A stretch of DNA of 64,000 nt from Gimesia chilikensis. Lineage in GTDB: Bacteria; Planctomycetota; Planctomycetia; Planctomycetales; Planctomycetaceae. Each line of letters begins with the position of its first letter. The stretch's first letter is position 1. This document shows positions 1 to 64,000 of the stretch, piece by piece. The stretch covers positions 7,716,564 through 7,780,563 of the forward strand of contig NZ_CP036266.1 of assembly GCF_007744075.1 (NCBI RefSeq), read 5' to 3'. Both the position numbers and the translations under genes were made by a program. The notes below the pieces were generated by a model that worked only from the letters and a program-made list of their open reading frames with translations, had not been told where the DNA came from and did no database searches.

Positions 1-1476
1 GACCTTCACCTCCAGAAATCCGCCCGAACGCGGATCCTGATAGTAAGGCTGTTTGATTTCCCCCTTGGCATCGGTCGACTTGGGATCGCCGGGCTTGCGG
101 CCCAGGCGAGAGTTTGCATCGACCAGGGCGCCCGAGGAAAACTCTTCGAAACCGCTGGGATCGACCGAGTGATACTGCCAGTGTCGATCGCCACAGACGA
201 TGAAGAAATTCTGCTGATCCAGGCCGTTCTCCTTGAGCCACTTGAAGAAATCATCCCGCTCATGACGAAAGCCGCCGATATCACAATGGTTGTCGGTTTT
301 ACGGAGATCATCGGGACCGATCATCGGCGTGGGTGAAATCAGCAGTTTATAAGTCGCGTCGCTCTCTTTGAGCGTCTTCTGCAACCAGGCTCTCTGCTCC
401 TTCCCCCAGATCGATTTTTCGGGACCATCTTCCATCGCATTCGGGCTGCGGTACATCCGGTTTTCCGGCAGCCAGATTTGCAGATCTTTGCTCACCCGAT
501 GTGTACGATACGTCTTCGCATCCTTGTCCCCCATAGGAGCCACCGGCAGTTGTTCGAGCATCATGTCCCGCCCTTCCTGGGGAGTCGGGTGATGATCGCC
601 TGTATTGTCGCCATCGTCGATACGATAATCGTGGTCGTCAATTTCCCAGTATGTCGGCACCTCCGCGAACAGGTCGCGATAGCGGGGCTGAATGAACTGC
701 TCGTGCCACTTCTGTCGCATTTCAGGAATTGTTTTCGCACGGGGATTGTCGGGAGTGTCGTAGTAGACGTTATCCCCGGTGCCGACGAAGAACAACGGCT
801 TGAGCTTCAGAATTGTCTCCAGTGCCGGATACCCCAGGTGTTTATCGGGACCGGAATACGGCTGCGGAAGATTGGTGTTGTTCTCGATCAGATGCTGTTT
901 TTTATCGATCCGGTCATCGCCATGAAATTTCGCATAATTCATGCCGGTTACTACTACGAACTTTACCGGTTCTGCCAGCGTCGGGCCGGGCAGAGTTTCA
1001 AAGTGAGCCACCGGTCCAGCATGTAGATGCTCGGCAGTCTTGCCAATCTCTGTTTTACATTCGTATTTCGTTCCGGGAGCCAGCCCGGTGAAAACAGCCC
1101 GGGCGATAAAATCATGATCGGGAACCGCTTCAACTGTCTGGGGATTGTCTTTGATTTCCGCTCCCCCTTTAGCAGCGACGGGGTTCAGGGTAAAGCGGAC
1201 AACGCCCGACGTCCCTTTCACATCCCGGTCAACCAACTTGTCAGTCTCTGTCAGACGCACTTGCACCAGTGCGCTGTCTGGAGTGAGTTCTCCCACCATA
1301 ACGCCCATCCCGGCCAGCGGTCCTCCCTTGTGCGCTTCTGCATGCTGATCGCCTGCCTGCTGTTCATCGGGAATCGGAGCCGCTTCCCCCTGCTCGACTA
1401 CCGGCGCCGGTGTCGTAGGTTTGGATTGTTCACAACCGAAAACAAATAACAGACAGCACAGACAGTAGAATTTCAT
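1..1476 (-). CDS. PhoD-like metallophosphatase lipoprotein (3' end beyond the window)
   Basis: The frame is open from an ATG at 1476 to the left edge, giving 492 codons with no stop seen. The N-terminus is a lipoprotein signal ending in FVFGC (lipid Cys about residue 15), followed by a Pro/Glu-rich linker. The body carries PhoD-type metal-site motifs: GTGDNVYYD, then [13 protein letters not shown], then VCGDRHWQY near the edge. PhoD-family enzymes are phosphodiesterases or phosphomonoesterases acting outside the cytoplasm, so a membrane-tethered phosphate-scavenging enzyme is inferred. A GGGAG ribosome site lies 8-9 bases before the ATG. The substrate cannot be read from sequence. Confidence 0.88.
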
Positions 1477-1704
1477 GTTGAGCACTCCCTTGAAGAACAG
1501 TTCTGGATGTGAGAGGAAAATATATTCTATTGCTTAATCGCGCCGGTCCCAACTCAAAACGGCACAGAATTACCGCATTCTGTATTCACCTGTTGTTTTT
1601 GGAAAAACAGTTCAGAATCAACTTGCCGTCTCTGAATGTCTTTCTGCACAATGGAAGTCACAACCGATCAACTCCCATGAATCTTTTATATCGAGAAACA
1701 CACT

Positions 1705-2490
1705 ATGAAAACGCTCAAACTGCTTCCGCTGCTGCTGCTCTGCCTGATCACCTTCTCACAGTCGGCCCTGGCCGAACAGGATGCCAAAGAAGCCTGGCAG
1801 AAACTGGTTCGCTCTCCTCGCTTCAATAAGCGACCTGCGTTCCAGTACGTCAAAAACAATCCTCAACTGCCGAATGTCCTGCTCTATGGAGATTCCATTT
1901 CCATCGCTTATACCGATGCCACTCGCGAGGCCCTCAAAGGTAAAGCCAACGTCTACCGTCTGTACTGCAACGGAGGCGATTCCTCTTCATTTATTCAGAA
2001 GATGAAAACGATGCACGCCACCATGCAAAAAGACGACCTCACCGATCCCTGGAAATTTGACTGGGACGTGATTCACTTCAACGTCGGACTACACGACCTG
2101 AAATACATGAATGGCAAAAAACTGGACCGGGTGAACGGCACCCAGGCGATTTCCCCCGCTGACTACGAAAAGAACCTGCGGGCCATCATCGCTTACCTCG
2201 AACAGCTGGCCCCCAAAGCCAAACTGATTTTCGCAACGACTACGCCCGTGCCCGAAGGAGAGCCGGGGCGGATCGCCGGTGACGCAGCGAAGTACAACCA
2301 GATCGCATTGAAGGTCCTCAAGGACTATCCCGAAATTGCCGTCGATGACCTGTATACTTTCACAAAACCACAGCATGCCCAGTGGTGGACCAAACCGGGC
2401 AATGTGCACTTCAATACCGCCGGTGCCACCGCACAGGGGAAAGAGGTGGCCCGGGTCATCGAACAGCAACTCAAACCGAAACAGGATTAA
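1705..2490 (+). CDS. Secreted SGNH/GDSL-family hydrolase
   Basis: This 261-residue protein has a signal peptide (residues 1-23, ending ALA). Block I is LLYGDSIS with nucleophile Ser64. Block II is probably the glycine in YCNGGD (about residue 90). Block III is NVGLHD (126-131) and block V is NVHFN with His235. SGNH enzymes are extracytoplasmic esterases or carbohydrate deacetylases; the substrate is not evident. It stands alone, divergent from the PhoD-like gene and convergent with the next gene (34 bp gap). The start has only a weak purine-rich ribosome site. Confidence 0.85.
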   Translation: MKTLKLLPLLLLCLITFSQSALAEQDAKEAWQKLVRSPRFNKRPAFQYVKNNPQLPNVLLYGDSISIAYTDATREALKGKANVYRLYCNGGDSSSFIQKMKTMHATMQKDDLTDPWKFDWDVIHFNVGLHDLKYMNGKKLDRVNGTQAISPADYEKNLRAIIAYLEQLAPKAKLIFATTTPVPEGEPGRIAGDAAKYNQIALKVLKDYPEIAVDDLYTFTKPQHAQWWTKPGNVHFNTAGATAQGKEVARVIEQQLKPKQD

Positions 2491-2524
2491 GCAATCCTGC
2501 CGGTCTCAAAGGGATCCAGGTGAT

Positions 2525-3829
2525 CTATTGCTGATCCAGGATCTCTTTGATCTCCCCCATCATTTCCTTCGATCGTGTATTCACTGTGTGCATGGCCCGG
2601 TCCACCTTGGACTGGGACAGCGCCGGCTTGGCATCGATTTTCAACAGGGCCCGGGTAATCTGTGAAGCGGGTTCATTGTCGATATCGAACAGCCATTCCG
2701 ACAAACCAATATCGCGGAACATCCAGCGTTTGAGACCGTGGCGGGCACTCGCCAGATGCATGACCGGCGTTCCCATCGACAATGCGATGATACAGGAATG
2801 CGGCTCCATAGAGACAACGGCGATCGCCTGGGCATACACGGAAGCGGCTTCATCTACGTTCCAGAAGGGGTCGCGATTGACCACGTAAGGCTTCACATCT
2901 TCGGGAAGCTGATCGAGAATCATCTTCTGAGCATGGATAATTTCCTTATCCACTTCAGGCGCCAGCAGCACTTTTTTCTTCGTCGTGCGAACCCAGTCGG
3001 TGATGACCGCCCGCAGCTTTTTCGTCCAGAGTTCGTTCTGTGCGATGTCTTCCTTTGTCGGCTGGGTGGGGTTCATCACGGTCCCCTTTGTCGCTTTCAG
3101 CTTAGGCGTATTGCTGCGGAGTGTGACGGTGATAAATTCTTTCGGTTTCAAATCGTGAGCTTTGAGCCAGGCATTCGCTTTTTTATCATCACGAACATCG
3201 ATACCAAAACAGCCATCCGGACCGAAGGCGAGGGAAGGTGAAGTCACGCCGATCTTCCGCAGGTAATAAAACGATTCCACGTCGCGGGTGTAAATGGCAG
3301 CCGCCCGGGAGAGCAGTTCGCTCATCTTAGCTTCATCTTCCGGTGCGAAGCCGTCGAAAGACTGTCCATACAGCACCAGCGGTTTATTGGTCGCCGTGCA
3401 GGCTTCAATGATGTAAATCGGCGGTGGCCAGAACTGGTTGAAGTGCATACCGGAGTTGTAGAGAAACAGGTCGCTCTCATCGAAGGCTTTCTGCATCTCA
3501 GGATTATTGGCTTTACCGCGTGCATTCATTTTCCCCTGCACGATATTCACCTTGGGAAACCGCTGTTTGAGCATCGCGGTGACTTCATCGGTGGTCCGAT
3601 GCAACCAAAGATTGACTTTCACGTCAGGCAGATACTCTTCCAGGTAACGCAGAGTACCCGGCGTATGTCCAATGTCCCCGATGTTGACCGTCTGCCAGCC
3701 GGATCGCATGAAAATGGTTTTCTGTTTTGAATCATTCTCACCAGCTTCCAGTGCGGAAAGGGAAAACAGAGGGAGTGTTGCCAGCAGGATCAGCAGGCTT
3801 CGACGAGAGATTAAATCAGCAAAAGTCAC
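2525..3829 (-). CDS. Polysaccharide pyruvyl transferase-family protein with export signal
   Basis: The 434-residue protein matches the polysaccharide pyruvyl transferase family, which shares a GT-B-like fold with CsaB and WcaK. Visible signs are the NIGDIGHTPG motif near residue 50 and a late SMEPHSCIIALSMGTPVMHL segment resembling the donor-site region. Unusually, the N-terminus has a twin-arginine-like signal (SRRSLLILL plus a hydrophobic stretch to about residue 28). Classical members are cytoplasmic and use phosphoenolpyruvate, so an exported member may have another role. It is a single gene, convergent with the SGNH hydrolase. Confidence 0.8.
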   Translation of the reverse strand: MTFADLISRRSLLILLATLPLFSLSALEAGENDSKQKTIFMRSGWQTVNIGDIGHTPGTLRYLEEYLPDVKVNLWLHRTTDEVTAMLKQRFPKVNIVQGKMNARGKANNPEMQKAFDESDLFLYNSGMHFNQFWPPPIYIIEACTATNKPLVLYGQSFDGFAPEDEAKMSELLSRAAAIYTRDVESFYYLRKIGVTSPSLAFGPDGCFGIDVRDDKKANAWLKAHDLKPKEFITVTLRSNTPKLKATKGTVMNPTQPTKEDIAQNELWTKKLRAVITDWVRTTKKKVLLAPEVDKEIIHAQKMILDQLPEDVKPYVVNRDPFWNVDEAASVYAQAIAVVSMEPHSCIIALSMGTPVMHLASARHGLKRWMFRDIGLSEWLFDIDNEPASQITRALLKIDAKPALSQSKVDRAMHTVNTRSKEMMGEIKEILDQQ

Positions 3830-4138
3830 GGGTGAGTTTCCTCCGGGCGAGTCAGTACAAAGTCGTTTTTGAGGCTGTCAATCAGACGCAAGTCTTCATC
3901 TTAACTGCTGTATAGAGCAGATAAAATCGGCTCCCGATTATTTAAGTTTCTTTTTTTGGGGTTCCGGAACTGTCTGTTATGCAAATACATAAAAAATGAC
4001 TGGTTATGAATTTGCCCATCTCGGCAGCAATTGGAATCCAGACAAATACTACTGAACTGTTGATAACAAGCCTGCTGTGCGGTATGTTGAATTGATTCCA
4101 ATCGAAGCGCACCCCAGATTGAAGCGGGAGAACTGAGT
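3830..4138. other. Divergent intergenic region, no gene seen
   Basis: This AT-rich stretch separates two divergent genes and should hold both promoters. The only structure I see is a small hairpin, AATCGG-ctc-CCGATT, around 3925-3940. No convincing ORF was found. Confidence 0.6.
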
Positions 4139-5173
4139 GTGTTTGAAATCGAACCATCCAGATTTCTAAAGCAAAGTGCCAGACTGCTGTACTGGTGGCG
4201 GTTGAGCAGGATGATGGTCGCTGAAAAGCCTGACCCCCGCGTGTTCAAGACGGCAGAATCCTTTCTGTCGGATACTGCGAAAGAGGCCTACGAAAATCTG
4301 CTCAAGCAAGGCAAACCCGTCTGGGGGAGTCTGGTCCAGGCGAATTCCATGATCTTTGAATGGGGCCAGCATAACCTGCCTGCTTCCTATATTTACTCTC
4401 CGGAAGACTACTTTGGGGACAACCCGAACCACCTGCTGGAAATTTCCAACCGCATCTTCGCATTAAAAGGAACGCAGACGGGTGATGCCGCCCTGGATGC
4501 CCTGGCGAATCGGATTACCGACGAGCGGAAGGACAGTTTTTCCTACCCGGTTCCCTACCAGGTCACCGATGGCCATGAAGTTTACCTGACTTCGGTCATG
4601 CTCTTCCGCGAGTCTCTGCCAGAGGGTCGACTGACATCACGTCTGCTGCCTCTACTGGTAGACCCGCCCAACAACGGCCTCGCGCTCCCCTTGCCACTCA
4701 TGTTCTGGTCGAAGAAAATGATCGGGTATCTGGGACCTGGCATCCGGGGGCAAATCAAAGAGGAAATCTGGAAAACGATCTGGCAGACGGAGGTCAGCCC
4801 CCCTGAGTTTCAGCCTGCACTGGGAGGCGATCGAGAGATCCGTGATGATGAGATCGACTGGCTGATTGAAACACCACCTATCAAAATCTCAGCGACAGCG
4901 CACCACGTTCTCAGAGATCACCTGCTCAGCGCAGGCCATCTGGCCATCGGCGCCATTTTGGTCTTTAAAGAGGAAGACGAAATCGGACTGTCACTGATGA
5001 AGCGGGGCGACAACGAACCCTGTGCGAAATTCATGCTCGAAGATGTAATGTACTGTTTCCCTTCCGGACAGTTTAATGAGCGAGAAGGGGTGAAAATCGA
5101 TTATCAAAACGGCCCCTTCCAACGGGGGATGATCTTCGAAGAGATCTTCGCGGAAGCCCCGACCTTTCATTGA
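4139..5173 (+). CDS. Conserved-looking hypothetical protein
   Basis: I do not recognise this 344-residue protein. The start is taken as GTG at 4139, preceded by GCGGGAG at good spacing; an ATG at 4211 is an alternative. It has no signal peptide or clear membrane segment, it is acidic, and it contains many aromatic and proline positions, as expected of a folded cytosolic protein. No catalytic motif is visible. It is a single gene, convergent with the sigma-54 activator (59 bp apart). Confidence 0.7.
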   Translation: MFEIEPSRFLKQSARLLYWWRLSRMMVAEKPDPRVFKTAESFLSDTAKEAYENLLKQGKPVWGSLVQANSMIFEWGQHNLPASYIYSPEDYFGDNPNHLLEISNRIFALKGTQTGDAALDALANRITDERKDSFSYPVPYQVTDGHEVYLTSVMLFRESLPEGRLTSRLLPLLVDPPNNGLALPLPLMFWSKKMIGYLGPGIRGQIKEEIWKTIWQTEVSPPEFQPALGGDREIRDDEIDWLIETPPIKISATAHHVLRDHLLSAGHLAIGAILVFKEEDEIGLSLMKRGDNEPCAKFMLEDVMYCFPSGQFNEREGVKIDYQNGPFQRGMIFEEIFAEAPTFH

Positions 5174-5232
5174 CGCGTGAAAGTGCAACAACTGTTTTTT
5201 GAGAGAAGAATGCAACGCAAGCGGGACCGGAA

Positions 5233-8200
5233 TCAGCCAATACCGTATTTTTTCAACTTACTGTAATACGTGCTGCGGGGCATACCCAGCATGCGGGCAG
5301 CCTGGGCTTTATTGCCATCACATTCCGCCAGCGCCTGCTTGAGTTGTTCCGGCTCGGAAAGCTGACGATCCGCCTGGCTCTCTGTGCCCGGGAAAGAAAT
5401 CACCTCCACATCAGATAACGGGATACGTCTCGATGGCTCAGTCCGGACCTGTTTGGTTTCGATAACCCGCACCGGCATCCGTCTGTTCCCACTGACGAGA
5501 TCTGCAGGCAGATCTTTCAAAGTGATGACTTCTTCTTCTGCCAGCACGACCGCGCGCTCAATTACGTTCTCCAGCTGTCTGATATTACCCGGCCAGTCAG
5601 CACGCTCCAGCGCTTCGATGGCATCGGTGTCGATATGTGAAATGCGTTTTCCCAGACGATGTGCGGTGCGTTTCAGGAAGTAGAATGCCAGTTCGAAAAT
5701 GTCATCCCGTCGTTCGCGAAGCGGAGGCAGAGTGATGCTGATCACATTCAGACGATAGTATAAATCCTCACGGAACAGTCCCTCGGCAATTCGCTGTTCG
5801 AGGTTCTGGTGCGTCGCGGTAATCAGCCGCACATCCACGTGCAGTGTTTCCGATCCCCCCACCCGTTCGAAGGCACGCTCCTGCAGAACCCGCAGCAGCT
5901 TGACCTGGGTATCGAGTGAAATATCTCCGATTTCATCGAGGAACAGAGTCCCCCCATTCGCCATTTCAAATCGGCCGACACGGTCTTCATGTGCGCCGGT
6001 AAATGCGCCTTTTACATGGCCGAACAGTTCACTTTCCAGCAGACTGGGAGACAAAGCCGCACAGTTCACCCGCACCAGCGGCTTCTCGTGACGCGAACTG
6101 TTTTCATGAACCGCCTGCGCCAGGAGTTCTTTCCCTGTACCGCTCTCGCCACGAATCAGAACCGTTGATTCCGAATTGGCGACCTTACGCACGGTCTCCA
6201 TCACCTGCCGGATCGCCGGGCTGTTCCCCTTGATCAACCCTCGCTGCACAGCATGCGGTTCACTCCGCTCGGCAATTTCCTGCGAACTGGTTAATTCCGA
6301 CTGCAACACAGAGACCAGCCGTCGTTGATCGTCGATCTTTTCTACCTTGATCCGCATCTCTTCATTGAGACGCCTGAGGTCCTGATGAATCTTGGTACTG
6401 TGCAGGGCGATGCTGGTGATCTGCCCCATGGCGTTCAGGAACGTCAAGTCCTCCGCAGAATAGGCACTGCCGGCAGTTCGCTGTCCCAGGGCCACGAAAC
6501 CGGCAAACTCTCCATCCAACTCAAGATTGTAAATGAAGTCGAAGCCTAACAGCCGCAGCAGTTGCTGAGCGGGGGATGCCTCTTTCAACAGACCTGTCGC
6601 GACCCGCTGGAAGGCAAGCTCTCCTTCAAGAACTTCCAGCAGTTCCGCATTACAGGGAACCGTCGAAGGAGAATTTTCAATGTGAAACCCGGTTAACAGA
6701 TCGAACTGTGTATGCTCTGGATTCAACAGGTAGATGGCTGCACTTTTAACCTGGAGCACTTCGCGGCAGGAGGTGAGCATGCGGTCGGCAATCGAACGCT
6801 GATCCCCCAGGCGACCGACGGCGCGATTCATGCGCTTCAGCGCTTTATCGAGCTGGTATTTCTGACGGAAGAAACGCCGGTCGATGAGCCGCTGCACACG
6901 ATCACGCGACCAGAGCAACAGTGAGATCGCAAACAGCATTACCAGAAAGACGGAGATCGCCTGATTGGTGCTCGGCGTACGATTCAGCTGCGTACCATAA
7001 AGCGACCCCAGTGAAATCACGGTCGCATACAGAATCGAGATGCCCGCACTGACGACGTAGAACAGCATCCCGCGGCTGATGATCTGATCGATCAGCATCA
7101 ACCGGTAGCGAATGATGCCCACAACGAATGCAGCCATGAAGGAGACACTGGCCAGGAACATCGGGATCCCAGCCCCCCCCAAGGCGAACTGGGTCCGGTT
7201 AAATTCCGCCAGATAAAGTGAGTACCCCACGGGAATAATCGAAATCAAACCTGCTAAGGCAATCCACTTCAGTTGATTCCGCTCATAAGGGTTCTGGCTT
7301 TTGAAGTAATTATTGAGCAGCGCGCCCAGTGTCATCAGATAATAGATACCAGCCACACTGATATAACTGTAAACAGCCCAGCGCAGGACCGAAACCACCT
7401 GAAACACGAGCGGGGAATAATCCTGATTGGCCAGTTCCACGGAACCATCGCTGATGTGTGAAGTCAGACGCAGATAAATCAGACAGGCCAGGATCAGGGT
7501 GCAGGTCGCGACGGGCACAGAATAAATGGCACGCAGCAGACCAATGGGATATTGGGACAACCAGGGGATCGATCGTGGATACGTAATAAAGAAGTGGAGC
7601 GTTATCGCAGGTACCAGAACGGCCGCCAGGACAAACGGAATATTCAGCGCCAGGGCACCGGCGATAATCCACCAGTTATAACCACCGATAAAAGCGACGA
7701 GGGTGATGATCCCCATCACAAAGAAGATTCGTGTAGTCCGGTCGAAGGGTCGCATCCAGTAGGCAAAAGCCCCGATCGCCAGAATGATTAGTTCCAGCGA
7801 AAACCAGAGCAATGAAATCGCGACATCACCCGACGGAATCGCCTGAATCTGAACCCATGCCGACTTCAGTGTATAGGTCGGTGGACCATCGGCGTTATCA
7901 GTCCGGCTATAAAACTCGACATTGATAAACCGGTTGCCCTCCATCTCCACCATATAGGGCACATCATGTTCCGTGGGATCGGCCTGCGGACGAAGATGAC
8001 CGCCGGGGGGGAGCTTCATGTCGCGCAGCTTGCTGAGAACCTGAGAGAAGTCGAGGAACGTCCGAATCGGATACTCGCCGATCTTCGTGAGAATGTCACC
8101 CGGTTTCGGAGGCGAAAAGGCCCCTTCCTTCTTGATGCTGGGAGTCGCCTTGATTTCGATCCCGTCAGGTCCCTCTTCCCCTGTCTCAGACTGGACGCTA

Positions 8201-8328
8201 TCCAGCATCGCCCGCAGACGCAGGTCTGGGCTGGTTGTAACGAAGCCTAATACGATCACACTATAAACGACAGCCAGAATACCGCCGGTGAAGAGAATCG
8301 CGCGTTCTTTGAATCCATGCTTTTTCAT
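5233..8328 (-). CDS. Membrane-bound sigma-54 enhancer-binding regulator (PDZ-TM-GAF-AAA+-Fis)
   Basis: This 1031-residue protein has a TM helix (about 11-31), a PDZ-like segment (76-140, with KPGDILTKIG), a block of about eight hydrophobic helices (170-475), a GAF-like domain (505-650), a coiled linker and a full sigma-54 AAA+ module. The module has Walker A GESGTGKE (727-734), GAFTGA (774-779), Walker B TLFLDE (794-799) and RERRDD (871-876). A Fis-type HTH ends the protein (995-1029). GAFTGA is the loop that contacts sigma-54, so it should activate -24/-12 promoters. A membrane-anchored activator with an extracytoplasmic PDZ suggests it senses envelope or lipid signals. Its upstream region holds palindromes that may be its own operators. 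Confidence 0.93.
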   Translation of the reverse strand: MKKHGFKERAILFTGGILAVVYSVIVLGFVTTSPDLRLRAMLDSVQSETGEEGPDGIEIKATPSIKKEGAFSPPKPGDILTKIGEYPIRTFLDFSQVLSKLRDMKLPPGGHLRPQADPTEHDVPYMVEMEGNRFINVEFYSRTDNADGPPTYTLKSAWVQIQAIPSGDVAISLLWFSLELIILAIGAFAYWMRPFDRTTRIFFVMGIITLVAFIGGYNWWIIAGALALNIPFVLAAVLVPAITLHFFITYPRSIPWLSQYPIGLLRAIYSVPVATCTLILACLIYLRLTSHISDGSVELANQDYSPLVFQVVSVLRWAVYSYISVAGIYYLMTLGALLNNYFKSQNPYERNQLKWIALAGLISIIPVGYSLYLAEFNRTQFALGGAGIPMFLASVSFMAAFVVGIIRYRLMLIDQIISRGMLFYVVSAGISILYATVISLGSLYGTQLNRTPSTNQAISVFLVMLFAISLLLWSRDRVQRLIDRRFFRQKYQLDKALKRMNRAVGRLGDQRSIADRMLTSCREVLQVKSAAIYLLNPEHTQFDLLTGFHIENSPSTVPCNAELLEVLEGELAFQRVATGLLKEASPAQQLLRLLGFDFIYNLELDGEFAGFVALGQRTAGSAYSAEDLTFLNAMGQITSIALHSTKIHQDLRRLNEEMRIKVEKIDDQRRLVSVLQSELTSSQEIAERSEPHAVQRGLIKGNSPAIRQVMETVRKVANSESTVLIRGESGTGKELLAQAVHENSSRHEKPLVRVNCAALSPSLLESELFGHVKGAFTGAHEDRVGRFEMANGGTLFLDEIGDISLDTQVKLLRVLQERAFERVGGSETLHVDVRLITATHQNLEQRIAEGLFREDLYYRLNVISITLPPLRERRDDIFELAFYFLKRTAHRLGKRISHIDTDAIEALERADWPGNIRQLENVIERAVVLAEEEVITLKDLPADLVSGNRRMPVRVIETKQVRTEPSRRIPLSDVEVISFPGTESQADRQLSEPEQLKQALAECDGNKAQAARMLGMPRSTYYSKLKKYGIG

Positions 8329-8371
8329 TTTGAGCGATTTCCAACAAGGGTGCGCCGGTCAGACATCAATG

Positions 8372-8462
8372 TCGATACATGTGTCGAACCAGTTTTTAGC
8401 GCCGAAATGTTCGGCGCTGAATGAAATCTGCTGACAACAATAGAGCATTTCGGCGCCGAAAT
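8372..8462. promoter_or_regulatory. Cluster of three palindromes, candidate operators/UAS
   Basis: Three symmetric elements lie 44-134 bp upstream of the sigma-54 activator. They are the near-palindrome TCGATACATGTGTCGA (8372-8387), AGCGCCGAA-atg-TTCGGCGCT (perfect 9-bp arms, 8398-8418), and the perfect 16-mer ATTTCGGCGCCGAAAT (8447-8462). The last two share the GCGCCGAA/TTCGGCGC half-site, as expected for a dimeric Fis-type HTH. Binding by the adjacent regulator is inferred. Confidence 0.6.
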
Positions 8463-8616
8463 TTCAAGTCTGGGTGTCGAAACCTGATAAAATAGAGGTT
8501 TTACAATCCCTCATCCCACTCAAAATAGACAAAAATGAAGCGCCATCCAAGAATTCACTCCAGTTTTCGTACTTTTTTGACGGTATTTTCGATATTCCTC
8601 TAATACAGCGTACTTT

Positions 8617-8632
8617 TGGCATGTCATCTGCA
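8617..8632 (+). promoter_or_regulatory. Candidate sigma-54 (-24/-12) promoter
   Basis: TGGCATGTCATCTGCA matches the sigma-54 consensus TGGCACG-N4-TTGCA at all but two positions, with the required 10-base spacing between GG (8618-8619) and GC (8630-8631). Transcription would start near 8643 and run rightwards. The three palindromes sit about 190-260 bp upstream of that start, near the usual range for enhancer sites. Confidence 0.45.
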
Positions 8633-8642
8633 ATAAAGATTA

Positions 8643-8880
8643 TTCAGAAAGTTGTTCGGCAACCGTGAAACGGAGTTTCTGGTTCTTCTGAACCCGGTTT
8701 TGCCTTCAGCTTTCTGAACCCAGCCTGGCCCTTAAGAAGGAATCTGGTCTGGACGGACATTATCCAGAAGGTCCCCCTGATTTGCGAGTTCTGACCCAGC
8801 AAGCTCATCAGTTTCTGTGAAGTGTATAATCTACGATATCCCGTCCACAATTCACCGCCTTCTTAAGGGCTTTCTTTATG
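8643..8880 (+). ncRNA. Possible sigma-54-dependent non-coding transcript
   Basis: No credible ORF follows the candidate promoter before the convergent methyltransferase gene. The stretch has a perfect 13-bp inverted repeat: GCCCTTAAGAAGG (8728-8740) pairs with CCTTCTTAAGGGC (8858-8870). The right arm is followed at once by TTTCTTTAT, as in a terminator. Two TTCTGAACCC direct repeats lie near 8688-8722. This is inference from layout only. Confidence 0.3.
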
Positions 8881-8917
8881 CGCCGCGCAACACTCCCATC
8901 GGCGTTTATTTTCCCGA

Positions 8918-9679
8918 TCAGGCAAACTGCCCCAGATACACATTAGTATCGTATTCAAACCGCACCCTGCCCGCTGTCTGATGATCTTCGAAGATTACAT
9001 TCAGCTGATGCAGCATTTCGTCGTACCCGGCATCTCCCTGATTGGGACAGTAAGACGATGAAAGCACTCGCCCCGTCAACGCAGGCAGATCGAAAATCTG
9101 TTCATTCTGAAATGTAAATTTGCTGAATGAGTCCGGAGCAAAAAAGTGGGCGAAATCATCGTCCGTAATCCGGGTGTGATTCACATCCTGGTAATCGGTG
9201 GCATACTCGAGCAGCAAAGCTTCGTAAGCCCGCAGAAAGGGCGTTGTATCAGTTCTGCGTTCATTCCAGATCAGAGCTCCCCAGCCTCCCGGCTTCAGAA
9301 TCCGCTGGAACTCCTGCCTGGCGCGCGACTGATCAAACCAGTGAAAGGCCTGACCTGCGACGACAATGTCAAACTTTCCTGTCGGCAGACTGGTCTCTTC
9401 TGCCGTTCCATTAATACTGTGAAAGTTCTGATAAGTCCCGAGCAGTCGTTCCGCCGCCGACCGCATCTCGGCATTCGGCTCCACACCATAAACGGTATTA
9501 TGGTGCTCCAGGAAAAGTTGAGAGGAAATCCCTGTACCGGATCCGATGTCGGCAATCAGAGATTCGGACGTAAGACCGCAGTGTGTCTTCAAGCAGTCCA
9601 GAACCGCTTCGGGGTAACTCGGTCGGTATTTAACATAATTATCAACGCGATCAGAGAAGCGACTGGTACTGTCTTTCAT
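8918..9679 (-). CDS. Class I SAM-dependent methyltransferase
   Basis: This 253-residue protein is of the Methyltransf_11 type. Motif I is IADIGSGTG (42-50), the acidic ribose-binding position is in YGVEPN, and FDIVVAGQAFHWFD with ILKPGGWGAL are the later fold motifs. The FSDRVDNYVKYRPSYP opening is typical of small-molecule or ubiquinone-type methyltransferases of unknown substrate. It is a single gene. Confidence 0.88.
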   Translation of the reverse strand: MKDSTSRFSDRVDNYVKYRPSYPEAVLDCLKTHCGLTSESLIADIGSGTGISSQLFLEHHNTVYGVEPNAEMRSAAERLLGTYQNFHSINGTAEETSLPTGKFDIVVAGQAFHWFDQSRARQEFQRILKPGGWGALIWNERRTDTTPFLRAYEALLLEYATDYQDVNHTRITDDDFAHFFAPDSFSKFTFQNEQIFDLPALTGRVLSSSYCPNQGDAGYDEMLHQLNVIFEDHQTAGRVRFEYDTNVYLGQFA

Positions 9680-9775
9680 GATACAGGCTCCGGCACTCGA
9701 CAGGCTTTGTCTCTACATTGCTTTCACAACTGGTCATCAAGCTGACATACCTGATTATACCCGAACCCAATTCCG

Positions 9776-10984
9776 TCACAGACTGGCAGATCTGACTTTT
9801 TTGATTTCCGGCGGCTCTTTGTCAAATGCCCAGTACTGGTGCCCCTGGAATTCCCTGGAGACCAGCCATTTGCGCTGGGTTGCGGAACTGTTCTGCTTCA
9901 ACACAGCAAACAGATCGCTCAAGACGGCCCGATTACTGCCATAATAAGAATGGCTCATGAAACTGGTGTCGACCGCGGACACATCAATGGTCTCGACGCC
10001 TTTCATAATTAAAGGCTCTCGGGAGTCACCTGCCCTGCGTTCCTGATTGACTGCTTCTGAAGCCACCAGCGCCACATCCCCCGACCCGGAATAGAGGGTG
10101 ACACGCCCAGACTGTTCAATAATCGCGGGTGCCAGCTTTCGGAATTCGCTCACGCCCACATCGGGTGCCGCCAGCACTACATTCTGGAAGGGCTTGGTTT
10201 CCGCAAAATTATCGGGCAGGCGATTCATGGCCCGCATCACAACACGGTTCCCCATGCTGTGCACTACAATATTGATTTTTGTTCCCTGGGGGACTGATTT
10301 AACCATTGTTTCCAGGAACTGTGCCATCGGCTCTACACTGGCCTGGGCAACCTGACCATCCAGCAGATACTTCTCGACGCCACCCTGCGAAGGCCAGCTG
10401 TAACAGACCACTGCTCCATTAAAGGGCAGTTCATTAGCAATTTGTGCCGCCCGCTGCACCGCGCTTGGGAAATTGACATTAAACCCGTGTACGAACAACA
10501 GCACATCTTTCTGAGGAGACTTAGCAATCAGCGTGTTCAATTCCTCAAAGAAGTTCACCTCGGGGACCGCGGAGAGACTGTTGATCTCAACCTGTCCATC
10601 CGGTGCCGGCGATCCCTGCCAGATGGTCTGGATCACTTTTGATTTCAGATCGCTGTGATTCTTACGTGAAATCTGCACCTCACTGGATCCATACTGCAGA
10701 CTCCGGTCAAATTCATTGGCGTAGCCGATCTTTCCCTCTGGATTCCGTTCCTGGGACCGGTTCGTCGCATACAGAACTTTCCAGTTGGTGTATTCATCGG
10801 TCTGCCGGGCCGCAACCGGATCTTTGAGAGACTCTGCATACGAGTCTACCAGCTGTTGTGAGAGCGCACCGGTCACTTTGCCTGTGTAAACCAGATCCAT
10901 TTTGGATTTCATGGTCGCACAGGAGAGACAAAGACACGCGCATAGACAGAAACAGGCTCCGGAACGGAGTAGTGGGGTTTTCAT
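9776..10984 (-). CDS. Alpha/beta-hydrolase lipoprotein (DUF900-type esterase)
   Basis: The start is placed at ATG 10984, not at the upstream in-frame ATG 11050, because it gives a normal lipoprotein signal ending LCLSC (Cys22) and has GGAG 9 bases before it. The YATNR motif, FVHGFNVNF (oxyanion region) and nucleophile elbow VVHSMGNRV (Ser243) are the DUF900 hydrolase signature. The enzyme should sit on a membrane outside the cytoplasm; its substrate is unknown. An 18-bp perfect palindrome covers its ribosome site. Confidence 0.87.
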   Translation of the reverse strand: MKTPLLRSGACFCLCACLCLSCATMKSKMDLVYTGKVTGALSQQLVDSYAESLKDPVAARQTDEYTNWKVLYATNRSQERNPEGKIGYANEFDRSLQYGSSEVQISRKNHSDLKSKVIQTIWQGSPAPDGQVEINSLSAVPEVNFFEELNTLIAKSPQKDVLLFVHGFNVNFPSAVQRAAQIANELPFNGAVVCYSWPSQGGVEKYLLDGQVAQASVEPMAQFLETMVKSVPQGTKINIVVHSMGNRVVMRAMNRLPDNFAETKPFQNVVLAAPDVGVSEFRKLAPAIIEQSGRVTLYSGSGDVALVASEAVNQERRAGDSREPLIMKGVETIDVSAVDTSFMSHSYYGSNRAVLSDLFAVLKQNSSATQRKWLVSREFQGHQYWAFDKEPPEIKKVRSASL

Positions 10985-11001
10985 TTCGGAGATCTCCGAA
11001 A
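10984..11001 (-). promoter_or_regulatory. 18-bp perfect palindrome enclosing a ribosome binding site
   Basis: TTTCGGAGATCTCCGAAA is a perfect palindrome abutting the start codon of the esterase lipoprotein. The GGAG ribosome site lies in one arm and pairs with CTCC in the other. It could act as an operator or as an mRNA hairpin that hides the ribosome site. If translation begins upstream at 11050, it would instead be coding. Confidence 0.5.
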
Positions 11002-11108
11002 GGGAAGGGAGGTTTGAGAGAGAGGCGGGGAGCTTAGCGAATTTCCTCAATCAGGTGAACCCCAAAACACCTGTCCACATAACTGCCCCCAATTAGGCTC
11101 AAAACTCC

Positions 11109-11897
11109 TTAACCTGGCAGCTCATCACCGGCCAGAGCAAGGGCGAAATTAATCGCATTAAACAGCGCATGCATAAACACATTGGCAATGTAACTTCGTC
11201 GGTAGTAATAGAGTACCCCCAGCAGAAACGCGAGCGGAAACAGAGGAATCGAGTCCGGAAACCCATGCACCAGGCTGAAAATCAGTGAGCTGACGATGAT
11301 CGCCCGCAACGGACTCAGAAAGCCCTCCAGCCAGCTCTGTAACAGTACACGATAGAGGAGTTCTTCAAACAGGGGGGCCACCACGATCGCTGACAGAAAA
11401 ACCCAGCCAATCGTGACCACACCCGGAGCGGACCGCAATAACTGTAACAGTGGGTGCAGTGTTTCCTCCGAACGGAAAGGATGTGTGGCCACCAGCAGCA
11501 GAATCACGGGCAGCGGGGCCAGCAGAAACCCAAGTGCACCGTCCCGCAGCTGCGTGGGGATCTGATCCAGCCGAAATCCGAGTTGCCCCAACGACTTCCA
11601 ACTGACCATCGTCAGAATCAGCAGCAGGATTCCCGTCAGTGCGAGTAAAATCAAACAGGACTGGATGATCTGGTTCAGCTCCAGCGGCGCAGGCGGTGGT
11701 GGGTTCAGCGATGCAACCACCTGATAGCAAATCCAGAGCAACGCCAGCAGAACAGGTGGCGACAACTCGGATGTGGTCCGCTCGGGATTCAACTCGAACA
11801 CCGGCGTCAGACTTTGCGCTTTAATAATGAGAAACCAATAACGGATGCTCACCAGGGTCAGCAGCAAGAGTAAAAATTGTAACACGATGGGAACCAA
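11109..11897 (-). CDS. CPBP-family intramembrane glutamic protease
   Basis: This 262-residue protein has about seven hydrophobic helices. The CPBP/CAAX type II motifs are present: EE at 178-179 with R183 (EELLYR), His211 (LVHGF), and HxxxN at 243-247 (MHALFN). Family members are membrane proteases, in bacteria often linked to peptide maturation or self-immunity; the target is unknown. It lies 124 bp upstream of the esterase on the same strand and may be cotranscribed with it. Confidence 0.88.
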   Translation of the reverse strand: MVPIVLQFLLLLLTLVSIRYWFLIIKAQSLTPVFELNPERTTSELSPPVLLALLWICYQVVASLNPPPPAPLELNQIIQSCLILLALTGILLLILTMVSWKSLGQLGFRLDQIPTQLRDGALGFLLAPLPVILLLVATHPFRSEETLHPLLQLLRSAPGVVTIGWVFLSAIVVAPLFEELLYRVLLQSWLEGFLSPLRAIIVSSLIFSLVHGFPDSIPLFPLAFLLGVLYYYRRSYIANVFMHALFNAINFALALAGDELPG

Positions 11898-12094
11898 CGG
11901 GGAGCTCCTGGTTCGCTGGAATTCAATGACATCAGGGGAGTTATGAGACCATCGTGGTGATCCCCGATCGGAATTACAAGTGGAATCATGATCGCTTTCC
12001 TCGACTCTGTGGTACTTCCGCGTCCGGGGAGTTATGCTACGGAGACAGAATCGACAATCAGTGCCCCTGCAACCATAGGTAGCCAGATAAATCC

Positions 12095-12886
12095 GTGAGT
12101 AACATTCTCGAAGAAATCATTCAACACAAACAGGGCGAAGTCAGCCAGGCTAAAATTCGCGTGCCCGCTGCAGCGCTGGTCGATCAGCTGTCGACGGCCC
12201 CTCCCATACGTGATTTTGTCGCATCCCTCCGAAACCACGGCTCTGTGGGAATGATCGCTGAGGTAAAAAAAGCCTCTCCCTCTGCCGGAATCATTCGGGA
12301 TGATTTTCATCCGGTTGAAATTGCACAGACCTATGAACGGTTCGGAGCAGCCTGTCTGAGTGTCTTGACCGACGAGAACTATTTCCAGGGGCACCTCGAT
12401 TACCTCAAGGCGGTTCGTGCTGCCGTCACGATTCCCGTCATGCGAAAAGAGTTCATCATCGATCGCTACCAGATCCTGGAAGCGCGCGTCGCAGGCGCGG
12501 ATTGCGTCCTCTTGATCGCCGAGTGCCTGGATGATACACAGCTGCATGATCTGTATGGCTATGCTCTGGAACTGGGTATGCAGGCTCTGGTCGAAATCTA
12601 TGAGCCCGATAACCTCGATCGGGTCCTGAAACTCAACCCACCCATGCTGGGGATCAACAACCGCAACCTGAAAACATTCGTCACCAGCCTGGATCACTCC
12701 ATTGAACTCAGCCCCCGTCTGCCGGAAGACTGCCTGCTGATCAGTGAGAGTGGCATTCGGAACCGCGACGACGTCCTGCGACTGCAGGAGGCCGGCGTGC
12801 GAGGCATTCTGGTAGGCGAAACACTCATGCGCTCACCGGAAATTGGCGACAAAGTCTGCGAACTGCTGGGGCGCTCAGCTTCCTGA
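12095..12886 (+). CDS. trpC: Indole-3-glycerol phosphate synthase
   Basis: This 263-residue TIM barrel converts 1-(2-carboxyphenylamino)-1-deoxyribulose 5-phosphate to indole-3-glycerol phosphate in tryptophan synthesis. Diagnostic motifs are [13 protein letters not shown] (catalytic Lys and phosphate site), [23 protein letters not shown] and ISESGI. The start is GTG at 12095; no in-frame ATG precedes the conserved SNILEEI opening. It is separated from other trp genes, so the pathway is dispersed. Confidence 0.95.
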
Positions 12887-12941
12887 CGCATCGAATTTTC
12901 AATCAACGTCAACCTGTTCACATAGCATAGAAGGATCAGCG

Positions 12942-13553
<612 letters not shown>

Positions 13554-13560
13554 CTCAATT

Positions 13561-13673
13561 CGGCAGAATCTGCCGCTGAGAGCCATGCTTCCGACCCAGG
13601 GATGACGAAATCATCCCTGACTGTCTCAGGCAACGCCAGACAGTCGCCGGTCAGCCTGCAGATGGAACGCAGG
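13561..13673 (+). other. Array of four consecutive hairpins (candidate structured RNA or leader)
   Basis: Within 113 bp directly after the Nudix stop codon are four hairpins: CGGCAGA-a-TCTGCCG (13561-13575), AGGGATGA-cgaaa-TCATCCCT (13598-13618), GACTGTCT-N11-AGACAGTC (13619-13645) and CCTGC-N9-GCAGG (13655-13673). None has a T tract. They end 51 bp before the next gene, so they may form its 5' leader, or the first may close the trpC-Nudix transcript. Confidence 0.55.
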
Positions 13674-13724
13674 TAGACAAGCGTAAACACAAGAGCAATG
13701 AAGTGACAAAGGAGTGTCTTCAAA

Positions 13725-14396
13725 ATGAAAATCACGTTACGCGGATGGATCGTCGTGGGCTGTTTTCTGGCTGTGTTATCGGCCATGGCAATTCTGGGTG
13801 TGGGTGCTCACGCGCAGCAACCTGCTGCCTCTAGTGCACCCGATGAAAAAGCCAGCGGAGAAAAGCTCCCCGGCCAGATCTCAGAAGATCAGCTGGGCAA
13901 CCTGCTGAAAGCCATGGGTCTGCAAGTTACCAAAACCAAGAAACGCTACGACTTTCAGTTCAAAGCCAATCAGAACAAAGAAGAATGGGAACTCTCCATG
14001 TCTGCTGTTCTGAGTGAAAATGGCGAATGGGTCTGGGTCATGGCCTGGCTGGATCCGCTGCCCCGCAGTGCTGCCGATGTTCCCCGGACCGCCATGTTGC
14101 GTCTGCTGTCTGACAACGACCGCATGGGCAACGGCAAATTCTTTGCTTACATCTCCAGCAACCGTCGGTTTGTTCTGCAGCGGGTAATCCCCAACCAGCA
14201 CATGACCACCAAAAAATTCCATGAAATTCTGAGCGACCTGGGCAGCAGCGTCGTGCAGTACTATCCTCACTGGTCAACTGACAACTGGAAGCGTTCCAGC
14301 ACGCCAGAACCACAGGGTACCGCACAGAAACCCGCCGCACAGCCTACACAGTCGGCTTCAGGGGTTTCTAAATTCAACGCAACCCGTCAGAACTAA
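13725..14396 (+). CDS. Secreted hypothetical protein, possibly YbjN/CesT-like fold
   Basis: This 223-residue protein has a signal peptide (residues 1-31, ending AHA). A folded core (about 50-180) starts with ISEDQLGNLLKAMGLQV and contains SMSAVLSENGEWVWV. The pattern of a short helix, paired strands and long helices recalls YbjN or type III chaperone-like folds; this is tentative. The tail is Pro/Gln/Thr-rich. AAGGAG lies 10-11 bases before the ATG. It has its own strong terminator and a hairpin-rich leader. Confidence 0.7.
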   Translation: MKITLRGWIVVGCFLAVLSAMAILGVGAHAQQPAASSAPDEKASGEKLPGQISEDQLGNLLKAMGLQVTKTKKRYDFQFKANQNKEEWELSMSAVLSENGEWVWVMAWLDPLPRSAADVPRTAMLRLLSDNDRMGNGKFFAYISSNRRFVLQRVIPNQHMTTKKFHEILSDLGSSVVQYYPHWSTDNWKRSSTPEPQGTAQKPAAQPTQSASGVSKFNATRQN

Positions 14397-14448
14397 TCAT
14401 TCTGCATCAGCTGTCATTCAGGTTGATTCAATTTTGAAGATCCGCAGC

Positions 14449-14486
14449 AATCCTTGTCACACTGTCCGTGACAAGGATTGTTTTTG
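14449..14486 (+). terminator. Rho-independent terminator
   Basis: A perfect 12-bp stem, AATCCTTGTCAC/GTGACAAGGATT, with a 7-base loop is followed by GTTTTTG. It lies 53 bp past the secreted-protein stop and closes that transcript. Confidence 0.9.
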
Positions 14487-14592
14487 TTCGGACCGATTTC
14501 CGATCGCGCGCTGCGACACTGCTTGATCGGATTGAGTTTGACCTGTTAAACTTTCTCTGCAGTGATATTTTCTGATAGTGAAAGAACAGTCC

Positions 14593-15624
14593 ATGCGCGT
14601 GATTCGCTTTGAGCAATTTGGAGAACCGGCTGACGTCCTGAAAGTCTGTGAGTCGGAAGAACCGGTTGCCCGAGCGGGAGAAGTACTGGTCCGCATGCTG
14701 GCCAGTCCCGTCAATCCCTCTGACCTGCTCAACATCAGAGGCGGCTATTCCACGCGCCCTGCCCTGCCCGCTGTGCCGGGCTTTGAAGGAGTCGGCATCG
14801 TAGAGGCCAGCGGCGGTGGCTTACGGGGAAGTATCCTCAAAGGCAAGCGGGTCGTTGTCCTGAATCGCCAGACAGGAAACTGGGCGGACAAGGTGGCCGT
14901 TTCTAGCCAGTTCGTGATTCCTGTCTCCGGGAAACTGACTGTAGACCAGGCGGCGACTTTTTTTGTCAATCCGGCCACCGCCTATGTCCTGGTCAAACAG
15001 GTACTCAAGATTCCTGCAGGAGAGTGGCTGATCCAGACGGCAGCCGCATCCGCAGTCGGCAGAATGATCATTCGACTCGGACAGCTCGAAGGATTCAAAA
15101 CACTCAACGTGGTTCGTCGCCAGGAACAGGCTGCGGAATTAAAAGCACTGGGAGCGCAACATGTCATTGTGTTTAATTCGGCACACGATGATGAGCGGAT
15201 TCTAATAGACCAGATCAGAAAACTGACCGGGAAACAGAATCTCCGTTATGCCATTGATCCAGTGGGAGGCAAAACCGCTTCAGCCCTGGTCAAAGTTCTG
15301 GGTGAACGTTCCCGACTGATTGTCTTCGGCTCACTGGACGACGCGCCGTTAAACTTCTTCTCGCGTGACCTGATTCGTACGGGAGCCAGTATCGAAGGAT
15401 TCTGGCTCGCACGACATATGGAGCGTCTTTCGCTCCCCGCTAAGATCAGGCTTGTCTCAAAATTGACCGGATTGATCCGACAGGGAGTCCTGTCCACCGA
15501 AATCAGTGCCCGCTATCCTCTGGATCAAATCGTAGAAGCCGTTGGGGAAGCCGAACGTCAGGGGACTTCTGGAAAAGTTCTGCTCACAATGCCCGCCGCC
15601 GATGGAAGTACTCCACATGATTGA
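14593..15624 (+). CDS. MDR-family reductase (2-enoyl thioester/quinone reductase-like)
   Basis: The start is ATG 14593 (MRVIRFEQFG); the GTG at 14578 is less likely. The 343-residue protein fits the medium-chain dehydrogenase/reductase family without zinc ligands. VNPSDLLNIRGGY, PAVPGFEGVG and FFVNPATAYVL match the mitochondrial enoyl reductase/ETR1 pattern. The nucleotide site is variant (QTAAASAVGRM). It probably reduces an enoyl-CoA/ACP or quinone with NADPH. Its end overlaps or abuts the next gene. Confidence 0.85.
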   Translation: MRVIRFEQFGEPADVLKVCESEEPVARAGEVLVRMLASPVNPSDLLNIRGGYSTRPALPAVPGFEGVGIVEASGGGLRGSILKGKRVVVLNRQTGNWADKVAVSSQFVIPVSGKLTVDQAATFFVNPATAYVLVKQVLKIPAGEWLIQTAAASAVGRMIIRLGQLEGFKTLNVVRRQEQAAELKALGAQHVIVFNSAHDDERILIDQIRKLTGKQNLRYAIDPVGGKTASALVKVLGERSRLIVFGSLDDAPLNFFSRDLIRTGASIEGFWLARHMERLSLPAKIRLVSKLTGLIRQGVLSTEISARYPLDQIVEAVGEAERQGTSGKVLLTMPAADGSTPHD

Positions 15625-16793
15625 TCTCAGTCCGCATGCTCAATGATCTTCTTTTTTTAGCACTTGGGTTTGAGCTCATTCTGCTGTGCAACAGCGGTTT
15701 GACGCTCGCGCAAATACCTCAGCTCAACCGCCCTCTGGCTGCACAGTTGATGCTGAAATCATCGTTGCCTTTAACGCTGATACTGCTCTCGGGCATCCTC
15801 CTGTTGATCGCAGTGGTTGACTCCACGCGACTCACAGACATCCATAGCTACCTGAATACAATCTCTCCCAGAACGGGCGCGTCAGGCAATCACTCACTGC
15901 CAGCACTGGGAATTCTGTTGACGTTACTCGGCTGTGTCTTCCGCATGGGAGCGATTCCGATTCACTTTCGACAACAGGAACTCAGAGCCGAAATTCCCTG
16001 CTGGATTTCCACCACAACCTTACTGATCCCCCTCACCGCGGGCCTCAGTTTTCTGATCTTGATCGGTTCACAAATCGGCGTTGTTGAGTCTGCTTTGCTG
16101 GAACAGATTTTTTACTATTGTGCCCTGATCACACTGATCGTCTCTTCCGGGCTCCTGCTCGTCGAAAAACAATTGCGAGGTTTATTCGACCTGCTTCTCA
16201 TCCAGACCACAGGCGTCTTTCTGGCTCTGTTGTCTGCTGTCTGCTGGAGGTGGAGACATGCTTCAGAGAATCCGGAGTCAGGCTCGATTCTGCAGGCGAT
16301 CCAGGAATATGCACCAGAGCTCTTGTTCTCTTATCTCACTCTGGCAGGTCTGGCATTTCTGATTGATGCACTCGCACAGCAGGGCACAAAGATTCGCACG
16401 CCAGAACAATTGAGGGGGCTGTTTGCCGATCAGCGTCTGGCCGGTATCGCTGCGGTACTGCTGCTGCTAACCCTGGCCGGATTTCCTGCGCTGGCGGTGT
16501 TCCGACTGAAATGGCAGACCTTGATCTTGCTGCTCGAAATCCATCAGCCCTCTATGACAGGCACAATGGCCACTCTGCATGTCGGCTATCTGGGACTGGC
16601 GGTCGTTGTTGCCATCTCTTCCGCGTTGTCTGCCTTTGTCTGTATCAGGTTACTGATCCAGGTCTGTCTGGCGCAGCCGCTGACGAGGCACAGACAGCGG
16701 TCACATCGTGGCATGCTCATCGCCTGCTATTGTTGTCTCATTGGGTCTTTAATCTTCAGCGTGAAGGTAATGCTGAATATTCAGGGGGGATAA
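15621..16793 (+). CDS. Orphan NuoN-like membrane protein
   Basis: This strongly hydrophobic protein of about 385-390 residues has ten or more helices. Segments such as FRMGAIPIHFR and LRGLFADQRLAGIAAVLL...LAGFPALAVFRLKW resemble the proton-channel subunit of complex I (NuoN) or Mrp antiporters. The usual NuoN length is about 480, so it is shortened, and no other nuo gene is nearby. The start is uncertain: TTG 15621, overlapping the previous stop by 4 bases, or ATG 15636. It may conduct or transport ions with the upstream reductase, but this is inference. Confidence 0.65.
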   Translation: MISVRMLNDLLFLALGFELILLCNSGLTLAQIPQLNRPLAAQLMLKSSLPLTLILLSGILLLIAVVDSTRLTDIHSYLNTISPRTGASGNHSLPALGILLTLLGCVFRMGAIPIHFRQQELRAEIPCWISTTTLLIPLTAGLSFLILIGSQIGVVESALLEQIFYYCALITLIVSSGLLLVEKQLRGLFDLLLIQTTGVFLALLSAVCWRWRHASENPESGSILQAIQEYAPELLFSYLTLAGLAFLIDALAQQGTKIRTPEQLRGLFADQRLAGIAAVLLLLTLAGFPALAVFRLKWQTLILLLEIHQPSMTGTMATLHVGYLGLAVVVAISSALSAFVCIRLLIQVCLAQPLTRHRQRSHRGMLIACYCCLIGSLIFSVKVMLNIQGG

Positions 16794-16836
16794 CAGACGA
16801 TAAAGATGTCTGTTTAATTAAAGATGTCTGTTTAAT
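16792..16836 (+). repeat. Tandem 18-bp repeat with terminator-like hairpin
   Basis: TAAAGATGTCTGTTTAAT occurs twice in perfect tandem (16801-16818 and 16819-16836). The first copy also closes a hairpin, AACAGAC (16792-16798) with GTCTGTT (16808-16814), followed by TAATT. The second copy covers the stop codon of the convergent zinc-ribbon gene, so the duplication falls on the gene boundary. Confidence 0.75.
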
Positions 16837-17017
16837 TGTTGTCCGAGTCAACTTTGTAGACAAAGACATGTCCACAGTGAGGACACTCGACAGAACAACC
16901 CAGACGCCGGGACTGAAATTCCATTGATGTCAGTCTGCCCGATTCGTTCATTCCATATTTGAATTCAATTTTCTGGTCGCAGTCCGGGCAGACCACTTCC
17001 GTTTCCTTTGGCTCCAT
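16832..17017 (-). CDS. Small zinc-ribbon protein
   Basis: This 61-residue cytosolic protein has two Cys pairs, CPDC (10-13) and CPHC, expected to bind one zinc ion. Such one-domain ribbons are common in planctomycetes and their function is unknown. It converges on the NuoN-like gene; its last codons lie within the tandem repeat. Confidence 0.7.
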   Translation of the reverse strand: MEPKETEVVCPDCDQKIEFKYGMNESGRLTSMEFQSRRLGCSVECPHCGHVFVYKVDSDNN

Positions 17018-17586
17018 TTGCTCGCTTTCCAGGGTTCAACATCTGATTTAAAGGAGCAATCTATTTTTGCCCGGTGAGCATGTCAAAACGAACGATGCAG
17101 CTGAGATCAAATAATTGCCCAGATCAGGCGAAAGCCTCCTTATGAATCAGGAGTCGCGGATGCAATGGGATTTTTGTCCAGATGTTTTGACGCTTCAAAG
17201 ATAGGACAAACTTGTACAAAAACAGCGGGGCGGCAGTTCCATGCAGGCAACCCCGTCCATCTCCATCTCTGTCCCTGAACGGGCTAGACGAAACTGCCGC
17301 CACCTGTATTCTGTGTATTGTTCAAGTCTGATTCATGAAATGATTCTAAATCAGGGGTGTGACAACTGTTTGGCACACCATGGCATATTTTCAAGAATAA
17401 ATCAAGAATCATCTTTCGTCCTCAGAAGTCATTTCAGGGATTCGCCTCAGATGCTCCCGATAATCGATTCGCCGCAGACACACTTCGTTTCTTATGCCAA
17501 GCTGGAATGATTTGATCAGGCAGGGTAAGCTGAACGACGTGTATTTTTCCCCGTCAGAATATTACAAATCAACGCAAAGGTGTGCC
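17018..17586. other. Intergenic region with a long-range inverted repeat
   Basis: This divergent spacer holds no convincing gene. GGCGGCAGTT (17229-17238) pairs perfectly with AACTGCCGCC (17292-17301) across 53 bases, giving a possible stem in a leader about 290 bases ahead of the sugar kinase. I recognise no known riboswitch class. Confidence 0.5.
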
Positions 17587-18678
17587 GTGCGAGTCGTTAC
17601 TTTAGGTGAGGTCATGTTGAGGTTGGCGCCTCAAAATCATTTGCGGGTCAGGCAGTCCATCCCCGGCCTTCTGGAATCAACCTTTGGTGGCGGTGAACTG
17701 AATGTCGCCATCTCCGTCGCTTTCCAGGGAGGGACATCTGCTTTTGCCACCACCTCCCCGGACAATCCAATTACGGATGCCCTCGTACAGGAGATGCAGA
17801 AACTGGGCGTCGATTCCAGCCTGATCCACCGGACGTCTCAAGGGCGGTTCGGGATCTACTTTGTGGAAACGGGAGCCAACCAGCGTGGAGGCACTGTCAC
17901 CTATGATCGTGAATTCAGCTCCATTGCCCAGGCTACAGAAGAAACATTTGACTGGGACCGGGTCTTTGAAGGAGCAACCTGGTTTCATATCACTGGAATT
18001 ACACCCGCCATCAGTGAATCAGCGGCTCGTCTCACTGAAAGAGCCTTACAGGAAGCCCGCAAACGGAACATCACCGTCTCCTGTGATCTCAACTTTCGCA
18101 AAAAACTCTGGAACTGGAAACCAGGTGTGGCCCCGGCTGAACTGGCCAGGACCACTATGCAGTCGCTGGCTCCCTTGATTGATGTGATCATCGCGAATGA
18201 AGAAGACGCAGATCTCTCGCTGGGGATCAGGGCTCCGGAAACCGATGTGGAATCCGGCTCACTCAACATCGAAGGTTATATTGCCGTTGCGAAAGAGATC
18301 ACGACTCAATACCCCAATGTCAAACAGGTCGCGATTACTCTGCGGGAAAGTATCTCTGCCAGCCACAATAACTGGGGAGCCATGCTCTACGATCAAAGTC
18401 AACAGCGGGCTGAGTTTGCTCCCTGTGATACAGAGGGAAATTATTCCAGCTATGAGATCCGAAATATTGTCGATCGCGTCGGAGCCGGCGACTCATTCGC
18501 GGGTGCACTGATCTTTGCGTTGAACACACCGGAACTGTCTGCACCGGAAACCGCCATTCGCTATGCAGTCGCCGCGAGTTGCCTGAAACACAGCATTCAA
18601 GGTGATTTTAATTATTCGACACGATCGGAAATTGAAGCCTTAATGCGCGGCGGTGGATCGGGACGCGTACAGCGTTAA
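17587..18678 (+). CDS. PfkB-family sugar kinase, 2-keto-3-deoxygluconate kinase-like
   Basis: The start is placed at GTG 17587, which begins the conserved VRVVTLGEVMLRLAP strand; the frame is open to ATG 17494 but that adds 31 unconserved residues. The 363-residue protein has the ribokinase fold with FGGGELNVA substrate loop and the catalytic RVGAGDSFAGAL motif (anion hole and base Asp). GEVMLRLAP and the overall layout match KDG kinases of sugar-acid breakdown. No KDPG aldolase is adjacent. It is followed after 44 bp by an NtrC-like regulator. Confidence 0.85.
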   Translation: MRVVTLGEVMLRLAPQNHLRVRQSIPGLLESTFGGGELNVAISVAFQGGTSAFATTSPDNPITDALVQEMQKLGVDSSLIHRTSQGRFGIYFVETGANQRGGTVTYDREFSSIAQATEETFDWDRVFEGATWFHITGITPAISESAARLTERALQEARKRNITVSCDLNFRKKLWNWKPGVAPAELARTTMQSLAPLIDVIIANEEDADLSLGIRAPETDVESGSLNIEGYIAVAKEITTQYPNVKQVAITLRESISASHNNWGAMLYDQSQQRAEFAPCDTEGNYSSYEIRNIVDRVGAGDSFAGALIFALNTPELSAPETAIRYAVAASCLKHSIQGDFNYSTRSEIEALMRGGGSGRVQR

Positions 18679-18722
18679 GGGCCTGATTTATAAACTCGAA
18701 GGTTACAGAGGAGGCGGACAGC

Positions 18723-20102
18723 ATGAACCGCAGTTCGGGACGCCGCACACGTCTGGAGACTCGCCTGAACGCGCTCCAGACTCCTCTGTTTCTAATCGAC
18801 GCGACTCGGGTCATCCTGTTCTTCAATCAGGGCTGTGAGCGCATTATTGAGTGGCCAGCAGAAGAAATACTGGGACAGACCTGTGATTATGCAGTCGATA
18901 CAGATCCAGAAGAGTGTGAGTCCGTCTGCAATCTGCTCTGTCCCCCTCCCGAAGTGTTTGAAGGGACGCGAAGTGAAGTACCCCGCTACCTGCTGACCCG
19001 CAGTGGTAAAACCATTCCCTGCGTGATTCGCTACACTCCGCTGCTGGATGATCAGAACCGAACTCGCCTGGTTCTGGGCACGATCGATCCTATCGATGAA
19101 CCTCACAAACTCCGTTCTGCAACCGCCTCCCAACAGCTGCATGCTGAACTGGCCGCGCTGCGCCTGTCGCTCCGAAATCGCTTTCGCTTTTCCACAGTCA
19201 TAGCCAGAAATCCCGCAATGCAGCGCGTGCTGCGACAACTCGAACTCGCTTCCCATACCAGAGAGCCCGTTCATTTCCAGGGAGAAGTCGGAACCGGTAA
19301 AGAACATCTGGCCCGTGCCCTGCACTTCGAAAGTGAGCAGCGCCGTAAAATCTTTGTTCCCTTAAACTGCAAAAAGCTGCCTCCCCGCGAACTGAAACAG
19401 ACCGTTAAGAAAGTCTTCGAAAAGGATCTGGATGAATCCATGCCCCTCGAACCGGGGGTGCTTTTCCTGGATGAAGTCAATTATCTCTCGCGCGATATCC
19501 AGGAAATTATCCTTGAGAACTTTCAGACGAAATCCCAGGCTCAGACAGTCCGCCTGATGACAGCCTGTTCCACTCCCCTGAATGAACTTTTCGAACAGGA
19601 ACAACTGCTCCCCGAGTTTTTCTTTCTGATCAGCACATTGCAGATTCAAGTACCTGCCCTCCGGGAACGGAGAGAAGATCTCGATCTGCTGGCGCAGCAT
19701 TTTCTGGAAAATGAAAATCGCTACCAGCAGAAACAGGTCAGTGGATTTGCACCGGGAGTACTTTCACTGTTCCACGACTACTTCTGGCCTGCCAACCTGG
19801 ACGAACTGGCACAGGTAATTCAGTCAGCCTTTCAGTCGACGCCGGAAACCCTGATCACCCGGGACTCACTTCCCCTGCGCCTGTTGACGGGGATGGATGC
19901 CCGCTCGCTGGGACCGGCCCTGCCTCCTCTCATCAAACCGCTGGAACAGACTCTGCAGGAAGTAGAGAAAGATCAGATCCAACAGGCACTCGAGCAGACA
20001 AAACACAACCGTACGGATGCTGCCCGCTTGCTCGGTTTGACCAGGGCAAAACTGTACCGACGCATCGAAGCACTCGGAATCCCCCTCGATCCTGACGCTT
20101 GA
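18723..20102 (+). CDS. NtrC-type regulator lacking GAFTGA (PAS-AAA+-Fis)
   Basis: The 459 residues form a PAS domain (15-125), an AAA+ module and a Fis-type HTH (415-452, TDAARLLGLTRAKLYRRI). Walker A GEVGTGKE (187-194), Walker B VLFLDE (246-251) and RERRED are kept. The GAFTGA loop is missing and the stretch between NCKKL and Walker B is about 8 residues shorter than in the 5.2 kb activator. Family members without GAFTGA, such as TyrR, do not activate sigma-54. It is therefore likely a repressor or sigma-70-type activator. It follows the sugar kinase by 44 bp with GAGGAGG ahead of the start. Confidence 0.88.
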   Translation: MNRSSGRRTRLETRLNALQTPLFLIDATRVILFFNQGCERIIEWPAEEILGQTCDYAVDTDPEECESVCNLLCPPPEVFEGTRSEVPRYLLTRSGKTIPCVIRYTPLLDDQNRTRLVLGTIDPIDEPHKLRSATASQQLHAELAALRLSLRNRFRFSTVIARNPAMQRVLRQLELASHTREPVHFQGEVGTGKEHLARALHFESEQRRKIFVPLNCKKLPPRELKQTVKKVFEKDLDESMPLEPGVLFLDEVNYLSRDIQEIILENFQTKSQAQTVRLMTACSTPLNELFEQEQLLPEFFFLISTLQIQVPALRERREDLDLLAQHFLENENRYQQKQVSGFAPGVLSLFHDYFWPANLDELAQVIQSAFQSTPETLITRDSLPLRLLTGMDARSLGPALPPLIKPLEQTLQEVEKDQIQQALEQTKHNRTDAARLLGLTRAKLYRRIEALGIPLDPDA

Positions 20103-20270
20103 GTTCCTGTCCGACGCGAAATTCGTTTAAAACAGGCAAACTGCACAAAGTAGCTACCAGCTATTCTGAAATCACGCCTCCTGCAGAAATTGGGATTTGC
20201 GCAGATGCGAACATCATTACAATTCGCTCAGCCACTACCCGCCTGGTCAAGATCCTGCAGGAGAAATCGA

Positions 20271-20978
20271 TTGAAAATCAAGAGTCCGGCTCTATTGAGT
20301 CTCGTTAATAATCTGGTCGTCCTAATGTTACGTCTGATTTTTAAAACGACGCGTTTGGATTTTGTTGACGACAGCCTGGAACGCTGTCCCTTTGCTGATA
20401 CGGGGTCGGAACGTTTCCTGTACAGCGTCTGGCACGATTCAGTCATTCCACCTCTTTTTGGAGCCCGTGGTCATCAGTCGGTCGCCTTAATCAGCCAGCA
20501 TCGGGATGCAGATACGATCAAAGCCATGCTCAAAGCGGCAGGGATGGGTGTCATTAGAGGATCGACTTCACGGGGTGGTGCCTCTGCTATCAAGAAGTTA
20601 CTCACAGAGGCAGAAGGAAACCATATCGTCATCACCCCCGACGGCCCCCGCGGCCCGCATCATAAAATGAAAGCAGGGATCGTTTTCCTGGCATCCCATT
20701 CCGGACGACCAGTGGTTCCCACAGCATTCACAGCTTCCCGGTACTGGGAATTAAAGGGCAGCTGGACCAATATCCTGATCCCTAAACCATTCAGTACAGT
20801 CTACTACATGATCGGACACCCGATCTACATCCCGGAAAACCTGTCCCGCGAGGAACTGAAATACTATACAGAACTCGTGCAGGAAAAAATGGATGATCTC
20901 GAGCGCAAGTCTAAGCTGGTGCAAACAGAAAAGGTCTCCCTGGCAGACGAATCCACGCCCCTGAAGAAAGCTGCCTGA
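20271..20978 (+). CDS. Lysophospholipid acyltransferase-family protein (DUF374)
   Basis: The start is TTG 20271 with AGGAG 8 bases upstream; the longer frame from 20190 is unlikely. The 235-residue protein has an N-terminal hydrophobic helix, then YSVWHDSVIPP (catalytic His-Asp of the acyltransferase family), RGSTSRGGASAI and ITPDGPRGPHHKMKAG, the DUF374 signature. It probably transfers an acyl chain to a lipid or lipid A precursor at the inner membrane. It could be part of the regulator's transcript. Confidence 0.87.
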   Translation: MKIKSPALLSLVNNLVVLMLRLIFKTTRLDFVDDSLERCPFADTGSERFLYSVWHDSVIPPLFGARGHQSVALISQHRDADTIKAMLKAAGMGVIRGSTSRGGASAIKKLLTEAEGNHIVITPDGPRGPHHKMKAGIVFLASHSGRPVVPTAFTASRYWELKGSWTNILIPKPFSTVYYMIGHPIYIPENLSREELKYYTELVQEKMDDLERKSKLVQTEKVSLADESTPLKKAA

Positions 20979-21086
20979 ACCAGGTATAATGAGAAGCTGG
21001 GCAAAGTTTTTTGCCCTTTTCTGCCGGTTTCAAAGTGACAAAATTGCATTCGCTCACCCCAGCGGTATAACATGTCGAATTGCTCC

Positions 21087-21116
21087 GGGCGATCTTAAGT
21101 CGGGCGATCTCAAGTC
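21087..21116 (+). repeat. Two tandem 15-bp direct repeats upstream of the FAD gene
   Basis: GGGCGATCTTAAGTC (21087-21101) and GGGCGATCTCAAGTC (21102-21116) differ at one base. They end 35 bp before the next start codon, so they may be a regulator site or leader element; the alternative is a chance duplication. Confidence 0.55.
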
Positions 21117-21151
21117 GCATAACGCGCCCATTCGATTTCGGTTATTGATCT

Positions 21152-22762
21152 ATGTCACTCAAAGTTACCAACATTCGTCTCCCCGTCGAGATTCCCGAGG
21201 AAGAACTGGCTCACGAGCTGGCTCTGAAACTCGGAGTCGGCGACGATGACCTGCAGAGTTTTCGGATTCTGAGAAAGAGTCTGGATGCCCGCTCGCGCCA
21301 TGACCTGTGCTTTGTGTATTCTGCTGAGGTCAATGTCGCCGACGAAGCAAGCCTGCTGAAACACCTCCGCGAAGATCTTTCCGTCCAGTCATTTACCGAA
21401 AGCACTTTTTTCGACCCGGAGAATGGATCGACTCCCCTGGAAGAGCGGCCTGTCGTCGTCGGCTCAGGTCCGGCAGGACTCCTGGCAGGTTACTATCTGG
21501 CGTGTAAGGGATATCGACCGCTGATCATTGAACGCGGGTTTCCCGTGAAAGAGCGCGTCCCCGAAATCAGACGATTCGATAAGGGAGCCGACTTCCATCA
21601 CGAAAACAACTACCTCTTCGGTGAAGGAGGCGCGGGCTGTTTCAGTGATGGCAAGCTGACCTGCCGTTTGACTGGACCAGACGTGCAATGGGTTCTGGAG
21701 CGATTTGTCGAGTGTGGTGCGCGGCCCTCAATTGTCTACGAACATCGCCCCCACCTGGGCAGCAACAAGCTTCCCATGATCTGTCGAAACTTCCGCCGCA
21801 AGATCGACGCCCTGGGAGGCGAGTTCCGTTTTGAATGTCGGTTGGAAGACATTGACGTCAAGGATGGTCAGGTGCAGGGCATCATGACCTCTTCCGGGTA
21901 CATCAAAACCGGACAGGTCATTCTCGGCATCGGCCACAGTGCCCGCGACACATACCAGATGCTCTATGATCTGGGCGTTCCCCTGTTCCGTAAAGCGTTT
22001 CAACTGGGCCTGCGCATCGAACAGCCGCAGGAACAGGTCAATGAGCACAAGTACGGTCGAGACGAATATCTGTCTCTCCTGGGCGCGGCCGACTATACCA
22101 TGATCACGAAAGGCAAACGTGATCTGTATACCTTCTGCATGTGCGCCGGGGGAATTGTGATGCCCAGTGTTTCGGAACCGGGTATGTTCTGCACCAACGG
22201 CATGAGCAATTCACGGCATGACACCGGGTTTGCCAACAGTGGGATCATGACCACGATTTATCCGGAAGAATTCGGTAGCGAACATCCCCTGGCGGGCGTC
22301 GAATTGCAGCGAAAGTATGAAGCGGCCGCTTATCAGATTGGACAGCAAAACTACTACTGTCCGATTCAGCGCGCTGAAGATTTTCTCAATCACAAACAGA
22401 CTGATGCCAGCTTTGAATACGCGGGTACCTATCGTCGCGGCGTTGTCCCCACCGACCTGCATCAGGTGCTGCCTCCGCTGGTACTTAACCAGATTGAGAA
22501 CGGACTGCCTGTGATGGATAAAAAATGGCGCGGTCTGTTTCTGAAAAATGCGGTGCTGGTTGGCCCCGAGATGCGCGGCAGTTCGCCCGTTCGCATTGAC
22601 CGCGATCGCGACACCTGTCAGGCACCAGGATTCAAAGGGCTCTATCCCGTAGGAGAAGGGGCCGGCTATGCAGGGGGCATCGTCTCAGCCGCCGTTGATG
22701 GTTTACTAAGTGCCCGCAAACTGGTTGAGGAGTTCTCGCCTCTCACCGCGCCCGTCAACTGA
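21152..22762 (+). CDS. NAD(P)/FAD-dependent oxidoreductase
   Basis: The 536-residue protein has an N-terminal region of about 90 residues preceding the Rossmann dinucleotide site VVVGSGPAGLLAGYYLA (about 106-122). The partner acid is in PLIIERG. FGEGGAGCFSDGKL and the late LYPVGEGAGYAGGIVSAAVDG belong to a broad bacterial family of roughly 530-residue FAD-dependent dehydrogenases. Substrate and partner are unknown. It is a single gene, convergent with the next. Confidence 0.88.
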   Translation: MSLKVTNIRLPVEIPEEELAHELALKLGVGDDDLQSFRILRKSLDARSRHDLCFVYSAEVNVADEASLLKHLREDLSVQSFTESTFFDPENGSTPLEERPVVVGSGPAGLLAGYYLACKGYRPLIIERGFPVKERVPEIRRFDKGADFHHENNYLFGEGGAGCFSDGKLTCRLTGPDVQWVLERFVECGARPSIVYEHRPHLGSNKLPMICRNFRRKIDALGGEFRFECRLEDIDVKDGQVQGIMTSSGYIKTGQVILGIGHSARDTYQMLYDLGVPLFRKAFQLGLRIEQPQEQVNEHKYGRDEYLSLLGAADYTMITKGKRDLYTFCMCAGGIVMPSVSEPGMFCTNGMSNSRHDTGFANSGIMTTIYPEEFGSEHPLAGVELQRKYEAAAYQIGQQNYYCPIQRAEDFLNHKQTDASFEYAGTYRRGVVPTDLHQVLPPLVLNQIENGLPVMDKKWRGLFLKNAVLVGPEMRGSSPVRIDRDRDTCQAPGFKGLYPVGEGAGYAGGIVSAAVDGLLSARKLVEEFSPLTAPVN

Positions 22763-22768
22763 AGTGTT

Positions 22769-23077
22769 TCAGCTCCCGTCGATAATCCCTTCAATCGAAT
22801 TTTCGATGGCTTCCAGGTATTCATCCAGTTTTGTGAACAGCTCCTGGGTAAACTGGTCGCTCTTCAGCAAATCAGCAGCCTGATTACGCACACTGATATC
22901 TTCTACCCGACGTTTTTCCACGCCTTCCGGTAGCACACGAACCATACGGATTAATTGCTGATTTTTCGGGAGGAACCCCAGCTCCAGATGATCTGCGAGT
23001 TCTGCTGTCAGACGTTCCGTATTGGAAAACATCTCCCGCAAGGTGAGTTGGCTCAGGTCGCGCTTCACAATTCCCAT
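22769..23077 (-). CDS. Small hypothetical protein
   Basis: I do not recognise this protein. The start is set at ATG 23077 (MGIVKRDLSQL), preceded by GGAAGGGAG; an ATG at 23095 is in frame but lacks this site. The 102 residues are hydrophilic, mostly helical by composition, and have no Cys pairs or membrane segment. It ends 7 bp from the FAD oxidoreductase stop. Confidence 0.65.
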   Translation of the reverse strand: MGIVKRDLSQLTLREMFSNTERLTAELADHLELGFLPKNQQLIRMVRVLPEGVEKRRVEDISVRNQAADLLKSDQFTQELFTKLDEYLEAIENSIEGIIDGS

Positions 23078-23222
23078 CTCCCTTCCAAAGATCAAAGAAT
23101 ACTGATATTAGACAGGCAGAGTCAGGAAAGGGTCAAGAGTATTTTAAGTTCAGCTTTGATTAAGATTGAATCAATCAACGCTGCTGTTCATGCAGGCGCT
23201 GAACAAACCGCTTAAGCAGGCA

Positions 23223-23897
23223 TTACCGTGCCAGCAGACGTGTCAGATGCGACCAGATTTCAGTGCCAATGTCGTCAATGGAACGCTGCTGGCCTTCGTG
23301 CAGACATTCAATTTTGTCCCAATGCTCGTTCGCTTCTGCGAGTTGCAGATAAACATCTCGGACCTGGGCCAGATAGGATTGATCCGACTCATGCAGATCA
23401 GTGATCTGATCGGTATAGGACCGCGCCTGCTTTTCTGCCACCATTTTCTGTGCATAATCGGCAGGCAGATCCAGCAGGATTGCCTGATCCAGACGAGGCA
23501 TCTGGTAGATCACGTATTCAATCTGCTCAATCCAGTAAATAAATTCGATGCGCTCATCCCCGGAGAGCTTGGCCCCCTGGTGGGCAATATTGGAGGGAAT
23601 GTAGCGATCAAAAATGACTACCTCGCTGTCCTCTATCGTCTTCTGGATAAACCCGCGTGATTCAAAACGGTCACCAGCATACAGCAACGATGCCAGGAAA
23701 GGATGGACTGCATCTAATGCTCCGAAGCGGCCGTTCAGAAAATCGCCAATCGATTTCCCGAACAGGGTCTCAGAGTATCGTGGAAAACCAATCAGACTCG
23801 AGTTGATGCCCTCTGCCTGACACTTTTCATGCAGACGTGCGGCCTGAGTCCCTTTTCCCGAACCATCAATGCCTTCAATCGCAATTAATACGGCCAC
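23223..23897 (-). CDS. tmk: Thymidylate kinase
   Basis: This 224-residue P-loop kinase phosphorylates dTMP to dTDP. Walker A is EGIDGSGKGTQ (8-18); DRYIPSN is the DRY motif for the dTMP site, and the Lid region is around 150-165. A few family positions vary, notably the Gly-Lys-Gly-Thr turn and the absence of an arginine-rich lid. It is a single gene in a run of minus-strand genes, 86 bp downstream of mtaB. Confidence 0.88.
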   Translation of the reverse strand: MAVLIAIEGIDGSGKGTQAARLHEKCQAEGINSSLIGFPRYSETLFGKSIGDFLNGRFGALDAVHPFLASLLYAGDRFESRGFIQKTIEDSEVVIFDRYIPSNIAHQGAKLSGDERIEFIYWIEQIEYVIYQMPRLDQAILLDLPADYAQKMVAEKQARSYTDQITDLHESDQSYLAQVRDVYLQLAEANEHWDKIECLHEGQQRSIDDIGTEIWSHLTRLLAR

Positions 23898-23983
23898 TCA
23901 ACTTCTTTCTTTTTAATCGGATCGGACAGGGATATTACCAGCCAATATGACTGCAGCAACAAAGCTCTGACTGTCACAATGAA

Positions 23984-25288
23984 TCAGATGCGCTCAGCTT
24001 CGAGGTACTCACGGTGATCCTGAGTACCACGGGCGATCACAAACTTACCAAGATCCGCACTGGAGCCCGGGCAAACCACAGGGGCATACCAGCGATCGGT
24101 ACCTCGCACCCAGCCGGGACGCTCTTCGCATTCACGTTCTACCAGAACTTCCAGTTCCTGATCAATGAGCGTGCGATAAAATTTTTGTGCTAAATCCCGT
24201 TCCAGTTCCGCGAGTTGCTGGCAACGTTCCTGCCGCACTTCGGCAGGAACCTGATCCTCATAGGTGGCAGCAGGTGTTCCCTTGCGGGCACTGAAAGGGA
24301 AGACGTGAATCTTCATGAACTCAGCGTCTTCACAGGCACGCAGTGTTTCTGCAAATTCTTCATCGGTTTCACCGGGAAAGCCGACAATCACATCAGTCGT
24401 AAAGGAAGGATGATTCAGTCGTTCCCGCATCATCTGCAGTTTTTCCAGAAACCGACTCACGTAGTAGCGGCGTTTCATCCGTCTCAGAACGGTATCGGAA
24501 CCACTCTGCAGTGAAGGATGAAACTGAGGACAGAGGTGTTCACAGTCAGCGGCTGCAGAAATAAAATCGTCGTGGATTTCAGCAGCCTCAACACTCGAGA
24601 GCCGCATCCGCCAGTCTCCGGGAATCTGGTCCAGCTTACGAAACAGATGCCAGAGTCGGAAAGGAGCCTTACCCGATTTGCCTCGCGTGGTATCTACACC
24701 AAAGTGACCGACGTGAATTCCTGTCAGCACGATTTCCTTGAAACCGTTTCCGACCAGCCGCCGGACTTCCTCTTCGATATCCTCCGGGGAACGACTCTGC
24801 AGTCCCGGACGTACCTGGGGAATGATGCAATACGTACACCGCAGGATACAACCATCCTGTACCTTCACATAAGCCCGCTTGCGACCTTCGAACTCGGAGA
24901 TGCCTGTCGGCATGTCGACAATCCCGTGACGTTCCAGGATATCGGGAAGCTCGCGTTTATCCGTAACGACTTCAAATACACCCGGCAATTCGGAAATAGT
25001 CTTCGGATCCCGGGTGGCATAGCAACCCATCACAAGAATCTTGGTGCCGGGATTATTTTTTGATAGCTGACGAATCAGCTTGCGTCCCTTCGAGTCGCCC
25101 GTCGCGGTGACGGTGCAGGTATTAACGACACACAGGTCGGCCGTTTCGTTCTCGCCTGCTTCGCGATAACCGTTCTTCTCCAGCGCCTCTTTTACGAGTT
25201 GGGTCTCATACTGATTTACTTTACAGCCCAGCGTAACGAGTTGGCATGTCTTCTCTGCTGGAGGTGTTTCGAGTCTGGTGAGTGTCAT
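23984..25288 (-). CDS. mtaB: tRNA t6A37 methylthiotransferase MtaB
   Basis: The 434-residue radical SAM enzyme converts t6A37 to ms2t6A37 in tRNA. The N-terminal [4Fe-4S] domain has its three Cys in LGCKVNQYE, VNTCTVTA and VMGCYATR. The radical SAM CxxxCxxC is in CILRCTYCIIPQ. A C-terminal TRAM-like region follows (about 365-434). LGCKVNQYE separates MtaB from MiaB and RimO. Confidence 0.93.
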   Translation of the reverse strand: MTLTRLETPPAEKTCQLVTLGCKVNQYETQLVKEALEKNGYREAGENETADLCVVNTCTVTATGDSKGRKLIRQLSKNNPGTKILVMGCYATRDPKTISELPGVFEVVTDKRELPDILERHGIVDMPTGISEFEGRKRAYVKVQDGCILRCTYCIIPQVRPGLQSRSPEDIEEEVRRLVGNGFKEIVLTGIHVGHFGVDTTRGKSGKAPFRLWHLFRKLDQIPGDWRMRLSSVEAAEIHDDFISAAADCEHLCPQFHPSLQSGSDTVLRRMKRRYYVSRFLEKLQMMRERLNHPSFTTDVIVGFPGETDEEFAETLRACEDAEFMKIHVFPFSARKGTPAATYEDQVPAEVRQERCQQLAELERDLAQKFYRTLIDQELEVLVERECEERPGWVRGTDRWYAPVVCPGSSADLGKFVIARGTQDHREYLEAERI

Positions 25289-25563
25289 GGTATTGCGACT
25301 GTGTTTGTTAACGGTTTGTTGCGGATGTCGATGCCCTGTCAGACAGCCGGGAACAGAATCATCTGAGGAAGCGGAAAACTGGTTTCAACAGGAAAACAGG
25401 GTAGCTGCACATCTGGAAAGATTTTCCGGCTTTCACTCTGGAAATCATTCAACACTGGTCGCATAGTATAATCAGAGTTCTGACAGACTTCGAGCGGCAA
25501 TAGAAGTTTGTCTCTCCTGATTGACACATTTTTGCATCCCAGATTTGACCCCGAGGGCAGAAC

Positions 25564-27339
25564 ATGCTGTTGAAACTTATTAAGTGTAAACCACTATTAA
25601 ATAACGTGTTGTGCATCTTAATCTCCAGTTTAATCCTCTTCAGCCCTCAAGCGGGTCGCGCAGCGGAACCTGCTGCCCCTACCGACGAAAAAGTATATAA
25701 ACAGGCAGTAGTCGCCGCCGATCATCCCCTGGCGAGTGCCGCCGGGCTCGCCATTCTCAAAGCAGGCGGCAACGTCGTCGACGCTGCTGTGGCCACATCC
25801 TTCGCTCTGACAGTTCTCCGCCCGGCCAGCTGCGGTCTGGGGGGCGGCGGTTTCATGGTGATCTGGAATGCCAAAGATCAACAGGCAACCGTGATCGACT
25901 ACAGAGAACGGGCCCCCGCGGCTGCCACTCACAATATGTACGCCAAGCTCCCGGGTACTGACAAACAGCGTCAGTTGGCCAGCCGCCAGGGACCACTGGC
26001 AGTGGCAGTCCCCTGCACTGTCGCCGGATTGAGTTATGCTGTCAAAGAATACGGCACTCTGGATCTGAAAACAGTAATGCTCCCCGCGATTCAACTAGCC
26101 CGACGTGGGGTTCCAATCAACGAACATATGCGTTCTGTCCAGAAAGGCATGCTGGCCCGCATCAAAAACGGAACCCTCAATCCGGATGAATTCAAGACGC
26201 TGGTCGATGAATACCTGAATCAGGGCAAACCCTGGAAAGAAGATGCCCGTTTTTTCAGTCCGCAATTGAAGACTTTGGAACTCATCTCCGAATACGGGCG
26301 TGACGGCTTTTATCAAGGCGCTGTCGCTGAAGCGATGGTTGCCGCCTGCGGTAAATCGGCCGGCGGGATCCTGACTTTGGAAGACCTGAAGACAACAGAG
26401 CCCATCATTCGCAAACCACTGTCGACCAACTTCGATGGCTATCAGATTCTGACGATGCCCCCTCCGTCGAGCGGAGGGATCGCCATCATCGAATCCTTCA
26501 ATATGATCAAAGCACTCGAACAACAGACACTAAAACATCCCTTCGGGAAACTGAAGTATCACTCCCCGGAGGAAATTCATCTGCTGACGGAAGTCATGAA
26601 ACATGCTTTTGCCGACCGAGCAGAGTACCTGGGTGATGCCGACTTTGTCCCCGTCCCCATCGATCGGCTGACCAGTGGCACTTATGCCAGCGAACTGGCT
26701 CGTCGTATTGATCCGCAGCAGACAAAATCCATGAAGGATTACGGCCGCTACGTTCCTCCTCAGGATGGAGGAACCAGCCATTTCTCAGTGATGGATGCCC
26801 AGGGAAATGCAGTCGCCTGCACGGAAACGATCAACCTGACTTTCGGCAGTTATGTCGTCATTCCCAAATACGGAATCGTCATGAACAATGAGATGGACGA
26901 CTTCGCTGCCATCTCCGGCAAACCGAATGCCTTTGGTTTGATTCAGGGAAAAGCGAACGAAATCGAACCCGGCAAGAAACCGCTTTCGAGCATGTCCCCC
27001 ACGATCGCCGTCAAAGATGGAAAAGCGGTCTTTTCCGCTGGTGCCTCCGGTGGCCCGCGCATCATCTCCAGCACACTGCAAGTGCTGTTGAACATGATCG
27101 TGTTCGGCATGACGCCGACTCAAGCCGTTGATGCGCCGCGCATCCACCATCAATGGGTTCCGGAAGATCTCCTTCTGGAACCTGAGCTGTTTGGTCAGGC
27201 GGGTGAAAAGCTTAAACGGTTTGGACACTCAACGAAAAAGAGTTCCGGTCTGGCCGCCTCACAGGCCGTTTCCCGTCAACCTGATGGCCTGCGCGGACAC
27301 AGTGACCCACGAAAACACGGCGCTGCTGCCGGGTATTAA
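25564..27339 (+). CDS. ggt: Gamma-glutamyltranspeptidase
   Basis: This 591-residue N-terminal nucleophile hydrolase cleaves gamma-glutamyl bonds of glutathione in the periplasm. It has a signal peptide (about 1-33). The autoprocessing nucleophile is Thr404 in DGGTSHFSVMD, so a large chain of 403 residues and a small chain of 188 would form. The gamma-glutamyl-binding SSMSP-like segment is LSSMSPTIA, and the C-terminus ends DPRKHGAAAGY as in the family. It is a single gene. Confidence 0.94.
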   Translation: MLLKLIKCKPLLNNVLCILISSLILFSPQAGRAAEPAAPTDEKVYKQAVVAADHPLASAAGLAILKAGGNVVDAAVATSFALTVLRPASCGLGGGGFMVIWNAKDQQATVIDYRERAPAAATHNMYAKLPGTDKQRQLASRQGPLAVAVPCTVAGLSYAVKEYGTLDLKTVMLPAIQLARRGVPINEHMRSVQKGMLARIKNGTLNPDEFKTLVDEYLNQGKPWKEDARFFSPQLKTLELISEYGRDGFYQGAVAEAMVAACGKSAGGILTLEDLKTTEPIIRKPLSTNFDGYQILTMPPPSSGGIAIIESFNMIKALEQQTLKHPFGKLKYHSPEEIHLLTEVMKHAFADRAEYLGDADFVPVPIDRLTSGTYASELARRIDPQQTKSMKDYGRYVPPQDGGTSHFSVMDAQGNAVACTETINLTFGSYVVIPKYGIVMNNEMDDFAAISGKPNAFGLIQGKANEIEPGKKPLSSMSPTIAVKDGKAVFSAGASGGPRIISSTLQVLLNMIVFGMTPTQAVDAPRIHHQWVPEDLLLEPELFGQAGEKLKRFGHSTKKSSGLAASQAVSRQPDGLRGHSDPRKHGAAAGY

Positions 27340-27359
27340 AGACCTCTAGAAAAGGCGGA

Positions 27360-28781
27360 TTACTTACCGGCTAATTTCTTTTCGATCTTAGCCTGGGCAC
27401 GCAGCAACTGCTCTTTCACCACATCATTCTCTTCGGTTTCTACACGCTCCTGCAAAGCAGCAATTGCTTCTGCAGTTCCAATCGACTGTAGGATATTACA
27501 GGCCTCAATGCGCAGTGAAGAATCGGGATCATTCAACAGTTGAAGCACCGGCTTTTCAGCGATTTCCCCCATAATCTGCAGGGCTCTCCGAGCATCCCTC
27601 CGGTCTTCCCGGTCGGACAGTCGGCCCACAAGGACTTCAGCCATGGTCTGCGAATGAATGTTCGGCAACAGTCTGATAATTTTCTCACGGACCAGAAAAT
27701 CTTTTTCTTTGTCCAGCAGCTCAGAGAATTCGCGTGTGGCGCCATCGGTGTACCAGACCGCCATCGCATTCACATGCTCGGGCATCCGGAAACCTTCCTT
27801 GGCCAGAGGCAGCGTGGCGGCGAGAATTGACGACACTCGCTGCAGGTCCTGGGGATCAGGATCCATTTTAGCCAGTTTCTTACAGGCGGTATCATGGGCG
27901 AATGAGCTGGTTCCCGCAATCACCCGCAGAGCCCAGTCGATTGTCTCTTCGCCCGGCCTGGGTTTTAAATCGCGATCCGTGCCGATATCACTTTTGGGAA
28001 TAACAGTTTTCTCAGGCACGTTGCCAATGGTCGGTACATTCCCGTTGGCTTGCATATTTTTCAGCGACTCAGAATTCGCAGAGACTTTGAAATCTGAATT
28101 CATTCCAGTGTTTCCGGCCTGGACGTTCTGGGCGAGTACCTTCAGTTGAGGTAATTCTGTGTCGACAGTGATGATTCGTTTTTGAATGTCGATCTCTTTG
28201 ATCGCCCCACATTTCAACTTCTGAGCAAATGCAAACAGATCTGCAGGAGCTGGCCGCATAATCAAAACCAGTTGATTATTAATCAGGTGTTGTTCGAGCT
28301 GAATTGGTTTCGCACTCCCGGGCTGCTGATTTCCCACAACCGGAGCAAGCGTTTGTATAATCAAGGGCATCGCTTCGGGCATGTTATCACTAATGCCGCG
28401 CACGATCACAGCGACTCCTGGATTCTGTGCATCGAGTGTGTACTTACTCGTCTCTGCGATGAGATCAACCTGGGAAGAGCCCGTTCCGGAAGCGGTTGAC
28501 TGCGCTCCCGGTTGCATCGTTTTTGTTTCTGACTTTGAGCTTGTTACCTGCGTCCCATTTCTCTTATCGCTCGACAACGCGTTACTCGATGTCGATCTTG
28601 GAGGCGACGGTTGTACGGACCGAGTACTTGAAGAAGAAGTACTCTTATTATTTGAAGGCGCAAATGGATTGGAGCTCACGCGCCGCTGCTCAGGCGAATT
28701 GGAACTGCCGCAGCCACTGAAGCACAGTGTCCCTGTAAGAAGTAATACCAGTAAAGTTGTTTTCTGAGTTGTAACCAGCAT
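27360..28781 (-). CDS. HEAT-repeat lipoprotein
   Basis: The start is set at ATG 28781, giving a lipoprotein signal ending LCFSGC; an in-frame ATG at 28832 lacks a signal. After the Cys comes a Ser/Thr/Pro-rich linker of about 80 residues, a central domain (about 115-250), and a C-terminal stack of HEAT-like helical repeats from about 285. The tail reads as repeats of the type LQLLNDPDSSLRIEACNIL. A membrane-anchored scaffold is inferred; no catalytic motif is seen. Confidence 0.8.
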   Translation of the reverse strand: MLVTTQKTTLLVLLLTGTLCFSGCGSSNSPEQRRVSSNPFAPSNNKSTSSSSTRSVQPSPPRSTSSNALSSDKRNGTQVTSSKSETKTMQPGAQSTASGTGSSQVDLIAETSKYTLDAQNPGVAVIVRGISDNMPEAMPLIIQTLAPVVGNQQPGSAKPIQLEQHLINNQLVLIMRPAPADLFAFAQKLKCGAIKEIDIQKRIITVDTELPQLKVLAQNVQAGNTGMNSDFKVSANSESLKNMQANGNVPTIGNVPEKTVIPKSDIGTDRDLKPRPGEETIDWALRVIAGTSSFAHDTACKKLAKMDPDPQDLQRVSSILAATLPLAKEGFRMPEHVNAMAVWYTDGATREFSELLDKEKDFLVREKIIRLLPNIHSQTMAEVLVGRLSDREDRRDARRALQIMGEIAEKPVLQLLNDPDSSLRIEACNILQSIGTAEAIAALQERVETEENDVVKEQLLRAQAKIEKKLAGK

Positions 28782-29028
28782 GGCGTATCGGTTCTGTTGA
28801 TGAGGAAGGTGCCTGCTAAGTACGTGTGACAATTACTGAATGATCAATTGTACTTCACGCACAGGAGGGAGTGACACAAAAATGTGTAATAAATATAGAC
28901 GTATTAACACAGCGCATGACGCATCTCGTGTCAGATGTATACACCATACCCCAAATTGGACGTATGTGCAACAGCCGTTTGCCTCTCTATTCCCCCCAAA
29001 TCTTCGCCAATTATTAATAAACCGGGTA

Positions 29029-29910
29029 TTATCCCCAATATTGAGCCATTTTGGCCCGCAGAAATGCCACACTTTCCTGGAGTTCTTCCATCCCGTTGAC
29101 GCCATCTTCGATGCTGATCCAGCTGTCGAATCCAACTTCTTTTAATTGTGAGAAGATCTCGTCGTAATCATTCAGCCCCTTGCCGATCACACCGTGGCTG
29201 AGACGACTGGCATATCCCAGGCTGTTTTCTTCTTTGCGCAGATCCTCAATGGTCCCTTCAGTCAGATAACGATCGCTGGCGTGCATCGTGACGACCCGCT
29301 CCTTGATCCGTGCCAGCAGTTCCAGTGGATCCTCTCCCGCCAGAATCGTATTACTCGGATCGTAGTTGACCCCGAAGTGGGGAGAATCAATCCGGGACAC
29401 CAGATCGCAGAAGACATCTGCCATCTGAGCAAATTCCGGATAGTCCCAGTAATTGTCTTTGTAGTGATTCTCAATGATCAGGGTGAGCCCAAGCTGCTCT
29501 GCCAGCGGCAGGCAGGCTTCGATCGAAGAGACCGTATACTGAATGCCCTCTTCCCGGGAGACTTCGGGGCGTCTCTGCCCGGATAGGACTCGACAATATT
29601 TTCCACCCAAAGCAGCCGTCATTTCCATCCAGAATTTTTCATGCTCGATCTGCTCTTTACGAAATGCTTCATCAGGATGAGTGAAGTCCGGCGAGCAGCA
29701 CATCATGGGAATTTCCAGTCCCTGATCCGTTGCCATCTTTTTGGCTTCCGGCCAGAAATTCTGATCTTTCATCTCCAGGAAGCCGGCATAGAATTCAAGT
29801 CCATCAATATCGAGTGTCGCTGCCAGTTCGATCCACTGCTGGAGTGTCATTTCACCGGACAGGCACAAATCATCCATAAAGGCTTTAGGAAACGCGGCTA
29901 GTTTGGGCAT
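29029..29910 (-). CDS. Sugar phosphate isomerase/epimerase (xylose isomerase-like TIM barrel)
   Basis: The start is ATG 29910, with GGAA upstream; a TTG at 29934 is an alternative. The 293-residue barrel has the AP-endonuclease-2 family pattern: DGLEFY, LIIENHYKDN (metal Glu), HFGVNYDPSNT, VTMHASDRY and SWISIEDGVNG. Members isomerise or epimerise sugars, keto-acids or inositols, or act as dehydratases. It ends a three-gene minus-strand cluster and is 63 bp from the dehydrogenase. Confidence 0.85.
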   Translation of the reverse strand: MPKLAAFPKAFMDDLCLSGEMTLQQWIELAATLDIDGLEFYAGFLEMKDQNFWPEAKKMATDQGLEIPMMCCSPDFTHPDEAFRKEQIEHEKFWMEMTAALGGKYCRVLSGQRRPEVSREEGIQYTVSSIEACLPLAEQLGLTLIIENHYKDNYWDYPEFAQMADVFCDLVSRIDSPHFGVNYDPSNTILAGEDPLELLARIKERVVTMHASDRYLTEGTIEDLRKEENSLGYASRLSHGVIGKGLNDYDEIFSQLKEVGFDSWISIEDGVNGMEELQESVAFLRAKMAQYWG

Positions 29911-29973
29911 CGAAGGTTCCAGTTTGATATTCAACGTTGCAGGAAGTGTTTTACATAAGCAGGGCGATCAACA

Positions 29974-31014
29974 TCAGGGCGTGAGAACCGCTTTGACGAT
30001 CTCACCAGAGTGCATTGTCTCGAAAGCAGTATGCCAGTCACTCAGAGACCAGGTACCACCGATAATCGGATCGATGTTCAATTGCCCGGTCGTCAATAAA
30101 CGAATCACCCGCTCCCAGATCGGCCAGTTATGACTGAAACTACCTTGCAGGCGAATATTCTTCTGTACGAGGGGATCCAGCGAGAAGCCCAGAGGTTGAG
30201 GCCCCCAGCCCACCTTACTGATCCAGCCCCCAGGACGAACGATCTCCAGTGACTTCTTCAATGTCACTGACACGCCGGCAGCATCGACTACACCATTCAC
30301 GCCAAGACCATCTACCGCCACGCTCCACTCATCCAGACCGGCAATGATCGGTTCACAGCCATACTCGCGAGCAGCGATTTCCAGACGGCCCTGATCCCGC
30401 TCCAGACCGACCACAGCAACTTCCGCTCCCTGCAGGCGAGCCATCGCAGCACACAGCAAACCAATGGGCCCCGGCCCAAATACAACGACCCGATCCCCCG
30501 GTTGAATATCGCCATTCATGACGACTGCGTTAAAGGCCACGCAGCAGGGTTCCGTGAGAGCCGCTTTTTCCAGAGGCAGACTGTCAGGCACATGATGCAG
30601 ACAGCGCGCCGGCACCCGGACGAAACTGGTCATGGCGCCATTCACACCGTAGCCGAAGCCTTTTCGAGTCGGGTCCAGATTGTAGCGTCCCTCGCGGGAG
30701 AGCGGGTTGTCGGGATCGATGATGGCTGCCGTTTCGCTGACGACGCGATCTCCGATTGACCAGTTACGAACCAGTTCACCCGTTCTGGAAATAGTACCAG
30801 CAAATTCATGCCCCAGCACAACGGGATAGTTGACCGGCCAACTATGGTCTGCCGTCCATTGATGCAGGTCACTGCCACAGACCCCCACGGCAGCCACTTC
30901 TAAAAGCACCTCATCCGGTCCAATCTCGGGAACCGGAATCTCCTGTAATTCGACCGAGTCTGCCTCGGGAGCATAATTCACGACTGCCGTCTGCATTGAT
31001 TCCACCTGGCTCAT
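29974..31014 (-). CDS. Zinc-dependent alcohol/polyol dehydrogenase
   Basis: This 346-residue MDR protein has catalytic zinc ligands in VGVCGSDLHQW (Cys) and LGHEFAG (His-Glu). The NAD site is VVVFGPGPIGLLCAAMA. The four-Cys structural zinc lobe is replaced by a non-Cys loop (LSREGRYNLDPTRKG). It resembles sorbitol or threonine dehydrogenases and probably oxidises a sugar alcohol or sugar acid. Its ATGA start overlaps the upstream gene's stop, so the two are translationally coupled. Confidence 0.88.
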   Translation of the reverse strand: MSQVESMQTAVVNYAPEADSVELQEIPVPEIGPDEVLLEVAAVGVCGSDLHQWTADHSWPVNYPVVLGHEFAGTISRTGELVRNWSIGDRVVSETAAIIDPDNPLSREGRYNLDPTRKGFGYGVNGAMTSFVRVPARCLHHVPDSLPLEKAALTEPCCVAFNAVVMNGDIQPGDRVVVFGPGPIGLLCAAMARLQGAEVAVVGLERDQGRLEIAAREYGCEPIIAGLDEWSVAVDGLGVNGVVDAAGVSVTLKKSLEIVRPGGWISKVGWGPQPLGFSLDPLVQKNIRLQGSFSHNWPIWERVIRLLTTGQLNIDPIIGGTWSLSDWHTAFETMHSGEIVKAVLTP

Positions 31015-31718
31015 TTCTGACCTCCAATCGCAACATCACCGTAAGCGTGTACTTTTTCACAAATCAACCGTAGCGAATCTTCCAGATCTCCACTGGCGGT
31101 CTTAAAGGAATCGGCATCAATGGTCAGCGGTGCTCCCAGTACGACCAGCGGCGCCCCATATTCGGGAGTGCGAATGGCCTGTTCGAGCGAAAGCCCACCC
31201 ACAGCCTGCACGGGAATGCTGACAGCTTCGACGACTTCTTTTAATTGATCCAGGGGACTGGGCATCCGCTCGCCACGGGCAGCGATTCCCCGACGTTCAT
31301 CATAGCCAACGTGATGAATCACATAGTCGCATCCCAGGTCCTCCAGTTTTTTTGCGGCGGAAACCATGTCATCTGCAAGATTATCTCCCATGACTTCGAC
31401 GCCGTGATCTTTCCCCGCTTTGACCACGCAGTGAATCGTTTCTTCATGTGCCCGTGACATCACAACAACGTGCGTCGCACCTGCCTTGGCCATCATTTCC
31501 GCTTCCAGGTAACCACCGTCCATGGTCTTGAGATCCGCCACGATCGGAGTTTCCGGAAACGCTTTCCGCAACTCTCTGACACAGTTCAAACCCTCTGCCA
31601 GAATCAGAGGAGTGCCGGCTTCCAGCCAGTCCACTCCTGCCCGCATCGCCATCGCTGCCGTTTCGAGCGCCTCTTCAATATTGGTGAGATCCAGTGAAAT
31701 CTGTACGATCGGCTTCAT
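31011..31718 (-). CDS. HUMPS/OMPDC-family synthase or decarboxylase
   Basis: The 235-residue barrel carries the family's DxKxxD motif in VADLKTMDGG, plus IHHVGYDERRG and IPVQAVGGLSLEQA. The family contains hexulose-6-phosphate synthase and 3-keto-L-gulonate-6-phosphate decarboxylase. Together with the dehydrogenase and the isomerase it suggests a sugar-breakdown route. No hexulose-phosphate isomerase (Hxi/PHI) gene is seen beside it, so formaldehyde fixation is not favoured. It is the first gene of the cluster. Confidence 0.85.
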   Translation of the reverse strand: MKPIVQISLDLTNIEEALETAAMAMRAGVDWLEAGTPLILAEGLNCVRELRKAFPETPIVADLKTMDGGYLEAEMMAKAGATHVVVMSRAHEETIHCVVKAGKDHGVEVMGDNLADDMVSAAKKLEDLGCDYVIHHVGYDERRGIAARGERMPSPLDQLKEVVEAVSIPVQAVGGLSLEQAIRTPEYGAPLVVLGAPLTIDADSFKTASGDLEDSLRLICEKVHAYGDVAIGGQK

Positions 31719-32149
31719 AAATTCATTTCACTTTCTATGTCTGTAGCGGTAAGCGTCTTAAAAAAAGATGATCTGTTCATCTCTGTAAATCACTTCAAAG
31801 TAGACTCGATTTCATCCTAACCAAAGGATTTCAGAAAAGCGACTGCTGAGGCTCCGGTCCAGAATAGAGCCTCTTATTCGAGGTGGCCTGCGCTCCCGAA
31901 CGATCGCCCCAATCCCGGCTCCCCCTCAAGAAAAATGTGACAATGCGTACACTCACATTAGAGATAACCTAAGCACATCCCGCAGGAAGTCTTCGTAAAC
32001 GTTAAAGTTTAACACCCATCAGCCTTGCAGTGTGGAATTTGACGGTTTTGAGGTAAATTCTGATCTTCCGGATTCCGATTCGATTAATGGCGTGCTCTGT
32101 ACGCAAAGGAAAACTGTTTGACTCTGGATGATTGACAGGACAGCCAGAA
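31719..32149. promoter_or_regulatory. Divergent promoter region with symmetric elements
   Basis: No gene is seen here. Two symmetric sites stand out: AATGTGA-N12-TCACATT (31934-31959) and the 13-mer GTTAAAGTTTAAC (32001-32013). Either could bind a regulator of the sugar cluster or of the HlyD-like gene. No regulator gene is adjacent, so the binder is unknown. Confidence 0.4.
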
Positions 32150-33292
32150 ATGCCTGCTGAAACTATCGATGACTATCAGGTGCAGCACCATCTGAACGAA
32201 CATCACTCCTCGCTCGGTTTCCGGGCGCTGGTCATATTAATGATTGCACTGGTCGGGGGCGTCAGTTGCGCTCAATGGGTCAGAGGACTCCGAGTTGACA
32301 GTTACGTCGGCTCGCTTCAGGCACCGAAAACGATCGTCACTGCGCGAACCGATGCGGTGATCCAGAAAATGCATGTCACAGAAGGACAGACGGTAGACAG
32401 TGAAGATGTTGTCGTAACTCTCTTTGATCGCTCGCTTGAAAAAACCTGGCAGGTCAAACAACAGCAGTTAGCGGCTCTGGAAGCAGAGCTGGAACAGTCC
32501 AAGGCAAAAACTGAAGTTGAACTGGCGTTACGCAATAAAGAAATCGAGTCCGAAGTCTTCCAGGCCAAACTCAAATCATCTCAGTACCTCAAAGAGCAGT
32601 ACATTCATCAGATTACCAATCTGGCCTGGCAGGACTTCCTGCAGGATTACGATTCGATCTCCAGTAGTGGCTCGAACGAAGAAGTATTTCGCTCACTGGT
32701 TTATGAAAGCCGTCTTCCTGATGAGAATCGGATCACCGCCATGCTGCGACAGGAATCTGCTCGTAACTCGGCCGAAGTGTTTGCAGCGCGCGTCAAACTC
32801 TGTGAAGAACAGATGGCCGAATTGAAAGCCCTGCAAAGAAAACTTCCTCAGCAGATTCGCCTGGCGATGGGAGTCGAAGTAATCAAGAATCGACTCGAAC
32901 AGGTGAAAAACGAGTTGAAACAACTCGAAACTCAACGCGAAGACCTGCAGCTCAGAGCTGGTCGCTACGGCACCGTCGGCATGCTTGAAAAAGAAGTCGG
33001 CGATACCATCCAGAAGGGGGCTCCTATCGTAGAACTGTTCGATAAGGACCATCCCTATCTGCTGGTTGAAGTCCCCTCTCGCAAGATCAGCCTGTTTGAA
33101 GAAGGGACTCAGGTCAAAATTCTCTTCTCGGGAGATCTCAAGGGGAAGGGCGTTGTTCGGAAAATCTCAGAGCAGGCCGTCCGCAAAACGGGATCCAGCG
33201 AAAGTCTGATTCTGGTACATGTCGAGCCGGCAGGTCCACTCTGGCCAGAACTGCCTATGGGAACAACCGTCGACATCTCTCTGGAGAAATAA
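32150..33292 (+). CDS. HlyD-family membrane fusion protein
   Basis: The start is ATG 32150 with AGGA upstream; a TTG at 32132 is an alternative. The 380-residue protein has one N-terminal TM helix (about 26-45), a split biotinyl-lipoyl-like domain (around VIQKMHVTEGQTV and its partner near EKEVGDTIQKG) and a long helical hairpin (about 95-275). The C-terminal beta-barrel begins near VEVPSRKI. Membrane fusion proteins link an inner-membrane pump to the outer membrane, but no transporter or TolC-like gene is next to it. Confidence 0.85.
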   Translation: MPAETIDDYQVQHHLNEHHSSLGFRALVILMIALVGGVSCAQWVRGLRVDSYVGSLQAPKTIVTARTDAVIQKMHVTEGQTVDSEDVVVTLFDRSLEKTWQVKQQQLAALEAELEQSKAKTEVELALRNKEIESEVFQAKLKSSQYLKEQYIHQITNLAWQDFLQDYDSISSSGSNEEVFRSLVYESRLPDENRITAMLRQESARNSAEVFAARVKLCEEQMAELKALQRKLPQQIRLAMGVEVIKNRLEQVKNELKQLETQREDLQLRAGRYGTVGMLEKEVGDTIQKGAPIVELFDKDHPYLLVEVPSRKISLFEEGTQVKILFSGDLKGKGVVRKISEQAVRKTGSSESLILVHVEPAGPLWPELPMGTTVDISLEK

Positions 33293-33633
33293 TCGACCCA
33301 GGCCGCAGAATAGGAATTTCATTCCAGATGCAGTGAAATCCTAACCTCAGGTAAAGCCATGCCTTGCGTCAGATGAGCTTCAGTTGAGTGAATTTCGGCT
33401 TGCATTCCAGACAAAAAGACTACAATATTTGTCCATTCCAGTGATTCTTGTCAGGAGTAACTTTTCACTGGAGCCTGATCTTTTCTCTCTCACATGCTTG
33501 GGGAAACCACCACAGGCGCCCCTTTTCCGTGAGAGATTTTCAGGTACGTTCTTTAACAAATCGGGTCGTGCGGCTGCAGGAAGCTGGTTCGCCGAGTTTC
33601 ATTCTCAAACCATTTGTAGTGAGGAGAAGACCG
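33293..33633. other. Intergenic region, nothing else seen
   Basis: Longer frames cross this stretch but show no conserved composition or ribosome site. GAGGAG at 33620-33625 belongs to the small gene that follows. No clear terminator was found. Confidence 0.5.
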
Positions 33634-33813
33634 TTGGGTAATTCAGCTACCATTCCTTTTTCAGCACATCAGACAGATCAGTTATCAGTCGATGCGATTG
33701 AGGAGATTAAGCTGCGCACCTGGGCACGAAAGAACTACACCGAAGTATCGCAGCGCGACGATCTCTGGCACCCTGTCATTCTGGATGAAATGCTTCGCAT
33801 TGACCAGGAGTAA
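33634..33813 (+). CDS. Small hypothetical protein with TTG start
   Basis: The 59-residue frame begins at TTG 33634, with GAGGAG 8 bases before it. It has no signal or membrane segment. The core LRTWARKNYTEVSQRDDLWHPVILDEM is unusually aromatic and reads as a folded mini-domain; similar short WAR-Y-R-WHP-DEM proteins are, as I recall, common in planctomycetes. The function is unknown. It converges on the M24 peptidase. Confidence 0.6.
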   Translation: MGNSATIPFSAHQTDQLSVDAIEEIKLRTWARKNYTEVSQRDDLWHPVILDEMLRIDQE

Positions 33814-33837
33814 CTCTAATCTTCCGGAGCGTCTGAC

Positions 33838-35028
33838 TCAGTATTCCTTCAGTATCGGAAGAATCTCTGTCTGGCGATCCCCGGCTGTAACATGGACTTT
33901 GCAGGCTTCATCTACAAAGACATTGATCTCACTGCGTACCCCGAACTCGGGTAGGTAGATTCCCGGCTCGATCGAAAAGCAGGTCTGAGGCAGGATGAGC
34001 CGTTCCTCATGGGTTTCCAGGTTGTCCATGTTGGCACCATTCCCGTGGGTCTCCTGTCCAATGCTGTGCCCAGTGCGGTGCACGAAGTACTCGCCATACC
34101 CCGCTGCTTCGATGACATCGCGACAGGCCTGATCCACTTCCCAACCTTGAAGTGGCTTACCGGAAGCAAAAGCTTCTTCCACTCTGGTAATGCCGGCATC
34201 ACGTGCTTCCGCCACGATCTGAAAGATCTTCGAGTACGCTTCCGGGACTTCAGTTCCTGCAAAGCCAACCCGGGTCATGTCACTGTAAACACCGCGGGGG
34301 ACATCACACTTGGCCCACAGGTCAATCAGTACAAAATCCCCTTCGCGGATCGCCGTTTCTGTGCCGGTACCCGTTTCATAATGTGGATTTCCACTGTGTG
34401 CTTCACGCGCCACAATCGGAGGGTGATAAGTCGTCAGGCCCGTCTCTTCAAAGTGTGCCATGATCACATCACAGACGGCCTGCTCTTCGACACTCCCCTG
34501 CTCGCGAATCTGACGGGCGATGAATGACCAGGCAACCTCAAACGCTTTGTCGGTACTAACGCCTGCACGCTGATGCAGTTCCCATTGCTCCTGATCCCAG
34601 ACCGCTTCAAACAGTTGCACCAGATCTCCAGAGGGCACAATGGAGTCGACCGATTCGCGCACGAGTTCCACCGTTCCAGCATCCACGCGGGAAATGTAAG
34701 GATTGGCATTGCGCGGTGAATACTCCATCGCAACCTGACTGGCTCCTTTCAGAATCGACGCAAGGCCCGCTTCCAGCTCCTGCCACTTGAGGTAAACAAC
34801 CTTGTCTCCCGGCAGATGATCGAGTGCTCCCGATTCAATCCGGTGGACCAGTTTCAGGGGTGTCCCCACTCGGGGAACAAAGTAAAAAAAGCGACGAGAG
34901 CCGATGGCTGCTTCAGGAATATCCAGGATCCGCAGGGCCAGCACGTTACTGCCACGAAAATCGTAAAATAGCCAGCCGTCCAGCTGAAACTGGTCCAGCG
35001 CAGCTTGTACCCGGGAAAGATCGAACAT
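33838..35028 (-). CDS. M24-family metallopeptidase (Xaa-Pro peptidase-like)
   Basis: The start is set at ATG 35028 (MFDLSRVQAALDQF); the frame is open to 35376 but the extra 116 residues are unconserved in character. The 396-residue protein has an N-terminal creatinase-like domain and a pita-bread catalytic domain. Metal ligands are the Asp residues of DLWAKC and YSDMTRV, His in HRTGHSIGQETHG, and Glu in SIEPGIYLPE and VRSEI. It may cleave Xaa-Pro peptides in the cytosol. Confidence 0.88.
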   Translation of the reverse strand: MFDLSRVQAALDQFQLDGWLFYDFRGSNVLALRILDIPEAAIGSRRFFYFVPRVGTPLKLVHRIESGALDHLPGDKVVYLKWQELEAGLASILKGASQVAMEYSPRNANPYISRVDAGTVELVRESVDSIVPSGDLVQLFEAVWDQEQWELHQRAGVSTDKAFEVAWSFIARQIREQGSVEEQAVCDVIMAHFEETGLTTYHPPIVAREAHSGNPHYETGTGTETAIREGDFVLIDLWAKCDVPRGVYSDMTRVGFAGTEVPEAYSKIFQIVAEARDAGITRVEEAFASGKPLQGWEVDQACRDVIEAAGYGEYFVHRTGHSIGQETHGNGANMDNLETHEERLILPQTCFSIEPGIYLPEFGVRSEINVFVDEACKVHVTAGDRQTEILPILKEY

Positions 35029-35300
35029 CGTCTCATTGCCTGCTGATTCAGAGTAAGCGAGTGGTAGATACGGAACATATTTGCCGTTACCCAAATCAAT
35101 GTAAGACCTTAGAAATATTATTTCAAGAAGAGATCCGCAGCAGCATCCCTCAAACTGAACGAACTTCCGGGAAAAACCCTCTGTTTGCCGGTGCTTTCTG
35201 TTGCGTATCCTCGTAGTGGTCTGGACAATAAACGCCGGTTTTGAGATTCCCCGATCTAAATTGCAACAAATCAGGCATTTCTTATTTTTAATCTGAGACT

Positions 35301-35317
35301 GAGGAGAAATTACGATT
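35301..35317 (+). promoter_or_regulatory. Ribosome site and apparent ATT initiation codon of thrC
   Basis: GAGGAG (35301-35306) lies 8 bases before ATT (35315-35317), the first codon of the zinc-ribbon-containing frame. A TGA at 35300-35302 closes the frame just upstream. No in-frame ATG, GTG or TTG exists between that stop and GTG 35453. ATT at 35309 and ACG at 35312 are less well spaced. Confidence 0.65.
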
Positions 35318-36718
35318 TCCACTGTATCGACTGAACTTGCATTCCAGAAGTGTATTTCACCTGATTGTGAGGCCACCTATTCTCTGGATGAAGTATTAAC
35401 CGGTTGCCCCAAATGTGGCGAGCTGCTTGATGTCACTTATCAGTGGGACCAGGTGCCGCTGCCTCAGTCATTACGTGATTTCGAAAAACGCTGGAGTCAT
35501 CGCAATCGGCCACTCGATTTCAGTGGTGTCTGGCGATTCCGCGAACTGCTCCCCTTTGCCAGCGACGAACAGATCGTCACAATCGGCGAAGGCCAGACGA
35601 TGCTCAAGACCTCGCAGCCTGTCGCTCGCTATGTTGGTGTCAACGATGATGGCCTGTTCCTGCAATACGAAGGACTGAACCCTTCCGGAAGCTTTAAAGA
35701 TAACGGGATGACAGCCGCGTCTACCCATGCGACTATGGTAGGCGCAAAAGTCGCCGCCTGTGCTTCTACCGGAAACACCAGCGCCTCACTGGCCGTCTAT
35801 GCCAGTGTCGCACAGAAGTTCAAAGTCGTCGTTTTCGTCGGAAGTGGAAAAATCGCCTTTGGCAAACTGTCACAGGCACTGGATTATGGTGCGAAGACCA
35901 TTCAGATCCAGGGAGACTTCGACGATGCTCTCGCACGCGTGCGTGAAGTCTGTCAGACCGAAGGCATCTACCTCTGCAACAGCGTCAATCCCTTCCGTCT
36001 CGAAGGTCAGAAATCGATCATGTATCGTGTCTTGGAAGGACTCGACTGGCAGGTGCCGGACTGGATCGTTGTTCCCGGCGGAAACCTGGGGAACTCCAGC
36101 GCATTCGGCAAAGCGTTCATGGAACTCAAGGCACTCGGCCTGATCGATCGGATTCCGCGTCTGGCGATCATCAATGCCCAGGGCGCCAACACTCTGTATC
36201 AGCTCTATGAAAAAGAGGGGCTCCGCTGGAACGGTGGCCGTTACGACCGCGATCGCTCTTCCGATTTCTTCACGAAGATGGATCAGGAAGATCGCCGGGC
36301 TTCCACTCTGGCCAGTGCGATCGAAATCAATCGTCCCGTCAATTTCTCTAAATCACTCCGTGCCCTCGATGTCTGTGACGGTATCGTGCGTGAAGTCAGT
36401 GATCAGGAGATACTGGATGCCAAAGCTCAAGTCGGCGCTGGTGGTCTCGGCTGCGAACCTGCCAGTGCAGCAAGCGTCGCTGGAGCCCGACTCCTTAAAG
36501 AAGAAGGCGTCATTGCCGCCGGCGATCGCGTCGTCTGCATTCTGACCGGGCATCAGCTGAAAGATCCCAACGCGACCGTAGCATACCATTCTGCGACTGA
36601 TGAACATCTGGATGAAAAACTGATGAATCATGGCGTAAACAAAACGCCTTTTTCGAACGGACCTATTGTCGTCGAGAATGATTTAGATAAAATAATAAAT
36701 GTGATTCGATCTTTCTAA
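35315..36718 (+). CDS. thrC: Threonine synthase with N-terminal zinc ribbon, apparent ATT start
   Basis: This PLP enzyme converts O-phosphohomoserine to threonine. Counted from ATT, the 467-residue protein opens with a zinc ribbon (Cys13, Cys18, Cys31, Cys34) and then the conserved [15 protein letters not shown]. The PLP lysine is Lys128 in [21 protein letters not shown] and [13 protein letters not shown] are the cofactor and phosphate loops. Starting at GTG 35453 would delete the ribbon, so the upstream start is preferred. The very rare ATT codon may allow translational control. It stands alone, divergent from the M24 peptidase. Confidence 0.88.
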
Positions 36719-36839
36719 TCATACCAACGCGCTGGAAGTTTCCTGTAATTGAAACGAAATCTTAATGCACATCAGTGTGTTTCAGCTTCATAAACAAAGC
36801 GATACTTTAACCGGTGAGAATTAAGATAAGGGAAAAGGA

Positions 36840-37334
36840 ATGAGCACACCCTTTGAGGAATTGGAATACTTGGCTGACTTTCTACCCGAGGAAGGAGAGT
36901 CAGTAATTGTTTCACGGAATCATGGTGAACTGGTCTGTGAAAATTTCCAGAAAGAGCGCCCACTGGATGAGATGGCCAGCCCCGAATTCTACGGGCACTT
37001 GGTACATGCTAACGAACGGCTCAATGCCCTGGTCGCCCGTCCGGTCTGGATCGCGTTACTGACCTGGTTCTGGGCCTGCGTTCTCATCCATCGCCAAATG
37101 GACTTAAGCTGGGATGGCTGGTACCTGGATCTGGGGCTGGGCCTGGTCGCCATGGCGGTCTGCTATGCCGCAATCCGCTTTCGCCAGGACCGCTACTTTA
37201 AAGACGAAGTACGCCCCACCTTGAACCGCCAGATGTATGGCAGCAACCTGAGCAAATATGCTCTCGTCGGCGTGATCAGACAGCGTCCGGAACTGCGTAC
37301 CCTGCTGGATACGCTCTCACGTTCGCTAAACTGA
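36840..37334 (+). CDS. Hypothetical protein with two membrane segments
   Basis: I do not recognise this 164-residue protein. A soluble acidic N-terminal half is followed by two TM helices (about 69-86 and 96-115) and a basic tail of about 50 residues. AAGGAA lies directly before the ATG. Its stop overlaps the ribD stop by 9 bp in convergent orientation. Confidence 0.68.
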
Positions 37335-38489
37335 TTTTGGTTCCACAGAACCATCACACTCTGAAGCCTGATACACCACCCGTCCGTGCAAGTAGAGATC
37401 GGACTCCAACTGCTGCACTTCCAGTTCTGTGATGTTTTCAAAAGAGGGAATCTGATCAAGGCCGATTCCTGCCATGGGTGTGATCGCCGCCGCTCCACCA
37501 ACAAGTTTCGGAGCGAGAAAGACGTGCACCTCGTCAATCATCCCTGCATCGAAACCAGAGCCGAGCACCCCTCCGCCCCCTTCGATCAGTACGTTTGTCA
37601 TCTCTCTACGCCCCAGCTCCCTCATGAATGATGTGAGGTCAGGGCGGGTTGAATCAGCGTCACCTGCTATCAGACACACTTCGACACCGGCCTGCTCCAG
37701 CCGTTGTATATTTTCCGCCGGCGCAGATGGATGAGCCACCACCAGCACGGGAGCCTCAGAGATGGTACGAACCAGCCTGGACTCACAGGAGAGCGTCGCC
37801 TGAGAATCAACAACAATTCGCGTGAGTGTTCGCTTTCCTGCAGGTCGCGCAGTCAGCAGGGGATCGTCCGACAGTGCCGTTTGATGACCGACCATAATTG
37901 CATCCATACGTCCCCGCAGCTCATGCACGATTGCACGTGACCTGCTGTTGGAGATCCATTGTGAATGCCCTGTGCGGCTGGCAATTTTTCCGTCGAGCGT
38001 CATGGCCCATTTGGCATGTACCCAGGGCAACCCCTGTGTTACTCGCTTCACAAAAGGCCTTACCAGTCGCTGTGCTTCTTCTTCTAAAAGTCCGACTTCG
38101 ACTTCAATCCCGGCTGCTTTGAGATCAGTGATTCCACCACCGTCCACATGCGGGGCAGGATCGCGCATCGCAATCACAACTTTTTTGACACCCGCCTGAA
38201 TCAATGCCTGGGAACAGGGGCCAGTCTTTCCCTGATGGCAACAGGGTTCCAGGGTCACATAAACAGTCGCTCCCCTGGCCTTGTCCTCTGCCATTCGAAT
38301 CGCGTGGATTTCGGCATGGGGACCACCACACTTTTGATGATAGCCTTCCCCCAGCAGCTGTAGCCGATCATCTACGATCACCGAGCCCACAGCGGGGTTG
38401 GGTTCTACAAAACCTTGCCCCAGGTGGGCCAGCTCCAGGGCACGCTGCATGACAGCTTCAGGACTGGAAAACTGACTGATCGGATCCAC
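37326..38489 (-). CDS. ribD: Bifunctional riboflavin biosynthesis protein RibD
   Basis: The 387-residue protein has a deaminase domain (about 10-150) with the zinc site HAEIHAI and PCCHQGKTGPCSQAL, and a reductase domain (about 155-365) with KWAMTLDGKIA and LIEGGGGVLGSG. It deaminates and then reduces the pyrimidine intermediate of riboflavin synthesis. No other rib gene is nearby. Confidence 0.94.
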   Translation of the reverse strand: MDPISQFSSPEAVMQRALELAHLGQGFVEPNPAVGSVIVDDRLQLLGEGYHQKCGGPHAEIHAIRMAEDKARGATVYVTLEPCCHQGKTGPCSQALIQAGVKKVVIAMRDPAPHVDGGGITDLKAAGIEVEVGLLEEEAQRLVRPFVKRVTQGLPWVHAKWAMTLDGKIASRTGHSQWISNSRSRAIVHELRGRMDAIMVGHQTALSDDPLLTARPAGKRTLTRIVVDSQATLSCESRLVRTISEAPVLVVAHPSAPAENIQRLEQAGVEVCLIAGDADSTRPDLTSFMRELGRREMTNVLIEGGGGVLGSGFDAGMIDEVHVFLAPKLVGGAAAITPMAGIGLDQIPSFENITELEVQQLESDLYLHGRVVYQASECDGSVEPKSV

Positions 38490-38558
38490 GGCCTAAATCA
38501 CTTTTCTTCAGGTGACAGCATTGAGTTGATCCTGCCCCGCAGAATCAACTCCGGATGA

Positions 38559-40748
38559 TTACGATTGGCCCGGCAGCCAGAGCTTCGACCCCGAACCGGA
38601 ATCCGCCTCGGGAGTCTCTTCACCAGGTGCCCAGATCCCTTCGCTGGAAACATTGCCTGCCAGGTCTCCGGTATCTAACAGGGATGATTCTTTCATCCAG
38701 GGAAGATCCAGATCAAAGGCCTGTGCGAATGCCTTCAGGTATTCTCTGATCTGAGGCATCTTTTTCCCGTACTTGTCCCAGATCTCTTTCATAAAATCAG
38801 AGAGCCCTGGATCCGAAGTGTCTTCCAGCCGGAAAGACAACTCACGCATCTTCCACTGGAGTTCATTCTCAAACGCCTGACTCGCCTGCGCGTTTTCCTG
38901 ACCTCTGTGAATCCAGGACAACATCTCTTCACGCTGATTCTTCTTATGACAGATCTCTGTCAGCGTGGTGTAGACGCGATCCAGGTCGACTTCTTTTTTG
39001 CATTCATCCCGGCTGAGAACTTCGATCAACACGTCATACAGAAAACGGGGATGCCGAATCAATAAAGCCCGATTGAAGATATACATCAATTGCCGATCGC
39101 TCAATTCCTTAACCGGAATCCGGTTCTGTGTCATTGAGGAACAGGTATTGAATTGGGACGACTCGTCAATCTCCAGCGCAGGCAGCTCGGAAACTTCCAG
39201 CGCGGGAGACAGCTCTGTGAAGTCCAGGAAATGGCCCAGCGAAAGCGTCTGTGCGTCCAGAACATACACGGCCGCGGTCAATGAAACTTTGAGACTCTCG
39301 TCCTTCGCCGCTTCAACAGGCGTTTTCCCGTCCAGTCCTGCCAGGGGAGTTTCCGGCCACGTCTTGGAAAGCAGCACTTTCCACTGCTCCGCTTCCAGTT
39401 CCCGTCGTTTGAGAATGGGCATTTTCTGAGGGAAGCTCCAGCGGAAAAAGAGAGGCCACTGCTCAGTAGGCACAGGTGATAGCGGAGTTCCCGTATCTTC
39501 ACTTTCCGGCTCCTGCTCCTGCAGACCACACTCAGTTTTGCCGTCTTTCCCGAGAGCGTCTGCGAAAATTTCTTCCGCTTGTGTCAGTTGATCACCCTCG
39601 TAGGCATACAATCGAATGTTCGCCTTATGTCCCAGCTGGCGATCTGCATCAAAGACATCAATATCACCTATTACCGTGGGGACATTTTCGAGAGTGATCG
39701 CTTCGCCGCGGGATTCGGCATCAAGTTCGGTGTTGAGAATTTGATAATACGCGACAGGAGTCGTCTCCTCCTGATCCTGTGGGGGTGGAACATTCCCTCT
39801 TAAAACTTGCGGGTGCTGATCCAGCAGGCCCAGGAATTTCGCAAGTGATTCGACTTCGTAAATCTTTTCGATCGAATTAACAACTTCAGCCGTGTTATTC
39901 AGATCCAGCAGCTGCGCCAGTGTTTCCAGCTCAACAGCTTCAGCAAATTCCGATTCCAGTTTCGCAGCCTGACGAAACAGCTCGGCGGCCTTGACTTCAT
40001 CTGTCGCCCAGGCATAACAGAAGGCTGCGTTTTTCCAGAGGATGACCAGCCCGGTCGCTTCTGCCAGCTGTTTAAACAGACCTGCAGCGGAACGATAACA
40101 TCCGAGATTCGCCAGGCGCTGTGCTTTCTCAAAAGTGGTCTGCTGTTCGCTCTCTTCGAGGGGACAGCGTTCCAGGACATGCACTCCCCGGAACTGATAC
40201 GGGATTTGATCATCCCCGTCAAACTCCAGCAGATTCATAAACAGGTTCTGCTGATATTCCTGTGAGGCCACCCTCATCGCCAGGGCAAAATGCTCCCGGG
40301 CCGCCAGGTAATAGCCGCGCATCTGCAGGGCAATCGCAATACTGATCGCCAGGGGAGTCGCCAGACTGACATCAACGGCAGCACACTTCTGAAACGCCGT
40401 ATAAATGGTTTTCTGAGACTGCTTATATCCATGTGCCAGAAACGAAGAAGTCGCCAGCAGAGAATGGGCGGCGGGATGATCCGGTTCTCGCTCCAGGCAT
40501 TCATTCAGTGGAACCAGTGCGTCTTCAAAACGCCGCTCAGCCATCAGGATCTGAGCTTCAGTAATGTAGCTCAAAGGTTGTTCGGGATATTTCTTTTTCA
40601 GTCGATCCAGAAGTTGCAATGCTGTCGCCGTCTGATGAGTCTCATGCAGATGCGATATTTTGCTGACCTCGTCTCCAATCGAGTGACAGCAAAACTTATA
40701 TTTTTTCCCGCTGTTGCAGGGACAGGGATCATAGGGATCAATACTCAT
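38559..40748 (-). CDS. SEC-C motif, TPR-rich protein
   Basis: The start is ATG 40748 (MSIDPYDPCPCNSGKK); the in-frame ATG at 40856 adds 36 residues. The 729-residue cytosolic protein opens with a SEC-C zinc motif (CPCNSGKKYKFCC, Cys9/11/20/21). TPR-like helical repeats follow from about residue 30 to 300. SEC-C is the ribosome/SecB-contact motif of SecA and occurs in many unrelated proteins. The C-terminal half is acidic and mostly unassigned. A role in protein quality control is a guess. Confidence 0.82.
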   Translation of the reverse strand: MSIDPYDPCPCNSGKKYKFCCHSIGDEVSKISHLHETHQTATALQLLDRLKKKYPEQPLSYITEAQILMAERRFEDALVPLNECLEREPDHPAAHSLLATSSFLAHGYKQSQKTIYTAFQKCAAVDVSLATPLAISIAIALQMRGYYLAAREHFALAMRVASQEYQQNLFMNLLEFDGDDQIPYQFRGVHVLERCPLEESEQQTTFEKAQRLANLGCYRSAAGLFKQLAEATGLVILWKNAAFCYAWATDEVKAAELFRQAAKLESEFAEAVELETLAQLLDLNNTAEVVNSIEKIYEVESLAKFLGLLDQHPQVLRGNVPPPQDQEETTPVAYYQILNTELDAESRGEAITLENVPTVIGDIDVFDADRQLGHKANIRLYAYEGDQLTQAEEIFADALGKDGKTECGLQEQEPESEDTGTPLSPVPTEQWPLFFRWSFPQKMPILKRRELEAEQWKVLLSKTWPETPLAGLDGKTPVEAAKDESLKVSLTAAVYVLDAQTLSLGHFLDFTELSPALEVSELPALEIDESSQFNTCSSMTQNRIPVKELSDRQLMYIFNRALLIRHPRFLYDVLIEVLSRDECKKEVDLDRVYTTLTEICHKKNQREEMLSWIHRGQENAQASQAFENELQWKMRELSFRLEDTSDPGLSDFMKEIWDKYGKKMPQIREYLKAFAQAFDLDLPWMKESSLLDTGDLAGNVSSEGIWAPGEETPEADSGSGSKLWLPGQS

Positions 40749-40998
40749 AACCTCGGCCTTCTTGGTTTCCAGGATGGGTATTTGGCGGACGGGCAGCTCT
40801 CTCGGAAAACAGCGTACTGATACAGGTTCGAAGTAGAGTGTCTGCTGAATGACCATCAGAATTCAGCAGGTCATCATATCATATCAGAAACGCGCATGAC
40901 ACGCGCTGTCGATACACTTCTCTAAGAAAATGCAGACTCTCACACGGGCGCAGAGAAGTCTGCAGCCTGATTCCAGTTCGAGCAGGAATGAGTGATTA

Positions 40999-42144
40999 TC
41001 AGCTGTCCAAAGCCTGCTTCAAATCTGCCACCAGATCATCCGGGTTTTCAATCCCTACAGATACACGAACGGTCTTTTCAGTGATCCCCGCCTCACGGCG
41101 TGCCGCTTCAGTCATGGATGCGTGGCTCATGCTCTCCGGGTATTCAATGAGAGACTCGACGCCACCCAGTGATTCGGCCAGCAGAAACAGCTTGGAGTTC
41201 AGCATCACTTTTTCGGCAACCGGACGCCCGTCTTTAACATCGAAACTCAGCATCCCGCCAAAGCCGCTCTGCTGACGTTTCGCCAGCTCATGATGGGGGT
41301 GCGATTCCAGTCCCGGATAATAGACGCGTTCCACTTTGGGATGTGCCTCCAGCATCTGTGCCAGAGCCATCGCTCCCCGCTGATGCGCCTCCATACGTGC
41401 TCCCAGGGTCTTGACCCCGCGTAACACCAGCCAGGCATCAAAGGGAGAACATCCCAGTCCCAGTGCATTGGAAATATAAGCGACCCGCTCAGCCAGCTCG
41501 TCAGTCCGCGAAATCACACAGCCTCCCACCACATCGGAATGGCCGTTCAAATACTTCGTCGTCGAGTGCAGAACAATGTCGACACCGTATTCAATGGGCC
41601 GCTGCAGATAAGGAGAGCAGAAAGTATTATCTGCGATCGTAATGATTCCCGAACCTGTCTCGGCTGCTACTTTCGTCACAGCCTGGATGTCGACCAGATT
41701 CAACAGCGGATTGCTGGGGGTCTCGATCCAGATCGCCTTGGTTTCCGGAGTGATGGCTGCACGGACGTTTTCAATGTCACCCATCTTGACGAAGGAGAAT
41801 TTAATTCCCCATTTGGTGAAGACGTCTGCGAACAGGCGGTAGGTTCCACCATAAATGTCATCGCCGGCGATGATGTGATCGCCGGGTTTAAACAGATGCA
41901 GGGCCAGCGTGATGGCAGCCATACCGGTGGCAGTAGCGCGACAGCTGACGCCCCCCTCCAGTGCGGCGATGTTCTCTTCCATCGCACTTCGCGTCGGGTT
42001 TCCGCTACGTGTGTAATCGAATCCTTTGTGACTCTCCAGGCTGTCCCAGTAGAAAGTCGAGGAAGTATAGATCGGAGTTGTACAGCTGTTAAAGGTGCTG
42101 TCCTTGTCGACTCCGGTATGAACACACTTTGTTTCAAAACGCAT
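40999..42144 (-). CDS. Cystathionine gamma-synthase/lyase-family PLP enzyme
   Basis: The 381-residue protein belongs to the Cys/Met metabolism PLP family. The PLP lysine is in LHSTTKYLNGHSDVVGG; the SSTFYWDS and YDYTRSGNPT-like (FDYTRSGNPTR) motifs are present. Family members are cystathionine gamma-synthase, gamma-lyase and O-acetylhomoserine sulfhydrylase, which sequence alone does not separate here. It lies 259 bp downstream of cysK on the same strand, which fits sulfur-amino-acid metabolism. Confidence 0.88.
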   Translation of the reverse strand: MRFETKCVHTGVDKDSTFNSCTTPIYTSSTFYWDSLESHKGFDYTRSGNPTRSAMEENIAALEGGVSCRATATGMAAITLALHLFKPGDHIIAGDDIYGGTYRLFADVFTKWGIKFSFVKMGDIENVRAAITPETKAIWIETPSNPLLNLVDIQAVTKVAAETGSGIITIADNTFCSPYLQRPIEYGVDIVLHSTTKYLNGHSDVVGGCVISRTDELAERVAYISNALGLGCSPFDAWLVLRGVKTLGARMEAHQRGAMALAQMLEAHPKVERVYYPGLESHPHHELAKRQQSGFGGMLSFDVKDGRPVAEKVMLNSKLFLLAESLGGVESLIEYPESMSHASMTEAARREAGITEKTVRVSVGIENPDDLVADLKQALDS

Positions 42145-42403
42145 AGCTAACCATCCAATATCATGATTTGTCGATGTAAAAGGTCCCGCACGATGACCCG
42201 AAACTGCAGGTTCTGTCCGCTAGACACCAGATACTGACTCAGGTTCTGGCTGCTGCAGGATTAGTGAAGAATACAGACCTGAACCGCTGGCTGCCACTCA
42301 ACAGGCACTCCAACTGCGCACGAATTGATCTGTACAGGGTTCACGTAACCTGAGGGATCCGCGAACCCATGGTCTGACAACCACTTGCCACCTGGCCCGT
42401 AGA

Positions 42404-43333
42404 TTAACGCGCCTCATCAAATAAGGGCGTCGACAGGTAACGCTCACCCGAATCGGGCAGAATCACAACAATGGTTTTACCTTCTGCTTCGGGGCGTTTG
42501 GCAATCTCCAGGGCAGCATGCATCGCTGCACCACAACTGATGCCGCAGGTGATCCCTTCTTTTTTGGCGATCAGACCAGCCATTTCGAAGGCTTCATCGT
42601 CGGTAACCTGGATCACTTCATCGATCAATGAGGTATCGCAGTTACCGGGAATAAACCCGGCTCCGATCCCCTGAATCTTATGTTTTCCAGGCTCACCGCC
42701 AGACAGAACCGGACTGCTCGTCGGCTCGACTGCCACCGATTTCACATCGAGCCCCTGATCCGTCTTCAGAAACCGTGAAATACCCGTGATTGTTCCACCG
42801 GTCCCCACCCCAGCGACAATGTAATCGACTTTGCCCTCGGTATCCTTGAGAATTTCGGGACCTGTGGTTTTGAAGTGAATTTCCGGATTTGCCGGGTTTT
42901 CGAACTGTTGTGGCATGAAGAATTCCGGGCTGGCAGCCAGCTCTTCTGCTTTCTGGATCGCGCCTTTCATCCCGTCAGCCCCGGGTGTCAGTACCAGGTT
43001 GGCACCGAAGCCTTTCAACATCAGACGTCGTTCTACGGACATCGAATCAGGCATGGTCAGGGTTAACTTGTACCCGCGAGCTGCACAGACGAAAGAAAGT
43101 GCAATGCCGGTGTTACCGCTGGTCGGCTCCACCACCTGCATTCCAGGCTTCAGTTTCCCGCTCTTTTCCGCATCCCAGATCATGTTCGCACCAATGCGAC
43201 ACTTAACGCTGTACGCCGGATTTCGACCTTCGACTTTGGCCAGGACTGTCGCCTTCAACCCTTCCGTCAAATGGTTGATCTTAACCAGAGGGGTCCGACC
43301 GATTGTTTCAGAGTTATCTTGATAAATGGGCAT
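42404..43333 (-). CDS. cysK: Cysteine synthase A
   Basis: The 309-residue fold-type II PLP enzyme makes cysteine from O-acetylserine and sulfide. Lys in [11 protein letters not shown] holds [14 protein letters not shown] and [10 protein letters not shown] are the substrate and phosphate loops; the C-terminus has [10 protein letters not shown]. The [18 protein letters not shown] stretch is close to what I recall of enterobacterial CysK, which might mean an old transfer. It is the first gene of a likely pair with the cystathionine enzyme. Confidence 0.93.
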
Positions 43334-43589
43334 ATTAACGCTCTTTCAATGAGTGGAACTTCCAGATGTATATTCAAATACGGACCTGTGACTGAAAGAT
43401 TGCCAGTCTTGGCGTAAATAGTTAAGGGACTGGAATTTGACAATCCTCATCAGCTCGCCTGTATTATGTAAGATCGCTGAAAATGAGGCAATCCCTATCT
43501 CAACCCCTTCCAAATAGCGAATTTGGGGCAAACACAGGCAATTACGCCTGCAGATCATGTGTCAGCGGCGCCCGATATCTGGAATGTGG

Positions 43590-45035
43590 CTAATCCTGCG
43601 AAAATGAAAGCGTAAACGGTGCCGTGGGGCCGACGGTCTGCTTCCGCTCTGAAAAAAGCAATGCTTCTCCAGAAGCGCTGACCAACCCGTCTGCTGCGAC
43701 CGAGATTTGCTCGATTCGAGAGTGCTGGTCCTGTTGCGAAGCGGCCTGATACGCCGCCCACTGATCGGCACTGTAATCAGTTTCCATCCAGCGGAACCGA
43801 CCGACGCCATACAGATTATAATCCAGGAAACAGTCTTTAGTCCGCAGATCCAGTATCGTGTCACATTTGCTAACCGCCGTCAGAGTCAGATGACCATGGC
43901 TCTGCATATCTATGGATACGCCGGTTCTGGTACCTGTGATCACGGTATGCTCAACAATCGCGTGAGCACCATTACGGACACTGAGGCCCACCGCGCTTCC
44001 CTCTCCAAATACGGATACATTCTGAGCAAACAAAATCGTCCGGGCCAGAAGATTCTGTTCTCCACCAATCAGATGGCGTGGCACCGCACCGGCGATATCA
44101 ATTTCTTTTTGTGTATTGTTGCGGACCTGACAGTCCACCAGTGAATGGTAACCACCCACCAGACTGACGCCCACCTGATTCTTTTCTGCCAGCACACCGT
44201 TATAAACGGAACGGGACGCGTTGACATCCTGGATGCCATAAAAGTTGTCATGCACATAAGCATTCTGAACAATGAGTCCACCAGCCTCATGAATGGAAAT
44301 ACCATCATCGCCGTTGTGTCGCGCAACCACATTCTCCAGGCGAATGCCGCGACAGTCCCCATGGATATTGAACCCATCGTTCGTAAAATGTTCCGCAATC
44401 AGATTCTGGCAGGAAATGTAGCTGGCACTGGTCAGAGTCAATCCGCTGACCTGCAACGTCGCTTCCAGTTTATAGTCGCCAGGTCGCTTTCCTGCTTCGC
44501 AATGCAGATAGATCCGGTGAGACTCTCGATCCCAGTAATGCTCCCCCTCTTTCAGAGCTTCTCGGTTTCTGGCAGCAGGCAGACGTTTCCCTGCTGATAC
44601 CAGAAACGGATTTCCGTACGGAGTCTTATCCAGTTGTAAGACGTAGACTCCCTCTCCCGTCGATTTCCATTGTTCCGCGGGGAGTGACACAAGACCTGAA
44701 ATAACCGCACCATTTCCCTCGATCAAAAACGGTTGATCAGGGGTCCCGCCCAGCTTGCGAAACAGCATCGATTCCCGGTAGACGGTGCCTGTATTCGCCA
44801 GTTCGATTCGGTCGCTGGTTTTGGAAAGCGAGATCGCCCGGGCAATCGTTGCCACAGCGGTTTTCTCCGAAAGTCCATCATACTCATCGCTGCCCGTCTG
44901 GTTATTGACATAGTGAGTGGCAGCCTGAATATCGGAACCGCTTACAACTCCGGCGATGATCGAAGTGCAGAGCAAAACGAAACAGGAAAATCTCATCAAC
45001 AGAAATGGGGCACAAGATTTAACATGATCTGACAT
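43590..45035 (-). CDS. Secreted right-handed beta-helix protein
   Basis: The 481-residue protein has a signal peptide of which the hydrophobic part is about 14-31; ATG 44996 is a second start option. DUF1565-like opening motif THYVNNQTGSDEYDG is followed by repeats of parallel-beta-helix type (about 130-400), as in pectate lyase-like and carbohydrate-active proteins. No catalytic residues are assigned. It is likely a periplasmic or surface polysaccharide-binding or degrading protein. Confidence 0.8.
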   Translation of the reverse strand: MSDHVKSCAPFLLMRFSCFVLLCTSIIAGVVSGSDIQAATHYVNNQTGSDEYDGLSEKTAVATIARAISLSKTSDRIELANTGTVYRESMLFRKLGGTPDQPFLIEGNGAVISGLVSLPAEQWKSTGEGVYVLQLDKTPYGNPFLVSAGKRLPAARNREALKEGEHYWDRESHRIYLHCEAGKRPGDYKLEATLQVSGLTLTSASYISCQNLIAEHFTNDGFNIHGDCRGIRLENVVARHNGDDGISIHEAGGLIVQNAYVHDNFYGIQDVNASRSVYNGVLAEKNQVGVSLVGGYHSLVDCQVRNNTQKEIDIAGAVPRHLIGGEQNLLARTILFAQNVSVFGEGSAVGLSVRNGAHAIVEHTVITGTRTGVSIDMQSHGHLTLTAVSKCDTILDLRTKDCFLDYNLYGVGRFRWMETDYSADQWAAYQAASQQDQHSRIEQISVAADGLVSASGEALLFSERKQTVGPTAPFTLSFSQD

Positions 45036-45084
45036 GAACAGGAATCCGAAATCAATGATAGGTTTTACGTGAGGAAATCAGGGG

Positions 45085-46827
45085 TCAACTATGTGGGAAG
45101 AAGTAAGGAATGATCTGCATCTGAAATGCCTGTAGACTGAAATAACCAAAAAAAGCGGCAGCCCAGACCATTGTGACAAATCTTAGTGGGCTGGTACTGA
45201 TACTGCGACTCAGAATTTTCGAATTCATGTACAACAGGATCATCGAATACAGGAACATCACGCCGCCATTCATGGCAGCGGAAGTTTTAATCAAAAACAA
45301 AGGCTGACTGAAATGCGGATTAATTGATCCGTAGAGCAGGATCGCTGATCCTAACAGAATTTCTCCCCACAAGAAGAAATAGTAGAGTTTGCTCAGAGAC
45401 CAGTGCTCGTTTTCCCGCAAATAATTGACTTTGAGAATATCCGCAGAGATACGGGCCGTCGCATCCAGCACCCCCAGTTCCGTAGTCAGCAGAATCGCCA
45501 CCCCCATCAACAGAAACAGCAGCTTGAACGTGTTCCCTAATTTTGCTTCCAGAAGCATCGCCTGGCCCCAGATAAAATTCAGCCCTTCACCAAACTTATC
45601 CATGCCCTCCCGAAGCTGGCCATTGGCTTCATAAAACAGGGAATACGATATCAGAGACAGCAACACGAGGCAGGCCAGACAAGTCAAAAAGAAACTGAAA
45701 AAGTGTTCGATATTGGCTGCTCGCCACCACTGTTTCCAGCGTTCCTGATTTTCCGGCGTATGTTTGAAATGATAGCCGACTTCACTGACCGCCTCTTCCT
45801 GTCCGGTAATCGGACTCGTAATGCGGCCAATGTACTTCCCCATTCCATAGCCTTTGTCTTTGATAAAGTTGCTCTGCCCCAGGTTCATCGTTCCCCCGGC
45901 ACCCGCGAAAGCCAATGCCCCCAGCAGTGCCATCGTTCCCAGACCGCTGGAAGCGTCAGGCATTTTGCCGATACTGACGGCTCCTTCCAGCATGGCGGTC
46001 ACTGCATAAGGCTGGATGAGATAGATCCCCAGGATGACGGCGATCACAAAAATCATACCCACCAGAAAGATCTGAATCTTTTCTACCGTATTGTAAACCA
46101 CAGGTCCGGTGGTCAAGACAACCCCCACCAGCAACAGTCCCGCAATTCCCAAAAACGCGCTATACTTCGCCTCGTAATTGAGATCCGTACCCTGCTGAAT
46201 GTTCTGAAATATTAGCGCCGACTGATCCGGAATCTCATTCTGTTGAAAAGCCAGACTTAATTCGTCACGTTCCGTCTCACCCATGGTACCGCGCCACTGT
46301 AGCTTGCCTGAATCTGAAGAATAACTCGCCTTCTCAGAGACCTTCGACAAATCGAATTGCGCTGGCGCAGGATCCAGTTGCGCAACTGCGATAGTCTCCG
46401 GGCCCAGAAACGTCCAGCTCAGCATGGTTCCCGCTCCCGTGGCCCAACCGGGCCAGGCCCACGGGACAATATTTAACAGCAGCATGATCCAGGCCCAGTT
46501 TTTGTTCAATCGACAAAACCCGGTAATCGCACTTTCGCCGGTCACCAGCGTCCAGCGTTCGATTTCCATATTCATAAAAAACTGGGTCATCACTCCCAGC
46601 AGACAGGCCCAGAAAAATATGAAGCCGGTTTTGTAAGTGATATAAGGCCAGAGTACAAACTCACCGGACCCCAATGACAAACCAGCCAGCATGATGCTGG
46701 GACCAATCATCTTTTTCCAGGAAATCGCGGCAGGCAGATCGCGATACTTTAACGGGGGCAGGGACTGGTGTGGGATGACATCATCGGGAACCAGTTCTTC
46801 CTCAACAACGGCACTATCGTCTGACAT
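45085..46827 (-). CDS. Nramp-related membrane carrier lacking canonical metal motifs
   Basis: This 580-residue protein has about ten or more helices. GPSIMLAGLSLGSGEF (42-57) aligns with Nramp TM1, and AGAGGTMNLGQSNF (308-321) with TM6. The metal-coordinating DPGN and MPH motifs are absent. A hydrophilic insert of about 75 residues (145-222) lies between helices. A divalent metal, or another cation, might be carried; the missing motifs argue against plain Mn/Fe transport. It is a single gene. Confidence 0.75.
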   Translation of the reverse strand: MSDDSAVVEEELVPDDVIPHQSLPPLKYRDLPAAISWKKMIGPSIMLAGLSLGSGEFVLWPYITYKTGFIFFWACLLGVMTQFFMNMEIERWTLVTGESAITGFCRLNKNWAWIMLLLNIVPWAWPGWATGAGTMLSWTFLGPETIAVAQLDPAPAQFDLSKVSEKASYSSDSGKLQWRGTMGETERDELSLAFQQNEIPDQSALIFQNIQQGTDLNYEAKYSAFLGIAGLLLVGVVLTTGPVVYNTVEKIQIFLVGMIFVIAVILGIYLIQPYAVTAMLEGAVSIGKMPDASSGLGTMALLGALAFAGAGGTMNLGQSNFIKDKGYGMGKYIGRITSPITGQEEAVSEVGYHFKHTPENQERWKQWWRAANIEHFFSFFLTCLACLVLLSLISYSLFYEANGQLREGMDKFGEGLNFIWGQAMLLEAKLGNTFKLLFLLMGVAILLTTELGVLDATARISADILKVNYLRENEHWSLSKLYYFFLWGEILLGSAILLYGSINPHFSQPLFLIKTSAAMNGGVMFLYSMILLYMNSKILSRSISTSPLRFVTMVWAAAFFGYFSLQAFQMQIIPYFFPHS

Positions 46828-46959
46828 GTAGAGCGTCTTTCTTGAATGGCGAGCAAAATTCAGAAGCAGATCATTCTAAAATGAACCCGATCAGACCGCC
46901 ACTCTCGCTGAGAACTTCGATCAGATTCAGAGATTCCAGAAAACAGATCTCGTTTTCTC

Positions 46960-48021
46960 TCAATCCGAGTTGATCGGTTTGATCCAGGAGACCTGCGTTA
47001 TCAGATGATTCAGAGAGGCAAATGAAATGTGGGCATTAGTTGCATAGCGAGGTGAAGAATTCGCAGGGAAGGTCGCCAACGTTGCGTCACCTACCAGAAA
47101 GACATTGAAGTCTTGTGATAGATTTTCATAGCCGGCAGTTGTCTTACAGAAACACATGTCTGTCGCATAACCGGTTAACAGCACATGGCGGATCCCCTGC
47201 TTCTTTAAAAATTCCTTCAGAGGTGCATAGCCTTCCCGGTCGAAGATCAGCACATCATCATCGTGGACCGTAATGTCGGCAGTAACAGGCACCGGCACAT
47301 CCCAGAACCCCTTGCCGTTAAAGTGATCGCCGGCACTCAAACCGGAAAACTGCTTGAAGTAATCAATCACAGGCTGTTCCTGCGAGAGTGTGATCTGCAC
47401 AGGCAACGGTTTCCCCCGATAAGGCAGACTTTTCAATTGTTGTGCCAGATCCTTCCGTGCCTGTGCGCGTTCCTCTGATGTTGGATTGTAATCGAACGTG
47501 CGATACAACTTTTTTCGGATCGGATCCACTTTTCCAATCAGGCTGTACATGATCAGCGCATTCTGCTTTCGCATTCGTTTCAGAAAGGGATCTATCACTT
47601 CCCGCGTGTGCCGACCTGCTAAATGATTCTTTTCGGGAGTACAAAAATCCGCGGCGCCCGCTGGTTCTGGTGTCTGCCACCCTTGACCATCATCAATCCC
47701 CCAGGGATGAACCATGATCACTGCGGTCTTCTGAATCGAAATCCGATTCGGCATTTCGATAATTCCCCGGGCATTATAAGAAAATCGCCATGCGCGGACT
47801 GAAAGATCTGCATCGGCATCATCGACCAGCAGTGGAGATTCGAATCGGCGTGACTCTTCAATAGGTTGCACGAATTCGGAATGATCCGCGAGCAAGGGTT
47901 TTGCATTTTTGATCGGCTGCAATGTGTTTTGATATATACGTGGCTCGTCACCAGCCCACACCGGGTGTATTACCAGACTGTGACTGATAAGGCTCAAAGC
48001 CATGAGGGATAGAAACTTCAT
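46960..48021 (-). CDS. Secreted isochorismatase-like cysteine hydrolase
   Basis: The start is ATG 48021, with AAGGAG 9 bases upstream; the frame is open to 48084. The 353-residue protein has a signal peptide ending VWA. AVIMVHPWGIDDGQGW is the first strand and Asp region, and HVLLTGYATDMCFCKTT gives the nucleophilic Cys at the end of a strand, as in isochorismatase-fold hydrolases. The substrate is unknown, perhaps an amide or nitrile. It lies 25 bp from the polysaccharide deacetylase and is probably cotranscribed. Confidence 0.82.
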   Translation of the reverse strand: MKFLSLMALSLISHSLVIHPVWAGDEPRIYQNTLQPIKNAKPLLADHSEFVQPIEESRRFESPLLVDDADADLSVRAWRFSYNARGIIEMPNRISIQKTAVIMVHPWGIDDGQGWQTPEPAGAADFCTPEKNHLAGRHTREVIDPFLKRMRKQNALIMYSLIGKVDPIRKKLYRTFDYNPTSEERAQARKDLAQQLKSLPYRGKPLPVQITLSQEQPVIDYFKQFSGLSAGDHFNGKGFWDVPVPVTADITVHDDDVLIFDREGYAPLKEFLKKQGIRHVLLTGYATDMCFCKTTAGYENLSQDFNVFLVGDATLATFPANSSPRYATNAHISFASLNHLITQVSWIKPINSD

Positions 48022-48046
48022 ATCAGGATGACTCCTTGTAATAACC

Positions 48047-49066
48047 TCAGCGTTGCTGTTCCCGGTAGCGCCCGGCAATTTCACTCAGTCCCACAATTTC
48101 TGCCTGGTCTCCCGCTTGCTGCACCAGTTTGCAGATCAGCTTTACCGTTTCGAAATCGGGGTCTTCAACATACATGATGGAAGGATGACATAGAAAATCG
48201 AAAACAAGTTTCTGTTCAATCGCCTGCTGCACACACAACTCGACTGATTTCAAAAAGTACTTTCGCTTCCAGCGGCTTGTTCGGAAGGCCCCTACATCAC
48301 TGATCGGGCTCATGGGTATTTCGACGAGCCCCGTTGGATAGACATAAGGCTGCGCAGACCGTTGAGCTTCCTGAATAGAATCAAATATTTCCTGCTGGGG
48401 CTCAGTCCCCGGCTCACTATATTTGTGACGAGGATATTTAGAACTGACCCATTGAAATCCTTCTGACTGGAAAAGCTTCTGCAAATCTTCCCGTTGATCG
48501 AGCCCGGCACTGGAACCGCCGGGTGTTCGAAAGCCGTCCGGCTTGATATTCAACCGTTGCTGCATCGCTTCGGTCGTGATCCGAACGTTGTGCTGTATTA
48601 CCTCGGCTGCAGTTTTGCCTCCCAACAGCCAGGGAGATCGAGAAAAGCGAAATTGCGTTTTAGCAGGTTCGGTTGCCCAGACGTTGACGTGGTCGTAGGT
48701 ATGATTGCCAATCGGGTGTCCCAGCTCTGAAATCTGTTTTATCCACTGCACATCCTTCTGTTCCAGTACGCGCCCGACACAGAAATAATGGACTTTACCT
48801 CCCAGTTCGCTAGCAATCTGAGCTGCTTTCAGCGAATAGTCTTTCGTTTCCTGATTCAGATTTCCTTTCTGGTAATCCCACTCCAGCATCTCTCTGCTGG
48901 GATACATGCGACTCATTTCAAGATCAAACGTGATCGCAATTTGTGCCTTGGGAGCCTTGTTGAGTCGCGCCTGCAGAGAAGAAAGTCGACTGCAGGACAC
49001 CGCTGCAAGAGAAGCAGAAAAGAAGGCACGACGCGAAAGCGAATTCAGAAATTCCGGGTGCAACAT
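48047..49066 (-). CDS. Polysaccharide deacetylase-family protein
   Basis: The start is set at ATG 49066; ATG 49081 is an alternative. The 339-residue protein has a twin-arginine-like signal (SRRAFFSASLAAV). NodB-fold motifs are ITFDLEMS (catalytic Asp) and GHPIGNHTYDHVNV (HxxxH metal site). It should deacetylate an extracellular amino-sugar polymer or a related amide. It is upstream of the isochorismatase-like gene. Confidence 0.87.
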   Translation of the reverse strand: MLHPEFLNSLSRRAFFSASLAAVSCSRLSSLQARLNKAPKAQIAITFDLEMSRMYPSREMLEWDYQKGNLNQETKDYSLKAAQIASELGGKVHYFCVGRVLEQKDVQWIKQISELGHPIGNHTYDHVNVWATEPAKTQFRFSRSPWLLGGKTAAEVIQHNVRITTEAMQQRLNIKPDGFRTPGGSSAGLDQREDLQKLFQSEGFQWVSSKYPRHKYSEPGTEPQQEIFDSIQEAQRSAQPYVYPTGLVEIPMSPISDVGAFRTSRWKRKYFLKSVELCVQQAIEQKLVFDFLCHPSIMYVEDPDFETVKLICKLVQQAGDQAEIVGLSEIAGRYREQQR

Positions 49067-49516
49067 AGTGAGCTCATCCAATCGGGAACAGTCAATTCAA
49101 GCTGGTTCAGACCGATTATATAAGAGTTAGCCCATGTTTCATCTGGAATTCTGACCTTATTGCAACGGTCAGGTACTCACAGCCGTTTCACCCCTGTTTT
49201 TCAGGCATTTTCAATACTAATCTGACTGATATAATTCCCCAAAAAATCAACACTGTATATTGCTTCGTACAGGTACTGCTGATACAATGTTTTCATTGTC
49301 TGAGAGTGGTAAATCCACACTTCCATTTCTGCCTGGGGGCAGCCGCGGAGCGACCGCTGTAGGTGTCGCTAATTTTATCGCGTGATCTCTTAGATGCGTA
49401 TTTGATCGCAGCATCCTCGCTTTCACTCACTCTTTCGCATTAAGTGCTTGTCATTCACTGCGTGAGAGATATGCGCCATCAACTATGTCATTGTCAGGAA
49501 TATGACGCGATAAAAA
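49067..49516. other. Intergenic region at the left border of the accessory block
   Basis: No gene is seen. TTTTATCGCGT (49373-49383) recurs inverted as ACGCGATAAAA (49505-49515), just ahead of the HTH gene, and could be paired operator or recombination sites. A smaller inverted pair, AGCGAC (49349-49354) and GTCGCT (49365-49370), lies beside the first. The stretch has a higher A+T content than the flanks. Confidence 0.5.
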
Positions 49517-49789
49517 ATGTCAGGCTTTGATCTCATGACGGAATCAAACAAGTACATTGAATCTGATCGGTTCGCTTTCGACCTCGTAAACAACCTCGCG
49601 CAATCACCCGGAGCCTTTCCGCAAACTGGAAAGTTCAGCAGTAGAATCTGGGCGCAGCTGTTCGGGATGACGGAGAAGAATTTCAAAGAGCTTCTGAAAG
49701 AATCCGGAATTCCCTACTTCAAATTCGGCAGCAATGTGATCGTTGATGCACACGACTTCTGGATCAGTCAGAAACAACGTGAATCGTAA
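49517..49789 (+). CDS. Excisionase-like helix-turn-helix protein
   Basis: The 90-residue protein starts at ATG 49517 (ATG 49535 is possible). SSRIWAQLFGMTEKNFKELLKESGIPYFKFGSNVIVDAHDFW matches the helix-turn-helix_17/excisionase pattern: a HTH followed by a short winged strand. Such proteins direct recombination or repress nearby promoters. The inverted ACGCGATAAAA repeat just before its start may be its operator. Confidence 0.6.
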   Translation: MSGFDLMTESNKYIESDRFAFDLVNNLAQSPGAFPQTGKFSSRIWAQLFGMTEKNFKELLKESGIPYFKFGSNVIVDAHDFWISQKQRES

Positions 49790-50221
49790 TTGAGCAAATC
49801 TGTTCGCTGCAGACACCACACTCGATACCTCTCTAGGAAATCAATTGCGACAAAATACTCCGATTAAGAATCTCAACCGACGGCAAATCTGAATTTAATA
49901 GAGTGGAGTTGTGTGTCAATTTATCAACATAATTCAGGACCTCGATGTAGTATTTTTTGTTTTAGTCAGACATACAGGTTCGATGAATAAGATCGTGACG
50001 CATTTATAACATTTTACCGTAAAATCAGGGGGTTTCTTACACCCCTGAGTGGTAATTCGGTAATTCTCATACAGGGAAAAACCTTCAAATGACGATTCAA
50101 ACTTTTGATTTATATGTAAACATTGAATTTCATTCATATTTTGTTCACAGGGAAATGCTCATCTGTTTTGTCGATTGACGGGTGAAACATTTTTCATTCT
50201 CCCAACCGTTCAGGCAGGTCG
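49790..50221. other. A+T-rich intergenic region
   Basis: The 432 bp stretch before the response regulator has no supported ORF. It is markedly A+T-rich. GGCAGGTCG precedes the ATG at 50222. No repeat or terminator was identified. Confidence 0.5.
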
Positions 50222-50800
50222 ATGAAAGTTCTTGTTGTCGATGATATTGGATACTCTTGTCATTATTATGCGCGGCTGGTAGAGAAAATTGGCTTCACAG
50301 CGGTGATGGCTTCGTCCGGTTTTGAAGCGATTAAATTGCTACAATCTGATAATGAGATTCATGTCGTTCTGACAGACCTTGTGATGAGCGGCATGGATGG
50401 TGTCGACCTGTTCCAGAAAGCACTGCAGCTGGAACGTTACTCTGACCATGGCGTCGTCCCTGCACCACAATTTATCCTGATGACCGCAGTACGTCCCGAG
50501 AACAATGCCCAGGATCGAAATCTACAACGGATCAAACTGGCCAAGGAACTGGGATTCTCTCGGATCATGTTCAAACCCCTGGACCAGGATGAGCTTAAAC
50601 AAGAGCTGAATGACATGTCACTGAATGTCATTCATTCTTCCAATACTGAAGTAACTCTCGACCTCTATTCACCCACTCAAAAAATCAGGCAGTCGGTAAG
50701 AGAGATCATGGCGACTGACAATAAAGAAGCCGCCTCAGAATTCTTAGAAATACTTCTGGAAGAGATCGCCAACCTGAAAGAATATCTCAAAACCTCCTGA
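50222..50800 (+). CDS. Receiver-domain response regulator
   Basis: The 192-residue protein has a complete receiver domain (1-125): acid pocket Asp7-Asp8, phospho-acceptor Asp52 in LTDLVMSGMDG, Thr88 in ILMTAV, and Lys118 in FKPLDQ. The C-terminal about 65 residues are helical without a DNA-binding or enzymatic motif. No kinase gene is adjacent. It has a stem-loop terminator after its stop. Confidence 0.85.
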   Translation: MKVLVVDDIGYSCHYYARLVEKIGFTAVMASSGFEAIKLLQSDNEIHVVLTDLVMSGMDGVDLFQKALQLERYSDHGVVPAPQFILMTAVRPENNAQDRNLQRIKLAKELGFSRIMFKPLDQDELKQELNDMSLNVIHSSNTEVTLDLYSPTQKIRQSVREIMATDNKEAASEFLEILLEEIANLKEYLKTS

Positions 50801-50833
50801 CCACTCTTCACTCAGCACACGAAGCCCACTTAC

Positions 50834-50890
50834 AATAAAACGGAAGTGTCAGCAGCCAGTTGGTGGTTACTGAATGTTCTCCGTTTTATT
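50834..50890 (+). terminator. Stem-loop terminator, possibly bidirectional
   Basis: AATAAAACGGA (50834-50844) pairs perfectly with TCCGTTTTATT (50880-50890) around 35 bases that themselves can fold (TCAGCAGCCA with TGGTGGTTACTGA). The 3' arm is T-rich and followed by TAAT. It lies just past the response regulator. Confidence 0.6.
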
Positions 50891-50913
50891 TAATCAATGT
50901 GTAAGTCAACATC

Positions 50914-51267
50914 ATGGCCAGATGCGATCAGGGTTATCTCTGCATAGTTTGTGGTGAAGAAGTCGAGAATATCGAGGACAGCGGGCTCTATCTGCGCTAT
51001 ATTATCGGCGAAGTTCAAGAAGCAGAACTTCAAGAGCAACCAGAGTATCACATCCGCTGCAATCCCGCTCTCGCACAGTTTATCGTCGATGAGCAATTTA
51101 CTCCTGTCACAGTAGAGGGACCATTCGATAAACGCGAGCTGGATCCTGATGAAGCCCGACAGAGGGAAACTCTGGTTACAGAAGGCTGGCATCGACTACA
51201 AACAGTGAAACAGGAGCAACTTTCTGTCAGTGATTTCCCACTGAAGCGGGAAACAAACGACAGCTGA
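50914..51267 (+). CDS. Conserved-looking hypothetical protein with CxxC motif
   Basis: The 117-residue protein begins MARCDQGYLCIVCGEEVENI, with a CxxC zinc-type knuckle, then YLRYIIGEV and HIRCNPALAQFIV. The second Cys/His set could complete a zinc site. It reads as a well-folded cytosolic protein; I recall similar proteins in other planctomycetes, so it may be host-derived, not part of the element. The function is unknown. Confidence 0.68.
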   Translation: MARCDQGYLCIVCGEEVENIEDSGLYLRYIIGEVQEAELQEQPEYHIRCNPALAQFIVDEQFTPVTVEGPFDKRELDPDEARQRETLVTEGWHRLQTVKQEQLSVSDFPLKRETNDS

Positions 51268-51323
51268 CCGAATTCGTCTGCGACATTTTTCACAGCCATT
51301 CTTCCTCCATACCGTGAACGATC

Positions 51324-51362
51324 AGCACCTGTTGTTCTGAGCAACAACAGGTGCTTTTTTTA
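51324..51362 (+). terminator. Strong rho-independent terminator
   Basis: A perfect 13-bp stem, AGCACCTGTTGTT/AACAACAGGTGCT, with a 6-base loop is followed by seven T residues. It separates the CxxC gene from the overlapping small-gene run that starts at 51456. Confidence 0.93.
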
Positions 51363-51455
51363 TGTAGATCAAGCTTGTCTGCGCCACGCCGATCCAGATG
51401 ATACTCTCTCTTCGACAATAACCCAATTCACTGACCTTGAATCTTAGAGAGACGA

Positions 51456-51701
51456 ATGCCCGTACAACCTCAAAAAGGACTGTTCATACCTGCCTGGGTC
51501 ATCGCTTGTGTGTTTTCTCCCATAGTGGCAGGGGGAGTGGGAGCAATCACCTGGACCGCCAAGACACTCATCGAACACAGCCACCAACTGATACAGATCG
51601 ATGAAAAACTGGATGCCAATAAAGAGCTGTTAATAGAAATGGTCAATTCACACGAACGACGGATCAGCCGCATGGAAGACCGCGTATTTGGGGAGCACTA
51701 A
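51456..51701 (+). CDS. Small one-TM protein, holin-like
   Basis: The 81-residue protein has one hydrophobic helix (about 9-32) followed by an amphipathic helical stretch rich in Glu, Lys and Arg, the shape of haemolysin XhlA/holin-type phage proteins. Its stop overlaps the next start (TAATG), so translation is coupled. The family assignment rests on layout only. Confidence 0.6.
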   Translation: MPVQPQKGLFIPAWVIACVFSPIVAGGVGAITWTAKTLIEHSHQLIQIDEKLDANKELLIEMVNSHERRISRMEDRVFGEH

Positions 51702-52075
51702 TGCCCGAGATTCATCTCTCAGATCTGCCTGAATCACTGACAAAACAGATGGAAGGCCCGACACCTCCTGCTGACTTTGTCTCGAACGGCTGTAATTATT
51801 CTCCAGACCAGTGGGGAGGCGTTGATCTCCGCCCCGCCTGCCACTGGCACGATTACGCCTACCAGTTGGGAAGTTGTAAACGAGACCGGGCACGCGCTGA
51901 TGCGGCCCTGTATCGTAATCTGCGCCGCTGCGATCTCGGAAAGTTTATGGCAAACATCTATTACCGTCGCGTCAGGCTGTTCGGAGTCGCCGCCTTTCAC
52001 TGGGCGCCAGGTAAAGTTCCGCTCAACCCGTGGCACTACTTTCTCTTGTTTTTTAACAGGTACCTCCAATGGTGA
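51701..52075 (+). CDS. Phospholipase A2-like protein
   Basis: In this 124-residue protein, ACHWHDYAYQLG (His50-Asp51) matches the PLA2 catalytic His-Asp, with Cys47 before it, and RADAALYRNLRRC supplies the second Asp (Asp67). CNY and the Trp39-Gly40 region could form a calcium loop. Prokaryotic and viral PLA2-like domains break membranes. No signal peptide is visible. It overlaps its neighbours by 1 and 7 bases. Confidence 0.6.
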   Translation: MPEIHLSDLPESLTKQMEGPTPPADFVSNGCNYSPDQWGGVDLRPACHWHDYAYQLGSCKRDRARADAALYRNLRRCDLGKFMANIYYRRVRLFGVAAFHWAPGKVPLNPWHYFLLFFNRYLQW

Positions 52076-52914
52076 GATTCATCCACTTCCTGCTCGTCAT
52101 GTTGTCTACGTCCTGCCTGCACGCCCAGGCACTCGCTGTCAGGACAACAGAGACAAACTGCACTCCCCAAGGCTGTCGCCAGCTCATCGGAACCGGCGCC
52201 TGTGCATTCGTAGGAAATATCGCGGACCGCTCCGTTTACATTACTGCCGCGCACAATGTCATTCAGGCACGAACCATTCATGTCGGCTATGGTGGAACCT
52301 GGTGGGAAGCCCGGGTCGTTTTCAAGCGATATGAAGAGGAGATTGACTATGCCATCCTGGAAACCCAAAGAATTCCCGCGTCACACTGTTTCATACTTTC
52401 GGACACTCAACCGATAGACGGAATGGAGGCTATCGCTTACGGATACTCAAACGGAGTTTACAACCTCAAATCCCTGCGAGCCCGCATCCGGGTAACGCGC
52501 CGCGGGCATTGCTTTTCCAGACTGGTCGCAAAAGGAGATTCCGGAGGTCCTATTCTTGTCAATGGACAGATCGTAGGCATCATAAAAGGTCATGACCAGA
52601 CTCACACCATCTACACGAATAGCATGTTGATTCGAAACAAACTCATCAATCTGTATGGCAGACTGCCCGACTGCCACCCACCCGTGTATCGGAAATCAGA
52701 TCGCGCTTCACCCTCGCAACAACCAGAAAGCAATCGCAACGAACAGTTTGCTGCACTGGAGTCCGAGATTACCAGACTGAAACAACAGCTCACCCAACTG
52801 AAACAGACTCAGATTCCTGTACAGCTCATAGGTGCAGACGGATCGATCAAACAGGAACAGAGGTATCAACTCGGTCAACCAATCAAATTACGTTTCAAGG
52901 CCGTTAACAAGTGA
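52069..52914 (+). CDS. Trypsin-like serine protease with C-terminal coiled coil
   Basis: The 281-residue protein has a signal peptide (about 1-20). The catalytic triad is His62 (ITAAHNV), Asp93 (EIDYAIL) and Ser158 (KGDSGGPIL). The C-terminal 70 residues form a short coiled coil (LESEITRLKQQLTQLKQTQ) and a beta-like tail. It should act outside the cytoplasm. The start overlaps the PLA2-like gene. Confidence 0.85.
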   Translation: MVRFIHFLLVMLSTSCLHAQALAVRTTETNCTPQGCRQLIGTGACAFVGNIADRSVYITAAHNVIQARTIHVGYGGTWWEARVVFKRYEEEIDYAILETQRIPASHCFILSDTQPIDGMEAIAYGYSNGVYNLKSLRARIRVTRRGHCFSRLVAKGDSGGPILVNGQIVGIIKGHDQTHTIYTNSMLIRNKLINLYGRLPDCHPPVYRKSDRASPSQQPESNRNEQFAALESEITRLKQQLTQLKQTQIPVQLIGADGSIKQEQRYQLGQPIKLRFKAVNK

Positions 52915-52923
52915 GGCGAATTC

Positions 52924-53196
52924 ATGCCGGACGGCGATATTTTAGAAGTAGAATTTCCCATTCAGGAAAAAGGAGAAAAGGAGATGGCTGTAGATTTATC
53001 CGACAATGTTGCCAATCACATGCTGACGCAACTCATGCAGACCGGAACCGTCGCGCAGAATAACTTTGTGACGGTGCAGAAAATCGTGGATTACGACTAC
53101 CTGGAAAACAAACGCATGGTAACCCTCGATGAAGCGGTCGGCATTCGTGAAGTCGCCAGTAAAGTCACTCCCGCAGGTCCGTCGCAGGCCAGCTGA
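52924..53196 (+). CDS. Hypothetical protein in the small-gene run
   Basis: I do not recognise this 90-residue protein. The start could be ATG 52924 (GTGAGGCG before it) or ATG 52984 (AAGGAG upstream). It is acidic at the N-terminus with a helical middle and no membrane segment or Cys. Its TGA overlaps the next start (TGATG), indicating coupled translation. Confidence 0.55.
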   Translation: MPDGDILEVEFPIQEKGEKEMAVDLSDNVANHMLTQLMQTGTVAQNNFVTVQKIVDYDYLENKRMVTLDEAVGIREVASKVTPAGPSQAS

Positions 53197-53447
53197 TGAC
53201 CGACCCACTGGAAGAACTCATCAGGCAAACAACTCTGTTTCATGATCGCCTGATTAACGAAAACAATGAGCTCGACCGGGCGTTCCAGAATGGAACGTTC
53301 GGCGAGCTCATGGATTCCTGGAGCGAATTTAATGACAAACGAAACCACGCAGCCGACAAGCTGGAAGGAGAAACTGGCGCAGATGTGGTGGGGCGTGAAA
53401 GTGGGGGAACGAGCGGAAAACCTGAGACAGACAGCGAGACGCTTTGA
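53196..53447 (+). CDS. Small hypothetical protein, overlaps two neighbours
   Basis: This 83-residue acidic, helical protein (LHDRLINENNELDRAFQN-like) starts on the previous stop. Its last 116 bp are read in another frame as the start of the next gene. The C-terminal part is Gly/Ser/Glu-rich and may be constrained by that overlap. Function unknown. Confidence 0.5.
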   Translation: MTDPLEELIRQTTLFHDRLINENNELDRAFQNGTFGELMDSWSEFNDKRNHAADKLEGETGADVVGRESGGTSGKPETDSETL

Positions 53448-53766
53448 CAACGTCGATTCCCTGGTGATGTCCACACGGGAAAAACTGCTGGGCAAAGAAA
53501 TTGTAGATAACAATCGTCCTGAGGGCGAAGACATGCACATCGGAGATTACAGCAGCGTCACGCATCAATATCTTCCCCCAACAGGCAATGCGGCTGGAAC
53601 ACTCGCCAGGCTGGCTGTGGGAGCTGGACTGTTAGCAACCGGAATCGGTGTGCCGGTCGGCGGTTATTTGATCGCGGATGCGTTACGACAAAAACCATCC
53701 ACAACAGATGAGATCGTGATACCCGCCGATCAGGACACGCTCTTCAATCTGGAACTGGTAGAGTAA
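53332..53766 (+). CDS. Hypothetical membrane-spanning protein
   Basis: The start is set at ATG 53332, with GGAG about 10 bases before it; the frame is open to 53266. The 144-residue protein has a soluble N-terminal half and a hydrophobic stretch (about 90-120) with Gly-rich character, then an acidic tail. No known domain is recognised. Confidence 0.55.
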   Translation: MTNETTQPTSWKEKLAQMWWGVKVGERAENLRQTARRFDNVDSLVMSTREKLLGKEIVDNNRPEGEDMHIGDYSSVTHQYLPPTGNAAGTLARLAVGAGLLATGIGVPVGGYLIADALRQKPSTTDEIVIPADQDTLFNLELVE

Positions 53767-53896
53767 TTTATCCCGGTAGTTCCCTATCAGCACTCCTGAC
53801 TGAATGCACCCCAAGACAGGAAAACAATCACATCTAAAATAATCGGTATGGACTGTCTTGGAATCATCTAAATTCAGAAAGGTAAAGGTACCATTT

Positions 53897-54157
53897 ATGC
53901 CTCAATTTACTGTCTACCTGGCACGAGAAAAAAATGGACACCCGGTGAAACGTCTGGATCGGGAAGCACAAACTCATGTACTGGCGGCCAAAATCGCGCA
54001 AGCAGAATACCCGGAACTGGTCGTCAATTCGGTGCTGGTCAAACACGAACTCATCTCATTCTGTGCCCGTTGTGGCGGCCCCATTTTTAAAGCTGACTAT
54101 CACAAAGATCAGATTCGACAGCGAAACGATTCTAATCGCTGCCTGGATTGTCTATAG
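53897..54157 (+). CDS. Small zinc-ribbon protein
   Basis: The start is ATG 53897, with AAAGG nearby. In the 86-residue protein the C-terminal half has two Cys pairs, CARC and CLDC, separated by about 28 residues, and should bind one zinc. The N-terminal half is a short alpha/beta segment. Function unknown. Confidence 0.6.
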   Translation: MPQFTVYLAREKNGHPVKRLDREAQTHVLAAKIAQAEYPELVVNSVLVKHELISFCARCGGPIFKADYHKDQIRQRNDSNRCLDCL

Positions 54158-54177
54158 CACGACTAAAGACCCAGCCC

Positions 54178-54735
54178 ATGGAAATCAAAGATCGCATCAA
54201 AAGTTTCAGGCGAATTAAAGCCTCCCAATTGATCCCTAACTCCCGAAACTGGCGAACCCATCCCGCAGCCCAGGAAACAGCGCTGCGAACCATCTTAAAT
54301 GAGATTGGATTCGCAGCAGCCTGTCTGGTTCGGGATTGTGGTGACGGAACATACGAATTGATCGACGGTCACTTGCGGGCCAATATCGCCGAAGATACAA
54401 AAATCCCCTGCCTGATTTCAGATCTGACAGTCTCAGAAGCAGATCAGGTTCTGGCGACGTTTGACTCGATTACCAGCCTGGCAGAGACTGATCAATCCGC
54501 ACTCTATGCACTGCTTGAGTCAATTACAACAGAATCAGAAGACCTGCAGGGGTTGCTTCAGAATCTGAAATCCTCATCCCCGGAATTACCTGAGCAGGAA
54601 TCCGGAGTCGATGAAACCGAATTGCTCACAGAACGATTCTCTGTTCTGGTAGACTGCAAAGATGAAGCGGAGCAATTCGCACTTCTGGACTATCTGAAAT
54701 CAGCAGGATATCAATGTCGCGCCTGGATCTCATAA
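54178..54735 (+). CDS. ParB-like N-terminal domain protein
   Basis: The start is ATG 54178. The 185-residue protein has the ParB/Srx-like pattern: IKASQLIPNSRNWRTHP, ALRTILNEIGFAAACLVRD and YELIDGHLRANIAED (the GHxR motif). Such single-domain proteins occur in phages, plasmids and DNA-modification loci as CTPases or nucleases. The C-terminal half is unassigned. It overlaps the next gene by 22 bases, which suggests a joint role. Confidence 0.75.
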   Translation: MEIKDRIKSFRRIKASQLIPNSRNWRTHPAAQETALRTILNEIGFAAACLVRDCGDGTYELIDGHLRANIAEDTKIPCLISDLTVSEADQVLATFDSITSLAETDQSALYALLESITTESEDLQGLLQNLKSSSPELPEQESGVDETELLTERFSVLVDCKDEAEQFALLDYLKSAGYQCRAWIS

Positions 54736-55832
54736 GGGAATCGCCCATTATTCGAACTCCGCGGGTGATGCAGCTGGAAGGGATGTTCGGGCTCGCAGCA
54801 GAAACCCGAAGTCGTGAGCAGTGGTCAGTAGAACTTCCACTTTCCGAGCGTCCCTGGAACATCGGTCTGATCGTAGGCCCCTCCGGGTGTGGCAAGACGA
54901 CCATCGCCAGGGAACTGTTTCAAGATCACTTCGTCGATGATTTTGACTGGCCCAGCGAGAAGTGCATTATCGATGGCTTCCCGCAAAAGATGGGCATCAA
55001 AGAAATCACCAGTCTGCTCTCATCAGTTGGATTCTCATCTCCTCCCGGCTGGCTGCGTCCTTATCATGTTTTGTCCAACGGAGAGCAATTTCGTGTCAAA
55101 ATGGCTCGCGCCCTGGCGGAGCTTTCCGAGCTGGTCGTAATTGATGAATTCACTTCCGTCGTCGATCGCACGATCGCCCGCACTGGCAGCTGTGCGATCG
55201 CCAAAACAGTTCGTCGCCGTGGTCAACAACTTGTCGCGGTGTCCTGCCATTATGATATTATCGACTGGCTGAATCCTGACTGGATTTACCAGCCGGCACT
55301 GGATGATTTCCAATGGAGGTGCGAAAGGCAACCACGGCCCTCAATCTCCCTTAGAATTGTTAACGTGCATCGAGATGCGTGGCACCTGTTCCGCAAACAT
55401 CACTATTTAGACGCTTCCCTTCATCAGGCTGCCAATTGTTTTGTGGCACTCGTTGAAGAACAACCAGCTGCCTTCACAGCTGTAATGTATTTTCCGCACC
55501 CGAAATCTCCTTCCTATCGGGAGCACCGCACGGTCTGTCTACCGGACTTTCAGGGAGTGGGAATCGGAAATGCTTTGAGCGAGTATGTGGCATCGCTCTA
55601 CAGTTGCAAGCACCGTTACACGAGTGTCACCGGCCATCCCGCCATGATCCGCCACCGCGCCCGTTCTCCCTTGTGGAAAATGACCCGGAAACCATCCACT
55701 GTTCAGAGGCAAGCTGGTTTTGAAAAACATCGAAAACAAATCGTCGCTTCAAGTCGTGGCAGGTTGACCGCCAGCTTTCAGTACATTGGCCCTTCTCGAC
55801 AGCGAGACGCACAAAGCTTCGGCCTGCTTTGA
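54714..55832 (+). CDS. ABC-type ATPase fused to GNAT-like acetyltransferase
   Basis: The first about 205 residues form a full ABC ATPase: Walker A GPSGCGKT (55-62), signature LSNGEQ (120-125), Walker B VVIDE (141-145), and H-loop His179. From about 210 a GNAT-like domain follows: LFRKHHYLDA, FVALVEEQPAAFTAVMY, the acetyl-CoA loop QGVGIGNAL (280-288) and SVTGHPAMIRH. There are no membrane segments, so it is not a transporter. Similar fusions, as I recall, occur in phage genomes beside ParB-like genes; DNA or protein modification is inferred. Confidence 0.82.
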   Translation: MSRLDLIRESPIIRTPRVMQLEGMFGLAAETRSREQWSVELPLSERPWNIGLIVGPSGCGKTTIARELFQDHFVDDFDWPSEKCIIDGFPQKMGIKEITSLLSSVGFSSPPGWLRPYHVLSNGEQFRVKMARALAELSELVVIDEFTSVVDRTIARTGSCAIAKTVRRRGQQLVAVSCHYDIIDWLNPDWIYQPALDDFQWRCERQPRPSISLRIVNVHRDAWHLFRKHHYLDASLHQAANCFVALVEEQPAAFTAVMYFPHPKSPSYREHRTVCLPDFQGVGIGNALSEYVASLYSCKHRYTSVTGHPAMIRHRARSPLWKMTRKPSTVQRQAGFEKHRKQIVASSRGRLTASFQYIGPSRQRDAQSFGLL

Positions 55833-55846
55833 TCAGGTACCAGAAC

Positions 55847-56557
55847 TCACCACGCAACACAGCGTTTCCAGGCCGTATGACTGCGAAACGCTTCCGCAGA
55901 CGCCACACCGGACTGTGCGCCGCGGGCAACGCACTGCTGCAACATGAGGTCCTGCAGAGGTGAAAAGCTGGCATCTTTGCCTCGCTGCAGTTGACTCTGA
56001 TGACAATTCAACATCGCGACCTTGGTTTCAACAAAAGAACTGACATCGATATAAAAATGAGGATCAAACTGAGACATATTCACAGTATCCATCCACCAGA
56101 GAACCGGTGGTTGCATTAAAGCAGGAGACTCGGTTTTGTTTCCCGCCGATGCACTGAACCAGGTCGCCGCCTCGGTAATCACAGAAGCAGCTCGATGATC
56201 TGCATGATAGTCACTCTGTGAGTGAGCAAGCACCAGGGTTGGTGTAAACTGGCGGATTATTTCAGTCAGCAGACGACGTTGTTCCAGAGTGTCGAATAGA
56301 GCCCCGTCCGGACTGCCTCCGAAAAACAGCTCTGCCCCAATCAACTCCGCAGCCGATCGCATTTCATCCTGACGTACTTCAGTCAGATTCTCTACAGGAG
56401 GATCAGGCTGACCTTTATCGCCTTGACACATGACACAAATGCCAACTGCGGCCCCTTCCTGATTGGCCCGTGCCAGAGTGCCTGCACAGAGCAGTTCTGC
56501 ATCGTCAGGATGCGCCACCACGGCCAGAATCCGTTCCTGATCAAAATCAATCTTCAT
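55847..56557 (-). CDS. PIG-L-family deacetylase
   Basis: The start is set at ATG 56557 (a TTG at 56566 is in frame). In the 236-residue protein the zinc site is AVVAHPDDAELLCAG (His-Asp-Asp) and HSQSDYHADHRAAS. The fold removes N-acetyl groups from sugars such as GlcNAc derivatives. Its 5' end is only 34 bp from nagB, whose start lies upstream on the same strand, so the two probably form one transcript in amino-sugar use. Confidence 0.88.
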   Translation of the reverse strand: MKIDFDQERILAVVAHPDDAELLCAGTLARANQEGAAVGICVMCQGDKGQPDPPVENLTEVRQDEMRSAAELIGAELFFGGSPDGALFDTLEQRRLLTEIIRQFTPTLVLAHSQSDYHADHRAASVITEAATWFSASAGNKTESPALMQPPVLWWMDTVNMSQFDPHFYIDVSSFVETKVAMLNCHQSQLQRGKDASFSPLQDLMLQQCVARGAQSGVASAEAFRSHTAWKRCVAW

Positions 56558-56591
56558 CTGAAACAACTCAATCTATGAATACGTGAGATAT

Positions 56592-57440
56592 TTATCGCAA
56601 ACGGATGTCAGGCAACTCTGACACATACTCCGCGACCGTCAATGATACATCCGAGTGCGTTCTCAAGAGTGAAGCGGGGCAGGCACTGGTAACGGGCCCA
56701 TGTAAAACACGACGGACGACCGAACTCTGCCAGAGACGGTTGCAGTAAAAGTGCAGTTCCCGGGCCGCTAGGATTTCCTTCATCCCGACGGTGACAGCAC
56801 GCCAGGGAATAATTGAAATCTCACCCCCTACCGTAACCGAATTGATGGTTCGCGTCTCTCGTGTCAGATTCAGATTCCGTGTGGGATAGGCAGCAAATTC
56901 TTCAGCAGAAATCTCTTCACCTGGTTCTGGAGGTTCGTTGAAAGCCATGTGGCCATTGATTCCGATTCCACCAAAACAGGCATCCACACCACCCCGCTGG
57001 TCGATAGCCCGCTGGATAGCCCCCACATCATTCGGATCCGGGCAGATACGATTCTCGGGCAGTGGCGCGAGTTCAGGATTCACCAGATCATAAAACTTCC
57101 GATTCATATAACCGCGAAAGCTCAGGGGGTGTGTGATGTCGACCCACTGATCATCATCGGTCAGATATTCATCCATGTTGATCAACATCACATCCTGAAT
57201 GGAATACTGCCGCTGATTCAGAATCTCGGCCAGCACTGGATACTGATCAACGGGACCAACGGGCACAATCAATGTCGGCTGACGGCCCGCTTCCCGGGCC
57301 TGCTCGATCACACTCAACATCGCATGGGCCATATGCTCAGCTACGGCAGGCATATCTTTGACCACGGAGAATTTAACATTTGTTCCCTGGGCTATTTCAT
57401 CAGGAGTAACCTGCAGGTAATCCGGAAATTGTGCGGACAT
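56592..57440 (-). CDS. nagB: Glucosamine-6-phosphate deaminase
   Basis: The 282-residue enzyme converts glucosamine 6-phosphate to fructose 6-phosphate and ammonia. Visible are NMDEYLTDD (catalytic Asp region), the GIGINGHMAFNEP loop and TRNLNLTRETRTINS. It is the first gene of a pair with the PIG-L deacetylase: removal of an acetyl group followed by deamination would feed glycolysis. No nagA or PTS gene is next to it. Confidence 0.87.
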   Translation of the reverse strand: MSAQFPDYLQVTPDEIAQGTNVKFSVVKDMPAVAEHMAHAMLSVIEQAREAGRQPTLIVPVGPVDQYPVLAEILNQRQYSIQDVMLINMDEYLTDDDQWVDITHPLSFRGYMNRKFYDLVNPELAPLPENRICPDPNDVGAIQRAIDQRGGVDACFGGIGINGHMAFNEPPEPGEEISAEEFAAYPTRNLNLTRETRTINSVTVGGEISIIPWRAVTVGMKEILAARELHFYCNRLWQSSVVRRVLHGPVTSACPASLLRTHSDVSLTVAEYVSELPDIRLR

Positions 57441-57648
57441 AATACGGAAGGTTCTTTATTCGAGGTTCACTTGGGTTGTTTCGAAGGTATGGTTTCTGGC
57501 AGAATCCAAAAACGCAGCATGGAATAATGGATTCTGATCACTTTATAATAACAGACATTCTTGAGAGATGCTTCCATGTGACAGCTTTCAATTTATATCA
57601 ATCACGATTGCAGTTTTAGTCATTTTATCTACCCCCGAGGAATTCACA

Positions 57649-58311
57649 ATGAAATTGTTTCTGGACAGCGCCATCACTGAGGAGATCAGACACGGACTCG
57701 AATACTGGGATCTGGATGGCCTGACAACCAACCCCAAACATATCAAAAGTTCGGGTAAGCCGTTTTTAAAGGTGATCGAAGAAATCGCAGAGCTCTTTGC
57801 CGGCACTGACAAACCAGTCAGCGTCGAAGTCAATCCGCATATCACTGATTGGGAACAGATTGTCGAGGAAGGGGCTAAGCTGGCGAAAATGTCCCCCAAC
57901 TTCGTAATTAAAGTGGGGGCCAGTGAAAGTGGATTTAAAGCGATTCGTGAATTGACCAGCCAGAACATTCGAACGAACGCCACCCTGATCTTTTCCGTGG
58001 CGCAGGCCTGGCATGCAGCCCGGGCCGGAGCTTCTTTTATCAGCCCCTTTATGGGCTGGAAAGAAACCTATGGTGACTCAGCAACTACCTTCATTATGGA
58101 AGTTGCCGAAATGCTGGAGCGTCACGAGTACGAATCAGAAATCATTGCAGCTGCAATTCGCAATGGTCGACAGATTGCCGACGTCGCCATTGCCGGCGCT
58201 CACTGCGTCACCGCGGGGCTTGGAGTCTATCAGGACAGCATGCAAAATCCCTATACGGTCCATGGCGAGAAAGTCTTTCAAAATGCCTGGGATGAGACTC
58301 CTCACGAATAA
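57649..58311 (+). CDS. Transaldolase/fructose-6-phosphate aldolase-family protein
   Basis: The start is ATG 57649, with GAGGA 8 bases before it; the frame is open to 57568. The 220-residue small-type (TalC-like) barrel has LDGLTTNPK at 22-30 and Schiff-base Lys88 in NFVIKVGAS. SFISPFMGW and IAGAHCVTAG match the family. Sequence alone does not separate transaldolase from fructose-6-phosphate aldolase. It is divergent from nagB. Confidence 0.85.
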   Translation: MKLFLDSAITEEIRHGLEYWDLDGLTTNPKHIKSSGKPFLKVIEEIAELFAGTDKPVSVEVNPHITDWEQIVEEGAKLAKMSPNFVIKVGASESGFKAIRELTSQNIRTNATLIFSVAQAWHAARAGASFISPFMGWKETYGDSATTFIMEVAEMLERHEYESEIIAAAIRNGRQIADVAIAGAHCVTAGLGVYQDSMQNPYTVHGEKVFQNAWDETPHE

Positions 58312-58373
58312 CTCTTCAATCATTAATCAGTTACCAGATCAATTTCAATTTTCTAAATAGATCAGGATTTCCC

Positions 58374-59759
58374 ATGCGCTCAGCGAAGATAGACACAGCA
58401 AAACTCATTCGTCTGTGGCTGTTTCTGGTTTGCCTGTCGGCAGCCAACTTCAGTCTGCTCATTGAAAGCGCATCGGCCGCCGACCCAAAGTCACAAAAGC
58501 CGAATGTCATCCTCATCTTTACCGATGACCAGGGATCAATTGATGTAAACTGCTATGGCTCCAAGGACCTGATCACTCCCCACATGGATTCCATTGCCAA
58601 TCAGGGAATTCGCTTCACCCAGTTCTATGCCTCGGCCCCCGTCTGTTCTCCATCCAGGGCAGGTATGCTGACCGGCCGATTCCCACGACGCGCTGGTGTT
58701 CCAGGAAATGTCTCTTCACATCATGGCAAGAGTGGTATGCCGCCGGAACAGGTGACAATTGCAGAAATGATGCGGCAGGCGGGATATCAGACGGCCCATG
58801 TCGGCAAATGGCACTTGGGATATACTCCCGAAACCATGCCCAACGGACAGGGCTTTGACCGTTCATTCGGACACATGGGTGGCTGTATCGACAATTATTC
58901 TCACTTCTTCTACTGGAATGGTCCGAACCGACACGATCTCTGGGAAAACGGCAAAGAGGTCTGGCACGACGGTGAATTCTTTCCTGATCTGATGGTCAAA
59001 CAATGTCAGAATTTCATCAAAGAACCGCACGAGAAACCGTTCTTTCTGTACTGGGCCATCAATGTGCCCCACTACCCGTTACAGGGGAAAGACAAATGGC
59101 GTAAAAAATATGCACACCTCGAATCCCCCCGCGATAAATACGCGGCCTTCGTTTCTACTATGGACGACTGCATCGGCGAGGTGTTACAGACTCTGAAAGA
59201 AACCGGCTTGCGTGAAAACACGATTGTTATTTTTCAATCCGATCATGGACATTCTACTGAAGAGCGTACATTCGGAGGGGGCGGAAATGCGGGCCCGTAT
59301 CGAGGAGCCAAGTTTAGTCTGTTCGAAGGAGGCATCCGGGTACCCGCCATGATTTCCTGGCCGGGTACGATTGCGGAAGGAGAAGTTCGTTCCCAACTGG
59401 CGACTGGCTGTGACTGGTTGCCAACAATTGCTGACCTGACCGGTGCCCCACTCCCCAGACACAAACTGGATGGAAAAAGCCTGAAAGCTGTAATCGAATC
59501 GGCTGAAGCTCCCAGTCCGCACGATAATTTCTACTGGCAGATCGGCAAAAGCTGGGCCATCCGCGAAGGGGACTGGAAACTGCTGGGCCATCCCCGAGAC
59601 ACCAGCAATCAGGCTCCCTTAAGCAAGGAAGACCAGCTCTTCCTGGTAAATCTCTCCCAGGATATCGGCGAAAAAAAGAATCTTGCCAAACAGTATCCGG
59701 AGAAGGTCGAACAACTCAAACAGATCTACGAGAACTATCTACAATCCCTGACTGACTGA
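58374..59759 (+). CDS. Sulfatase
   Basis: The 461-residue protein has an N-terminal signal (about 1-36). Cys91 in CSPSRAGMLTGR is the site for conversion to formylglycine. The metal site includes Asp51-Asp52 (FTDDQGS) and DHGHSTEE. The conserved HVGKWHLG motif is present. It should hydrolyse sulfate esters of polysaccharides outside the cytoplasm. The sulfatase-activating enzyme gene is not in the window. Confidence 0.93.
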   Translation: MRSAKIDTAKLIRLWLFLVCLSAANFSLLIESASAADPKSQKPNVILIFTDDQGSIDVNCYGSKDLITPHMDSIANQGIRFTQFYASAPVCSPSRAGMLTGRFPRRAGVPGNVSSHHGKSGMPPEQVTIAEMMRQAGYQTAHVGKWHLGYTPETMPNGQGFDRSFGHMGGCIDNYSHFFYWNGPNRHDLWENGKEVWHDGEFFPDLMVKQCQNFIKEPHEKPFFLYWAINVPHYPLQGKDKWRKKYAHLESPRDKYAAFVSTMDDCIGEVLQTLKETGLRENTIVIFQSDHGHSTEERTFGGGGNAGPYRGAKFSLFEGGIRVPAMISWPGTIAEGEVRSQLATGCDWLPTIADLTGAPLPRHKLDGKSLKAVIESAEAPSPHDNFYWQIGKSWAIREGDWKLLGHPRDTSNQAPLSKEDQLFLVNLSQDIGEKKNLAKQYPEKVEQLKQIYENYLQSLTD

Positions 59760-59785
59760 TTTCGATTCTGGAATGGACACTCAAG

Positions 59786-60544
59786 ATGCAACAACCATCT
59801 GACCGACATACCCCAGGCAGGCGCAAGTCACCTGCCTGGGTCATCTCTGTCGCTGTTTTTCTGGTGATCTATCTGATACTCCAGCAACAGCAACGGGGGA
59901 AACAACCAGAAGTCCCCGGAAGCAACCATTCTGTGTCTGTCGCGACAGATGGATCAGATCAGGATTCACAGCCGACCAAAATCGATGCAGAACTCCTGCG
60001 TCAAACTGCAAGCGATCGAGAACTTCCAGAGTCACCGACCACTTCCTCAGGAAAAGCTGCTGCTCCCGCTAGAAAGACGGTGCAGACTCCAGCCAGTTCG
60101 AATCGTCCTCCTCCGGGCTCCAGCAGCGACTCAAAAGAATCGCGTCCTGAACTTGGACAGCTACAGAAGTCCGGAAATCAAGTCTGGGAATCTACGGCAG
60201 GATTGACCTATGGTCCTGGCAGCCAGGAAAGACATCGCCTGAAGCATGTCATGCGTCACGCAACCGACCAGCCTCGTCGCCCGGGCAAACACGGTGTCTT
60301 TGCAGGAGAGGGCGAACAGGCGAAAGTCCTGGCATTAATCGATGAAGCTTACCTGAAAGCATTACAGGGAGGCAGAACCGTACAAAAAAAGCAGGATGGG
60401 CAACGCACTGTTTACACAGTCGACATGCAACGTCCGGTTGGATACGTCGGTGGCCAGGTCGGAAACCGGATGGGAAAACCTCCTGCCAATAAGATCCGAC
60501 TCGTACTGGAAGGCTCCAGTGTAATTACAGCATTTCCCATGTAA
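59786..60544 (+). CDS. Membrane-anchored protein with possible BECR-type RNase domain
   Basis: In this 252-residue protein a short cytosolic N-terminus precedes a TM helix (17-32), a Ser/Pro/Gln-rich linker (35-135), and a C-terminal domain (about 140-252). That domain carries His150, His154, His158 and His169, LALIDEAYLKA, a Gly-rich GYVGGQVGNRMG, and ends KIRLVLEGSSVITAFPM. The end pattern of strands finishing in VITAFP recalls the barnase/EndoU/colicin-E5/RelE fold of secreted or toxin RNases. The assignment is tentative. It is 27 bp from the next gene. Confidence 0.6.
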   Translation: MQQPSDRHTPGRRKSPAWVISVAVFLVIYLILQQQQRGKQPEVPGSNHSVSVATDGSDQDSQPTKIDAELLRQTASDRELPESPTTSSGKAAAPARKTVQTPASSNRPPPGSSSDSKESRPELGQLQKSGNQVWESTAGLTYGPGSQERHRLKHVMRHATDQPRRPGKHGVFAGEGEQAKVLALIDEAYLKALQGGRTVQKKQDGQRTVYTVDMQRPVGYVGGQVGNRMGKPPANKIRLVLEGSSVITAFPM

Positions 60545-60571
60545 CGACTTGTGAAACAGGATCACGCGATA

Positions 60572-60844
60572 ATGTATTACACCGGAATCTGCCCCGCTTG
60601 CGAACAGGGGGCTCTGGGACTCAGAATCTGTAGCAGTCAGTTGGACCTCGCGATCCTTTGTGATGAATGCGATGCACTGTGGCTCTCCAGTGACACATCC
60701 GTGAGCCCTATGTTCCCGGAACAACCAGACCTTCCCTGCCCTTCGTGTAAAGGCAATCTGAGCGAGCCCCCCGCACACTGGGCCGGTCTGGGTGAGATCT
60801 ACGAAAGAGGCTGGCTGGAATTCGTCAGAGGGATGGCGGACTAA
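60572..60844 (+). CDS. Small zinc-ribbon protein, possible immunity partner
   Basis: The start is set at ATG 60572 (GTG 60551 is in frame). The 90-residue protein has four Cys pairs or partial pairs (CPAC, CDEC, CPSC) and an acidic composition. It follows the possible RNase-domain gene by 27 bp, the spacing of an immunity partner, but no known immunity family is recognised. Confidence 0.6.
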   Translation: MYYTGICPACEQGALGLRICSSQLDLAILCDECDALWLSSDTSVSPMFPEQPDLPCPSCKGNLSEPPAHWAGLGEIYERGWLEFVRGMAD

Positions 60845-60864
60845 AACTCGCCTGACTCACCCGA

Positions 60865-61857
60865 TTAAAATTCGATTTCCAGAGTCTGCTTTTCTTTGAG
60901 AACTTTGGACTGAATTCTGATCGTGTCGCGGGTCGCGGGTATTTTGGAACCGGGAACTTTGACGATCAGTTGAGCCACCCGTTTCTTTAGTGGCAGATAG
61001 TCCCCTTTATCCACCGGGCGGATATCGCCTGTGGCCGTGGAAGTGAACGTCGAATTGGGCCAGCGCACATCCCAGGGGATAGCCTGCCGATGACTGTCTG
61101 TCCCCAGCACCAACCCCATCAGGTCTGAAGCACGATACCGCGTCGACTTATAACTGGTTGGCAACTTAACCTGGATGATGATCAGATAATCCTCATTCAG
61201 ATCAGGGTCTTTGGGTACGGTCCAGGCAGTAAAGCTCCCCGCCGTGACGGCATTACCCATCGGTTTGAATTTGAATTCACCTCCACCACTGCCTGAGCCG
61301 TCCCCATCAGCATCACCATCCCCTTTCCCCAGATGCAGGGAAACATCCGCTTCCATTTCTTTCAAGGCTTCTTCAGCCTCACCGGTCAGCGTCTTGATGG
61401 GTTGCATTACATCGAACTCAGTCGTTTTGCCTCCAGCCTCTTCCTCGACACGCGTATCCAGAGGACCGTTAAATGCAAATTGATCTTCATCGTCGAGAGT
61501 GACAACAGTAGAGAGATGATCGTTGCCCTGCATCCCGCCCACAATGACAATTGCCATGACTGTTAATATCGTTGAGTGTAACAGGAGAGAAAACAGGTAA
61601 CCGGTTGCCATGAAGCTGGCCAGCCAGACGAAAATCTTTTCCTTTACGGAGAGAATGGGTTCATCCTCTTCCGAAGCCTGACTCTCTGCGGCGGATAGTC
61701 CACGCTCTCTGAGCTGATTGACTAGAGCTGTGTCCTTCACTGGTGATTTCGTGGACCGGATCTGGTTCGACATGGACGACGTCGCCGAATGGGAAAAACC
61801 AGTCTGACTCTCGCGTGATAGCAGATTGTCAGACGGCTGAGTATTTCTAATGTTCAT
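60865..61857 (-). CDS. Hypothetical inner-membrane protein
   Basis: The 330-residue protein has a long charged N-terminus, one or two TM helices (about 75-107), an acidic stretch, a Gly/Asp repeat (GDGDADGDGSGSGGG) and a beta-rich C-terminal domain. The layout resembles TonB-like energy transducers or ExbD-type anchors, but no diagnostic motif is seen. Two palindromes lie upstream. Confidence 0.65.
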   Translation of the reverse strand: MNIRNTQPSDNLLSRESQTGFSHSATSSMSNQIRSTKSPVKDTALVNQLRERGLSAAESQASEEDEPILSVKEKIFVWLASFMATGYLFSLLLHSTILTVMAIVIVGGMQGNDHLSTVVTLDDEDQFAFNGPLDTRVEEEAGGKTTEFDVMQPIKTLTGEAEEALKEMEADVSLHLGKGDGDADGDGSGSGGGEFKFKPMGNAVTAGSFTAWTVPKDPDLNEDYLIIIQVKLPTSYKSTRYRASDLMGLVLGTDSHRQAIPWDVRWPNSTFTSTATGDIRPVDKGDYLPLKKRVAQLIVKVPGSKIPATRDTIRIQSKVLKEKQTLEIEF

Positions 61858-61945
61858 GGGCTCTGTCTTGCATGACTCGATGATATTATATGCAGACGGC
61901 CCGTCTCAGCTAACTTTTCACTGAGACTCTCTACGTCAAATTATA

Positions 61946-62057
61946 TAGTAGAACTACTAGATTTGAATGATTTTTTCTGCAGAACTCCACCTTCTATGAC
62001 AGTCGCGAGACCGACAAGCCCGGAAACAGACAGTGTACATGTACAGAGTGAGCTCAC
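61946..62057. promoter_or_regulatory. Three palindromes upstream of the inner-membrane gene
   Basis: TAGTAG-aa-CTACTA (61946-61959), TGTACATGTACA (62034-62045) and GTGAGCTCAC (62048-62057) lie between the gspE-like gene and the inner-membrane protein gene, about 89-200 bp before the latter's start. They may be operators; the binding protein is unknown. Confidence 0.45.
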
Positions 62058-62092
62058 GGGCCTGGTGTCTGGTCGAGCCTGAAATCGACGGT

Positions 62093-63322
62093 TTAAACGA
62101 GAACCCTGTGTAATTCCTGAACGGTGGTAATCCCTTCCAGAACCTTGGCTTTTCCAGATTCTTCCATCGTCGTCATGCCTTTTTCTGATGCAAGTTTCAA
62201 TAATTCGGTTTGAGTCGCTCCCCTCAGGATCGCTTCCCGCAGTTCTCCACGTACTCCCAGAGTTTCAAAAATCCCCGTCCGGCCCAGGTAGCCCGTCTGG
62301 AAGCAATGATCGCAGCCCGCTCCCATTGCAATTTTGGAATCGGCTACTTGATCGGAATTTACTCCCAGATATTCACAGGCGCCCGAATCTGGCTGGTAGG
62401 GAGCCCGACATTTCTCGCAGATGCAACGAACAAGTCTTTGAGAAATAATTCCCTGCAAACTGTCAGTGATGAACATGGAAGGAATCCCGAATTCTCGGAA
62501 GACATCGATTGCCGCCACTGCGTCGTTGGAATGCAAAGTCGAAAGGACACGAATCCCCGTCAGCCCTGCCCGCACAGCAATATGCGCAGTCTCGGAATCT
62601 CGAATTTCTCCCACCATGATCACATTCGGATCCTGACGCAAAACCCCGCGGAGCGCCTCGGCAAAACTGAACCCGATTTTGGGATCTATCTGAATCTGGT
62701 TCACCCCTTCAATACGTCGTTCGACCGGATCTTCAATCGTCGCCAGACTCATTTCCGGCTGGTTAAGGTAATCCAGGCAACTGTAAATGGAGGTGCTTTT
62801 TCCGGAACCGACCGGTCCGACACTCAGAATCATCCCATACGGAGCTGTACAATATTTGGTGATTTCAGAAGTCTGAGCTTCACTGAGACCGAGTTCGTTA
62901 AAATGAGTAAAACGTTTGTGATCCGGCATGAGCCTTAGCACCAGCCGCTCCCCGTGGATGGTGGGACCTGAACCGACACGAATATCGCGACGGTTCTGCA
63001 GAGTCTGGTTATTAATGTGCCCGTCCTGGGCCAGCCGCCGTTCTGTAATATCCATATTGGCAGCCAGCTTGAGACGGGAAATCACGGATGCTGCCGCTTC
63101 CTTGGGAAGCTGGATGATATCGTGCAACATTCCGTCGACCCTTAATCCGTCTTCGAGGGGATCTAAATGAATATCGGTCGCCTGGAGTTGAAAAGCACGC
63201 TCCATCAGTAAGTCAACCAGCGGGCCGGGCCCTACTACGTCAATCAGTTCCCGCAGCTCGGCCTGGAGTGCCTGTTGCCGCCCTTCATTTTTGTTCTCGG
63301 TATTCGCAGGAGTATCTGACAT
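62093..63322 (-). CDS. GspE/PilB-family secretion ATPase
   Basis: The 409-residue ATPase of type II secretion/type IV pilus type has Walker A GPVGSGKS (169-176), Asp-box LATIEDPVE, Walker [11 protein letters not shown] (233-242) and a His-box LSTLHSND. The zinc-binding Cys set is RCICEKC (300-305) and CDHC (337-340). It lacks the usual N-terminal interaction domain, being shorter than the typical 550 residues. It is a lone ATPase here; other pilus or secretion genes are absent. Confidence 0.9.
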
Positions 63323-63397
63323 GACTCGACTCTTTCTGTCCTAACAATAAGCTTCGGTGAGAGAAATGTGACTGGGAATGGCTGATAATCCAGCTCG

Positions 63398-64000
63398 TTA
63401 AATCAGTTTAAAGAGGCCAAGTCCTCCCAGAACCAGACTGCTGATCAAGACAACCACCCCGAGAATCCGCAAATTCTTTCGACGATCTTTGAGTGCGGTT
63501 GCCCCCAGGAGTAATCCTGCCAGAGAAAAGGAGATCGTGGCCCCTAACGCGATTTTCGGATCAGGGGTCAGGGTGTCGCTGATGTATAACGCAAAACAAG
63601 CCACCGCGGAAAGCACTGCGACAATGCCCAGCAGAATCGGCATTGAAAATGTACGGCGCCGCTCGATGCGCTCTTGTTTAACAGCCTGGCTCAGATGCGC
63701 GACTGCCTCCTCTTCGGAAGCGGTGATGAACCACACCTTCTTGAGACCAGAGATATTTAAAACCTCTTCCACCATTTCACTGGTATTCAGGATCGCAGTT
63801 TTTCCCCCCTGCTCATCGACCAGCTTCCAGACCTGGATCACGATTGCCACCAGAGAACTATTAATAAAATCCAACCTGGTCAGATCAATGATGACGCTGG
63901 GAGACTGCTGATTTTTGACTTCCGTCAGCAATGTGTCGCCGAGAGATTCCAGCTCATCCCAGGCGGATTCGTTCAATTCCGGTAACAATTGCACCTTGAG
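63398..64000 (-). CDS. STAS-domain protein with membrane tail (5' end beyond the window)
   Basis: The frame is open at the right edge (LKVQLLPELNE...), so the true start lies beyond it; GTG at 63994 is the first start codon inside. The 201 visible codons hold a STAS domain (about 1-105) of anti-sigma-antagonist type, VIIDLTRLDFINSSLVA, with the Ser pair usually phosphorylated. Two to three TM helices follow (about 117-198). A fused membrane tail on STAS is unusual. It lies 75 bp upstream of the gspE-like gene. Confidence 0.8.
   Translation of the reverse strand, partial: LKVQLLPELNESAWDELESLGDTLLTEVKNQQSPSVIIDLTRLDFINSSLVAIVIQVWKLVDEQGGKTAILNTSEMVEEVLNISGLKKVWFITASEEEAVAHLSQAVKQERIERRRTFSMPILLGIVAVLSAVACFALYISDTLTPDPKIALGATISFSLAGLLLGATALKDRRKNLRILGVVVLISSLVLGGLGLFKLI

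Follow-up and report, generated by a model that had tools for sequence, protein, structure and literature searches.

We have analysed a 64,000-nucleotide stretch of the Gimesia chilikensis genome, referred to here as the window, in which two overlapping genes are likely to encode a machine for the chemical marking of DNA: the first encodes a ParB-like protein, and the second encodes a fusion of an ABC ATPase and a GNAT acetyltransferase (hereafter ABC-GNAT). The reading that we favour, with a probability of about 0.6, is that the pair is a phage-type system of DNA base modification by acylation, similar in its action to Mom, the adenine modifier of phage Mu, but built from other machinery; the chemistry is predicted. 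DNA acylation is the most likely activity, because the exchanges with Mom that are found in phages, the acetyl-CoA loop, the ATPase, the ParB-like partner and a published prediction all fit it. In Gimesia, the best explanation of the pair is that it is phage-derived, vertically inherited and retained by the host under selection, possibly as part of an element that resembles a gene transfer agent.

The original prediction of a ParB-like gene that overlaps an ABC-ATPase/GNAT fusion gene by 22 bases has been confirmed at the positions listed in Table 1; both frames begin with ATG, and an alternative in-frame TTG is available to the first gene at position 54148.

Table 1. Features of the gene pair and of the genes that precede it, in window coordinates.
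Feature	Position	Strand	Basis or remark
ParB/Srx-fold gene, upstream partner	54178..54735	+	185 aa; profile and Foldseek
C-terminal tail domain of about 38 residues (residues 147-185)	54616..54732	+	tail HMM
22-nt overlap	54714..54735	+	second gene's ATG spans the codon of the conserved tail Cys
ABC-ATPase/GNAT fusion, PHROG 11143	54714..55832	+	372 aa
Walker A, residues 55-62 (GPSGCGKT)	54876..54899	+	pattern in 53/53 homologues
ABC signature, residues 120-124 (LSNGE)	55071..55085	+	pattern in 53/53 homologues
Walker B, catalytic Glu and D-loop, residues 140-151	55131..55166	+	conserved motifs
GNAT half, residues 206-372	55329..55829	+	Pfam Acetyltransf_1 in the family; model
Acetyl-CoA loop LPDFQGVGIG, residues 276-285	55539..55568	+	homologue alignment and pattern
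Rest of the genus-conserved cassette	50914..54157	+	synteny in 13/13 Gimesia loci
Cassette gene of no assigned function	50914-51267	+	
Small membrane protein	51456-51701	+	holin-like by eye only
Prokaryotic PLA2-like	51701-52075	+	
Trypsin-like protease	52069-52914	+	
Cassette genes of no assigned function	52924-53196, 53196-53447, 53266-53766	+	
Zn-ribbon-like	53858-54157	+	weak

In addition to the Walker A and signature motifs, the ABC half of the fusion carries DEF at residues 144-146, SVVD at residues 148-151 and H179. In an alignment of 53 homologues, D144, E145, F146 and D151 are invariant, the strict Walker B and D-loop patterns are matched by 48 and 51 sequences, respectively, and the spacing from Walker A to the signature is 61-69 residues. 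The invariant residues of the GNAT half are W223, F226, H230, Y231, R272, P277, D278, Q280, G281, P309 and W321; the acetyl-CoA loop thus has Q280 and G281 in 53/53 homologues, with G283 in 52/53 and the strict LPxx[QR]xxGx[GA] pattern in 44/53, so that the lack of an acetyl-CoA pocket, which would have spoken against the original prediction, is not what the family displays. Pfam detects ABC_tran (4.3e-8) and, below its own cut-off, Acetyltransf_7 (3.4e-4) in the window protein, and Acetyltransf_1 in 46 of the 53 family members. An AlphaFold2 model of the fusion, built from 53 sequences, is confident (pLDDT 91.3, pTM 0.83), and sequence and model together point to the GNAT superfamily through its Q/RxxGxG/A acetyl-CoA loop and its strand order; since the best 50 of the 735 structure-search matches (E<=0.001) are matches to ABC ATPases, the GNAT half has been judged from the sequence and the model alone.

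The fusion had been described as unusual, which is only partly right, as it already constitutes a phage family: it matches PHROG 11143, annotated as of unknown function, along its full length (E 7.5e-105, residues 29-362). In excerpts of PMC7824862, acylation of a DNA base is predicted for ABC-GNAT proteins, and phage pT24 is named, in which we have found a homologue of the window fusion (34.6% identity). These published proteins have the same domains as the window fusion, which stands with a tail-bearing ParB partner and is fixed in a bacterial genus. The PADLOC matches of the fusion are at the level of the ABC domain only (mad3 1.5e-10, mad8 8.6e-7).

By tblastn, the fusion is found in 61 of 50,697 phage records, some of which match the ABC half only; IMG/VR has yielded 188 stretches with the fusion and the genome collection 445, with 80 kept from each, and those kept from the genome collection include Planctomycetota, Actinomycetota (e.g. 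Nonomuraea) and proteobacteria. In evenly drawn samples of Gimesia's class, the fusion occurs at E<=1e-20 in 43/118 genomes and 27/71 genera. ABC and GNAT are separate genes in the Lactococcus, the Oenococcus and the Streptococcus phage examined (one of each), where the same 22-nt overlap joins the upstream gene to the ABC gene. Rhizobium phage RHph_Y2_11 (L297 1978-4612) has ParB-like genes and an ABC protein of 214 aa; its match to PHROG 11143 is confined to the ABC half, and its length leaves no room for a GNAT. Of the 185 loci scanned, only 5 (4 phages) have a formyltransferase (PHROG 9240) after ABC-GNAT, and it therefore is not a core component; genes of this family or similar ones lie at L126 7110-7724, L128 1814-2461, L305 12554-13027 and L302 5085-5561, and that of Gordonia phage Sisko is annotated as a tRNA-methyltransferase.

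The family profile and the predicted structure of the first protein assign it to the ParB/Srx fold: ParB_N of Pfam scores only 0.053 on the protein alone, the profile of its family reaches 7.5e-17 in matches to Noc/Spo0J chains, and Foldseek retrieves a CDP-bound ParB (6sdk, 7e-7). In the model, helices 85-100, 106-115 and 121-132 are followed by a low-confidence linker and then by the tail. Partition ParBs have a CTP motif of the GERR type; the window protein shares the N-terminal ParB/Srx fold of partition ParB and Noc, but has GHLR at this motif (family consensus GHGR), and the earlier description of the protein as a ParB of the DNA-binding/CTPase type is not supported. Among PHROGs, the ParB part is matched best by PHROG 498 (1.5e-14), which comprises fusions of ParB with DNA methyltransferases: in both cases, ParB is coupled to a DNA modifier (a predicted one in the window), but the partner of the window ParB is a separate ABC-GNAT protein rather than a methyltransferase.

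The common partner of ABC-GNAT is the tail of about 38 residues, with or without a ParB domain. Our count is based on 86 non-redundant loci, i.e. 74 that remained from 96 after the removal of copies that were at least 85% identical, 3 that were added, and 9 Gimesia representatives; the tail is found in the reading frame just upstream of ABC-GNAT in 80 of them, with the identical 22-nt overlap in 56 of the 80, which argues that the arrangement is not due to chance. ParB and tail occur together in 73 loci, and ParB without the tail in none; the tail occurs without ParB in 7 loci (L011, where the contig end cuts it, and L070, L117, L118, L119, L126 and L127, where the frame is short), and neither is found in 6 (L036, L116, L129, L130, L131 and L075). 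The tail profile was built from 57 tails and the ParB profile from 45 ParBs, drawn from a part of the loci that were later counted, and the match of the window tail to the tail profile (E 4e-18) is that of a training member; the tail of Arthrobacter phage EastWest (E 4.9e-10) and the ParBs that are paired with Mom are independent of the training. The set of genome contigs, which is only largely independent of it, since Gimesia and some previously used genomes are among its members, has the tail in 67/80 loci; the 13 misses include the contig-edge cases L187 and L226 and six actinobacterial loci. The tail residue that underlies the start codon of the second gene is a cysteine in 56/56 loci with the 22-nt overlap and in 2/2 with a 19-nt overlap; the code permits only cysteine or tryptophan there, so that the overlap explains this conservation, which is not evidence of catalysis. 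The co-occurrence of ParB and ABC-GNAT in other genomes agrees with what the original prediction had required, and the proposed joint modification machine draws support both from this conserved pairing and from the exchanges with Mom.

ABC-GNAT and Mom replace one another in three phage groups, at an equivalent slot in the Porphyromonas and the Arthrobacter phages, and at a nearby position, rather than at one site, in the Enterococcus phages; the exchanges are few, and were reached by following matches, without a matched control. Over the 7.9 kb of tail genes that lead up to the slot, Porphyromonas phages phage015a (L303) and phage011a (L305) share 90.9% identity. The slot holds a Mom homologue in phage015a (33% identity to Mu Mom, E 2.5e-25); in phage011a, it holds ABC-GNAT, preceded by a mini-tail (E 4e-6) and followed by a formyltransferase. 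The identity returns in the final 91 bp (81%), indicating a clean swap, and the slot lies at the record's right end, which is the location of com-mom in phage Mu. Arthrobacter phages EastWest (L122) and Grekaycon (L309) share the gene order around the slot: a ParB-like gene, ABC-GNAT or a Mom-like gene, a convergent gene for a DNA-binding protein, a sliding clamp and further genes, with one extra small gene between the ParB-like and Mom-like genes in Grekaycon. Seven flanking pairs are 27-81% identical, while the eighth (gp81/gp76) has no match; the ParB-like proteins, which are 55% identical over 132 residues, bear the tail in EastWest. A Mom-like protein is also located beside the same ParB family in Microbacterium phage Pickles13; the Mom-paired ParBs match the ParB profile (7e-24 in Grekaycon, 3.4e-19 in Pickles13), and no tail has been found in either of them. 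In Enterococcus phage PMBT2, Mom directly follows the DNA polymerase, while at the same junction phage 9184 has no Mom, and has ABC and GNAT genes no more than about 1.5 kb upstream, where their coding regions are flanked on either side by a piece of a DNA polymerase gene (L308 3887-7403). In Aeromonas phage PX29, a Mom homologue and ABC-GNAT are present together, and therefore the two are not strict alternatives. For Pseudomonas phage Komp_PAO1_1, a sister with Mom in the slot was sought, and no close sister was found in the collection.

Mom (PHROG 1384; PDB 8bv8, ‘Methylcarbamoylase mom’) is, like ABC-GNAT, a member of the GNAT superfamily, as excerpts of PMC7824862 also state, and the two have in common the slot in two phage groups, a nearby position in a third and, in one Arthrobacter and one Microbacterium phage, the ParB-family neighbour of Mom; Mom differs in having neither the ABC ATPase nor the tail, and no profile similarity between them is detectable. 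Membership of the GNAT half in the Mom family has been rejected: PHROGs keep them apart (11143 and 1384), and hhalign gives a probability of 0.2%, with a shallow Mom profile of 7 sequences that are 85-99% identical to Mu Mom. Mom, put forward as a loose precedent, is thus a better one than that by genomic position, but not by sequence.

An RNA substrate is an unlikely alternative to DNA. TmcA/NAT10 has, like the fusion, a P-loop ATPase and a GNAT on one chain, but its ATPase is of the helicase type rather than the ABC type, and its substrate is RNA; the pair might acetylate cytidine in RNA (tRNA) in the same manner, a reading with which the tRNA genes that accompany some pairs on their stretches would agree. 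Two of the four PDB matches of the GNAT profile are to RNA cytidine acetyltransferase, over the stretch RxxVxPDxQGxG, but with E-values (0.047 and 0.076) that are not significant, and the exchanges with Mom, along with the terminase neighbourhood, point to DNA.

That neighbourhood has been scanned through the first large downstream gene, a suitable one being present in 49 of the 56 non-redundant viral loci: Pfam identifies Terminase_6N in 21, GpA_ATPase in 10, TerL_ATPase in 8, Terminase_3 in 6 and a portal in 2, which amounts to a terminase in up to 45/49, as the counts may overlap between Pfam families. Such a gene is present in 47 of the 75 non-Gimesia genome-contig loci, and 44 were scanned, leaving out L201, L202 and L234, with 11 matches to Terminase_6N, 4 to Terminase_3 and 1 to GpA_ATPase among the 25 of 40 families listed. 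A terminase next door is no proof that DNA is the substrate, and it invites a reading that we regard as similarly unlikely to RNA acetylation, namely that the pair is a factor for packaging or late genes that acetylates or remodels the terminase or another DNA-bound protein. The frequency of downstream terminases speaks for this, but the viral contig set is biased towards phages, DNA-modification genes too are often located beside the terminase, and the stretches of several phages have no annotated terminase around the gene, which is adjoined by tail-fibre or replication genes instead.

In Gimesia, the fusion is found at E<1e-100 in 16 of 17 genomes, the one miss being a genome that is 76% complete; the window genome (G000) is a single contig of 8.29 Mb. 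In the 13/13 Gimesia loci examined, the pair follows the same cassette (Table 1) and precedes an LmbE-like and a nagB gene; the exceptions are a PLA2-like match that is cut short in one locus, and the response-regulator-like gene that heads the cassette (50222-50800), which has no match in two. Two of the cassette genes (53196-53447 and 53266-53766) overlap by 182 nt in different frames, and both are matched in Gimesia loci. Apart from the pair, no window gene has a match in the 103 other fetched loci. Two IMG/VR contigs contain homologues of cassette genes (five in L284 and three in L285, where they stand beside head-tail genes by our reading of the frames), from which it follows that the cassette is at least partly phage-related; a pattern method has found no IMG/VR relatives of the cassette PLA2-like protein or of the Gimesia TerL, and it misses some, since L284 does contain a PLA2-like homologue. 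The pair is under purifying selection: dN/dS is 0.12-0.19 for ParB and 0.10-0.11 for ABC-GNAT against three close relatives, and 0.11 and 0.07, respectively, against G010.

About 37 kb past the end of the window, the genome carries TerL and portal genes (7817495-7820704, L143), which belong to a phage-derived cluster of terminase, portal, capsid and tail genes. The distance from pair to portal is 42-51 kb, in the same orientation, in the 12 Gimesia genomes that have both on one contig; the portal is found in 17/17 Gimesia, split in G009 (into pieces about 43 kb apart) and in G016. In the class sample, the TerL of the cluster is found in 9/9 Gimesia and in 0/109 other genomes; Pfam Terminase_6N is detected on the Gimesia TerL in 0/17, while the TerL of G002, a genome that also has head-tail adaptor and tail genes, matches PHROG 2 (7e-16). 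The cluster capsid is found in 11/17 Gimesia (one truncated, one over two contigs); a distant match of 24% is all that G015 has, and 5 of the 17 have none, three of these six being fragmented assemblies. A deletion of 18.4 kb has removed the genes from capsid to tail in G000 (21291/21293, against 27038/45420 in G001, in joined-stretch coordinates), and the block is also missing, with different breakpoints, from G005 and G013; consequently, the pair and its cassette persist where the cluster cannot make particles. In G000, the deletion (L144, near 7826290) joins a prohead-protease-like gene to a frame that lies beyond the tail genes in G001. Host-like genes are interspersed among the parts of the cluster, and it is partly lost in several Gimesia species.

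These losses would be expected if the Gimesia pair were a non-functional prophage remnant, a reading that we hold to be improbable, as both frames are intact, dN/dS is 0.07-0.19 and the synteny is kept in 13/13 loci. The cluster is a candidate gene-transfer-agent-like element: its phage structural genes have been kept vertically under purifying selection, as seen in the portal and TerL (dN/dS against G001 0.12 and 0.08), but a complete set of head and tail genes is not found in G000, given the deletion and the missing capsid match. Least probable of all is a role in host takeover or counter-defence by the acetylation of a host protein, as with Rac of phage on RNA polymerase, for although excerpts of PMC7824862 attest to phage GNATs that acetylate host proteins, this would account neither for the exchanges with Mom nor for the presence of an ABC domain and a ParB partner.

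If the pair does acylate DNA, its action could be envisaged as follows: the ParB/Srx-like domain would bring the complex to DNA, or supply a nucleotide switch; the C-terminal tail, judging by its co-occurrence with ABC-GNAT, would dock the fusion; ATP-driven dimerisation of the ABC domains, whose motifs are intact, would expose a base; and the GNAT would use acyl-CoA to acylate an exocyclic amine, at N6 of adenine or N4 of cytosine, the acylated DNA then being shielded from nucleases. We also propose, much more tentatively, that the pair exemplifies a separate kind of DNA marking, in which a ParB-family targeting module is shared by unrelated modifiers (Mom, ABC-GNAT and perhaps methyltransferases), the docking tail commits this module to an ATP-driven acyltransferase, and the Gimesia host keeps the system, possibly to mark the DNA that a gene-transfer-agent-like element packages or handles.

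ABC-GNAT as a phage family (PHROG 11143) and the prediction that it acylates DNA (excerpts of PMC7824862) were already known, whereas three findings are new as far as the literature searched extends: that the tail is the common partner, that ABC-GNAT and Mom are exchanged, and that Gimesia has retained a copy. A partial literature search has returned no paper in which ParB, ABC and GNAT are joined in this way; the pair is not described in the available portions of PMC12839542, PMC10853773 (work on BREX and Dnd) and PMC10434257, PMC8670742 contains none of the terms sought, and the titles and abstracts searched mention no gene transfer agent in Planctomycetes.

The exchange with Mom, the common ParB-family neighbour and the short tail make the predicted marking of DNA by ABC-GNAT testable; if ABC-GNAT does mark DNA, this would suggest a targeting role for the ParB-like proteins that are found beside phage modification genes. 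For Gimesia, the genus-wide cluster constitutes a candidate gene-transfer-agent-like element in Planctomycetes.
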